A stretch of DNA of 32,149 nucleotides from Gemmatimonadota bacterium (lineage in GTDB: Bacteria > Gemmatimonadota > Gemmatimonadetes > Gemmatimonadales > GWC2-71-9). The position numbers and the translations under genes are program-made. This document shows, in pieces, positions 1 to 32,149 of the stretch. Every line of letters starts with the position of its first letter. The stretch's first letter is position 1. The stretch lies in assembly GCA_003222205.1 (NCBI GenBank), contig QHVC01000015.1, positions 1 to 32,149 on the forward strand, read 5' to 3'. The notes under the pieces are model-generated. The model ran no database searches. It was not told where the DNA came from and saw only the letters and a list, made by a program, of their open reading frames with translations.

Positions 1-182
1 AGGAAGCCCCGGATCGCCAGCCGGTCCACCCCCGCCCAGCGCCACGGGCCGCCGTAGAAGCCGTCGCAGAACGCCGCGAACTCGCTGACGTCGCGCCCGT
101 ACGCCTTGACGGTGTGGGGCGAGTCGTTGCGCTCCTTGGACAGGAACGCGGCGAACGCCGCTAATTCGGGACGCTCACTCAC
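1..182 (-). CDS. xerC: Tyrosine recombinase XerC/XerD type, N-terminal part (gene runs off the window)
   Basis: The first 60 codons of a minus-strand gene that continues beyond base 1. The segment has the signature of the SAM-like core-binding domain of XerC/XerD recombinases: an N-terminal helix ending in a LSKERNDSPHTVKAYGRDV-type stretch, then a helix and a conserved L-x-I-R-x-F. These enzymes resolve chromosome dimers at dif. The catalytic domain lies outside the window, so activity cannot be judged. The start is GTG at 182-180, overlapping the trmFO stop TGA (181-179) by 4 nt, which implies translational coupling. The topA-trmFO-xerC order recurs in several bacterial phyla and supports the call. 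XerC rather than XerD or another integrase is chosen from this context only. Confidence 0.8.
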   Translation of the reverse strand, partial: MSERPELAAFAAFLSKERNDSPHTVKAYGRDVSEFAAFCDGFYGGPWRWAGVDRLAIRGF

Positions 183-1498
183 GCCAGCACCGCGACGCCC
201 AAGCGTCCCGCGAACGCCTCCATCTCCGCCAGCGCCCGCTCGACGAGCCGCTCCTTCTTCTTCTGTTTGTCCCGTAGCGGCGGGTCCAACGGCTCCAACA
301 GCCCGAAGTTGGCGTTCATCGGCTGGAAGTGCGCCGGGTCGGCCTCGCGGAGGTAGCGGTACAGCGCCCCCAGCATCGTCGTGGGCGGCGGAACCAGCGG
401 TTCTTCGCCGGCGAGGATGCGGGCGAGGTTCAACCCCGCCAGGATGCCGGTGGCGGCCGACTCCGTGTAGCCCTCGACACCGGTCAGTTGTCCCGCAAAC
501 AACAGCGTCGAATCGTCTCGGGCTGACAGGTGTGGTGTGAGCGCGGCAGGCGCGTTGATATAGGCGTTGCGGTGAATGCTCCCGTAGCGCAGGAACTCCG
601 CTCCCGCGAGGCCGGGGATCAGCCGGAACACGCGCTGCTGCTCCGCGATGCGCAGCCGCGTCTGGAAGCCCACCAGGTTCCACATCTGCGCCGCGCGGTC
701 CTCCTGGCGCAGCTGCACCACGGCGTAGGGCTCCTTGCCCCCGCGGGGGTCCACCAAACCCACCGGCTTCATCGGGCCGAAGCGCAAGACGTCGTCGCCG
801 CGGCGCGCCATTTCCTCGACCGGCAGGCAGCCTTCGAAGTACGGCGTGCGGTCGAACTCGTGCTGCGGCTCATACTGGTCGGCGGCGCGTAGCGCCGCGA
901 CGAACGCGCCGTACTCGGCGGCGCTGAGCGGGGCGTTGAGATAATCGTCCCCGCCGCCCTTGCCGTAGCGCGACGCGCGGAACAGCACGCCGTGGTCGAG
1001 CGAGTCGGTCGCTACGATCGGCGCGATGGCGTCGAAGAACGCCAGCGCCGGCGCGCCGAGCCGCGCCGCGATCGCCGCGGACAACGCCTCGGACGTCAGC
1101 GGGCCCGTCGCCACGATCCCGGGCGCCGGCAGCTCCGTCGCTTCCCCGCGCACCACGGTGACGTTGGAGTCGGTCGCGACGCGCCGGTGCACGCCGGCGG
1201 CGAACACATCGCGGTCCACGGCCAGGGCCGCGCCGCCCGGCACGCGCGCCTCGTCCGCGGCCGCCAGCACGATGCTCCCCAGACGCCGCATCTCGGCCTT
1301 GAGCAGGCCGTGGGCGTTCGTGAGCTCCACCGATTTGAAGGAGTTGCTGCAGACGAGCTCGGCGAGCCGGTCGGTATGGTGCGCCGGCGTCATCTTCACC
1401 GGCCGCATCTCCCGCAGCGTGACGCGGATGCCGCACCTGGCCAGCGCCCAGGCGGCCTCGCTTCCCGCGAGCCCGCCGCCGATGACGGTGACCGTCAG
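179..1498 (-). CDS. trmFO: Methylenetetrahydrofolate-tRNA-(uracil-5-)-methyltransferase TrmFO
   Basis: FAD- and folate-dependent enzyme that makes m5U54 (T54) in the tRNA T-loop, using methylene-THF as carbon donor. From the chosen start the protein has 439 residues, the usual family length. Visible motifs are the FAD-binding GGGLAG at residues 7-12, the ELVCSNSF motif with the conserved Cys at about 50, FEGCLPVEE with the second conserved Cys, and the C-terminal GYTESAATG FAD motif. The reading frame stays open upstream to 1684, but family similarity begins at TVTVIGGG, so those extra residues are rejected. No ATG, GTG or TTG lies at the right place. The likely start is CTG at 1498-1496, which overlaps the topA stop TGA (1497-1495). 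It sits between topA and xerC, with 4-nt overlaps on both sides. Confidence 0.93.
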   Translation of the reverse strand: MTVTVIGGGLAGSEAAWALARCGIRVTLREMRPVKMTPAHHTDRLAELVCSNSFKSVELTNAHGLLKAEMRRLGSIVLAAADEARVPGGAALAVDRDVFAAGVHRRVATDSNVTVVRGEATELPAPGIVATGPLTSEALSAAIAARLGAPALAFFDAIAPIVATDSLDHGVLFRASRYGKGGGDDYLNAPLSAAEYGAFVAALRAADQYEPQHEFDRTPYFEGCLPVEEMARRGDDVLRFGPMKPVGLVDPRGGKEPYAVVQLRQEDRAAQMWNLVGFQTRLRIAEQQRVFRLIPGLAGAEFLRYGSIHRNAYINAPAALTPHLSARDDSTLLFAGQLTGVEGYTESAATGILAGLNLARILAGEEPLVPPPTTMLGALYRYLREADPAHFQPMNANFGLLEPLDPPLRDKQKKKERLVERALAEMEAFAGRLGVAVLA

Positions 1499-3855
1499 GT
1501 CGCGACCGGCTCCGTGGGCGCGGGCTCCTCCACCGGGACCTCGTGTCCGCACTTGAGGCACTTGTGTACGACCCCCGCCTCTTTGGTCCGCTTCACTTCC
1601 ATCCCCACGAACCCGCAGCTCGGGCATGCGATCGCCACCGGCTTGTTCCACACCGAGTAGTCGCAGTCCGGATACCGCAGGCACCCGAAGAAGTTGCGTC
1701 CCTTACGCGTGCGCCGCTCGGCCAGGTCGCCGATGCCGCACTTGGGGCACTTGATCCCCAGCGGCACCGGCCGCGTGTGCTTGCACTTCGGGTACCGCGT
1801 GCAGGCGAGGAACTCCCCGAACCGCCCCGTCTTGATGACCATGGGCGAGCCGCACTCCTTGCAGATCTCGTCGGTCGGCCGGTCGGGCACCTTGTCCTTG
1901 TTGATCGAGCGGCTGAACGTGCAGCCGTCGGGGTACTTGGCGCAGGCGATGAACGGCCCGAACCGGCCGCTGCGCAGCTCCACCGGCCCGCCGCACACGG
2001 GGCAACGCTCCTCGGGCAACTTCGAGAGATCGTGCACGGCGTGAATCAGCTCCTGCACGTCCACGGCTTCGAGCGCCTTGGAAAACGGCGACCAGAACTC
2101 GCCGAGCACCTGCTGCCATTTGAGGTCGCCGTCCTCGATCTTGTCGAGCTCGGCCTCCATCTGGGCCGTGAACCCCACGTCGAACACCTCGGGGAAGCAG
2201 CGCTTCATCACCTTCCACACCTGCTCGCCCTGCGGCGTCGGGTGGAAGCGGCGGTCCTTCGCCGTGGCGTACCAGCGCGCCCGTAGCGTCTGGATGATGG
2301 CCGCGTACGTCGAGGGCCGGCCGATGCCGAGCCGCTCCAGCTCCTTCACCAGGCTGGCTTCGCTGAACCGCGGCGGCGGCTCGGTGAAGTGCTGGGTCGG
2401 GGTGATCTGCCGCACCGTCACGCGGTCGCCGGCCGCGAGCAGGGGGATCGGGGCCAGGTCGTCGAGCGTCTTGCCTTCTTCGGGCTCGTGCGCCTCGTGG
2501 TAGAGCACGTGATAGCCGTCGAACAGTACCCGCGAGCCGGTGGCCCGGAACACGTAGCGGCCCACGGTGAAGTCGACCTTCGTCGCCTCGTAGATCGCCG
2601 GGCTCATCTGGGAGGCGACGAAGCGCCGCCACACCAGCTGGTAGAGCTTGAACTGGTCGGTCTGGAGGTGCTTCTTGAGCGCTTCCGGCCGCCGCGACAC
2701 GTCCGTGGGGCGGATGGCCTCGTGGGCGTCCTGCACCTTGCTCCCACCGCGGCCGCTCTTGTACACGTTGGGCTCGGCCGGCAGGTACTTCGCGTCGAAG
2801 TTGGCGGCGATGAATTCCCGCGCCTGGGCGACCGCGCTGTCGGCGACCCGCACCGAGTCGGTGCGCATGTAGGTGATCAGCCCCACGGGCCCCTCTTCGC
2901 CGATCTCCACGCCTTCGTATAGCTGCTGCGCGGCCCGCATCGTCCGCGCCGCCGAGAACCCCAGCTGCTTGGCCGCTTCCTGTTGCATGGTGCTGGTCGT
3001 GAACGGGGCGGGCGCCTTGCGGCGCTTCTCGCCGCGCTCCACCTCCGCCACGACGAACGGGAGCCCCCGCGCCTCGTCGACGATGGCCCGCGCCGCCGCC
3101 TCGGTGCGCACGTCGGGCTTGTGGCCCTCTACCTTGTGGAGGCGCGCCTGGAACGCCTGGCCGTCCTTCTCGAGATCGGCCTCGATGGTCCAGTACTCCT
3201 GCGGCACGAAGCGGCGGATCTCCTCCTCGCGCTCGCAGATCAGGCGCAGGGCGACGGTCTGGACGCGTCCCGCCGACAGGCCGGTCTTGATGCTCTTCCA
3301 CAGGAGCGGCGACGCCTTGTAGCCGACCAGCCGGTCCAGCACACGCCGCGCCTGCTGGGCGTCCACCTTGCGACGATCGATGTCCTGGGGATGCGCCAGC
3401 GCCGCCTGCACCGCGTCCTTGGTGATCTCGTGGAACAGCACCCGCCGCACCGCCCCGCCGTTGCCGATCTGGTCGGCGACGTGCCACGCGATCGCCTCGC
3501 CCTCGCGGTCCGGATCGGTCGCGATCAGCACGCGGTCCGACTGCTTGGCCGCTTTCTTGATCTCCGCGAGCGTTTTCGCCTTTTCCTTGATGGTGACGTA
3601 TTTCGGCGTGAAGCCGTGCTCGACGTCCACGCCGAGCTCGCGCTTGGGGAGGTCGCGGACGTGGCCTACCGTCGCCTTGACGGTATAGCCGCGGCCGAGG
3701 TACTTCCCGATGGTGCGGGCCTTGGCCGGCGACTCCACGATGACGAGCGAGCTCCCCTTCCCCCGCTTCGCGGCCGGCGCCTCCGGCTCCACGGCCTTCG
3801 GCTTCCGCGTCTTCACCGCTTTCGGCTTCTTCACGATGCGCTTCTTAGCAGCCAC
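1495..3855 (-). CDS. topA: DNA topoisomerase I (type IA)
   Basis: Relaxes negative supercoils by single-strand passage. The 786-residue protein starts with a Lys-rich tail of about 35 residues. The TOPRIM domain follows, with VIVESPAKA (Glu41) and the acidic ATDPDREGE motif (Asp114, Asp116). The catalytic tyrosine is in GLITYMRTDS (Tyr329). The C-terminus from about residue 618 carries four Cys4 zinc-ribbon modules (first set Cys618, 621, 638, 645). The start is GTG at 3855-3853 with a GAGAGG-type ribosome site just upstream. It lies 36 bp after aroK and overlaps trmFO by 4 nt, so it probably belongs to the aroC-aroK-topA-trmFO-xerC transcript. Nothing appears truncated. Confidence 0.97.
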   Translation of the reverse strand: MAAKKRIVKKPKAVKTRKPKAVEPEAPAAKRGKGSSLVIVESPAKARTIGKYLGRGYTVKATVGHVRDLPKRELGVDVEHGFTPKYVTIKEKAKTLAEIKKAAKQSDRVLIATDPDREGEAIAWHVADQIGNGGAVRRVLFHEITKDAVQAALAHPQDIDRRKVDAQQARRVLDRLVGYKASPLLWKSIKTGLSAGRVQTVALRLICEREEEIRRFVPQEYWTIEADLEKDGQAFQARLHKVEGHKPDVRTEAAARAIVDEARGLPFVVAEVERGEKRRKAPAPFTTSTMQQEAAKQLGFSAARTMRAAQQLYEGVEIGEEGPVGLITYMRTDSVRVADSAVAQAREFIAANFDAKYLPAEPNVYKSGRGGSKVQDAHEAIRPTDVSRRPEALKKHLQTDQFKLYQLVWRRFVASQMSPAIYEATKVDFTVGRYVFRATGSRVLFDGYHVLYHEAHEPEEGKTLDDLAPIPLLAAGDRVTVRQITPTQHFTEPPPRFSEASLVKELERLGIGRPSTYAAIIQTLRARWYATAKDRRFHPTPQGEQVWKVMKRCFPEVFDVGFTAQMEAELDKIEDGDLKWQQVLGEFWSPFSKALEAVDVQELIHAVHDLSKLPEERCPVCGGPVELRSGRFGPFIACAKYPDGCTFSRSINKDKVPDRPTDEICKECGSPMVIKTGRFGEFLACTRYPKCKHTRPVPLGIKCPKCGIGDLAERRTRKGRNFFGCLRYPDCDYSVWNKPVAIACPSCGFVGMEVKRTKEAGVVHKCLKCGHEVPVEEPAPTEPVAT

Positions 3856-3891
3856 CTCTCAACCTTTCGTCAACCGTGCGCGGTGGCATCT

Positions 3892-4410
3892 TTACCACCC
3901 CGCCCTGTCCTGCGCAAGTCGCACCACTTCCGCAGCGATCTGCGCCGCTCCGCGGCGGTCGGTGTCGATCTGCGCGTGCGACTTCAGGTAATACCCCTCG
4001 CGTTCCTGGAGCAGCGCCTTCATCCGCGCTACCGGGTCCTCTCCCAATAACACCGGACGGGTTCCCTCCGGCGTCGCCCGCGACGCCGCCGTGTCGGGTT
4101 TGGTCCGCAGGTAGATGATGAACGCTTTGGCCTTCGCGCCGTCCATCGCGCCTTCCTGCGCCGCCCAGCCGCCGCCCGGCGCGAGCACCGCCGGCTCGTG
4201 GCTCAGCGCCGTCTCCATCTCCTGGCGCTCGAGCGTGCGGAACGTGGCCTCGCCCTTCTCCGCGAAGATCATCGTGATCGGGCGGCCTTCCTTGCGCGCG
4301 ATGAGCGCGTCGATGTCGACGAACCCGCAGTGCAGCTGCTCGGCGACGAGCCGGCCCACCGTCGTCTTGCCCGAGCCCGGCAACCCGATCAGCACCACAT
4401 GCTGTTTCAT
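3892..4410 (-). CDS. aroK: Shikimate kinase
   Basis: Phosphorylates shikimate with ATP to shikimate 3-phosphate, the fifth step of the shikimate pathway, in the cytosol. The 172-residue length is typical. The Walker A is GLPGSGKT at residues 9-16, the shikimate-binding acidic residues are in VDID (Asp32, Asp34), and the substrate arginine is Arg58 in ATFR. The GGG turn is at 79-81, and the lid-side Arg118 is in TRPVL. ATG at 4410-4408 overlaps the aroC stop in an ATGA. Its pathway partner aroC lies immediately upstream in the same operon, which supports AroK over other small P-loop kinases. Confidence 0.95.
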   Translation of the reverse strand: MKQHVVLIGLPGSGKTTVGRLVAEQLHCGFVDIDALIARKEGRPITMIFAEKGEATFRTLERQEMETALSHEPAVLAPGGGWAAQEGAMDGAKAKAFIIYLRTKPDTAASRATPEGTRPVLLGEDPVARMKALLQEREGYYLKSHAQIDTDRRGAAQIAAEVVRLAQDRAGW

Positions 4411-5591
4411 GAGGCGGCCCCTCCCCTCCTGGGCAGCCGCGCGCGCACTTGCGCGAGGTAGCCCTCCACGTTGCGCTTCATCTCACTCAGCGCGTCGCCG
4501 CCGAACTTTTCCACCATCGCCTGCGCCAGCACCAGCGCCACCATCGCCTCCGCAATGACCCCCAGCGCCGGCACCGCCGTCACATCGGAACGCTCCGACT
4601 GGGCCTGCGCCGCCGCGCCGGTCGCCAGATCCACCGTCTTCAAGGGCGACATCAGGGTCGAGATCGGCTTCATCGCCGCGCGCAGCACCAACGCCTCCCC
4701 CGTCGTCATGCCGCCCTCGGTGCCGCCCGAGCGGTTGGTCGCCCGCGCGAACCCCGGCAGGATTTCGTCGTGCACCTCTGAGCCTTTCCGCCTCGCGGCC
4801 TCAAAACCCAGGCCCAATTCGACGCCCTTCACGGCCGGGATCGACATGATCGCCTGCGCGAGGCGACCGTCGAGCTTGCGGTCCCACGACACGTGCGAGC
4901 CCAGCCCCACCGGCACGCCTGACGCGACCACCTCCACCACGCCGCCCAGCGTGTCGCCGGCAGCCTTGGCGGCGTCGATGCGGGCGATCATCTCCTGCTC
5001 GGCGGCCGGGTCGAGGCAGCGCACCGGGCTGGCGTCCGCCGCCTGGTTCAACGGCGTGGGGAGCGGGAGGCGGGCGGCGGCGGCGATGCCGCCGAGCTCG
5101 ACGACGTGACTGCCGATCTCGATGCCGAAGTGCGCCAGCAGCACCTTGCTCACCGCGCCGCACGCCACGCGGGCCGCCGTCTCGCGCGCGCTCGCGCGCT
5201 CCAGGATGTCGCGGGCGTCCTCGCGATCGTACTTCAGCGCGCCGGCCAGGTCGGCGTGGCCGGGGCGCGGCCGGGTGACCTGCCGGCGTCGCGTCTCGCC
5301 GGGGGCGTCCGCCTCCGGGGCCATCACGTCCCGCCAGTGCTCCCAATCGCGGTTCCAGATCAGCATCGCGATCGGCGAGCCCAGCGTCTCGCCCGCGCGC
5401 ACCCCCGCGAGCCACTCGATCTGGTCCGACTCGATCTTCATGCGGGCGCCGCGCCCGTAGCCGCCCATGCGGCGCTGCAGCTCCGCGTTCACCGCCTCGG
5501 CGGCGAGGGGCAGCCCGGCGGGGACCCCTTCCAGGACCCCGACGAGCCCGCGCCCGTGCGACTCTCCCGCCGTCGTGAACCGGATCGCCAT
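4407..5591 (-). CDS. aroC: Chorismate synthase
   Basis: Converts 5-enolpyruvylshikimate 3-phosphate to chorismate with reduced FMN as cofactor, the last step of the shikimate pathway. The protein is 394 residues, within the family range. It has TAGESHG near the N-terminus (His12), the RPRPGHADLAG motif, the RASARETAARVA motif, and the SGGTEGGMTTG loop in the C-terminal half. The start is ATG at 5591. A GGAGG about 13 nt upstream is rather distant, while AAGG abuts the ATG, so the exact ribosome site is uncertain. It leads the aro-topA-trmFO-xerC gene run and follows a strong hairpin (5619-5645) that ends the upstream gene. Confidence 0.97.
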   Translation of the reverse strand: MAIRFTTAGESHGRGLVGVLEGVPAGLPLAAEAVNAELQRRMGGYGRGARMKIESDQIEWLAGVRAGETLGSPIAMLIWNRDWEHWRDVMAPEADAPGETRRRQVTRPRPGHADLAGALKYDREDARDILERASARETAARVACGAVSKVLLAHFGIEIGSHVVELGGIAAAARLPLPTPLNQAADASPVRCLDPAAEQEMIARIDAAKAAGDTLGGVVEVVASGVPVGLGSHVSWDRKLDGRLAQAIMSIPAVKGVELGLGFEAARRKGSEVHDEILPGFARATNRSGGTEGGMTTGEALVLRAAMKPISTLMSPLKTVDLATGAAAQAQSERSDVTAVPALGVIAEAMVALVLAQAMVEKFGGDALSEMKRNVEGYLAQVRARLPRRGGAAS

Positions 5592-5618
5592 CCTTGAATA
5601 GTATCCTCCGGATAAGAC

Positions 5619-5645
5619 GCGAGCCCGACCGGCAGTCGGGCTCGC
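5619..5645 (-). terminator. Hairpin between the lipoprotein gene and aroC
   Basis: A perfect 11-bp GC-rich stem (GCGAGCCCGAC with its complement) and a 5-nt loop lie 35 nt past the stop of the 5680-8280 gene. On the minus strand only a weak T-rich stretch (GTCTTATCC) follows, so it is either a weak intrinsic terminator or an RNA 3'-end stabiliser. It directly precedes the aroC ribosome site, leaving little room for a separate aroC promoter. Some read-through is therefore likely. Confidence 0.6.
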
Positions 5646-5679
5646 GCTGGGCAGCAGGGACGCTAGGCGCCGGGCGGCA

Positions 5680-8280
5680 TCACGGGCCGCGGGTCGACGC
5701 CCGGATCGGGAACGGGTTCGGGATGGCCGGCAGCTGCACCGTCACCAGCCCCGTGGTCGTCACGCCGAACAGGAACTGGTTGCCCAGGGCGTCCTTCGCC
5801 ACGCGCAGCGGGCCGACGATCGGGTCCCGGATCGGGATCGAGGCGATCTTCCCGTAGAAGAACGTATCGAACACGTCGATGTTGCCGTCGGGCCGCGCCA
5901 CGAACATCACGCGGTTGGTCGAATCCCCGGCGAAGCCGAAGGCGGTGGTCCCCGGATTGCCGGCCGCGAAGTCGTGGTTGTAGTTCATGTCCATGCCGGC
6001 GGCGCCCTGGACGCAGGCCGAGCCGCTGGGGTTGAGCGGGCACGAGGTGCCCTTGAGGCGCAGCCCTTCGTCCAGGATGTAGACCGAGTCCGCGCGCACC
6101 AGGTTCGTCTGCCCGTTCTTGTTCGTGGCGATGGACAGGATGCGGATGCCGGTGTTGCTGATGAAGTCGCTGACGTCGATCGCCGGCGTCATGCCGTTGT
6201 CCTCGTCGTTGAACCCGGCGTCGGACGTAAAGCCGCCGGCCGAGGTGGGGCACGTCAGGAACGTGGGCGCGCCGTGCCGCAGGCTCCCCCGCGCGCTGTA
6301 GCTCATGACCCGCGCGAACTGAGTGGAGACGTTGCCGCCCTCGCCGAAGAAGGCGTGGGTGAAGTCACCCGAGTTGCGGACGAAGGTCGAGTCACCCAGG
6401 CCGAACCGCGACATGTTGATCATCACGCCGCGGCACGCCGACAGCACCACCTGCGTGCTGTTGTAGGGCCGCCCGCGGCGCACCTCGATGCGCAGCGTGT
6501 CGTTGCCGCGGCTGGTCAGCGTGCTGTCGCCGGCGATCTCCCAGAACAGGTGCGCGAACAGCGAGTCGGGGTTGTAGGCGAACTCCGCCGGGTTGCGCAG
6601 CTTCTCCATGCGGATCGTTGCCCGGCCGCTGAACGGCGACGTGCTGCTCGCCGTGGGCGTCGTCGAGTACAGGGCGAAGATCGAGTCCTTGGCGCACGGG
6701 CCGCCCGCCGGCCGGCATACCGTGGCGACGTACTGCGGACGGTCGGAGACGTCGAACACCTCGATGTCTTCGAGGAAGATCCCGCCCGTCTGGATGACCT
6801 TGTAGGTCTCGATCAGGATGTCCGGCAGGTCCTGCCGCCAGACCAGACGCCGCACCCCGGTGCTGACGTCGATGACGGACAACTCCGTTCCGCCCGAATT
6901 CGCGACGACGATCGTGTCGCCGTAGTCGGGGTTGACGGGGTCGCTGCTGCGCGGCCACAACGCGATGCCCACCGGGAACGGACCGGCGGTCGAGATCCCC
7001 GCGACGAACGACTTGGTGGCTACGTCGAAGACCTCGACGCGGGACAGCGGCGTGTTGGTCAGGTACAGCTCGCCCGCGGCGCCGTTGTTCTTGTTGTAGA
7101 TCGCGTCGCCGATGTGGCTGCCGGCCGGAAGCGGTCGCGTGACGCCGGCCACGGCCAGCACCGTATCGGCCTTCGCCGCGGCGCGGGGGACGCCCCCCAC
7201 CTGCGAATAGGCGCAGTTGCGCGCGGCCGCGTTATCGCACGCGTAGCCGCGCACGATGACGTTCTTGGGGAGCTGGTTCTGGGGGATATACGCCCCCAAC
7301 CCCAGGGTGTCGATGCGGGTGACGTCGGTCAGGTTCCCCGCCCGCACGTCGAGCGTGTCGAAGTGCACCGGCCCGGGCCCGCCGACCGTGTCGATCCGGA
7401 AACCGATCCACGAGATCGCGCTGGGGTCGGTGGCGTGCACGGTGATCGCGTCGTTCAGCTCCACGCGCGTGCCGACCGTGTGCGTCACCGAAGGCGGCGT
7501 CGTGTCGTTCGCGGCCGAGAGCACCACCACCGTCACCACGCCGCTCGTGGCGCGGCGGCCGCTCGAGTCCTCGGCGAACCCGACGATATTGAAGGTGCCG
7601 CTCGCGGCCAGCACCGTCAGCGTGTCGGTGTACAGCACCGAGTCGGCGTACGGGATGGAGTAGCTGATCGAGTCGAACGGCGGCGTCGTGGGGTTCGTGA
7701 CCGCGCCCGCGGGCGATACGATGAACCCGACCTTCCGGATGCCCTCGTTCTGGATCGCCTGGACCTGCACCGGCAGGTTGCGCCCCGTTGAGGCGACGGC
7801 GCCGGGCGACGGCGCGAGCAGCGTCACCCGCAGCGCCGACACGTTCGACAGGATGATCCACAGGGTGTCTTCGGCAAAATTCCCGTTGCCGTCGATGGCG
7901 CGGCCCACGATCTGCACCAGCCCGCCGGCGCCGGAGCCGACCGGGAAGGTGACCGACTTGGCGAGGGTGATCGTCTTCACTTCCGTGATGAAGGTGCTGT
8001 CCAGCGGGCCGGCGATGTAGCCGCCGCTGAACGTCAAGCGGATCGTCTTGAGGCCGAGGTTGTCGGAGGCGTTGACGTTGAAGTGCAGGCCGCCCGCGAT
8101 CGGCTGCGTGTCGGCAGTGGCAGGAGATGCGCCCCCGGGACCACCGCTGCTCAGGGTGATGTTGGGCGGCGTGATGTCGCGCTGCACGCCGCCGGGATTC
8201 CGGGCGGTCTCGCACGCCCATACGGCGGTGGCAACGGCGCCGATGGCCCACACAACCTGCACCCGACGGACTGCCCGCAT
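5680..8280 (-). CDS. Predicted surface or periplasmic lipoprotein with Ig-like and propeller-like regions, function unknown
   Basis: An 866-residue protein I cannot assign to a named family. From ATG 8280 (GGGGGA upstream) it begins with a basic, hydrophobic leader ending at Cys23 in TAVWAC, a plausible but atypical lipobox. About residues 27-370 look like two or three Ig-like beta-sandwich domains: TPPNITLSSG, then AP-S-PGAVASTGRNLPVQVQA, then DTTPPSVTHT openings. The remainder has short hydrophobic strands with VEVFDVATKSFVAGI- and LSVIDVSTGVRRLV-type repeats, resembling a beta-propeller of the YVTN/NHL kind. The same frame is open upstream to 8358 but lacks a good start. It lies 186 bp downstream of pilQ in the same direction, so a role at the cell surface with the pilus is possible but unproven. 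Confidence 0.75.
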   Translation of the reverse strand: MRAVRRVQVVWAIGAVATAVWACETARNPGGVQRDITPPNITLSSGGPGGASPATADTQPIAGGLHFNVNASDNLGLKTIRLTFSGGYIAGPLDSTFITEVKTITLAKSVTFPVGSGAGGLVQIVGRAIDGNGNFAEDTLWIILSNVSALRVTLLAPSPGAVASTGRNLPVQVQAIQNEGIRKVGFIVSPAGAVTNPTTPPFDSISYSIPYADSVLYTDTLTVLAASGTFNIVGFAEDSSGRRATSGVVTVVVLSAANDTTPPSVTHTVGTRVELNDAITVHATDPSAISWIGFRIDTVGGPGPVHFDTLDVRAGNLTDVTRIDTLGLGAYIPQNQLPKNVIVRGYACDNAAARNCAYSQVGGVPRAAAKADTVLAVAGVTRPLPAGSHIGDAIYNKNNGAAGELYLTNTPLSRVEVFDVATKSFVAGISTAGPFPVGIALWPRSSDPVNPDYGDTIVVANSGGTELSVIDVSTGVRRLVWRQDLPDILIETYKVIQTGGIFLEDIEVFDVSDRPQYVATVCRPAGGPCAKDSIFALYSTTPTASSTSPFSGRATIRMEKLRNPAEFAYNPDSLFAHLFWEIAGDSTLTSRGNDTLRIEVRRGRPYNSTQVVLSACRGVMINMSRFGLGDSTFVRNSGDFTHAFFGEGGNVSTQFARVMSYSARGSLRHGAPTFLTCPTSAGGFTSDAGFNDEDNGMTPAIDVSDFISNTGIRILSIATNKNGQTNLVRADSVYILDEGLRLKGTSCPLNPSGSACVQGAAGMDMNYNHDFAAGNPGTTAFGFAGDSTNRVMFVARPDGNIDVFDTFFYGKIASIPIRDPIVGPLRVAKDALGNQFLFGVTTTGLVTVQLPAIPNPFPIRASTRGP

Positions 8281-8417
8281 ACGATCCCCCGGCTGGGTCC
8301 CGGTCCCCCGGCGCTGGGGACGGGACGATTCACTAAAGAAAGGAGTCGCCGACCGCAATGACCGTGACCCCCATCACTCCATGACCGCTGGTGACGGCCG
8401 TCTCGTTCACCTCGCAA

Positions 8418-8435
8418 CGCCGGACACGTCCGGCG
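8418..8435 (-). terminator. Hairpin downstream of pilQ
   Basis: A 7-bp GC stem with a 4-nt loop (CGCCGGACACGTCCGGCG on the plus strand) lies about 30 nt past the pilQ stop. No T-run follows on the minus strand, so it is only a candidate terminator or mRNA stabiliser for pilMNOPQ. The rest of 8281-8466 is non-coding leader for the lipoprotein gene. I saw no convincing promoter in it. Confidence 0.4.
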
Positions 8436-8466
8436 CGCGACACCCTGCCCGGCGACCCCGTTCGGC

Positions 8467-10365
8467 TCAGTTGTTACCGGTTCCCGGGGTGGGCGTCGCC
8501 AGATCGTCGATGATGTGCGGCGTGATCAGGATGATCAGATCGCGCCGGTTCTCCGTCTGCGACGAGAACCCGAACAGCTTGCCGAGAATCGGCAGATCCA
8601 CCAGGAACGGGATCCCCGTCTTCTCGACCGTGACCTCCGTGACCGTCAACCCGGCGATAACCGCGGTCTCGCCGTCCGCGACGAGCAGCTGCGTCTCCGC
8701 CTGCTGGGTCTGGAACGTGAAGCCGATGTCCACCGGCGCCGACTGCACGCTCGAGCGCTCCGCGTGCACGTCCATCAGCACCTGGCGGTTCGACGTCACG
8801 TGCGGCGTGACCTTGAGGTTGATGCCGGTCTGCTCGAAGTTCACCGTCGCGCGCGGCACGCCCGTCCCACCGGCCGTGGGCGAGCTCACGTCGACGACGC
8901 GGATCGGCACCCGGTCCCCGACCAGGATCTGCGCCGGCCGGTTGTTGAGCACCGTCACCGAAGGCTCCGCCTGCACGTCGGTCAGGTTGACGCGCGACAG
9001 GGCCTGCAGGAACGTGGTGAGGTCGAAGTTCCCGAGCGCCGTCGAGAAGATCAGCTCCAGCGCCGGATTGACGATCGCGGCGTTGGCGTTCCCGAGGGCG
9101 GAGAGCGAGTTGCCGCCCAGGTCGACGATCGTCTTGCCCGGGTCGAAGTTCGAGGTCGGCACCAGCGCGTCGGGCACGCCGTCGAGGTTCGTATCCACCG
9201 GCTTGGCGGTGGACGGATCGGGCCGCTGCACCAGCCGGTTGAAGAACTGCGTGGAGGAGCCGAGGTCGTACTGCACACCGAGCTGCTCGATGTCGCTGCG
9301 ATCCACGAAGATGATCTTCGCCTGGATCGACACCTGCGGTGTGCGGATGTCGAGCCCCCTCACGAACTCTTCCACGTCGTCGATGCGCGTGGCGACGTCG
9401 GTGATGATGAGCGCGTTGTGGCTCGAGTCGGCCACGACCGCGCCGCGGCCCTTCGACACGATGGAGGCGATGGCGGGCTGCAGCGAAGTGGCCTTGGCGT
9501 AGTTCAGCACCACGAGGCGCGTCGCGATCGGCACCGTCGAGTCCGCGCGCGCCAGGTCCACTTTGTTCACGACGTTGATGATGCCGCCGGGTAGGTTCTG
9601 GTGCGCCAGCCCTTGCGACTCCAGTACCGCGTTGAACGCGAGGTCCCACGGCTGGTTCTTGACCTCGGCCGTCACCTTGCCGGTGATCCCCTTGCCGACG
9701 ATGATCGTCCGCCCGCTGAACGCCGCGAAGCCCGCGACCACGTCCTCGATGTCGGCGCCGTCCCACTGCACGGTGATGCGCGGCGCCTGCGACTGCATCG
9801 CCTCCCGGCGGTGCGCTGAGAGGTAGGCGTCGATCGACGTCACCGGCGCGTCGCTCGGCGTCGTGACCGTCGCCGCGGCATCGGGGCGGGGAGCCGCTGC
9901 GGCCGGAGCGGTCGGTGCGGGCAGCGGGCTCGCGGTCGCGAGCTGGCTCGACCAGCGCGCGAACGCCGTGCGCTCGGTGCCGATGGCCACGCGCACCTGT
10001 CCGTCGCGGCGCTCCACCTGGTAGTCCTTCAACGCGTCGAGGTCGATCACGATGCGGACCACGTCCGGCCGGAACTGGGCGTAGCGGATGTTCTTGATGC
10101 CCCCGCGGTTCTGTCCGTCGTACAGCGTGGCAGGCGCCACAAGGCGCGCCCCCAGCAGGTCGATGACCAGGCGGTCGGGACCGTTGAGGGTGAAATCCCG
10201 CACGTCCACCGCGCCCTGGAGATCGATGACGACCTCCACTTTCCCGGCGGCCGGCAGCACGCTGACGGCACGGACCTCACCGTCCCGCCCCCCCCCCGGC
10301 CCCGCAAGGGCTCGGGGTGCCGTCGCGACCACGAGGGCCGCGGCGAGGGCTGCGATGCGCTTCAT
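8467..10365 (-). CDS. pilQ: Type IV pilus secretin PilQ
   Basis: Outer-membrane secretin through which the pilus fibre exits. The protein is 632 residues. A Sec signal peptide (about 1-21) ends in ALA before a Gly-rich segment. One AMIN domain spans about 30-130, then a Pro/Ala linker, an STN/secretin-N region (about 195-345), and the C-terminal secretin domain from about 440 on. The secretin domain carries QAEPSVTVLNNRPAQI, VPIRVVDV, GINLKVTPHV and the final VDLPILGKLFG-RRDLIILITPHI block typical of the pore. The ATG overlaps the pilP stop in ATGA. It is the last gene of pilMNOPQ. A run of ten G lies in codons 23-26, just after the signal peptide; see findings. Confidence 0.97.
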   Translation of the reverse strand: MKRIAALAAALVVATAPRALAGPGGGRDGEVRAVSVLPAAGKVEVVIDLQGAVDVRDFTLNGPDRLVIDLLGARLVAPATLYDGQNRGGIKNIRYAQFRPDVVRIVIDLDALKDYQVERRDGQVRVAIGTERTAFARWSSQLATASPLPAPTAPAAAAPRPDAAATVTTPSDAPVTSIDAYLSAHRREAMQSQAPRITVQWDGADIEDVVAGFAAFSGRTIIVGKGITGKVTAEVKNQPWDLAFNAVLESQGLAHQNLPGGIINVVNKVDLARADSTVPIATRLVVLNYAKATSLQPAIASIVSKGRGAVVADSSHNALIITDVATRIDDVEEFVRGLDIRTPQVSIQAKIIFVDRSDIEQLGVQYDLGSSTQFFNRLVQRPDPSTAKPVDTNLDGVPDALVPTSNFDPGKTIVDLGGNSLSALGNANAAIVNPALELIFSTALGNFDLTTFLQALSRVNLTDVQAEPSVTVLNNRPAQILVGDRVPIRVVDVSSPTAGGTGVPRATVNFEQTGINLKVTPHVTSNRQVLMDVHAERSSVQSAPVDIGFTFQTQQAETQLLVADGETAVIAGLTVTEVTVEKTGIPFLVDLPILGKLFGFSSQTENRRDLIILITPHIIDDLATPTPGTGNN

Positions 10366-10787
10366 GGCGTCTCCTCCTGCTTGGCGAGCGACAGCGTCTG
10401 TTGCCGCTCGTACCCATACTCCTGCACCGTAAAGACCACCTCGCGCGGCCGGATCTGCGTCACCCGGAGCCGCCCGAAGACTTCGCCGACCTTGGCGCGG
10501 TAGCGCTTGCCGTTGGTGATGTCGCGCAGCACGGCCACGCTGCGCGCGGGGTAGCGCGCGTCGTACACGATGGTCACCAGCTTCAGATCCGCGATCAGTG
10601 GCCGCACGTCGCCGGACTTGAGCAGCGACACGAACGGATCGCGCCCGGCGCCCTCGTACGAGAACACCTCGCGGACCAGCTCGATCGACTGGCTCGCCGA
10701 GTCCGGCCGCGCCGTCGTGTCCCGGCTCTGGCTGGCCGCGGGGACCGCGGCGAGGATGCCGATCACGAGCAGGTTACTCGTTCGCAC
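10362..10787 (-). CDS. pilP: Type IV pilus assembly lipoprotein-like PilP
   Basis: A 141-residue inner-membrane/periplasmic protein in the PilP position, between PilO and PilQ. PilP links the PilNO complex to the secretin. It has a hydrophobic N-terminus (about residues 5-18) and an FSYEGAGRDPF motif of the kind seen at the start of PilP/GspC-like homology regions. A small beta domain follows, with KLVTIVYD and AKVGEVFGRLRVTQI. No clear lipobox cysteine is seen, unlike classical PilP, so it may be anchored by an uncleaved helix. The start is GTG at 10787-10785, with GGGAGG at 10797-10792 four nt upstream. The reading overlaps pilO by 14 nt. The call rests on position and weak motifs. Confidence 0.82.
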   Translation of the reverse strand: MRTSNLLVIGILAAVPAASQSRDTTARPDSASQSIELVREVFSYEGAGRDPFVSLLKSGDVRPLIADLKLVTIVYDARYPARSVAVLRDITNGKRYRAKVGEVFGRLRVTQIRPREVVFTVQEYGYERQQTLSLAKQEETP

Positions 10788-11439
10788 TGGGCCTCCCGGC
10801 CGGCCGGGCCGGCGGCCTGCCCGCCGGGGCGGGCGGCGGCCCCGCCGCCTTCACGTACGTGCGCACCACCAACCCCACCTCCAGCAAACCGCCCAGCGTG
10901 TCGCTCAGCAGGCGTTGCGTTTGCTGGGTGGCCTCATGGAGCGTCAGATCCTGCGGCACCATGATGCGCTGCAGGCTCGCGACGTCGGTCAGGAACTCGC
11001 CGATCTGGTCGAAGTGCCCGTACACCTCGAAGCGGTACCGGTAGGTGTCGAACGGATGGCCGGGCTCGACGGCGAGCGGCTGGAACTTGCCGAGCGTGAC
11101 GCCGCGGACTTTGGCGCGCGTCGAAATGTTCTCCAGCAGCGTCGCCACCTCGTTCTGCTCGGGGACGAGGCGCCGCATCAGGGTCAGGTCCGCCTCGTAC
11201 TCGGCCACCTTGCGGCGCAGGTCGTCCACCGTGCCGCTGGCGAGATCGTCCTTCGCCCGCCGCACGATTTCGGCCAGGCTGTCGACCTCGCGGCTCGTGG
11301 CGTTGATCTTGGCCCGCTGCGGGCTGTGCGCGTACGGCCACAGTCCCAGGCCGTCCCAGGCGACGTAGCCCAGGAACAGCGCCACGATCGCGAGCAGCAG
11401 CATGATCTGGCTGCGCTGATCGGTCGGGATGAGGGCCAT
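10774..11439 (-). CDS. pilO: Type IV pilus inner-membrane protein PilO
   Basis: A 221-residue bitopic protein of the alignment subcomplex, which forms a heterodimer with PilN. It has a short cytosolic start and one transmembrane helix at about 12-30. A coiled-coil stretch rich in charged heptads covers about 40-95, followed by a ferredoxin-like domain with VRGVTLGKFQPL and YRFEVYGHFDQIGEFL, typical of PilO. The C-terminus is a Pro/Ala/Gly tail of about 22 residues, probably disordered. The ATG lies 3 nt after the pilN stop. Part of the pilMNOPQ operon. Confidence 0.92.
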   Translation of the reverse strand: MALIPTDQRSQIMLLLAIVALFLGYVAWDGLGLWPYAHSPQRAKINATSREVDSLAEIVRRAKDDLASGTVDDLRRKVAEYEADLTLMRRLVPEQNEVATLLENISTRAKVRGVTLGKFQPLAVEPGHPFDTYRYRFEVYGHFDQIGEFLTDVASLQRIMVPQDLTLHEATQQTQRLLSDTLGGLLEVGLVVRTYVKAAGPPPAPAGRPPARPAGRPSANE

Positions 11440-11442
11440 GGG

Positions 11443-12162
11443 CTAGCGCACCGACTGGGCGAGGGGTACGGTGTGGACGAAGCGCGGGTCGGTCGGCGGC
11501 CGGTAGCGCGCCACCAGATTGAACGCCGTCACCGGGCGGTCCGCCTCGATGAGCGTGGTCGTGCTCGTCGGGGCCACCTCGGTGAGCCACGGGGACGCCG
11601 TCAGCTGCCGCAGGAAGCTGGTGAACGCCTCGATGTCCACCGTGCGGCCTTCGATCGCGACGCGCACCGTGCCCACCCCCAGCGAATCGGGCGGGGCCGC
11701 CACCCCCTGAGGCGGGGGGGCCGGCGCGGCCCCGGCCGGCACGACGCCGATCGTCGCGATACCGGTAAGCCACGTGTAGGGCGGCAGCGCCTTGGTCAGC
11801 TGATCGAGGAGGTGCGGCCACACGTAGCGGTCCTCGTCGATGCGCCGGATCACGATGATCTCCGCCAGCAGGGAGTCGCGCGCGACCTCCATCCTTCGCT
11901 TGTTGGCGATGAGGATGTCGAAGCGGCGCTTCTCCGCCTTGACGTCCTCGAGCCGGTGCTCGAGCGCCGCGAGTTGGGCCTGATCCAGCACGAACAGCGC
12001 GCCGCCTCCACCCAGGGCCAGCACCCACGCCGCCACCGCCGCGATCAGGTACGGATCCTTGATCGTCGCGAGCAGCCCGCGGAAGTCGGGGAGCGAGAGC
12101 TTGAAGCCCGCACCCGCGGCCTTCCGCTTCTTCTGGCCGGGAAGCAGGTTGATTTCGATCAT
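11443..12162 (-). CDS. pilN: Type IV pilus inner-membrane protein PilN
   Basis: A 239-residue protein that connects cytoplasmic PilM to the periplasmic PilO/PilP ring. The N-terminus starts MIEINLLP, the short motif that inserts into PilM. One transmembrane helix spans about 38-60, followed by a coiled coil and a ferredoxin-like periplasmic domain. A Pro/Ala-rich insert (about 150-170), encoded through a run of seven C, interrupts that domain. The ATG overlaps the pilM stop in ATGA, consistent with coupled synthesis of the two partners. Confidence 0.93.
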   Translation of the reverse strand: MIEINLLPGQKKRKAAGAGFKLSLPDFRGLLATIKDPYLIAAVAAWVLALGGGGALFVLDQAQLAALEHRLEDVKAEKRRFDILIANKRRMEVARDSLLAEIIVIRRIDEDRYVWPHLLDQLTKALPPYTWLTGIATIGVVPAGAAPAPPPQGVAAPPDSLGVGTVRVAIEGRTVDIEAFTSFLRQLTASPWLTEVAPTSTTTLIEADRPVTAFNLVARYRPPTDPRFVHTVPLAQSVR

Positions 12163-13211
12163 GAGGCGCGCCTCAGCGCCAATCCCACCGACAGCATCAG
12201 CAGCGGCGCCACCTCGTCGATCGACACCGCCTGGAAGGCGGCATCCCGGTAGCGCAACCGCTGCACCGGGCTCGCCATCTCGACCGGCACCTTGAGCCGG
12301 CCCGCGAGGGCATCATTGAGGCCCGGGATGCGGGCCCCGCCGCCGCTCGTGAATACCCGCGCCAGCTGTCCCGCCGACCGCGACGCAGTCGCCAGGAACG
12401 CCGCCGCCCGCTCTACCCCCACCGCGATCTCCTCGCCCCGGCTTTCCACATAGCCCGCCAGGTCCGCGTTCTGCTGCTGTCCCTGGATCACCTTCTCGGA
12501 TTCCTCGGCCGACAGCCCCTTCTCCCGCTGCAGATCCTCCCGAAAGCGCCGCGTCCCCACCGACAGGTCCCGGGTCAGCGTCGGCACGCCGTCCTCGAGG
12601 ATGTTCACGTTGGTGACCTCGTGGCCCACGTTCACCAGGGCCACGACCCCCTGCGTCGCATCGGGATGATTGAGCTCGAGCGCGTTGTGAATCGCGAACG
12701 CGTCCACGTCGATCATCGCCGCCTGCAACCCCGCCTCGCCGAGCAGGCTCACCCGGCCCTCCACCAGCTCCCGCTTGACCGCCACGAGCAGCACGTCCAT
12801 CTGCAGCCCCTCGGCGTCCGGATCGAGGATCTGGAAATCCAGCTCCACGCTGGCCATATCGAAGGGCACGTGTTGCTCAGCCTCCCAGCGGATGACCTCC
12901 CGGGCGTCCTGCTCCTTCATCCGGTCCATCTGAATCTTCTTGACGATGACGTCCCGCCCCCCCACCGCCGTCACCACGGACTTCTGCTTGACCCCGGCGG
13001 TCGAAAACAGACCGCGGATCGCCTCCGCGACGATCCCGGGGTCCATGACCTCCCCCTCGACGATCGCATCGGCCGCCACCTCGGTCGTGGCCACCTTGGT
13101 CAGCTCCGGCTCCCCGCCGCTATGGTCCACCACGGCGAGCTTGATGATCCCCGAGCCGATATCGAGCCCGACCGTCGTTTTTTTGCCGCCTAGGAAGCCG
13201 AAAAGGGCCAT
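12159..13211 (-). CDS. pilM: Type IV pilus actin-like ATPase PilM
   Basis: A 350-residue cytoplasmic protein of the actin/FtsA fold that binds the PilN N-terminus and forms the inner ring of the pilus machine. The nucleotide-binding motifs are visible: phosphate-1 VGLDIGSGIIKLAVVD near residue 15, phosphate-2 ALVNVGHEVTNVNI in the middle, and the adenosine loop TSGGGARIPGLNDAL near 290. It starts at ATG 13211 with only a weak AGG-type ribosome site. It is the first gene of pilMNOPQ, and the promoter at 13253-13281 fits it well. Confidence 0.96.
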   Translation of the reverse strand: MALFGFLGGKKTTVGLDIGSGIIKLAVVDHSGGEPELTKVATTEVAADAIVEGEVMDPGIVAEAIRGLFSTAGVKQKSVVTAVGGRDVIVKKIQMDRMKEQDAREVIRWEAEQHVPFDMASVELDFQILDPDAEGLQMDVLLVAVKRELVEGRVSLLGEAGLQAAMIDVDAFAIHNALELNHPDATQGVVALVNVGHEVTNVNILEDGVPTLTRDLSVGTRRFREDLQREKGLSAEESEKVIQGQQQNADLAGYVESRGEEIAVGVERAAAFLATASRSAGQLARVFTSGGGARIPGLNDALAGRLKVPVEMASPVQRLRYRDAAFQAVSIDEVAPLLMLSVGLALRRAS

Positions 13212-13252
13212 ATTCGCCTATCTAGTAAAAGACAGAGGGGCGAGGGCAAACT

Positions 13253-13281
13253 ACAGTAAGCCCTGCCCCTTAGCCTGTCAA
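13253..13281 (-). promoter_or_regulatory. Sigma-70-type promoter of pilMNOPQ
   Basis: On the minus strand a perfect -35 TTGACA (13281-13276), a 17-nt spacer and a -10 TACTGT (13258-13253, four of six consensus bases). A start near 13246 would leave a leader of about 35 nt before the pilM ATG. A small imperfect hairpin (13281-13302, AGCCTC arms) abuts the -35 and may end the minor-pilin transcript, but it has no T-run. Confidence 0.72.
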
Positions 13282-13340
13282 GCCTCGAACGTACTTGAGG
13301 CTAAAACACCAAGTCTCGCTGCGACCTAGACTTAGGCCGC

Positions 13341-14510
13341 TTAGAAGAGCTGGATCCACCCCCGCGAACGGATCGGCGATACCGTCTGCGTGCCCTCCAT
13401 CGCGTTGGTAATAGCGCACTTAGAGTACTGGAGCGTGGCGTTACCGGCCAGAGTGTTCAGCTCCAGGTCCACGTTGCTCGCCATGACCGCCCCGTAAAAG
13501 TGGGCGTCCGTGCTGCCACCACCGGCAGTTGACAGGGAGCCCTGCACCAGGACGATCCCGTAGAAGATGAAGCTGCCCTGCACGTTGAGATCACCGTCCA
13601 CCAGGAGGATGCCCTGGCCCTGGTCGCCGTTCAGGGTGGCGCTCCCGGCGATGTGGATCATCGGGAAGTAGTTCCCGCACGGCTGGGTGGGGTTCATCCC
13701 GTCCCCCCAGTTCATCGGATCGCTTCGATTGCACACGGTGCCGGAGAACGTCGGCTGAATTTTGTAGTTCCCGCCGCCCAGCTGAATGGTGGCGCTCGCC
13801 GCCAGCGAGGCGTAGGTGATATCGCCGAACTGGTTGAACGTGCTCGGGTGGACCGACGTGTCGCCGTTGACCGGCGGGTTGCCGTACAGCTGCCCGGGGC
13901 GCTGGGTGCTCACCAAACTCGGGTCGGGAGTACGAACGCCCGCCTTGGTGGTGTCGCCGACGGTGTCGCAGTTGGCGGTGTTCCACCCCTGCGGGATCGT
14001 GTCGCGCCCGTTCACGAGCGCATTCCCCTTGAGGCTCACGCCGCCGCGCGTGGTGAGCGCCGCGCCGATGCCGAAGTTCACCAGGCGGATGCGCACCAGC
14101 TCGCCGAGCCGCTGGCGGGCGCCGCCGCCGATGACGCCGGCGTTGCTGCGCCGGTCCCGGGCGGTGATGTCGATCAGGTAGACCTCATCGTTCAGACGGT
14201 ACACGTAGCCGCCGTACACCCCGCTGTGATCGGGCGTCAGGGAGTCCGCCGGGTTGAGCGGTACCTGCATCGAGTCCAACGGGTACTGGCGGATCCGGTT
14301 GATCGTCTGCGGATTCCAGTTCCGGATGACCTCGTTGAGACCGGTTTCCGCCGCCCCGAACGACTGCTGCAGGCGGCGCCAGTTCTCGCCGACGCGCTGC
14401 TCCTGCGTGCCGGCGAAGAACGCCCCGGCCACCAGCGCGCCAACCACGACCAGGGCGAAGATGGCCAGCGCCAGCGCCATTCCGCGTTCGTTCTGCAGCA
14501 CCCGTTTCAT
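13341..14510 (-). CDS. PilX-like minor pilin or pilus-assembly protein, large
   Basis: A 389-residue protein with the N-terminus of PilX proteins: a short basic segment, NERGMALALAIFALVVVGALVAGAFFAGTQEQ forming one long hydrophobic helix, then an FGAAETGLNEV stretch like the PilX 'AEAGL' motif. It lacks the Glu5 pattern of true type IV pilins. The rest is Asn/Gly-rich and beta-strand-rich, ending in ILLVDGDLNVQG-type strands that suggest a beta-solenoid. The start is ATG 14510 with GGAG about 8 nt upstream. Eleven further upstream residues in frame are rejected. It is the last gene of the fimT-pilV-pilW-pilX-like operon. PilX-type minor pilins prime assembly and affect adhesion. Assignment is by N-terminus and context. 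Confidence 0.8.
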   Translation of the reverse strand: MKRVLQNERGMALALAIFALVVVGALVAGAFFAGTQEQRVGENWRRLQQSFGAAETGLNEVIRNWNPQTINRIRQYPLDSMQVPLNPADSLTPDHSGVYGGYVYRLNDEVYLIDITARDRRSNAGVIGGGARQRLGELVRIRLVNFGIGAALTTRGGVSLKGNALVNGRDTIPQGWNTANCDTVGDTTKAGVRTPDPSLVSTQRPGQLYGNPPVNGDTSVHPSTFNQFGDITYASLAASATIQLGGGNYKIQPTFSGTVCNRSDPMNWGDGMNPTQPCGNYFPMIHIAGSATLNGDQGQGILLVDGDLNVQGSFIFYGIVLVQGSLSTAGGGSTDAHFYGAVMASNVDLELNTLAGNATLQYSKCAITNAMEGTQTVSPIRSRGWIQLF

Positions 14511-14546
14511 ACGTCCGTCTCCTGTAAGAGTCGCCGGCCCCAAAAG

Positions 14547-15485
14547 CTAGAAGCGCCGGTTGTTGCGCAACGTCGTCCGCACCACGATGCTGTCGATGAT
14601 CGGGCCCAGCACCGTGCCGCCGCTGACGCGGCGCACCGGTTGGGCCGTCCGCCCGCGGACGGTGATGTCCACGCGCTCGACCAGGGCCCGGTTGGCCGCG
14701 ACCGCCGGATCGAGCAGCGTTCCGGTGGAATCGTAGTAGACCATCGCCAGTCCGTTCGTGAGCACCGGCCCGATCAGCGGCTGCATCGTATTCGACCCCC
14801 GCTGGTAGCCGATGTACCACGACGTGTCGCCCGGCGGCTGGTACAGGCTGTACGTCACCGCCGTGAACCCGCGGATCGCCGCACCGGAATAGATCGAGGT
14901 AGCGGTGTTCGGCGCCGGCGGCGTCAACCCGGTCTGAAACCGCGGCATGTAGGCGCCGACCGTAAGGACTTGCCCCGGCCCGTTGTCCGGCGTCAGGGCG
15001 CCGCCGGGGCAGTTGCCGGCGACCATCGCCGTGATCTTGCCCTGCACCCAGCTGTCGTCGTTGCGGGTGCCCTCATCGCCCTCGTAGCGAATCAGCACCG
15101 AGTCGTTCAGCGCCGGAGCCCGCGCGCCGTACTGGTGCCGGTTCGACAGCGTCGTAATCAGCACCGGCGACTCGACCAGGGGCGACGGCCCCGTGATCGG
15201 CGGGTTGCACAGATAGCCCATCCAGCGCATCGCGCGGAACGTGATCGACGTCGGCGACATCGCGATGATGTCCCCTTCGTTGGCGTCAGCCTCCCGCAAC
15301 TCGCCCGGCATGATCGTCCCCGCGGCGCGGATGTTCTGCGACAGGTCGATGCGCTGGGTCTGCGTCTGGTAGATGCGCTGGTTGTTGACCAGCACCTGGT
15401 ACAGGGCGGTGGCCACGATCCCCATGATGACCAGGGACACCAGCAGCTCGACCATGGTGAAGCCCCGCCGGCTCAAGTGAGACAT
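14547..15485 (-). CDS. pilW: PilW-like minor pilin
   Basis: A 312-residue prepilin. The short leader RRG is followed by FTMVELLVSLVIMGIVATAL, with cleavage expected between Gly8 and Phe9 and the conserved Glu five residues into the mature protein. A long N-terminal helix and a beta-rich globular head of about 270 residues follow, the size typical of PilW. The prepilin peptidase that would process it is not in this window. The ATG lies inside the 3' end of pilV (13-nt overlap). PilV, PilW and PilX types together with FimT form the tip-priming minor pilin set. Confidence 0.86.
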   Translation of the reverse strand: MSHLSRRGFTMVELLVSLVIMGIVATALYQVLVNNQRIYQTQTQRIDLSQNIRAAGTIMPGELREADANEGDIIAMSPTSITFRAMRWMGYLCNPPITGPSPLVESPVLITTLSNRHQYGARAPALNDSVLIRYEGDEGTRNDDSWVQGKITAMVAGNCPGGALTPDNGPGQVLTVGAYMPRFQTGLTPPAPNTATSIYSGAAIRGFTAVTYSLYQPPGDTSWYIGYQRGSNTMQPLIGPVLTNGLAMVYYDSTGTLLDPAVAANRALVERVDITVRGRTAQPVRRVSGGTVLGPIIDSIVVRTTLRNNRRF

Positions 15486-15856
15486 GAGACCCCCATCTCC
15501 AACGTGTCCACGCGCATCTGGTTCTTGATCGTCTTGTAGACGGTGGCCACGCGGATCCGGTAGTACAGGTTGCCTTCGTCCACGAACGTCCAGGTGTTAT
15601 AGGCGACCCAATTCGTGCCCCGCCACAGCGTGTCGGAGCCGTTCACCCGCTGGGCGGGGATGCACGCCGCCGGGCGCAGCTGTTCGGCCCGCTGGGACGC
15701 GAACATCGACGCCACCGCCGAGCGCTGACCGCGCGCGATCATCCGCGTCACCAGGGCGGCGGTCGTGACCAGCGCCAGCAATCCGACCGTGAGCACCATG
15801 ATCGCGATGATGATCTCGATGATCGTGAAGCCCGACTGCTTGCGTTTCCGGTTCAT
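15473..15856 (-). CDS. pilV: PilV-like minor pilin
   Basis: A 127-residue prepilin with leader MNRKRKQSG and mature start FTIIEIIIAIMVLTVGLLAL, including the Glu at position 5 and the VLTVGLLAL pattern diagnostic of PilV (IlsiGLLglA in other species). The head is short and contains three cysteines (in PAACIP and the C-terminal VSCLT, plus flanking positions). It starts with ATG 15856, sharing one base with the stop of the preceding FimT-like gene (TGATG). Confidence 0.88.
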   Translation of the reverse strand: MNRKRKQSGFTIIEIIIAIMVLTVGLLALVTTAALVTRMIARGQRSAVASMFASQRAEQLRPAACIPAQRVNGSDTLWRGTNWVAYNTWTFVDEGNLYYRIRVATVYKTIKNQMRVDTLEMGVSCLT

Positions 15857-16305
15857 CAGCGCACCACCTTGCCGACCTGGTTGATCATCACGGAATCACT
15901 GATGCCGCTCGCCGTCACCTGCAGCAGCGTCATCACGTTGTCGGGACTCACCCCGTTGGGCATGAAGGTCACGGAGTCGGCTCCCGCCGTGAGCGTGACG
16001 CTGTAGCGCGCCGCCAGCTGCTCGATGCCGCCCAGCGTATCCGTCAGCGCCGAGTTGCTGACCTTGCACGCCGTGATCCATACCGTGCCGCCGGATCCCG
16101 ACGTGAAGTGGATCGCGGACTTGCAGCCGCGCTGCACGGCCGCCCCGCGCGCCTTGGCCACCAGCGTGCCGAGCGCCGCCCGCGCCGCGTGCACGTTGTT
16201 CTTCTGAATCGCGTCGCGAATGCGCGGAATCCCCAGCGCCGCGATGATGCCGATCAGCACCATCACGATGAGCACTTCGATGAACGTGAAGCCGCGTGTG
16301 CGCAT
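15856..16305 (-). CDS. FimT/GspH-type minor pseudopilin
   Basis: A 149-residue prepilin. The very short leader MRTRG is followed by FTFIEVLIVMVLIGIIAALGIPRI, with Glu5 of the mature chain. The head fits the GspH/FimT domain, with RAALGTLVAKARGAAVQRG forming the helix after the pilin stem. It is the first gene of the minor-pilin operon. The ATG at 16305 has AAGGGAG about 6 nt upstream. A TGGCACG sequence at about -24 relative to the predicted start suggests sigma-54 control. Confidence 0.88.
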   Translation of the reverse strand: MRTRGFTFIEVLIVMVLIGIIAALGIPRIRDAIQKNNVHAARAALGTLVAKARGAAVQRGCKSAIHFTSGSGGTVWITACKVSNSALTDTLGGIEQLAARYSVTLTAGADSVTFMPNGVSPDNVMTLLQVTASGISDSVMINQVGKVVR

Positions 16306-16333
16306 GAGTCGCTCCCTTTCGGGGGAGAACTAT

Positions 16334-16349
16334 TACAGGATGCGTGCCA
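16334..16349 (-). promoter_or_regulatory. Candidate sigma-54 promoter of the minor-pilin operon
   Basis: On the minus strand TGGCACG-CATC-CTGTA. The -24 half is a perfect match to the sigma-54 consensus (TGGCACG-N4-TTGCW) and the spacing is right, but the -12 half reads CTGT instead of TTGC. A start near 16324 leaves a leader of about 19 nt containing the fimT ribosome site. A TGCAA-CTCT-TTGCA inverted repeat (16425-16438) and a second TGCAAAA at 16407-16413 lie about 85-115 nt upstream and could be activator sites. That last point is speculation. Confidence 0.5.
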
Positions 16350-16438
16350 CTGGATAAAGCGTTGTGGGATATGGCGTTGTCGGGAAGGCGTTGGCAAGGA
16401 GCGTGCTGCAAAACGCTTCAGTCGTGCAAAGAGTTGCA

Positions 16439-17782
16439 TCACTCCAGTTTGAGCCGGGCCATCTTGTAGAACAGCGTTCTGAGGCTCACGCCGAGGCGCT
16501 TGGCGGCGTCACGGCGGTTGCCGCCGGCGGCCTCGAGCGCGCTCTGAATCGCCGCGCGCTCGGCCGCGTCCGCAGCGTCGCGCAGGTTCCCCGGGCCAGC
16601 GCCCGCGGTTGGTGACGCCGCCGCCGGGCCCTTCTGAAGGTCTTCCACGTCGAGCTTGTGCTTGTCGGTAAGCACCGCCCCCCGTTCGATCGCGTGCTCG
16701 AGCTCGCGGACGTTCCCGGGCCAGGGCTGCCGCTCGACCCAGGCGAGCGCCGCGGGCCCAAGCTCGAGCGGCCGTCCCAGCCGGCGGCTGAGCTGAGCCG
16801 CGAACAGCCGGGCGAGTGGCGCGATGTCCTCCGGCCGCTCGCGCAGCGGCGGCAGGTGGATCGCCACGACGTTGAGCCGGTAATACAAGTCCTCGCGAAA
16901 CCGGCCGGCCTTGGCTTCGACCGCGAGGTCCCGCGCCGTCGCCGCCAGCACCCGCACGTCGACCCGCCGGTTGCGCTGGTCGCCGACGCGGCGGATCTCC
17001 CCGTCCTGCAGCACGCGCAGCAGCTTGGCCTGAAGGCCGAGCGGCAGCTCCCCGATCTCGTCGAGCAGCAGGGTGCCGCCGTCGGCCGCTTCGAAGAGCC
17101 CCATCGCGTCCGCGCTGGCGCCGGTGAACGCGCCCCGGGCGTGGCCGAACAACTCCGATTCGAGCAGGCTTTCCGGGATCGCGGCGCAGTTGATCGCCAC
17201 GAAGGGCCCCGCGGCCCGCGGGCCGGCGCGGTGGATCGCCCGGGCGACGACCTCTTTCCCCGTGCCGCTCTCCCCGGTGATCAGCACGGTGCTCTTGTGG
17301 TCGGCGACGCGCGCGACAAGGTCCAGCGCCGCCCGCATCGCCGCACTCTCGGCGACCACCCCCCGCGCGTCAGGGGCGGCGGCGAGCCGCGCCTCGAGCC
17401 CGGCGACGGCGCGACGCAGCCGCTCGCGCTCCTCGGCCTTGCGCAGCGTGAGCACGACCTCGTCCGGGCGGAACGGCTTGGGGATGTAATCGTAGGCGCC
17501 TTCCTTCATGGCGGCGATGGCGGCATCCTCGCCCCCGTAGGCGCTCATCATGATCACCAGCCCTTCCCCACCCCGCTCGCGATACCCACGAAGGAACGCG
17601 AGCCCGTCGAGCCCCGGCATCCGTACGTCACAGAGAATCAAGTCGAACGGCTCGGCCAGTGCCCGCTCCAACCCGCGCCGCCCGTCCCCTTCCGCGGTGA
17701 CAGCGTATCCGGCGTCCGCCAGCAACAGACCCAGCGACTGCCGCAGCCCCGGCTCGTCGTCCACGACCAGGACCCGTGGCAC
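16439..17782 (-). CDS. NtrC-family sigma-54-dependent response regulator (first pair)
   Basis: A 447-residue transcription activator. The receiver domain (1-120) has the acidic pair Asp8-Asp9 and phospho-acceptor Asp52 (in LCDVRMPG). The AAA+ domain has Walker A GESGTGKE, the sigma-54 contact loop GAFTGA, and [10 protein letters not shown]. The C-terminal Fis-type helix-turn-helix ends in [18 protein letters not shown]. The start is GTG 17782, one nt after the stop of its kinase and behind a GGGGGACAGG ribosome site. Eighteen upstream residues in the open frame overlap the kinase and are rejected. Its position between pilA and the minor-pilin operon, both with sigma-54-like promoters, makes it a likely PilR-type activator. 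Targets are inferred. Confidence 0.93.
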
Positions 17783-17783
17783 G

Positions 17784-18929
17784 TTACCTGTCCCCCGTTG
17801 CCGGGAAAAACAACTTGAACACCGCTCCGCCCTCACGGGCCTGCGTCACCCAGATCAGGCCGCCCATTTCGTCCACCGTGCGCGCCACGATGGCCAGCCC
17901 CAGCCCCGTGCCGTGACCCGGCTCCTTGGTCGTGTAGAACGGGTCGAAAATCTTCTCGCGGTCGGCAGGAGGGACGCCGGGACCCGAATCGGCCACGAAC
18001 ACCAGGACGCCCGGCAGGCCCGGGGCGTAATCCACGCGCGACGGCCGCCGCTCGGCCCCGCGGGCGAAGAACGTGATGGCGGGATCGTCGGAGCGGCGGG
18101 GCGCCGCGTGCCCAGGCTCGTAGGCCCAACTGCGGGCGCCCACCACCAGCGCACCGCCGCGCGTCGCATCCACGGCGTTGAGCAGGAGGTTCACGAGCGC
18201 CTGCTCAAGCGCGTGCGCGTGACCGCGGATACGGGGCAGCTCCGCGGGGAGATCGAGGGTCGCCCGCACGGCTTTGATGGCACCCTGCGCTTGGAGCAGC
18301 TCAAAGGCGGCCCGCACCACCACCGCGACGTCCACGGGCTGGAGCGCTTCCTCCCGAGGCTGCGCGTAATCGAGCAGGCTGCGCACGATGGTGTCGATAC
18401 GTTCGAGCTCGCGCGCGAGGCCGGCCATCACTTCGGGGTCGGCACCGCGGCGGCGCAGCACTTCCAGGTAGGTCCCGATGGCGCTCAGCGGATTCCCCAC
18501 CTCGTGCGCCACCCCGGCCGCGAGTCGCCCCACGCTGGCAAGTTTCTCGCTGCGCACCAGCTGGCCCTGCGCGTCGAGCAGGTGGTCGGTCATGCGGTTC
18601 AGGCGTTCGGCAAGCACCGCGAAGTCCCGCGTCTCGGCGCCCGGCGCCCGGGCGGCGAGATCCCCCGCGGCCACAGCGTCCGCCACCGCAATCACCCGCC
18701 CCAACGGCCGCAGGATGTGGCGCCGGACGAGGTAGCCCCCAAACACGATGAAAATCCCCACGTCCAGGGCGACGATCGCGAGCAGCAAGGGCAGCACCTG
18801 GCCGGGGGAGAGATCCGGGGCGAGGGCCTGGACGGCCACGATCGTGCCGACACCGAGCAGCAGCGCGGCGGCAGCGAGGAACGCGAGGTTGAGGAGAAGC
18901 TCCGTGCGGAGCGAGGGCTTCGGCGCCAT
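17784..18929 (-). CDS. Sensor histidine kinase, HAMP type, partner of the adjacent regulator
   Basis: A 381-residue membrane kinase. Two transmembrane helices (about 10-34 and 46-68) enclose only a very short periplasmic loop. A HAMP domain (about 69-121) follows, then HisKA with GVAHEVGNPL (phospho-His142), then HATPase motifs NLLLNAVDAT, DSGPGVP and GTGLGLAIV. With almost no periplasmic domain, it probably senses a membrane or cytosolic signal. It starts at ATG 18929, about 20 nt beyond the pilA1 terminator and without a clear ribosome site or separate promoter. Expression may therefore rely on read-through from pilA1. An open frame upstream (to 19055) runs into pilA1 and is rejected. Confidence 0.9.
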   Translation of the reverse strand: MAPKPSLRTELLLNLAFLAAAALLLGVGTIVAVQALAPDLSPGQVLPLLLAIVALDVGIFIVFGGYLVRRHILRPLGRVIAVADAVAAGDLAARAPGAETRDFAVLAERLNRMTDHLLDAQGQLVRSEKLASVGRLAAGVAHEVGNPLSAIGTYLEVLRRRGADPEVMAGLARELERIDTIVRSLLDYAQPREEALQPVDVAVVVRAAFELLQAQGAIKAVRATLDLPAELPRIRGHAHALEQALVNLLLNAVDATRGGALVVGARSWAYEPGHAAPRRSDDPAITFFARGAERRPSRVDYAPGLPGVLVFVADSGPGVPPADREKIFDPFYTTKEPGHGTGLGLAIVARTVDEMGGLIWVTQAREGGAVFKLFFPATGDR

Positions 18930-18949
18930 GATCGCCGAGGGAATAGGCA

Positions 18950-18981
18950 GAAAAACAGAGCGGCGGGGAAGTCCCCGCCGC
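18950..18981 (-). terminator. Intrinsic terminator of pilA1
   Basis: A 9-bp GC stem GCGGCGGGG with its complement, loop ACTT on the transcribed strand, followed by TCTGTTTTTC. It begins 33 nt past the pilA1 stop. An identical hairpin follows pilA2. Any read-through enters the kinase gene, which starts 20 nt further on. Confidence 0.9.
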
Positions 18982-19014
18982 CCGTTCCGTCCAAGCGTTG
19001 CTACGCTCAGGCCG

Positions 19015-19383
19015 TTAGATGCACTTCGGCTCGCCTTCCTTGTTGGCAGGCGCAAACGACGTCGACCCGACGTAAATCGCGCAGGTCTTGGTCGTGGTGG
19101 TGTGCTTCACCCACGCCGTCCAGCCGTCGGCGGACGTGGCGATGGTCGGGCCCACGACACCACTCGTGGTGGCGAACGCGGTGCCCAGGTTGGTGGTGTA
19201 CTTCACCGAGTCGGCGAAATACGCCTCTTCGGCGGTCACGAGGTTCCGGAGATCCGACTTCATCGAAGCCAGATACGCCTTCTCCTTCGTGTTGGCGAAC
19301 TTCGGAATCGCGATGGCGGCCAAAATACCGATGATCACCACCACGATCAGAAGCTCGATCAGGGTAAAGCCCTTGCGGTTCAT
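19015..19383 (-). CDS. pilA: Type IV major pilin, copy 1
   Basis: A 122-residue type IVa prepilin with leader MNRKG and mature start FTLIELLIVVVIIGILAAIAIPKF (Glu10 is position 5 of the mature chain). The head is short, about 90 residues, with Cys101 and Cys121 placed to form the C-terminal disulfide loop. The head is rich in Thr and Ser (KHTTTTKT, KYTTNLGTAFATTSG), which are possible O-glycosylation sites. It differs from copy 2 at four residues only: 65 (Asn/Asp), 69 (Ala/Asn), 71 (Ala/Asn) and 110 (Phe/Leu). The ATG is preceded by GGGGAGG at 7-nt spacing. A sigma-54 promoter and an intrinsic terminator make it a self-contained unit. Confidence 0.96.
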   Translation of the reverse strand: MNRKGFTLIELLIVVVIIGILAAIAIPKFANTKEKAYLASMKSDLRNLVTAEEAYFADSVKYTTNLGTAFATTSGVVGPTIATSADGWTAWVKHTTTTKTCAIYVGSTSFAPANKEGEPKCI

Positions 19384-19447
19384 TCGACAACCTCCCCGAC
19401 GAGGAAAATCCAGGACGCTAAGTAACGAATACTCCGCTGCTCATATC

Positions 19448-19463
19448 AGCAAGCCTCATGCCG
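19448..19463 (-). promoter_or_regulatory. Sigma-54 promoter of pilA1
   Basis: On the minus strand CGGCATGAGGCTTGCT, which matches TGGCACG-N4-TTGCW except at the first base and one inner base. The -24 GG and -12 GC are correctly spaced. The predicted start is near 19437, giving a leader of about 54 nt. A block at 19497-19512 conserved in the other copy (GAGGC-TATCT-CTTG) lies 34 bp upstream and may bind the activator. Confidence 0.8.
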
Positions 19464-19613
19464 CCCCAGGCCTAATCAGCAGATCTGCTTACGGCGCAAG
19501 AAGATAGGCCTCTCTGATTGCCCGGATTGTACCCCTAGTTCGCGGCCTTCACTCTTGCTTTCTGCAACGTGACAGGACGGACGCAAACCGTCGGGGGCCA
19601 GGGTCAATGGGCG

Positions 19614-19645
19614 CCAAAACAGAGCGGCGGGGAAGTCCCCGCCGC
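19614..19645 (-). terminator. Intrinsic terminator of pilA2
   Basis: The same 9-bp GCGGCGGGG stem and ACTT loop as the pilA1 terminator, with a shorter T-run (TCTGTTTTGG). It ends the pilA2 transcript before the pilA1 promoter. The duplicated terminator is part of the 664-bp repeat. Confidence 0.88.
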
Positions 19646-19678
19646 CCGTTCCGGACAAGCGTTGCTACGCTCAGGCCG

Positions 19679-20047
19679 TTAGATGCACTTCGGCTCGCCT
19701 TCCTTGTTGGCAGGCGCCAGCGACGTCGACCCAACGTAGATCGCGCAGGTCTTGGTCGTGGTGGTGTGCTTGACCCACGCCGTCCAGCCGTCGGCGGACG
19801 TGGCGATGGTCGGGCCCACGACACCACTCGTGGTGTTGAAGTTGGTGCCCAAGTCGGTAGTGTACTTCACCGAGTCGGCGAAATACGCCTCTTCGGCGGT
19901 CACGAGGTTCCGGAGATCCGACTTCATTGAAGCCAGATACGCCTTCTCCTTCGTGTTGGCGAACTTCGGAATCGCGATGGCGGCCAAAATACCGATGATC
20001 ACCACCACGATCAGAAGCTCAATGAGGGTAAAGCCCTTGCGGTTCAT
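19679..20047 (-). CDS. pilA: Type IV major pilin, copy 2
   Basis: A 122-residue prepilin differing from copy 1 at four positions (Asp65, Asn69, Asn71, Leu110). It has the same leader MNRKG, the same mature Phe-start with Glu5, the same Cys101/Cys121 pair, and Thr/Ser-rich head segments. The frame is open upstream to 20143, but ATG 20047 is chosen because it carries the prepilin leader and the GGGGAGG ribosome site. The clustered changes at 65-71 probably lie in a surface loop of the head. It is closest to the glycosyltransferase genes and has the better sigma-54 promoter, so it may be the more strongly expressed copy (inference). Confidence 0.96.
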   Translation of the reverse strand: MNRKGFTLIELLIVVVIIGILAAIAIPKFANTKEKAYLASMKSDLRNLVTAEEAYFADSVKYTTDLGTNFNTTSGVVGPTIATSADGWTAWVKHTTTTKTCAIYVGSTSLAPANKEGEPKCI

Positions 20048-20110
20048 CCGACAACCTCCCCAATGAGTAATTCCAAGGCGCAACGTAACGATTAGTCCGG
20101 TACTTATTTG

Positions 20111-20126
20111 AGCAAGCCGCGTGCCG
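20111..20126 (-). promoter_or_regulatory. Sigma-54 promoter of pilA2
   Basis: On the minus strand CGGCACGCGGCTTGCT, identical to the TGGCACG-N4-TTGCW consensus except for the first base. The predicted start is near 20100, with a leader of about 53 nt. The region upstream, where an enhancer site is expected, runs into the last codons of the TMTC-like gene (stop at 20174-20176). Confidence 0.86.
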
Positions 20127-20173
20127 CACCGAGGCAACATCACATACTCGGTTACTGGACAAGCAGATACGCC

Positions 20174-21781
20174 TCACCGCGTGTCGGAATTGAACCCCCT
20201 TAGGCGCACGCTAACTCCTGTTTTTTGCGAGGCACTAGGACGGACGCAATCCCCCGAGGCGCCCCGAAGATAGGCCGCATACCACGCGGCCTCCGCTGGA
20301 TCCCACACCTGGGCGGAGTCCGCCAGCGCCCGGGCGCGTGTACAATCCCGGCGACGCAGATCCAGCAAAAAGCTCGCGCGCAGTGCGATCGGTTTCCGTA
20401 GGTCGAGCGCCCGCGCGCGGGCGACCAGATCGGCCACGCGCACCGTGTCACCCACTCCCAGCAGATAATACGCCCACGCCGCCAAGAGCTGCGGGTCTCG
20501 CGAAAACAGCGAGTCCGCAACTGTGTATTCACGCCGTGCCGCGGCGGCCTCCCCCATGCCGGCGTACACCGCCGCCGCCGAGAAATGCGCGCGGTACGAC
20601 TCCGGGTGCTCCGCCAGCGTGGTGGTCAGCAGCGCGCGGTTGTCCCGCCAGACCGGAAGCCGCAGGGCGGACCGCACACTCAGCGCCAGCACGACGGCGG
20701 CGATCGCCGCCACGGTGCGGCGGTAGCTCAGCGTGCGCGTGGCAATCACCAATGCCCCCATCCCCGCGAGCACCGCGACGAGCAACACGGGCAGGTACAG
20801 GTTGCGCTCGGCGAGCACCACTCCCGAGGCGAAGAGGAGGTTCGAGGTGGGGAGATACGCGAGCGCGGCGACCGCCGCGGCGAAGCAGAGGGCCGGGGCG
20901 CCACGGCGCGTTCGGAGGGCGAACAACAGGACGCCCAGTACGACGACCGCCCCAACCAGCGCCGCCACACCGAACGCCGCCGGCGCGGGGATCACTTGAG
21001 GGGTGTAGTCCGCCGAGAGATCGAGCGGCCAGACCAGGAGGCGCGCAGCCCGCAGGATCGCCGGCAGCGCGACGGCCAGGCGCCCGCTCGCGCCCACGCC
21101 CAGAAACGGTGACGCCACGTCCGCCGTGGCCCCGCGACCCACGGCGTACCAGACGCCGAAGTAGCCGAGGGTGACCGCGGCCAACGACGCGTAGAAGAGA
21201 ATCGGGTAGCGGCGGGTCCCCGCCGGCCGGAGCCAGTCATCAATCATTATCACGACACCGGTAATGACACCATGCTCTTTGCTGAACATGGCGAGGGTCG
21301 CCGCGACGACGGCAGCGACCCACCAGCCGCGTCTCGCCGCCAGGACCGCCGCGAGCAGCCCCGCCGCGACGAGCAGCTCCGCCCGGGAAACGACGCTCGC
21401 TACGCCTTCGACGTGGACCGGGTGCACGGCGAACACCAGCCCCGCGGCCACCGCTCCAACCGACGGCAGCCAGCGCTCGAGTACCAGCACCACGAGCACG
21501 CAGACGATGCCGTGGAGGACGGCATTGACGAAATGGAACCACGACGACGCGCCCGCGCTCAGCTCCCAGTCCACGGCATAGGTGAGGATGGTGACGGGAC
21601 GGTACAGTCCTCCGCGGGCCGGCGGAGGCCAATACGCTTGGTCGAAGGCGCGGATCGCCGCGGGGACCGAGTGCGCAGCGGCGCTGTGTGCGATGATGCC
21701 GCGGTCGTCCTGGACAAAGCTGTACCGTACCGTCGGCAGAAACAGGCCGACGGCGACGAGGAACACCAGGGCAAGTCTCAC
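20174..21781 (-). CDS. TMTC-like GT-C membrane glycosyltransferase with C-terminal TPR region (paralogue 1)
   Basis: A 535-residue polytopic membrane protein. After the first helix comes the acidic pair Asp25-Asp26 (FVQDDRGII), placed like the catalytic acidic motif of GT-C transferases. Next are a YRPVTIL motif, WFHFVNAVLH, and HPVHVEGVASVVSRAEL. The last closely resembles the signature of eukaryotic TMTC proteins, which transfer O-mannose from dolichyl-P-mannose. About ten hydrophobic segments are followed by a C-terminal region of about 150 residues with TPR-like helices. The start is GTG 21781, overlapping the next paralogue's stop in GTGA. It is the paralogue nearest the pilins and the most diverged (Ser replaces Gly in the VVGR motif). 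Donor and acceptor are unknown. Membrane TPR protein of unknown function is the fallback call. Confidence 0.78.
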   Translation of the reverse strand: MRLALVFLVAVGLFLPTVRYSFVQDDRGIIAHSAAAHSVPAAIRAFDQAYWPPPARGGLYRPVTILTYAVDWELSAGASSWFHFVNAVLHGIVCVLVVLVLERWLPSVGAVAAGLVFAVHPVHVEGVASVVSRAELLVAAGLLAAVLAARRGWWVAAVVAATLAMFSKEHGVITGVVIMIDDWLRPAGTRRYPILFYASLAAVTLGYFGVWYAVGRGATADVASPFLGVGASGRLAVALPAILRAARLLVWPLDLSADYTPQVIPAPAAFGVAALVGAVVVLGVLLFALRTRRGAPALCFAAAVAALAYLPTSNLLFASGVVLAERNLYLPVLLVAVLAGMGALVIATRTLSYRRTVAAIAAVVLALSVRSALRLPVWRDNRALLTTTLAEHPESYRAHFSAAAVYAGMGEAAAARREYTVADSLFSRDPQLLAAWAYYLLGVGDTVRVADLVARARALDLRKPIALRASFLLDLRRRDCTRARALADSAQVWDPAEAAWYAAYLRGASGDCVRPSASQKTGVSVRLRGFNSDTR

Positions 21782-23292
21782 CGGGCGTCCCAGGCTCGGG
21801 CCCGCACGAGGAGCCACTCGGCCGTCGCCGTGTCGCCGCGGAAGCGTGCGGCTCTGGCCTGGACACGGAGGTAGTCGCCGCAGCGCAGGCACAGCTGGTC
21901 GGCGCGCGCGAGGAGGGAGTCGGCGAGGGCGGGGCGGCCCAGCGTGAAAGCGGCATCCGCGGCTCCCACAAAGACGCTGGGGTCACGGTCGAAGATCACC
22001 ACCGCATGATGATACGCGTCGAGGGCGCGGACGGGATCACGGGCGTTCTGAAACGCCGCCCCGGCCCGGGCGGGGCCGCGGTAGGAAGCGGGCGAGTCCT
22101 CGAGCATGCTTTGGGTGACGCTTGTGTCTCCCTTCCAGATGGGGACGCGCGTGACTGTTCGGACGGCACTGAGGGCGATCACCAGCGCCCCCAATCCGGC
22201 AAGCCTGCGGCGAGGCCAGCGCGTCGCTGCGGCGCCGAGCGCGAGGGCGAGCCCCACCGAGGGCAGGTACAGCGTCCGCTCGGCCATCAGCACGCCGGTC
22301 GGGAACAGCAGGTTCGCCACGGGGAGGTAGGCGACGGCAATCCACGTCAGCCCCAGGGCCTCGACGCGACGCCCGCGGCGCCACACCCACCACAGCAGAC
22401 CGGCCCAAACTGCCAAGACCGCGAGCCCCAACAGGAAGCGGCCGTCGACCAGCGAGGCGACGAGCGTACGCTCGTCGGGCGAGTAGTCGGCGCGCAGAGT
22501 GAGCGGGAACACGAGGAGCCGGCCGGCGTCTGCGAGCGCCGCGACTGCAGTGAGGCGCACCGCTATGGGGGAGGCACCGAAGAAGACCGGCGCCAGGGCC
22601 TGGGTGCGGGAGTAGGGGTGCAGAACCGCCCAGCGCACGATCATATAGGCCGCGCCGACCAGGGCCCAGGTCGCGACGTAGGCCCCGAGGCGGCGCCTGG
22701 GAGGAGGTGGGCGCACGCCGAGGATCCAGGCCGAGGCGATGAGGCCGGGCACGACCGCGGCGTTCTCCTTGCTCAAGAGGCCCAGCGACAGGGCTGCGGC
22801 CGTCCACCCCACGCTGTCCCGTTCGAGAGCCGCGTAAACCGCCAGCAGGCTGAAGCAGGCGGCCATGAGCTCCGCCCGCCCCACCACGTTCGCCACGGCC
22901 TCGACGTGGACCGGATGGATCGCGAACACGAGCCCCGCGACGAGAGCAGCGGTCTCCCCCGCCCACCGCCGTGCAAGCGCGGCCACGGCAACCGTCGCCC
23001 CGGCGTGCCAGAGCAGATTCACGAAGTGAAACCACATGGCAGTAGCCGTCAGGCGATCGAGGGCGAACCCCATCACGACGAGCGGCCGATACATCTTGCC
23101 CGCGAATTCCGGCGGCCAGTACGGATGGGCGAACGCCCGCCAGATTCCCGACGGTGTGTGGATCAGGGGATTGAAGACGACGATATACACGTCGTCCATC
23201 GCGAACCGGTTCCACAGGGCCCCGAGGTAGACGACGACGGCGCAGGCAGCAACGAAGAGGGAGATCCTCGCTGCGGCGCTCAGTTTGATCAC
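21778..23292 (-). CDS. TMTC-like GT-C membrane glycosyltransferase with C-terminal TPR region (paralogue 2)
   Basis: A 504-residue paralogue of its two neighbours. The acidic pair is Asp33-Asp34 (FAMDDVYIV), with YRPLVVMGFALD at 68-79, WFHFVNLLWHAG at 87-98, and HPVHVEAVANVVGRAEL at 126-142. It has about ten transmembrane segments. The C-terminal 110 residues look TPR-like and include a CLRCGDYLR stretch shared in form with paralogue 3. The start is GTG 23292, overlapping the stop of paralogue 3 by 4 nt (GTGA). Active sites would face the periplasm if it follows the GT-C topology. A polyprenyl-phosphate sugar donor would fit the GT2 synthase in the same operon; this is inferred. Confidence 0.78.
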   Translation of the reverse strand: MIKLSAAARISLFVAACAVVVYLGALWNRFAMDDVYIVVFNPLIHTPSGIWRAFAHPYWPPEFAGKMYRPLVVMGFALDRLTATAMWFHFVNLLWHAGATVAVAALARRWAGETAALVAGLVFAIHPVHVEAVANVVGRAELMAACFSLLAVYAALERDSVGWTAAALSLGLLSKENAAVVPGLIASAWILGVRPPPPRRRLGAYVATWALVGAAYMIVRWAVLHPYSRTQALAPVFFGASPIAVRLTAVAALADAGRLLVFPLTLRADYSPDERTLVASLVDGRFLLGLAVLAVWAGLLWWVWRRGRRVEALGLTWIAVAYLPVANLLFPTGVLMAERTLYLPSVGLALALGAAATRWPRRRLAGLGALVIALSAVRTVTRVPIWKGDTSVTQSMLEDSPASYRGPARAGAAFQNARDPVRALDAYHHAVVIFDRDPSVFVGAADAAFTLGRPALADSLLARADQLCLRCGDYLRVQARAARFRGDTATAEWLLVRARAWDAR

Positions 23293-24797
23293 GGGGGCGA
23301 ACGCAGGCTGCGCTCGTGGGCCGTCAGCCAGTCGGCGGTCACCGAGTCGCCCCGCATCCGGCAGAAGAAGGCTTCACTACGATAGAGCGTGACACACCGC
23401 TCGCACTCCGCATCCGCCCGGCTGAGCAGAGACTCGGCGGCCGCCGGATGGTGCAGCGCATACTCGGCGTGGGCGGCTGCGATGTATACGCGGGCGTCGT
23501 GAGGGAAGATCCCACTCGACACCCGCAGGGCCTGGATTGCGCGATCATAGCGCCCGGACCACAGGTGGTCCCATCCGACGTACCGCCAGGTGAAATACGA
23601 CCGCGGGGCGTCTCTGATTAGTCCCAACGCTACGGAGTGCTGCTCCCGCCAGACGGGAACCCGGAGCACCGAGCGCGTGCCGCCCAGCACAACCACCAGC
23701 GCCGCCACGGCCGCGAGCCGCCGTCCCACCAGCCCCCGGCACGCCGCGCCCAGGGCGAGCGCGAGTCCTACCGACGGCAGATAGAGGGTGCGCTCGGCGA
23801 TGAGGATCTGGATGGGGAACAACAGGTTCGCGACCGGCGAATAGGCGATCGGGATCCAGCCCAGTCCGAACGCCTCGACTTTGCGCCCCCGCCGCCACGC
23901 CACACCGAGCAGCAGGGCCCAGAGGCCCAGCACCAGCACCCCGAACCCCAGCCTGGGGTCGAGCAGTCGGTGCACGGCGGTGCGGTGGTCTGGCGAGTAA
24001 TCGGCACTGAGGGCCAGCGGGAAGAGCAGCAACCGGGCCACATCCCCCAGGGCGGCCGTCGCCGTGAGGCGGATCCCGAGCGCATCCTCGCCCAGGAAGA
24101 CGGGCGCGGTGTTGCCGGGCCCGCGCAGGAATCCGTGAAGCACCGACCAGCGGAGGCCCAGGTACGCCACGCCCAGGATGAGCCAGCTCGCGACGAACAT
24201 CGCGAGCTTGCGCCGCGGGGGCGCGGGCCGCACGCCCAGGAGCCACGCCCAGGCGACCAGGCCGGGGGCTACGGCGCCATTCTCCTTGCTCAGCACGGCG
24301 GCGGCCATCGCCGCCACGCTCCAGCCCACACTGCCGCGCTCGAGGGCGGCGTAGACCGCGAGCAAGGTGAACACAGCGGCCATCAGCTCGTTGCGACCCA
24401 CGACGTTTGCCACCGCCTCGACGTGCACCGGATGGACGGCAAACACGAGGCCGGCGACGAGGCCAGCGGCCTCGCCAGCCCAGCGGCGCGCGAGCACGGC
24501 CACGAGCACGCTGGCACCGACGTGCCACATCAGGTTCACCGCGTGAAACCACGCCGTCGAGTGCGTGGACCAATCGAGCGCGTACGTGGCGACGGTCAAC
24601 GGGCGGTAGGCCGACACGTCGACGGTGGACGGGAAGTAGGACGACCCGAACGCCTGCCAGACCCCGGAGAGGCTGTGCACCACGGGGTTCGCCAGGATGA
24701 TCGAGAGGTCGTCGAGGACGAATCCATGCCACAGGACGGCCACGTAGACGAGCGCCGCCGCCGCGGCGACGAGCAGATACAGACGCCTTGCGCTCAC
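23289..24797 (-). CDS. TMTC-like GT-C membrane glycosyltransferase with C-terminal TPR region (paralogue 3)
   Basis: A 502-residue paralogue. It has Asp29-Asp30 in FVLDDLSII, AYRPLTVATYALDW at 63-76, WFHAVNLMWHVG at 83-94, and HPVHVEAVANVVGRNEL at 122-138. Conserved LFPL-LSADYSPD and LAERTLYLPS-type motifs follow, as in TMTC proteins. About ten transmembrane helices precede a C-terminal TPR-like tail with a CERC pair. The start GTG 24797 overlaps the preceding gene's stop (GTGA). Its sequence is closest to paralogue 2, suggesting duplication inside the operon followed by divergence. Confidence 0.78.
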   Translation of the reverse strand: MSARRLYLLVAAAAALVYVAVLWHGFVLDDLSIILANPVVHSLSGVWQAFGSSYFPSTVDVSAYRPLTVATYALDWSTHSTAWFHAVNLMWHVGASVLVAVLARRWAGEAAGLVAGLVFAVHPVHVEAVANVVGRNELMAAVFTLLAVYAALERGSVGWSVAAMAAAVLSKENGAVAPGLVAWAWLLGVRPAPPRRKLAMFVASWLILGVAYLGLRWSVLHGFLRGPGNTAPVFLGEDALGIRLTATAALGDVARLLLFPLALSADYSPDHRTAVHRLLDPRLGFGVLVLGLWALLLGVAWRRGRKVEAFGLGWIPIAYSPVANLLFPIQILIAERTLYLPSVGLALALGAACRGLVGRRLAAVAALVVVLGGTRSVLRVPVWREQHSVALGLIRDAPRSYFTWRYVGWDHLWSGRYDRAIQALRVSSGIFPHDARVYIAAAHAEYALHHPAAAESLLSRADAECERCVTLYRSEAFFCRMRGDSVTADWLTAHERSLRSPP

Positions 24798-26293
24798 GGG
24801 CGCACCGCGTAGAGCCAACGAGCGTCGGGCCAACCGTGCACAGGCACCAGCCACGACGGGTAGGCGGCGATCAGGCCCCGGAGTTCACGCGCGGACGCCG
24901 ACTGCGGACTCGCGAGCAGAACGTGGGTCACGCCCTGGCGTTCGAGGTACGCCCGCTGCTCGGTGGGGCCGGCCTCGACGACCCTCGCCCCCCGATAGCC
25001 ATAGAGATAGAAGGGGACGGCGGTGCGGTGGCTGTACAGCCACACCAAGGCCTCGTCGTCGGTGGCGACGACGGCGGTTGGCGGAAGCTGCCCCAAGTCG
25101 GGTAGCACCTCCCGGAAGTTCGCTGAGATGTCGCCCGCCGGACCGGTGTAGCCGTGATGCGCGAAGCCCGCGACCTCATACGACGCAAACCCGACCACGA
25201 GGACCCCGGCGAGCACGAGCAGCGGGAGGTGAAGGCGCGCGTGGCGCCATAACGCCGCCGCGCCCGCCGCCCACGCCATGCCCAGCCACGGCAGCACGCC
25301 CCACAGGAACCGATCGGGGGGAAACGGCCACACGGCGAGGATCGCGAGGTAGCCGGCGAGCGCGAGGCCAATGCACGACCGCTGGGCGAGCACGGCGAGA
25401 CCGTACAGACCAACGCCGAGCGCGGGGACCGCGAATAGCCAATGAATTGCTCCAGCAGGGAGCCAGCTCAGGGTGATCGCGGCGAGCGGCCGGGGAAGAT
25501 CGAGAATGCTGCTTCCCAGGGCGCCGAGGCCGGTCTGGCGCAGCACTTCCCCGTAGCTGCCGTAGTTGATCGCGAGCGCGGGGTCAACGGCCCGGCGGTG
25601 GGCGAGCGTCCACCACGCCCACCCGAGACTCGCCAGGAGGACCGGGGTTGCCGCGGCGAGCGCCCGGCGCGCGGGGACGCGGCGCATGAGGAGCAGGAAC
25701 CCGACCACCCCCGCCCCCACCGCGATCCCGATCGTGCGGGTCAGCAGGGTGAGGGCGGCGACGACCCCGGCGGCGACAGCCGCGCCCGCGGGCGAGAGCC
25801 GCGCGGGCGGCCGGTCGCCGATCACGACGGAAATGGCGAGGAGGGCCGCAAACAGCGGCTCGGCAAACAAGACCGACTGCACCACGAGAACAGGGATCGC
25901 CAGGGCGGCCGCGAGGACGATCGCGGGGGCGATCCAACGCGGCACGGCGGGACCCAGGAGGTCCGTGCGCACAGCGTGCCACGCCACCAGGCCCGCCGCC
26001 GCGGCCGCGAGCGACAGGTTCAAGATCTTCGCCGCCATCACCGCGGCCCCGAGAGGGAGGAGCCCGAACAGGGGCGTCAGGATCAGCGGATACAGCGGCG
26101 GGAAGTGGGTCGCGGCCGGGGCACCAGGCAAGTGCAGATAGGCGTAGCCGTGGCCGGAGGCGAGCGAACGGGCGAGCACCGCGTAGAGCCCGTCGTCGTA
26201 GAACACGCCGACGAGTGAGTCGTTCAGGGCGAGGGCGCCCGCGGCAAGGGCGCCCAGGGCGACCGCGACCCCGGCCCGCCCGGCAGCGGTCAC
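24794..26293 (-). CDS. ArnT/PMT-like (GT39-type) membrane glycosyltransferase
   Basis: A 499-residue polytopic protein of the GT-C fold, distinct from the three TMTC-like genes. The first periplasmic loop has [17 protein letters not shown] (Asp33-Asp34), followed by [19 protein letters not shown]. This arrangement is typical of ArnT and PMT_2-family lipid-linked-sugar transferases. About eleven hydrophobic segments precede a soluble C-terminal domain of about 120 residues with [12 protein letters not shown] and [11 protein letters not shown]. The start is GTG 26293, overlapping the GT2 stop by 4 nt. It probably transfers a sugar from a polyprenyl-phosphate donor to an envelope acceptor. The acceptor is unknown. 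Confidence 0.78.
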
Positions 26294-27015
26294 GCCCGGA
26301 GCTTTCGCCAGTCCCCGCGCGGCGGGAAGAGGTTGTAGCGGACGATGTGAAACAGCGCCGCGAGACCGTCGCGCCACGTGATCTTCTTGCCCTCGGCGTA
26401 CGTGCGACCGCTGTACGTGATGGGCAGCTCCCAGATCCGGGCCCCGCATTGCGACAGGCGGGCGGTGATCTCCACCTCGAAGCCGAAGCGATTGGAGGTG
26501 AGCGGTAGGCGCTTCAAGAGATCCGCGCGGACCAGCTTGTAGCAGGTCTCCATGTCCGTGAGGTTGAGATTCGTCAGCATGTTGGACAGGAGCGTGAGCA
26601 ACTGGTTCCCCACCGAGTGCCAGAAGAACAGGACCCGCCGCGGTCCCCCCTGGAAGCGGGAGCCGTAGACGGCGTCGGCGCGGCCGCTGCGGATCGGCTC
26701 GAGCAGCCTGGGGAGGTCGCCGGGATCGTACTCCAGATCGGCGTCTTGCACGACGATCACGTCGCCGGTGGCAGCGGCGATCCCCGAGCGCAGGGCGGCG
26801 CCCTTGCCGCGATTGGTCGGATGATGCACCGCCCGGTCGATGACCCGCTCGGCGACGAGACGGTCGATGACCGCCGCGGTGCCGTCCTTCGAGGCGTCGT
26901 TCACGGCGACGATCTCGAGCTTCAAGGGCACTTCCCGGAGCCGCCGCACGACCGTGGCGAGCGTCGCCTCCTCGTCGTAGGCGGGGACGATGACCGACAG
27001 CGTGGGCTCGCTCAC
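26290..27015 (-). CDS. Family 2 glycosyltransferase, polyprenyl/dolichyl-phosphate mannose synthase-like
   Basis: A 241-residue soluble GT-A enzyme with the layout of DPM1-type synthases. [10 protein letters not shown] lies near the N-terminus and VNDASKDGT at about 38-46. The metal-binding [11 protein letters not shown] has Asp91-x-Asp93. The acceptor-side region is [18 protein letters not shown], then [11 protein letters not shown] and [17 protein letters not shown]. There is no C-terminal transmembrane pair, as in the short DPM1 form. It should move a sugar from a nucleotide donor to polyprenyl phosphate at the inner leaflet. It is the natural donor supplier for the four GT-C proteins that follow. 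The start is GTG 27015, overlapping the methyltransferase stop by 4 nt. Sugar identity cannot be read from sequence. Confidence 0.9.
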
Positions 27016-27743
27016 GGCCGTTCCCCGATGGCGATGAGCGACTGGCCGAGGCGCCAGGGGAGAAAACGCTCCAGCCGGAAGACCGGGACGAGGGCGTCGT
27101 AGAGGGCGAGCGAGGCCGCCGGGATGAGCCGCCGGCGCAGCACCCGGCCGGTGAACCACCACCCGAGGATGCCGGCCAGGTTGAAGTACTCGCGGTGCCG
27201 CAGGGCGAGCCCCGCCGCAGCGAACTTGTCCGCCAGCTCGCGCGGCGTGTAGCGCCGATGGTGGCCGAGGGCCGCGTCGAGCGTCCCGTAGATCCCGGGG
27301 AGCGCCGGGACGAGCAGCAACAGCCGGCCGCCCGGCCGGAGCAGCGCGCGCATCACGGCGAGGGAGCGCTCGTCGTCCCGGACGTGCTCGAGCACGTTCA
27401 GGCAGATGATGGTATCGAACCGCTCGTCGGCGAGCGCCCCGTCCACGGTCGGCAGGTACAACCGGGCGATCTCGACGTTGGCGCGGCCGGCGTATTTCTC
27501 GCGCAGGCGCGCGAGGTAGTAGGGCTCGGTGTCGGTGAGCACGACGCGCTCGCGGTCGAGGAGAAAATCCGAGAGGTTGCCGATGCCGGAGCCGATTTCC
27601 AGCACGTGGGTCCCGACCCAGCGCCGCAACCGGTCGAACATCCAGCGGTTGTAGCGCGGGGCCGCGGCGAGCCGTTCCAGGGTGGCCGCACCGAAGACGT
27701 CCTGGGGCTCAACCGGCTGACGCGGGGGGGGCCGGGGGGGCAT
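27012..27743 (-). CDS. SAM-dependent methyltransferase (class I)
   Basis: About 243 residues. The SAM-binding motif I is [10 protein letters not shown] at 47-56, followed by [10 protein letters not shown] (motif II) and [13 protein letters not shown] (motif IV), then [12 protein letters not shown]. The C-terminal half carries [14 protein letters not shown] and [12 protein letters not shown], as in methyltransferases found beside polyprenyl-sugar synthases. ATG 27743 is chosen because the similarity-like [10 protein letters not shown] begins at residue 30. It overlaps the 3' end of the upstream regulator by 35 nt and passes through two C-runs that encode a Pro-rich start. A start at the internal Met35 is unlikely because it would remove the first helix. 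The substrate is unknown, possibly a lipid-linked sugar or a lipid. Confidence 0.8.
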
Positions 27744-29109
27744 CGCTCTCGTACTTGCTGAGTTTGCGGTACAGGGTGGACGGGTCGATGCCCAACACCT
27801 CCGCGGCGCGGGTCTTGTTGCCCCCCTCGGCCTGGAGCACCCACTGAATGTACGCGCGCTCGATGACCTCGAGTGCGGGGTTGAGATGGGCGCGGTCGGC
27901 CACGAGCGGCTCCGCCTTGCGCTCGGTGACCTTCGCGGGGATTGCCGAGAGGGGGATCGCGTCCGCCTTGGTGAGCACCACGGCGCGCTCCAGCGCATTC
28001 TCGAGCTCGCGCACGTTGCCGGGCCAGTCGTAGACCATGATGGCGTCGATGGCATCCTGCGCCAGCCGTTTGAGGTCGTCCCCGTGCTCCTTGGCGATAC
28101 GCTTCAGGAACGCGTCGACGAAAATGGGGATGTCGTCGCGCCGGTCCCGCAGGGGCGGCAGGTGGATGGCGATCACGTTGAGGCGGTAGTAGAGGTCGGT
28201 GCGGAAGCGGCCGCGCTTGATGTCTTCCTCCAGGTCCCGGTTGGTGGCCGCGACGAGGCGGACGTCCACGGGGATCGCCTCGGTGCCGCCGACGGGGATG
28301 CACTCGCGCTCCTGGAGCACCCGCAGCAGCTTCACCTGGGTCGCCGGCGCCATTTCGCCGATCTCGTCCAAGAAGAAGGTCCCGCCCCGCGCCGCGGCGA
28401 ACAGCCCCTGCTTGTCGCGCACCGCTCCGGTGAACGAGCCTTTCACGTGACCGAACAGCTCCGACTCGAGCAGGCTCTCGGGAAGGGCGCCGCAGTTGAT
28501 GGAAAGGAACGGCCCTTCGGTGCGTGCCGAGAGCTCGTGGATGTAGCGGGCGATGACCTCCTTGCCGGTCCCCGACTCGCCCTGGATCAGCACGGTACTT
28601 TCAGTGGGGGCGACCTGCTTGGCCAGCTGCAGCACGTCCAGAAACAGCCGGGACCTGCCGATCGGCTCGATCAGCCCCGAGCGCTCGCGTCGCCGGATCT
28701 CCTGTTTGAGCTGCTTGTTCTCCGACTTGAGCCGGCGCACCTCGGCGGCCCGGCGGCACAGCGCGACGATTTCGTCGTTGGAGAACGGCTTCTGCACGTA
28801 GTGGAACGCGCCCTGGTTGACCGCCTGGATGGCGCTCTGCAGCGACGCCTGCGCGGTCATGAGCACCACGGGGGTCTCCGGATCCTGGTCCTTGACCGCC
28901 GCGAGAATGTCGATGCCGCTGACCTGCGGCATGCGGATGTCCGTGAGAACGATGTCCGGCGCGGAGTTCCTGAGGGCCTCGAGGCCGGCCTTGCCGCCCT
29001 GCGCCGTGGCGACGTCGAATCCCTCGTTTTTCAGGAGGATGCGCAGCGTGTCGAGGATGCCCTGCTCATCGTCGATGACGAGGATCGAGGGTTGGGGGGT
29101 GGGGCTCAT
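27709..29109 (-). CDS. NtrC-family sigma-54-dependent response regulator (second pair, PilR-like)
   Basis: A 466-residue activator. The receiver has Asp13-Asp14 and phospho-acceptor Asp57 (LTDIRMPQ). A short coiled linker follows, then the AAA+ domain with Walker A GESGTGKE, the sigma-54 contact loop as GSFTGA (Ser in place of Ala), FFLDEIGEMA and RFRTDLYYRL. A Fis-type helix-turn-helix (NKTRAAEVLGIDPSTLYRKL) ends the fold, with a Pro/Ala tail after it. ATG 29109 shares one base with the kinase stop (TGATG). With the adjacent six-helix kinase it has the classical PilS-PilR layout. The pilin promoters about 9 kb downstream are plausible targets. Confidence 0.92.
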   Translation of the reverse strand: MSPTPQPSILVIDDEQGILDTLRILLKNEGFDVATAQGGKAGLEALRNSAPDIVLTDIRMPQVSGIDILAAVKDQDPETPVVLMTAQASLQSAIQAVNQGAFHYVQKPFSNDEIVALCRRAAEVRRLKSENKQLKQEIRRRERSGLIEPIGRSRLFLDVLQLAKQVAPTESTVLIQGESGTGKEVIARYIHELSARTEGPFLSINCGALPESLLESELFGHVKGSFTGAVRDKQGLFAAARGGTFFLDEIGEMAPATQVKLLRVLQERECIPVGGTEAIPVDVRLVAATNRDLEEDIKRGRFRTDLYYRLNVIAIHLPPLRDRRDDIPIFVDAFLKRIAKEHGDDLKRLAQDAIDAIMVYDWPGNVRELENALERAVVLTKADAIPLSAIPAKVTERKAEPLVADRAHLNPALEVIERAYIQWVLQAEGGNKTRAAEVLGIDPSTLYRKLSKYESDAPPAPPASAG

Positions 29110-30707
29110 CAGGCGGCTTCCTCCTTCCGGCGGGCGGCAGGGAAGATCACGGTGAAGGTGGTTCCCCGCCCCACGGCCGTATCCACCAGCACGAGGCCCT
29201 TGTGGGCGTCGACGGCGCGCTGGACGATAGCGAGGCCCAGCCCGGTCCCACCCACGCGGCCCGTCACGAACGGCTCGAACAGCCGGGTACGCACGTTATC
29301 GGGGATCCCCGGCCCGTTGTCGGTCACCTGGAGGGAGACGGGGTTCTCGATCCCCGCCCGATCCAGCACGACCCCCGGGGACGCACGGCCGGTCCGCACC
29401 GTGATACGCGCGCCCGGCCCGGTGGCCTGCACGGCGTTGAGTACCAAGTTCGAGACCACCCGGTGCAGCAGGTCTTCGTCGCCCTCCATCAGCGTAGGGC
29501 TGCCCGCGAGCTCGATGACCGCGTCGGCCGGGTAGTCGGGGTGTTCGCGCACGAGCCGGATCGCGGCCCCGGCCACCTCACGCAGGTCCACCGGGCGGCA
29601 CTCGGTGACGCGGACCCGGGAGAAGTCGAGGAATTCCGACAACAGGCGGGAGAGGCGATCCGCCTCCCGCACGATCAGGTTGCCGAGGAACTTCTCGTCG
29701 GGGTTCGCGCGCGTGGAGCGGGACAACTGCTCCACCGAGGAGCGGATCGAGGCCAGCGGGTTCTTGATCTCGTGCGCGAGGCTGGAGGACAGCTCGGCCA
29801 CCGCCTCGAGCCGCTCGGCCCGCAGGTGCAGCTCCTCGAGGCGTTTGGTGTCGGAGATGTCGGTGAAGATCGCCGTGACGCGGGGCGGGGCGTCCGACTG
29901 GCCCTCCAGTGTCGTGGTCGTGACGCCGACCGGAAACGCCCGGTCGGGACGATGGACGGTGGCCTCGACCCGCATCAGGCGCACGCCCCGGCGCGCCGTG
30001 GCCGTGAGCGCGGCCCAGAACTCCGGGGCAATGTGGGCGATCTCCGGCATGATGGGCCGCTCGCGCCACTGGTCCGCCCGCACGCCGAGGAGCTCTTCGG
30101 CGGCGGGGTTGCAGTAGAGCAGCTTCCCCTCGTGGTCCACGGTGAGCACGCCGGTCCGCAGGTTCTCGAGCACGTCCGACGCTTCGAGGCGCACCTGGCG
30201 GACTTCCGCGGCCAGGGCCTCCCGCTCCGCCCCCATGACCGAGACGCGACTCGCGATGAAGGCCGTGACCGCGGCGATGGCGCCGAAGATCCCGAGCTGG
30301 AACCAGATTCCCGAGGCGATGGCGGTGCGGTGACCGAAGAAGACATCGGCGAAGTACACCAGGCCGGCGAGGATCGTGACGAGGGCGGTACTCGTGGGCC
30401 GCATCAGCAGCGCGGTCGCGGCGATGAGCAGCACATACAGCCCGGTGAAATCACTCTCCGGGCCGCCGGTCATGTGCACGACGGTGGTAATCAGAGCGAC
30501 GTCAAAGAGTGCCTGGAGGTAGAGGAAGTTCTCCCCGAGCGCGCGGTTGCGGACGTGGGTGTGCCAGTACGAGGCGGCGGTCACGACCAGCGCCGCCAGC
30601 AGCATCAAGGAGGTGACGAGGATGTCGAGCGGCGCGGCCACCTGGACCTTGAGGGCGGCGCTCAGGTAGATGGCGATGGCCACGCACATCCGCCCCAAGT
30701 AGACCAT
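29109..30707 (-). CDS. PilS-like membrane sensor histidine kinase with PAS domain
   Basis: A 532-residue kinase. Residues 1-155 form about six transmembrane helices with almost no loops, as in PilS. A PAS domain (about 175-290) follows, then HisKA with SSSLAHEIKNPLASIRSS (phospho-His312) and HATPase with NLVLNAVQAT, DNGPGIP, GGTGLGLAIV. In PilS of Pseudomonas the membrane helices sense pilin inventory; that role is carried over here by analogy. ATG 30707 is used. The frame is open 24 codons further up but contains no ATG, GTG or TTG. A CTG there with an adjacent AGGAG is a remote alternative. It is transcribed from the promoter at 30823-30851. Confidence 0.93.
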   Translation of the reverse strand: MVYLGRMCVAIAIYLSAALKVQVAAPLDILVTSLMLLAALVVTAASYWHTHVRNRALGENFLYLQALFDVALITTVVHMTGGPESDFTGLYVLLIAATALLMRPTSTALVTILAGLVYFADVFFGHRTAIASGIWFQLGIFGAIAAVTAFIASRVSVMGAEREALAAEVRQVRLEASDVLENLRTGVLTVDHEGKLLYCNPAAEELLGVRADQWRERPIMPEIAHIAPEFWAALTATARRGVRLMRVEATVHRPDRAFPVGVTTTTLEGQSDAPPRVTAIFTDISDTKRLEELHLRAERLEAVAELSSSLAHEIKNPLASIRSSVEQLSRSTRANPDEKFLGNLIVREADRLSRLLSEFLDFSRVRVTECRPVDLREVAGAAIRLVREHPDYPADAVIELAGSPTLMEGDEDLLHRVVSNLVLNAVQATGPGARITVRTGRASPGVVLDRAGIENPVSLQVTDNGPGIPDNVRTRLFEPFVTGRVGGTGLGLAIVQRAVDAHKGLVLVDTAVGRGTTFTVIFPAARRKEEAA

Positions 30708-30822
30708 GCGGAGCAGGGCCCGGGGCGTGGGGATAGTCCAAGACTTGGAGGCGGTGCCGAACCAGCGCAGAGGCAGCTCCTAAGCCGGGCAAGCGGGCCG
30801 GCTTCCGGGGCGCAGCGGCGTA

Positions 30823-30851
30823 AGTATCGGGGTCGGTCTGGCAAATTGCAA
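30823..30851 (-). promoter_or_regulatory. Probable sigma-70 promoter of the kinase-regulator-glycosylation gene run
   Basis: On the minus strand -35 TTGCAA (30851-30846), a 17-nt spacer and -10 GATACT (30828-30823), each four of six consensus bases. The leader would be about 110 nt and contains a 7-bp hairpin (AAGCCGG with CCGGCTT, 30782-30804). No other promoter is evident before the gene run that ends at 20174. Confidence 0.5.
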
Positions 30852-30887
30852 GAGCTGACGGGAGAATTAACCTTCAGGCAGCGTTCG

Positions 30888-30908
30888 CCCTCCCTTCACA
30901 AGGGAGGG
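30888..30908 (+). promoter_or_regulatory. Perfect hairpin covering the ribosome site of the DUF2892 gene
   Basis: A 9-bp stem CCCTCCCTT / AAGGGAGGG with a CAC loop. Its 3' arm is the only Shine-Dalgarno-like sequence before the plus-strand ATG at 30923, so folding would hide it. It may act as a cis-regulatory hairpin or simply insulate the divergent genes. No T-run follows on either strand. Confidence 0.4.
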
Positions 30909-30922
30909 TGCATCCTCGCCCC

Positions 30923-31132
30923 ATGGAGAAGAACGTGGGAACGCTGGATGCGGTCGTGCGATTCATCGTGGGCGTCGGCCTGCTCGTGCTGGCCCTGATG
31001 CTCGCCGGACGCCCGTTTCTCGCCCTGGGCACTGCAGTGGTGGGGTTGCTGCTGATCGGCACCGCAGCAGCCCGCGCCTGCCCACTGTACGCGGCGCTGG
31101 GCCTGAGTACGCGCCGGGGTACCGCTGAATAG
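30923..31132 (+). CDS. Small DUF2892-type (YgaP-like) inner-membrane protein
   Basis: A 69-residue protein, the only plus-strand gene. The family pattern is clear: NVGTLDAVVRFIVGVGLL opening, two transmembrane helices (about 10-30 and 34-52), then ACPLYAALGLSTRRG, the CPLY-x-x-x-G-x-ST ending of DUF2892 proteins. The biochemical role of the family is not established; some members are fused to rhodanese domains. ATG 30923 is preferred. A GTG at 30908 in frame would leave no room for a ribosome site. Its stop is directly adjacent to the stop of the opposing cytochrome gene, with no bases between. Confidence 0.85.
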   Translation: MEKNVGTLDAVVRFIVGVGLLVLALMLAGRPFLALGTAVVGLLLIGTAAARACPLYAALGLSTRRGTAE

Positions 31133-31886
31133 CTAGTTGGGAATCGCGGTCCCGTGGCAGGCGGTGCAGACCTCGGGGTTCTTGCGCCGCAACCGCGACG
31201 CGTCGAAGCCGGGACCGTGCGGGTTGATGTGCCGACCGCCGACGGCGGAGTGGCAGGTCAGACAATCACGCTCGACATGGCACGCTACGCACGTCTCCAA
31301 ACTCTGCCGCGCCGCCTGGCCGTGGCCTGCGACGAAGAATTGCTTGGCATCGTGGTAGCCTCCCCGCAGCGTCCTTCTCGCCACCAACCCCGACGCGGCG
31401 TGGCAGCTCGAACAGAAGCTCCCGACGTTGTGGCAGTCACTGCACGAGGTCTCCCGCGCGTAGGCCGCCGCGGGGTGGCGGGCGAGAAAACCGACGGGGT
31501 GATACCCCGGCGCAGCGGCCGCTTGGGGGCGATGGCACTCGAGACAGTCGGCCCGGACGTGACACCCGGCGCAGGTCGTCGACGCCGCGGACGCCGGGCC
31601 GGCGTGGCGGTCGGCGAAGTTCGCCCCGTGCGCGGCGGGCGGTTGCCGCCCCGCGATCGCCAACGACCGCGCGTCGCGTGCCAGCGCAGCGACGGTCGGG
31701 AGCGCCGGCTCATCCACGTGACATTGGAGGCAGAAGTCGCGTGCGCGGCGTCCCGCCGGCGACGAGCGTAAACAGGAAGATTTGCTCGGCGGCGGCCGGG
31801 GCACTGAGCAACCGGGCCGCCAACCCAGCCGCGAGCCCCGCGGCGGCCAGGAGGGCGATTGGGGCGCGCTGCAGGAGGCGACGCAT
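31133..31886 (-). pseudogene. Octaheme c-type cytochrome with a frameshift after the signal peptide
   Basis: The long frame (31133 to about 31804) encodes eight CxxCH heme-binding motifs: CLQCH, CAGCH, CLECH, CSDCH, CSSCH, CVACH, CLTCH and CTACH. It has no export signal. A good Sec signal peptide (MRRLLQRAPIALLAAAGLAA..., cleavage after APAAA) is encoded just upstream from ATG 31886 in another frame, which stops soon after. Removing one G from the GGG at 31752-31754 would join them as ...LVAGGRRARDFCLQCH. I therefore read this as one gene with a 1-nt insertion, either a real mutation or a sequencing error. An intact product would be a periplasmic electron carrier or multiheme reductase subunit. 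It follows the globin gene by 14 nt. Confidence 0.75.
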
Positions 31887-31900
31887 CCAGCCGCCCGGAC

Positions 31901-32149
31901 TCAGTACCGCGATTGCATGTAGGCGACGCCCTCGGCCAGCGTGGAGCGCCAGGCGTTCTCGACCGCCGGCGTGCACTGGGCGTCGAACTCGCGCACGGTC
32001 TGGACGAGCGCGTCGATGAAGAACGGATAGTACTTGGGCTCGATGTTCAGGTCGCGCCGGCTGTGCCGCTCAGCCACGCGCGAGAGCACGCCCGGCTCGG
32101 TGCGCGGCTGGCCGGGGAAGCTGAGCAGCAGGCCGATGGCGTGCTTCAG
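31901..32149 (-). CDS. Single-domain globin, C-terminal part (gene runs off the window)
   Basis: The last 82 codons of a minus-strand gene entering from beyond 32149. The sequence has a globin-like F-to-H region: a V-x-x-VAERHSRRDLNIEPKYY stretch with a His in the expected proximal position, then FIDALVQTVREFD, then VENAWRSTLAEGVAYMQSRY. This matches the ending of bacterial single-domain globins and flavohemoglobin globin domains. It ends in TGA with no reductase domain, so it is not a flavohemoglobin. It lies 14 nt ahead of the cytochrome gene, suggesting a shared operon in O2/NO handling or respiration (inference). Confidence 0.72.
   Translation of the reverse strand: MKHAIGLLLSFPGQPRTEPGVLSRVAERHSRRDLNIEPKYYPFFIDALVQTVREFDAQCTPAVENAWRSTLAEGVAYMQSRY

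Follow-up and report, generated by a model that had tools for sequence, protein, structure and literature searches.

A six-gene cluster of a Gemmatimonadota bacterium, flanked by pilSR on one side and by pilA2-pilA1 on the other, probably encodes a dedicated module for the periplasmic O-glycosylation of type IV pilins, a putative activity which would be fed by a polyprenyl-phosphate sugar. On a broader scale, the balance tips slightly towards a bacterial TMTC relative having become a dedicated, locus-specific pilin O-glycosyltransferase throughout the phylum, accompanied by a GT2 donor synthase in most genomes and, in some, present as tandem-duplicated enzymes matched to several pilin copies.

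The window, i.e., the whole stretch of DNA that was analysed, comprises 32,149 nucleotides and harbors a full type IV pilus locus, with pilS, pilR, two pilA genes, a second histidine kinase/response regulator pair, minor pilins, PilM, PilN and a secretin (Table 1). The six genes of the module all lie on the minus strand (27743-20174) and encode, in this order, a SAM-dependent methyltransferase, a DPM1-like GT2, a lone GT-C protein and three GT-C/TPR proteins; coordinates and profile matches agree with the initial annotation in this arrangement and in the 126 bp which separate the end of GTC_C, the last module gene, from the pilA2 start at 20047. At 5/5 junctions (MT/GT2, GT2/GT-C, GT-C/A, A/B and B/C) start and stop codons overlap in the four nucleotides GTGA, which marks the six-gene set as one translational unit; the gene starts used for GT2, GT-C, GTC_A, GTC_B and GTC_C are likely starts. 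A sigma-70 promoter scan returned no site, and sigma-54 sites were found instead, at a similar distance from both pilin start codons (80 and 79 bp). Sigma-54 scores of 9 or 10 of 10 were reached in 58/125 pilA upstream regions versus 0/625 shuffles.

Table 1. Features of the module and of the adjoining pilus genes in the window.
Feature	Position	Strand	Basis or remark
pilS-type histidine kinase, upstream anchor	29109..30707	-	Pfam 6TM_PilS, PAS, HisKA, HATPase; kept upstream of the module in relatives
pilR-type sigma-54 response regulator	27709..29109	-	Pfam Response_reg and Sigma54_activat
SAM-dependent methyltransferase	27012..27743	-	Methyltransf_12 1.8e-16; start uncertain, overlaps pilR end
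GT2, predicted polyprenyl-phosphate-sugar synthase (DPM1/GtrB/ArnC type)	26290..27015	-	Glycos_transf_2 2.1e-34
Lone GT-C transferase without TPR, ArnT-like fold	24794..26293	-	AF2 model, Foldseek
GTC_A, TMTC-like GT-C/TPR protein	23289..24797	-	Motifs M1, M3, M4, M7, YRP of M2
GTC_B, TMTC-like GT-C/TPR protein	21778..23292	-	AF2 model, Foldseek
GTC_C, TMTC-like GT-C/TPR protein	20174..21781	-	Tree placement, 142 homologues
pilA2 sigma-54 (-24/-12) promoter, CGGCACGCGGCTTGC	20112..20126	-	9/10 specified bases
pilA2, major-type pilin, predicted acceptor	19679..20047	-	N_methyl 1.2e-9; Ser/Thr-rich alpha-beta loop
Intrinsic-terminator-like hairpin, 3' of pilA2	19622..19647	-	11 pairs, 10 G-C
pilA1 sigma-54-like promoter, CGGCATGAGGCTTGC	19449..19463	-	8/10 specified bases
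pilA1 pilin	19015..19383	-	97% identical to pilA2
Second histidine kinase, downstream anchor	17784..19055	-	Pfam HAMP/HisKA/HATPase; kept in relatives
Second sigma-54 response regulator, downstream anchor	16439..17836	-	Kept in relatives

The relationship of the GT-C/TPR proteins to the TMTC family was assessed by scoring the TMTC motifs M1-M7 (PMC7801869) over 66 homologues. Both aspartates of M1 (DD, first exoplasmic loop) are found in 66/66; M3 (RxD/E) is present, with R in 50/66 and E or D in 66/66, as is M7 (ERxxY), with E and R in 66/66 and Y in 55/66; and M4 (KE(T/Q)xxT) retains KE in 66/66, followed mostly by N, H or S at the T/Q position. From M2 (SHKSYRP), Y (60/66), R and P (both 66/66) are kept, while the S-H-K-S positions are rich in G, A and S, with no conserved H or K. 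The D of the metal motif M5 (DW) is found in 61/66, with Y at the W position in 66/66 (DY), and the second P of M6 (PxxP) in 53/66, the first being missing. The pairs DD, RP, KE and ER are therefore invariant across all homologues scored.

Profile matches to TMTC_DUF1736 (PF08409) are weak (GTC_A 0.0025, GTC_B 0.011, both below the 27-bit cut-off), TPR being matched as well; the domain was matched at E<=1 in 36/66 members (best 0.0019), TPR_19 in 40/66, and the gathering score of TMTC_DUF1736 was exceeded in 0/21 genomes, with control genomes likewise silent, which makes this genome scan uninformative. GTC_A and GTC_B share 55% identity, and GTC_C, which like the lone GT-C protein has no Pfam match of its own, groups with the clade located directly against pilA in a tree of 142 homologues. 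The AF2 model of GTC_B (pLDDT 95.1) fits 11 transmembrane helices, counted by inspection, followed by six or seven TPR-like helices, and its best full-length Foldseek matches are AglB (3waj), ArnT (5f15), AftB and ALG9, at weak values (E 0.001-0.01, TMq 0.33-0.43) and interspersed with TPR proteins. In PDB sequence searches, the full GT-C/TPR profile returned TPR proteins only among the best 60 matches and the lone GT-C profile nothing meaningful, and therefore a fold search was performed for the latter. Its AF2 model (pLDDT 90.9), which places a DDG in the first periplasmic loop, matched OST/STT3, AglB, ArnT (5ezm, 8e-6) and ALG9/12, and GT87 was matched in 8/26 of its orthologues. Judged by these models, GTC_B and the lone GT-C protein have the GT-C fold, and the GT-C/TMTC-like placement proposed in the initial annotation is borne out by motif, fold and profile tests. 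A search of a plasmid collection gave no TMTC-like match, and Geobacter GSU1498, considered as a parallel, was rejected, being assigned to a polysaccharide cluster with no evidence of TMTC.

The GT2 carries the previously claimed Asp-x-Asp motif in the form D-A-D and has no C-terminal membrane helices. Its best PDB sequence match is an archaeal Dol-P-Man synthase (5mlz, 3.5e-15), followed by the sll0501/GtrB type (7e-12) and ArnC (1.5e-10), and by sequence it is predicted to be a polyprenyl-P-monosaccharide synthase of the DPM1/GtrB/ArnC type which is only generically DPM-like. The methyltransferase, which possibly acts on the sugar, was recognised in 11/40 complete pilR-to-pilA intervals with a TMTC-like gene and in 0/10 without one.

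TMTC-like genes are present in 131/249 Gemmatimonadota genomes, the hosts of which are described as soil bacteria. The anticipated association of the cluster with pilA in related genomes was found in 71/96 TMTC-bearing regions, where the gene lies <3 kb from pilA (<400 bp in 69 of the 71; median gap 162 bp); the other 25 are mostly contig ends, members of a separate "solo" clade, or regions of the outgroup class. One TMTC-like copy occurs in 42 of the 71 linked regions, two in 23 and three in 6. The triple set, at first taken for the system itself, is thus a local duplication and was dropped as its hallmark, the common state being one TMTC-like gene. Among 50 complete pilR-to-pilA intervals, the 40 with a TMTC-like gene are about 5.4 kb long versus a median of 323 bp in the 10 without, where pilR usually runs nearly straight into pilA, and a GT2 was found in 38/40 versus 2/10 (Fisher 3e-6), leaving two TMTC-bearing intervals without a recognised GT2. 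On the PilR tree, at least ten changes of TMTC state are required, which are clustered (10 observed vs 15 expected by shuffling), and almost all positive genomes of the class retain the linkage. In the outgroup class f5, TMTC-like genes occur in 6/6 genomes, with no PilA or PilR match in the regions examined. A related solo TMTC gene adjoins guaA and dus, away from any pilin, so that membership of the family does not by itself imply a link with pilins.

As a correlation, the Ser/Thr content of the pilins themselves follows the presence of the module: Ser+Thr make up 24.5% of the globular part of pilins beside the module (24.7% in pilA2) and 17.8% without it, a difference upheld by PGLS on the PilR tree (p=2.4e-7 with fitted lambda; t=3.45 under Brownian motion). 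Serine and threonine show the largest positive shifts among all 20 residues, and most of the excess falls in the alpha-beta loop that follows the N-terminal helix (mature positions 58, 59, 62, 63 and 67). Two further tests are weaker than the tree regression: ten phylogenetically independent pairs gave 6/10 in the predicted direction, which is not significant (Wilcoxon p=0.084), and the contrast with unlinked pilins of the same genome is of borderline significance (11 genomes, p=0.042). The initial annotation had named Ser/Thr-rich pilins or other exported proteins as acceptors; on this correlative footing, the choice can be narrowed to the pilins.

In the proposed mechanism, the GT2 would, as predicted from its family, charge undecaprenyl phosphate with a sugar at the cytoplasmic face, and the lipid-linked sugar would be flipped to the periplasmic face by a flippase encoded outside the module. 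The module holds no flippase gene, and GtrA (PF04138) was not matched in the 98.6%-complete genome of this bacterium, while seven control genomes were matched. One or more TMTC-like GT-C/TPR enzymes, acting through the DD of the first periplasmic loop as active site, would then move the sugar to Ser/Thr of the membrane-anchored prepilin or pilin before assembly, while the periplasmic TPR tail, by analogy with TMTC topology, may hold the acceptor. Additional sugars, other sites or pilin variants may be handled by the lone GT-C protein and, where they occur, by the GT-C/TPR paralogues, and the sugar is presumably methylated by the methyltransferase.

A strict form of the Dol-P-Man/TMTC-like scheme of the initial annotation, in which the GT2 makes Und-P-mannose and mannose is placed onto pilin, is a special case that overlaps with the pilin O-glycosylation reading, and we consider it rather unlikely. 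The best match of the GT2 and the TMTC resemblance of the transferases speak in its favor, but the sll0501/GtrB- and ArnC-type scores follow closely, the sugar cannot be read from GT2 family membership, and the mannose-contacting H and K of M2 are not conserved, with only YRP kept and DY replacing DW; mannose is therefore not supported, while a polyprenyl-P-sugar made by the GT2 holds as a family-level prediction. It is less likely still that the GT-C enzymes act on another surface target (lipid A/O-antigen, a pilus-associated polysaccharide, minor pilins or the secretin) and share only regulation with pilA. Lipid or polysaccharide acceptors are common for the GT-C fold, e.g., ArnT and GT136 (PMC11127046), the lone GT-C without TPR could act on a glycan, the solo gene adjoins housekeeping genes, and gene neighbourhood is no proof of substrate; against this, a transferase gene stands directly at the pilin gene in the 71 linked regions and is missing where pilR abuts pilA, and pilin Ser/Thr content varies with it.

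A role of the TMTC-like proteins as TfpY/TPR-type factors for pilus assembly or chaperoning, with sugar transfer lost, appears very unlikely: their C-terminal TPR and the non-enzymatic accessory genes that adjoin pilA elsewhere (TfpY, PMC11841053) would fit, but invariant catalytic residues in diverse homologues and a co-occurring donor synthase are not expected of a dead enzyme. Phylogenetic inertia, by which the linkage with pilA would carry no functional meaning, is scarcely credible; the f5 outgroup and the clustering on the PilR tree point towards it, whereas the repeated state changes, the retention of linkage and the joint occurrence of GT2 and TMTC-like genes argue against it.

The pilin O-glycosylation reading would add Gemmatimonadota to the phyla with candidate dedicated pilin glycosylation, and short bacterial TMTC relatives with a candidate acceptor one gene away make enzyme, donor and acceptor testable together. 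If true, it would provide a genetically simple bacterial model for acceptor choice by GT-C/TPR enzymes and would suggest that TMTC-type transferases predate cadherins. In the library searched, no paper contained the whole words TMTC and pilin together, and none connected Gemmatimonadota, type IV pili and glycosylation.

Among known systems, the disease-linked human O-mannosyltransferases TMTC1-4, whose own transferase activity was undemonstrated as of a 2021 sequence study (PMC7801869), share with the bacterial proteins an N-terminal GT-C domain with DD in the first loop, KE and ERxxY in the same order and loops, a topology that would fit 11 membrane helices with a C-terminal TPR tail on the exoplasmic side, and a weak match in the DUF1736 loop. 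The bacterial proteins are shorter (about 500-650 aa), with few TPRs as compared to about ten, depart from M2, M5 and M6 as described above, and are encoded next to pilin, whereas TMTC1-4 are Dol-P-Man:protein O-mannosyltransferases of cadherins. TfpW of Pseudomonas aeruginosa (group IV), likened here by description, is also a GT-C enzyme encoded beside pilA and predicted to modify Ser/Thr of its own pilin from a lipid donor; it uses D-arabinofuranose (D-Araf), and the present locus adds a GT2 donor synthase, a second GT-C, a methyltransferase and the TPR tail. In Pseudomonas, pilin glycans made by TfpO or TfpW can block pilus-binding phages (PMC11841053). Three-component systems (GtrA/GtrB/Gtr, GT136 and LTA/WTA) likewise unite a polyprenyl-P-sugar synthase and a GT-C in one unit, but their acceptor is a glycan, as opposed to the protein predicted here, and the present module has no flippase gene. 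PglL/TfpO of Neisseria and Pseudomonas, again compared by description, have periplasmic pilin O-glycosylation in common with the module; they are Wzy-like O-oligosaccharyltransferases with an Und-PP-oligosaccharide as donor. FlmG of Caulobacter combines a TPR-type substrate-binding domain with a glycosyltransferase. As a flagellin glycosyltransferase (PMC7591256), it resembles the GT-C/TPR proteins in carrying a helical repeat domain on an enzyme for filament subunits, although it is cytoplasmic and not of the GT-C type.

Genes resembling TMTC, the animal protein O-mannosyltransferase family, occur in 38 of the 61 genomes of the GTDB family and in 131 of the 249 genomes of the phylum. Regions were taken around TMTC matches, plus around pilA in TMTC-less genomes, and annotated with profiles; TMTC-bearing regions were selected by TMTC match, not by pilA. 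In 71 of these 96 regions the gene lies <3 kb from pilA (within 400 bp in 69; median 162 bp), which answers the check suggested in the initial annotation, whether the cluster stays with pilA in related genomes. The exceptions are mostly contig ends, a solo clade beside guaA and dus, and another class of the phylum, whose TMTC-like genes lack nearby PilA or PilR matches. Regions L148, L151 and L152 of that class carry tandem triplets of long TMTC-like genes (open frames of about 590-920 aa), with no PilA or PilR match within the regions examined. The guaA/dihydrouridine synthase context of the solo gene is seen at a fourth TMTC-like gene of the source genome (listed together with L082 and L083) and is repeated in region L083; this gene belongs to a separate clade that is not linked to pilins.

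Fifty complete pilR-to-pilA intervals were compared. Median length is 5.4 kb in the 40 that contain TMTC and 323 bp in the 10 that do not, and a GT2 is present in 38 of the former and two of the latter (Fisher 3e-6 for GT2 presence); interval lengths and GT2 co-occurrence indicate that the whole module is inserted or lost together while its neighbours stay in place. In TMTC-less L086, GT2 and lone GT-C are retained between pilR and pilA, suggesting that the lone GT-C may act without TMTC.

The window is one contig of a Gemmatimonadota MAG, and the relatives of this genome are soil Gemmatimonadetes MAGs. Its minus strand reads pilS, pilR, the six-gene module (SAM methyltransferase, GT2, lone GT-C and the TMTC-like GTC_A, GTC_B and GTC_C), pilA2, pilA1, a histidine kinase, a sigma-54 regulator, minor pilins, and next PilM, PilN and secretin. 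With the likely starts, GTGA overlaps at all five junctions make the module one translational unit. The pilins are probably expressed separately, given their own sigma-54-like promoters and a strong terminator-like hairpin 3' of pilA2. Matches of 9 or 10 of 10 sigma-54 positions occur in 58 of 125 pilA upstream regions of relatives versus 0 of 625 shuffles. The two promoter-like sites share their spacing to the gene, and the locus holds two sigma-54 response regulators.

Features located in the window and source genome
Feature	Position	Remark
Sigma-54-like promoter of pilA2	20112-20126	79-80 bp 5' of start codon
Sigma-54-like promoter of pilA1	19449-19463	79-80 bp 5' of start codon
Multi-CXXCH (cytochrome c-like) protein	31133-31804	immediately upstream of pilS
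Fourth TMTC-like gene	G000:C149 (source genome) = L080:2865-4427	adjoins guaA and dihydrouridine synthase gene

The triple TMTC-like set, initially taken as the system itself, did not hold up as such: regions carry one copy in 42 cases, two in 23 and three in 6. In the tree, one clade, including GTC_C, lies directly against pilA, and GTC_A and GTC_B fall in a separate clade; copy numbers and tree together mark the triple set as a local expansion. In some relatives (L007, L159; also L006, L008) the TMTC-like gene sits amid tandem pilA copies, which suggests that particular transferases are paired with particular pilins.

The assignment of the three proteins as GT-C/TMTC-like was weak by Pfam alone and is supported by motifs and, for GTC_B, by predicted fold. 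TMTC_DUF1736 matches GTC_A and GTC_B weakly (0.0025 and 0.011). Of 66 homologues, 36 match it at E<=1 (best 0.0019), and no match reaches the curated cut-off. When the published TMTC motif table (PMC7801869) was applied to the 66 homologues, M1 DD, M4 KE and M7 ER were present in all, M7 Y in 55 and the second P of M6 in 53; M3 RxD/E is mostly retained, M2 keeps YRP and has lost its S-H-K-S portion, and in M5 DY replaces DW. The motifs follow one another as in TMTC, at similar distances. For GTC_B, AlphaFold2 (mean pLDDT 95.1) predicts a GT-C fold; AglB, undecaprenyl phosphate-bound ArnT, AftB and ALG9 are its best full-length PDB matches, at weak E-values (0.001 to 0.01) and interleaved in the list with TPR proteins aligning to the tail. 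As in TMTC, DD follows helix 1 and TPR helices lie past the last membrane helix (helices counted by inspection). The lone GT-C model (pLDDT 90.9) matches STT3/OST, AglB, ArnT and ALG9/12.

If pilin is the acceptor, module-adjacent pilins should be richer in Ser/Thr. Ser+Thr make up 24.5% of the globular part beside the module versus 17.8%, an excess that persists in PGLS on a tree built from one gene, PilR (fitted lambda, p=2.4e-7; Brownian motion, t=3.45). Of all 20 residues, none shifts upward more than Ser and Thr. Ten independent pairs gave 6/10 in the predicted direction (p=0.084), and linked versus unlinked pilins within 11 genomes gave p=0.042. By per-column tests, which ignore relatedness, the excess concentrates at mature positions 58, 59, 62, 63 and 67, directly past the N-terminal helix. 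This stretch is the alpha-beta loop, where Neisseria pilin has its glycosylated Ser63 and the group IV pilins of Pseudomonas have Araf sites.

In the proposed mechanism, GT2 would load undecaprenyl phosphate, a flippase encoded elsewhere would present the loaded lipid, and GTC_C (and A/B) would move the sugar onto Ser/Thr of pilin in the periplasm, the TPR tail possibly gripping the acceptor; the lone GT-C may extend the glycan and the methyltransferase cap it. No GtrA flippase was found in the source MAG (2.97 Mb, 98.6% complete). GT2 is nearest by sequence to archaeal Dol-P-Man synthase with GtrB-type and ArnC enzymes close behind, so several sugars are possible, mannose among them; the loss of HK from M2 speaks mildly against mannose.

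Several parts of this system are known: pilin glycosyltransferases at pilA, namely TfpO/TfpW (PMC11841053), GT2 + GT-C units (PMC11127046), and prokaryotic TMTC homologues, mentioned with no function given (PMC7801869). Their combination as a phylum-wide pilin module did not turn up in the papers searched.
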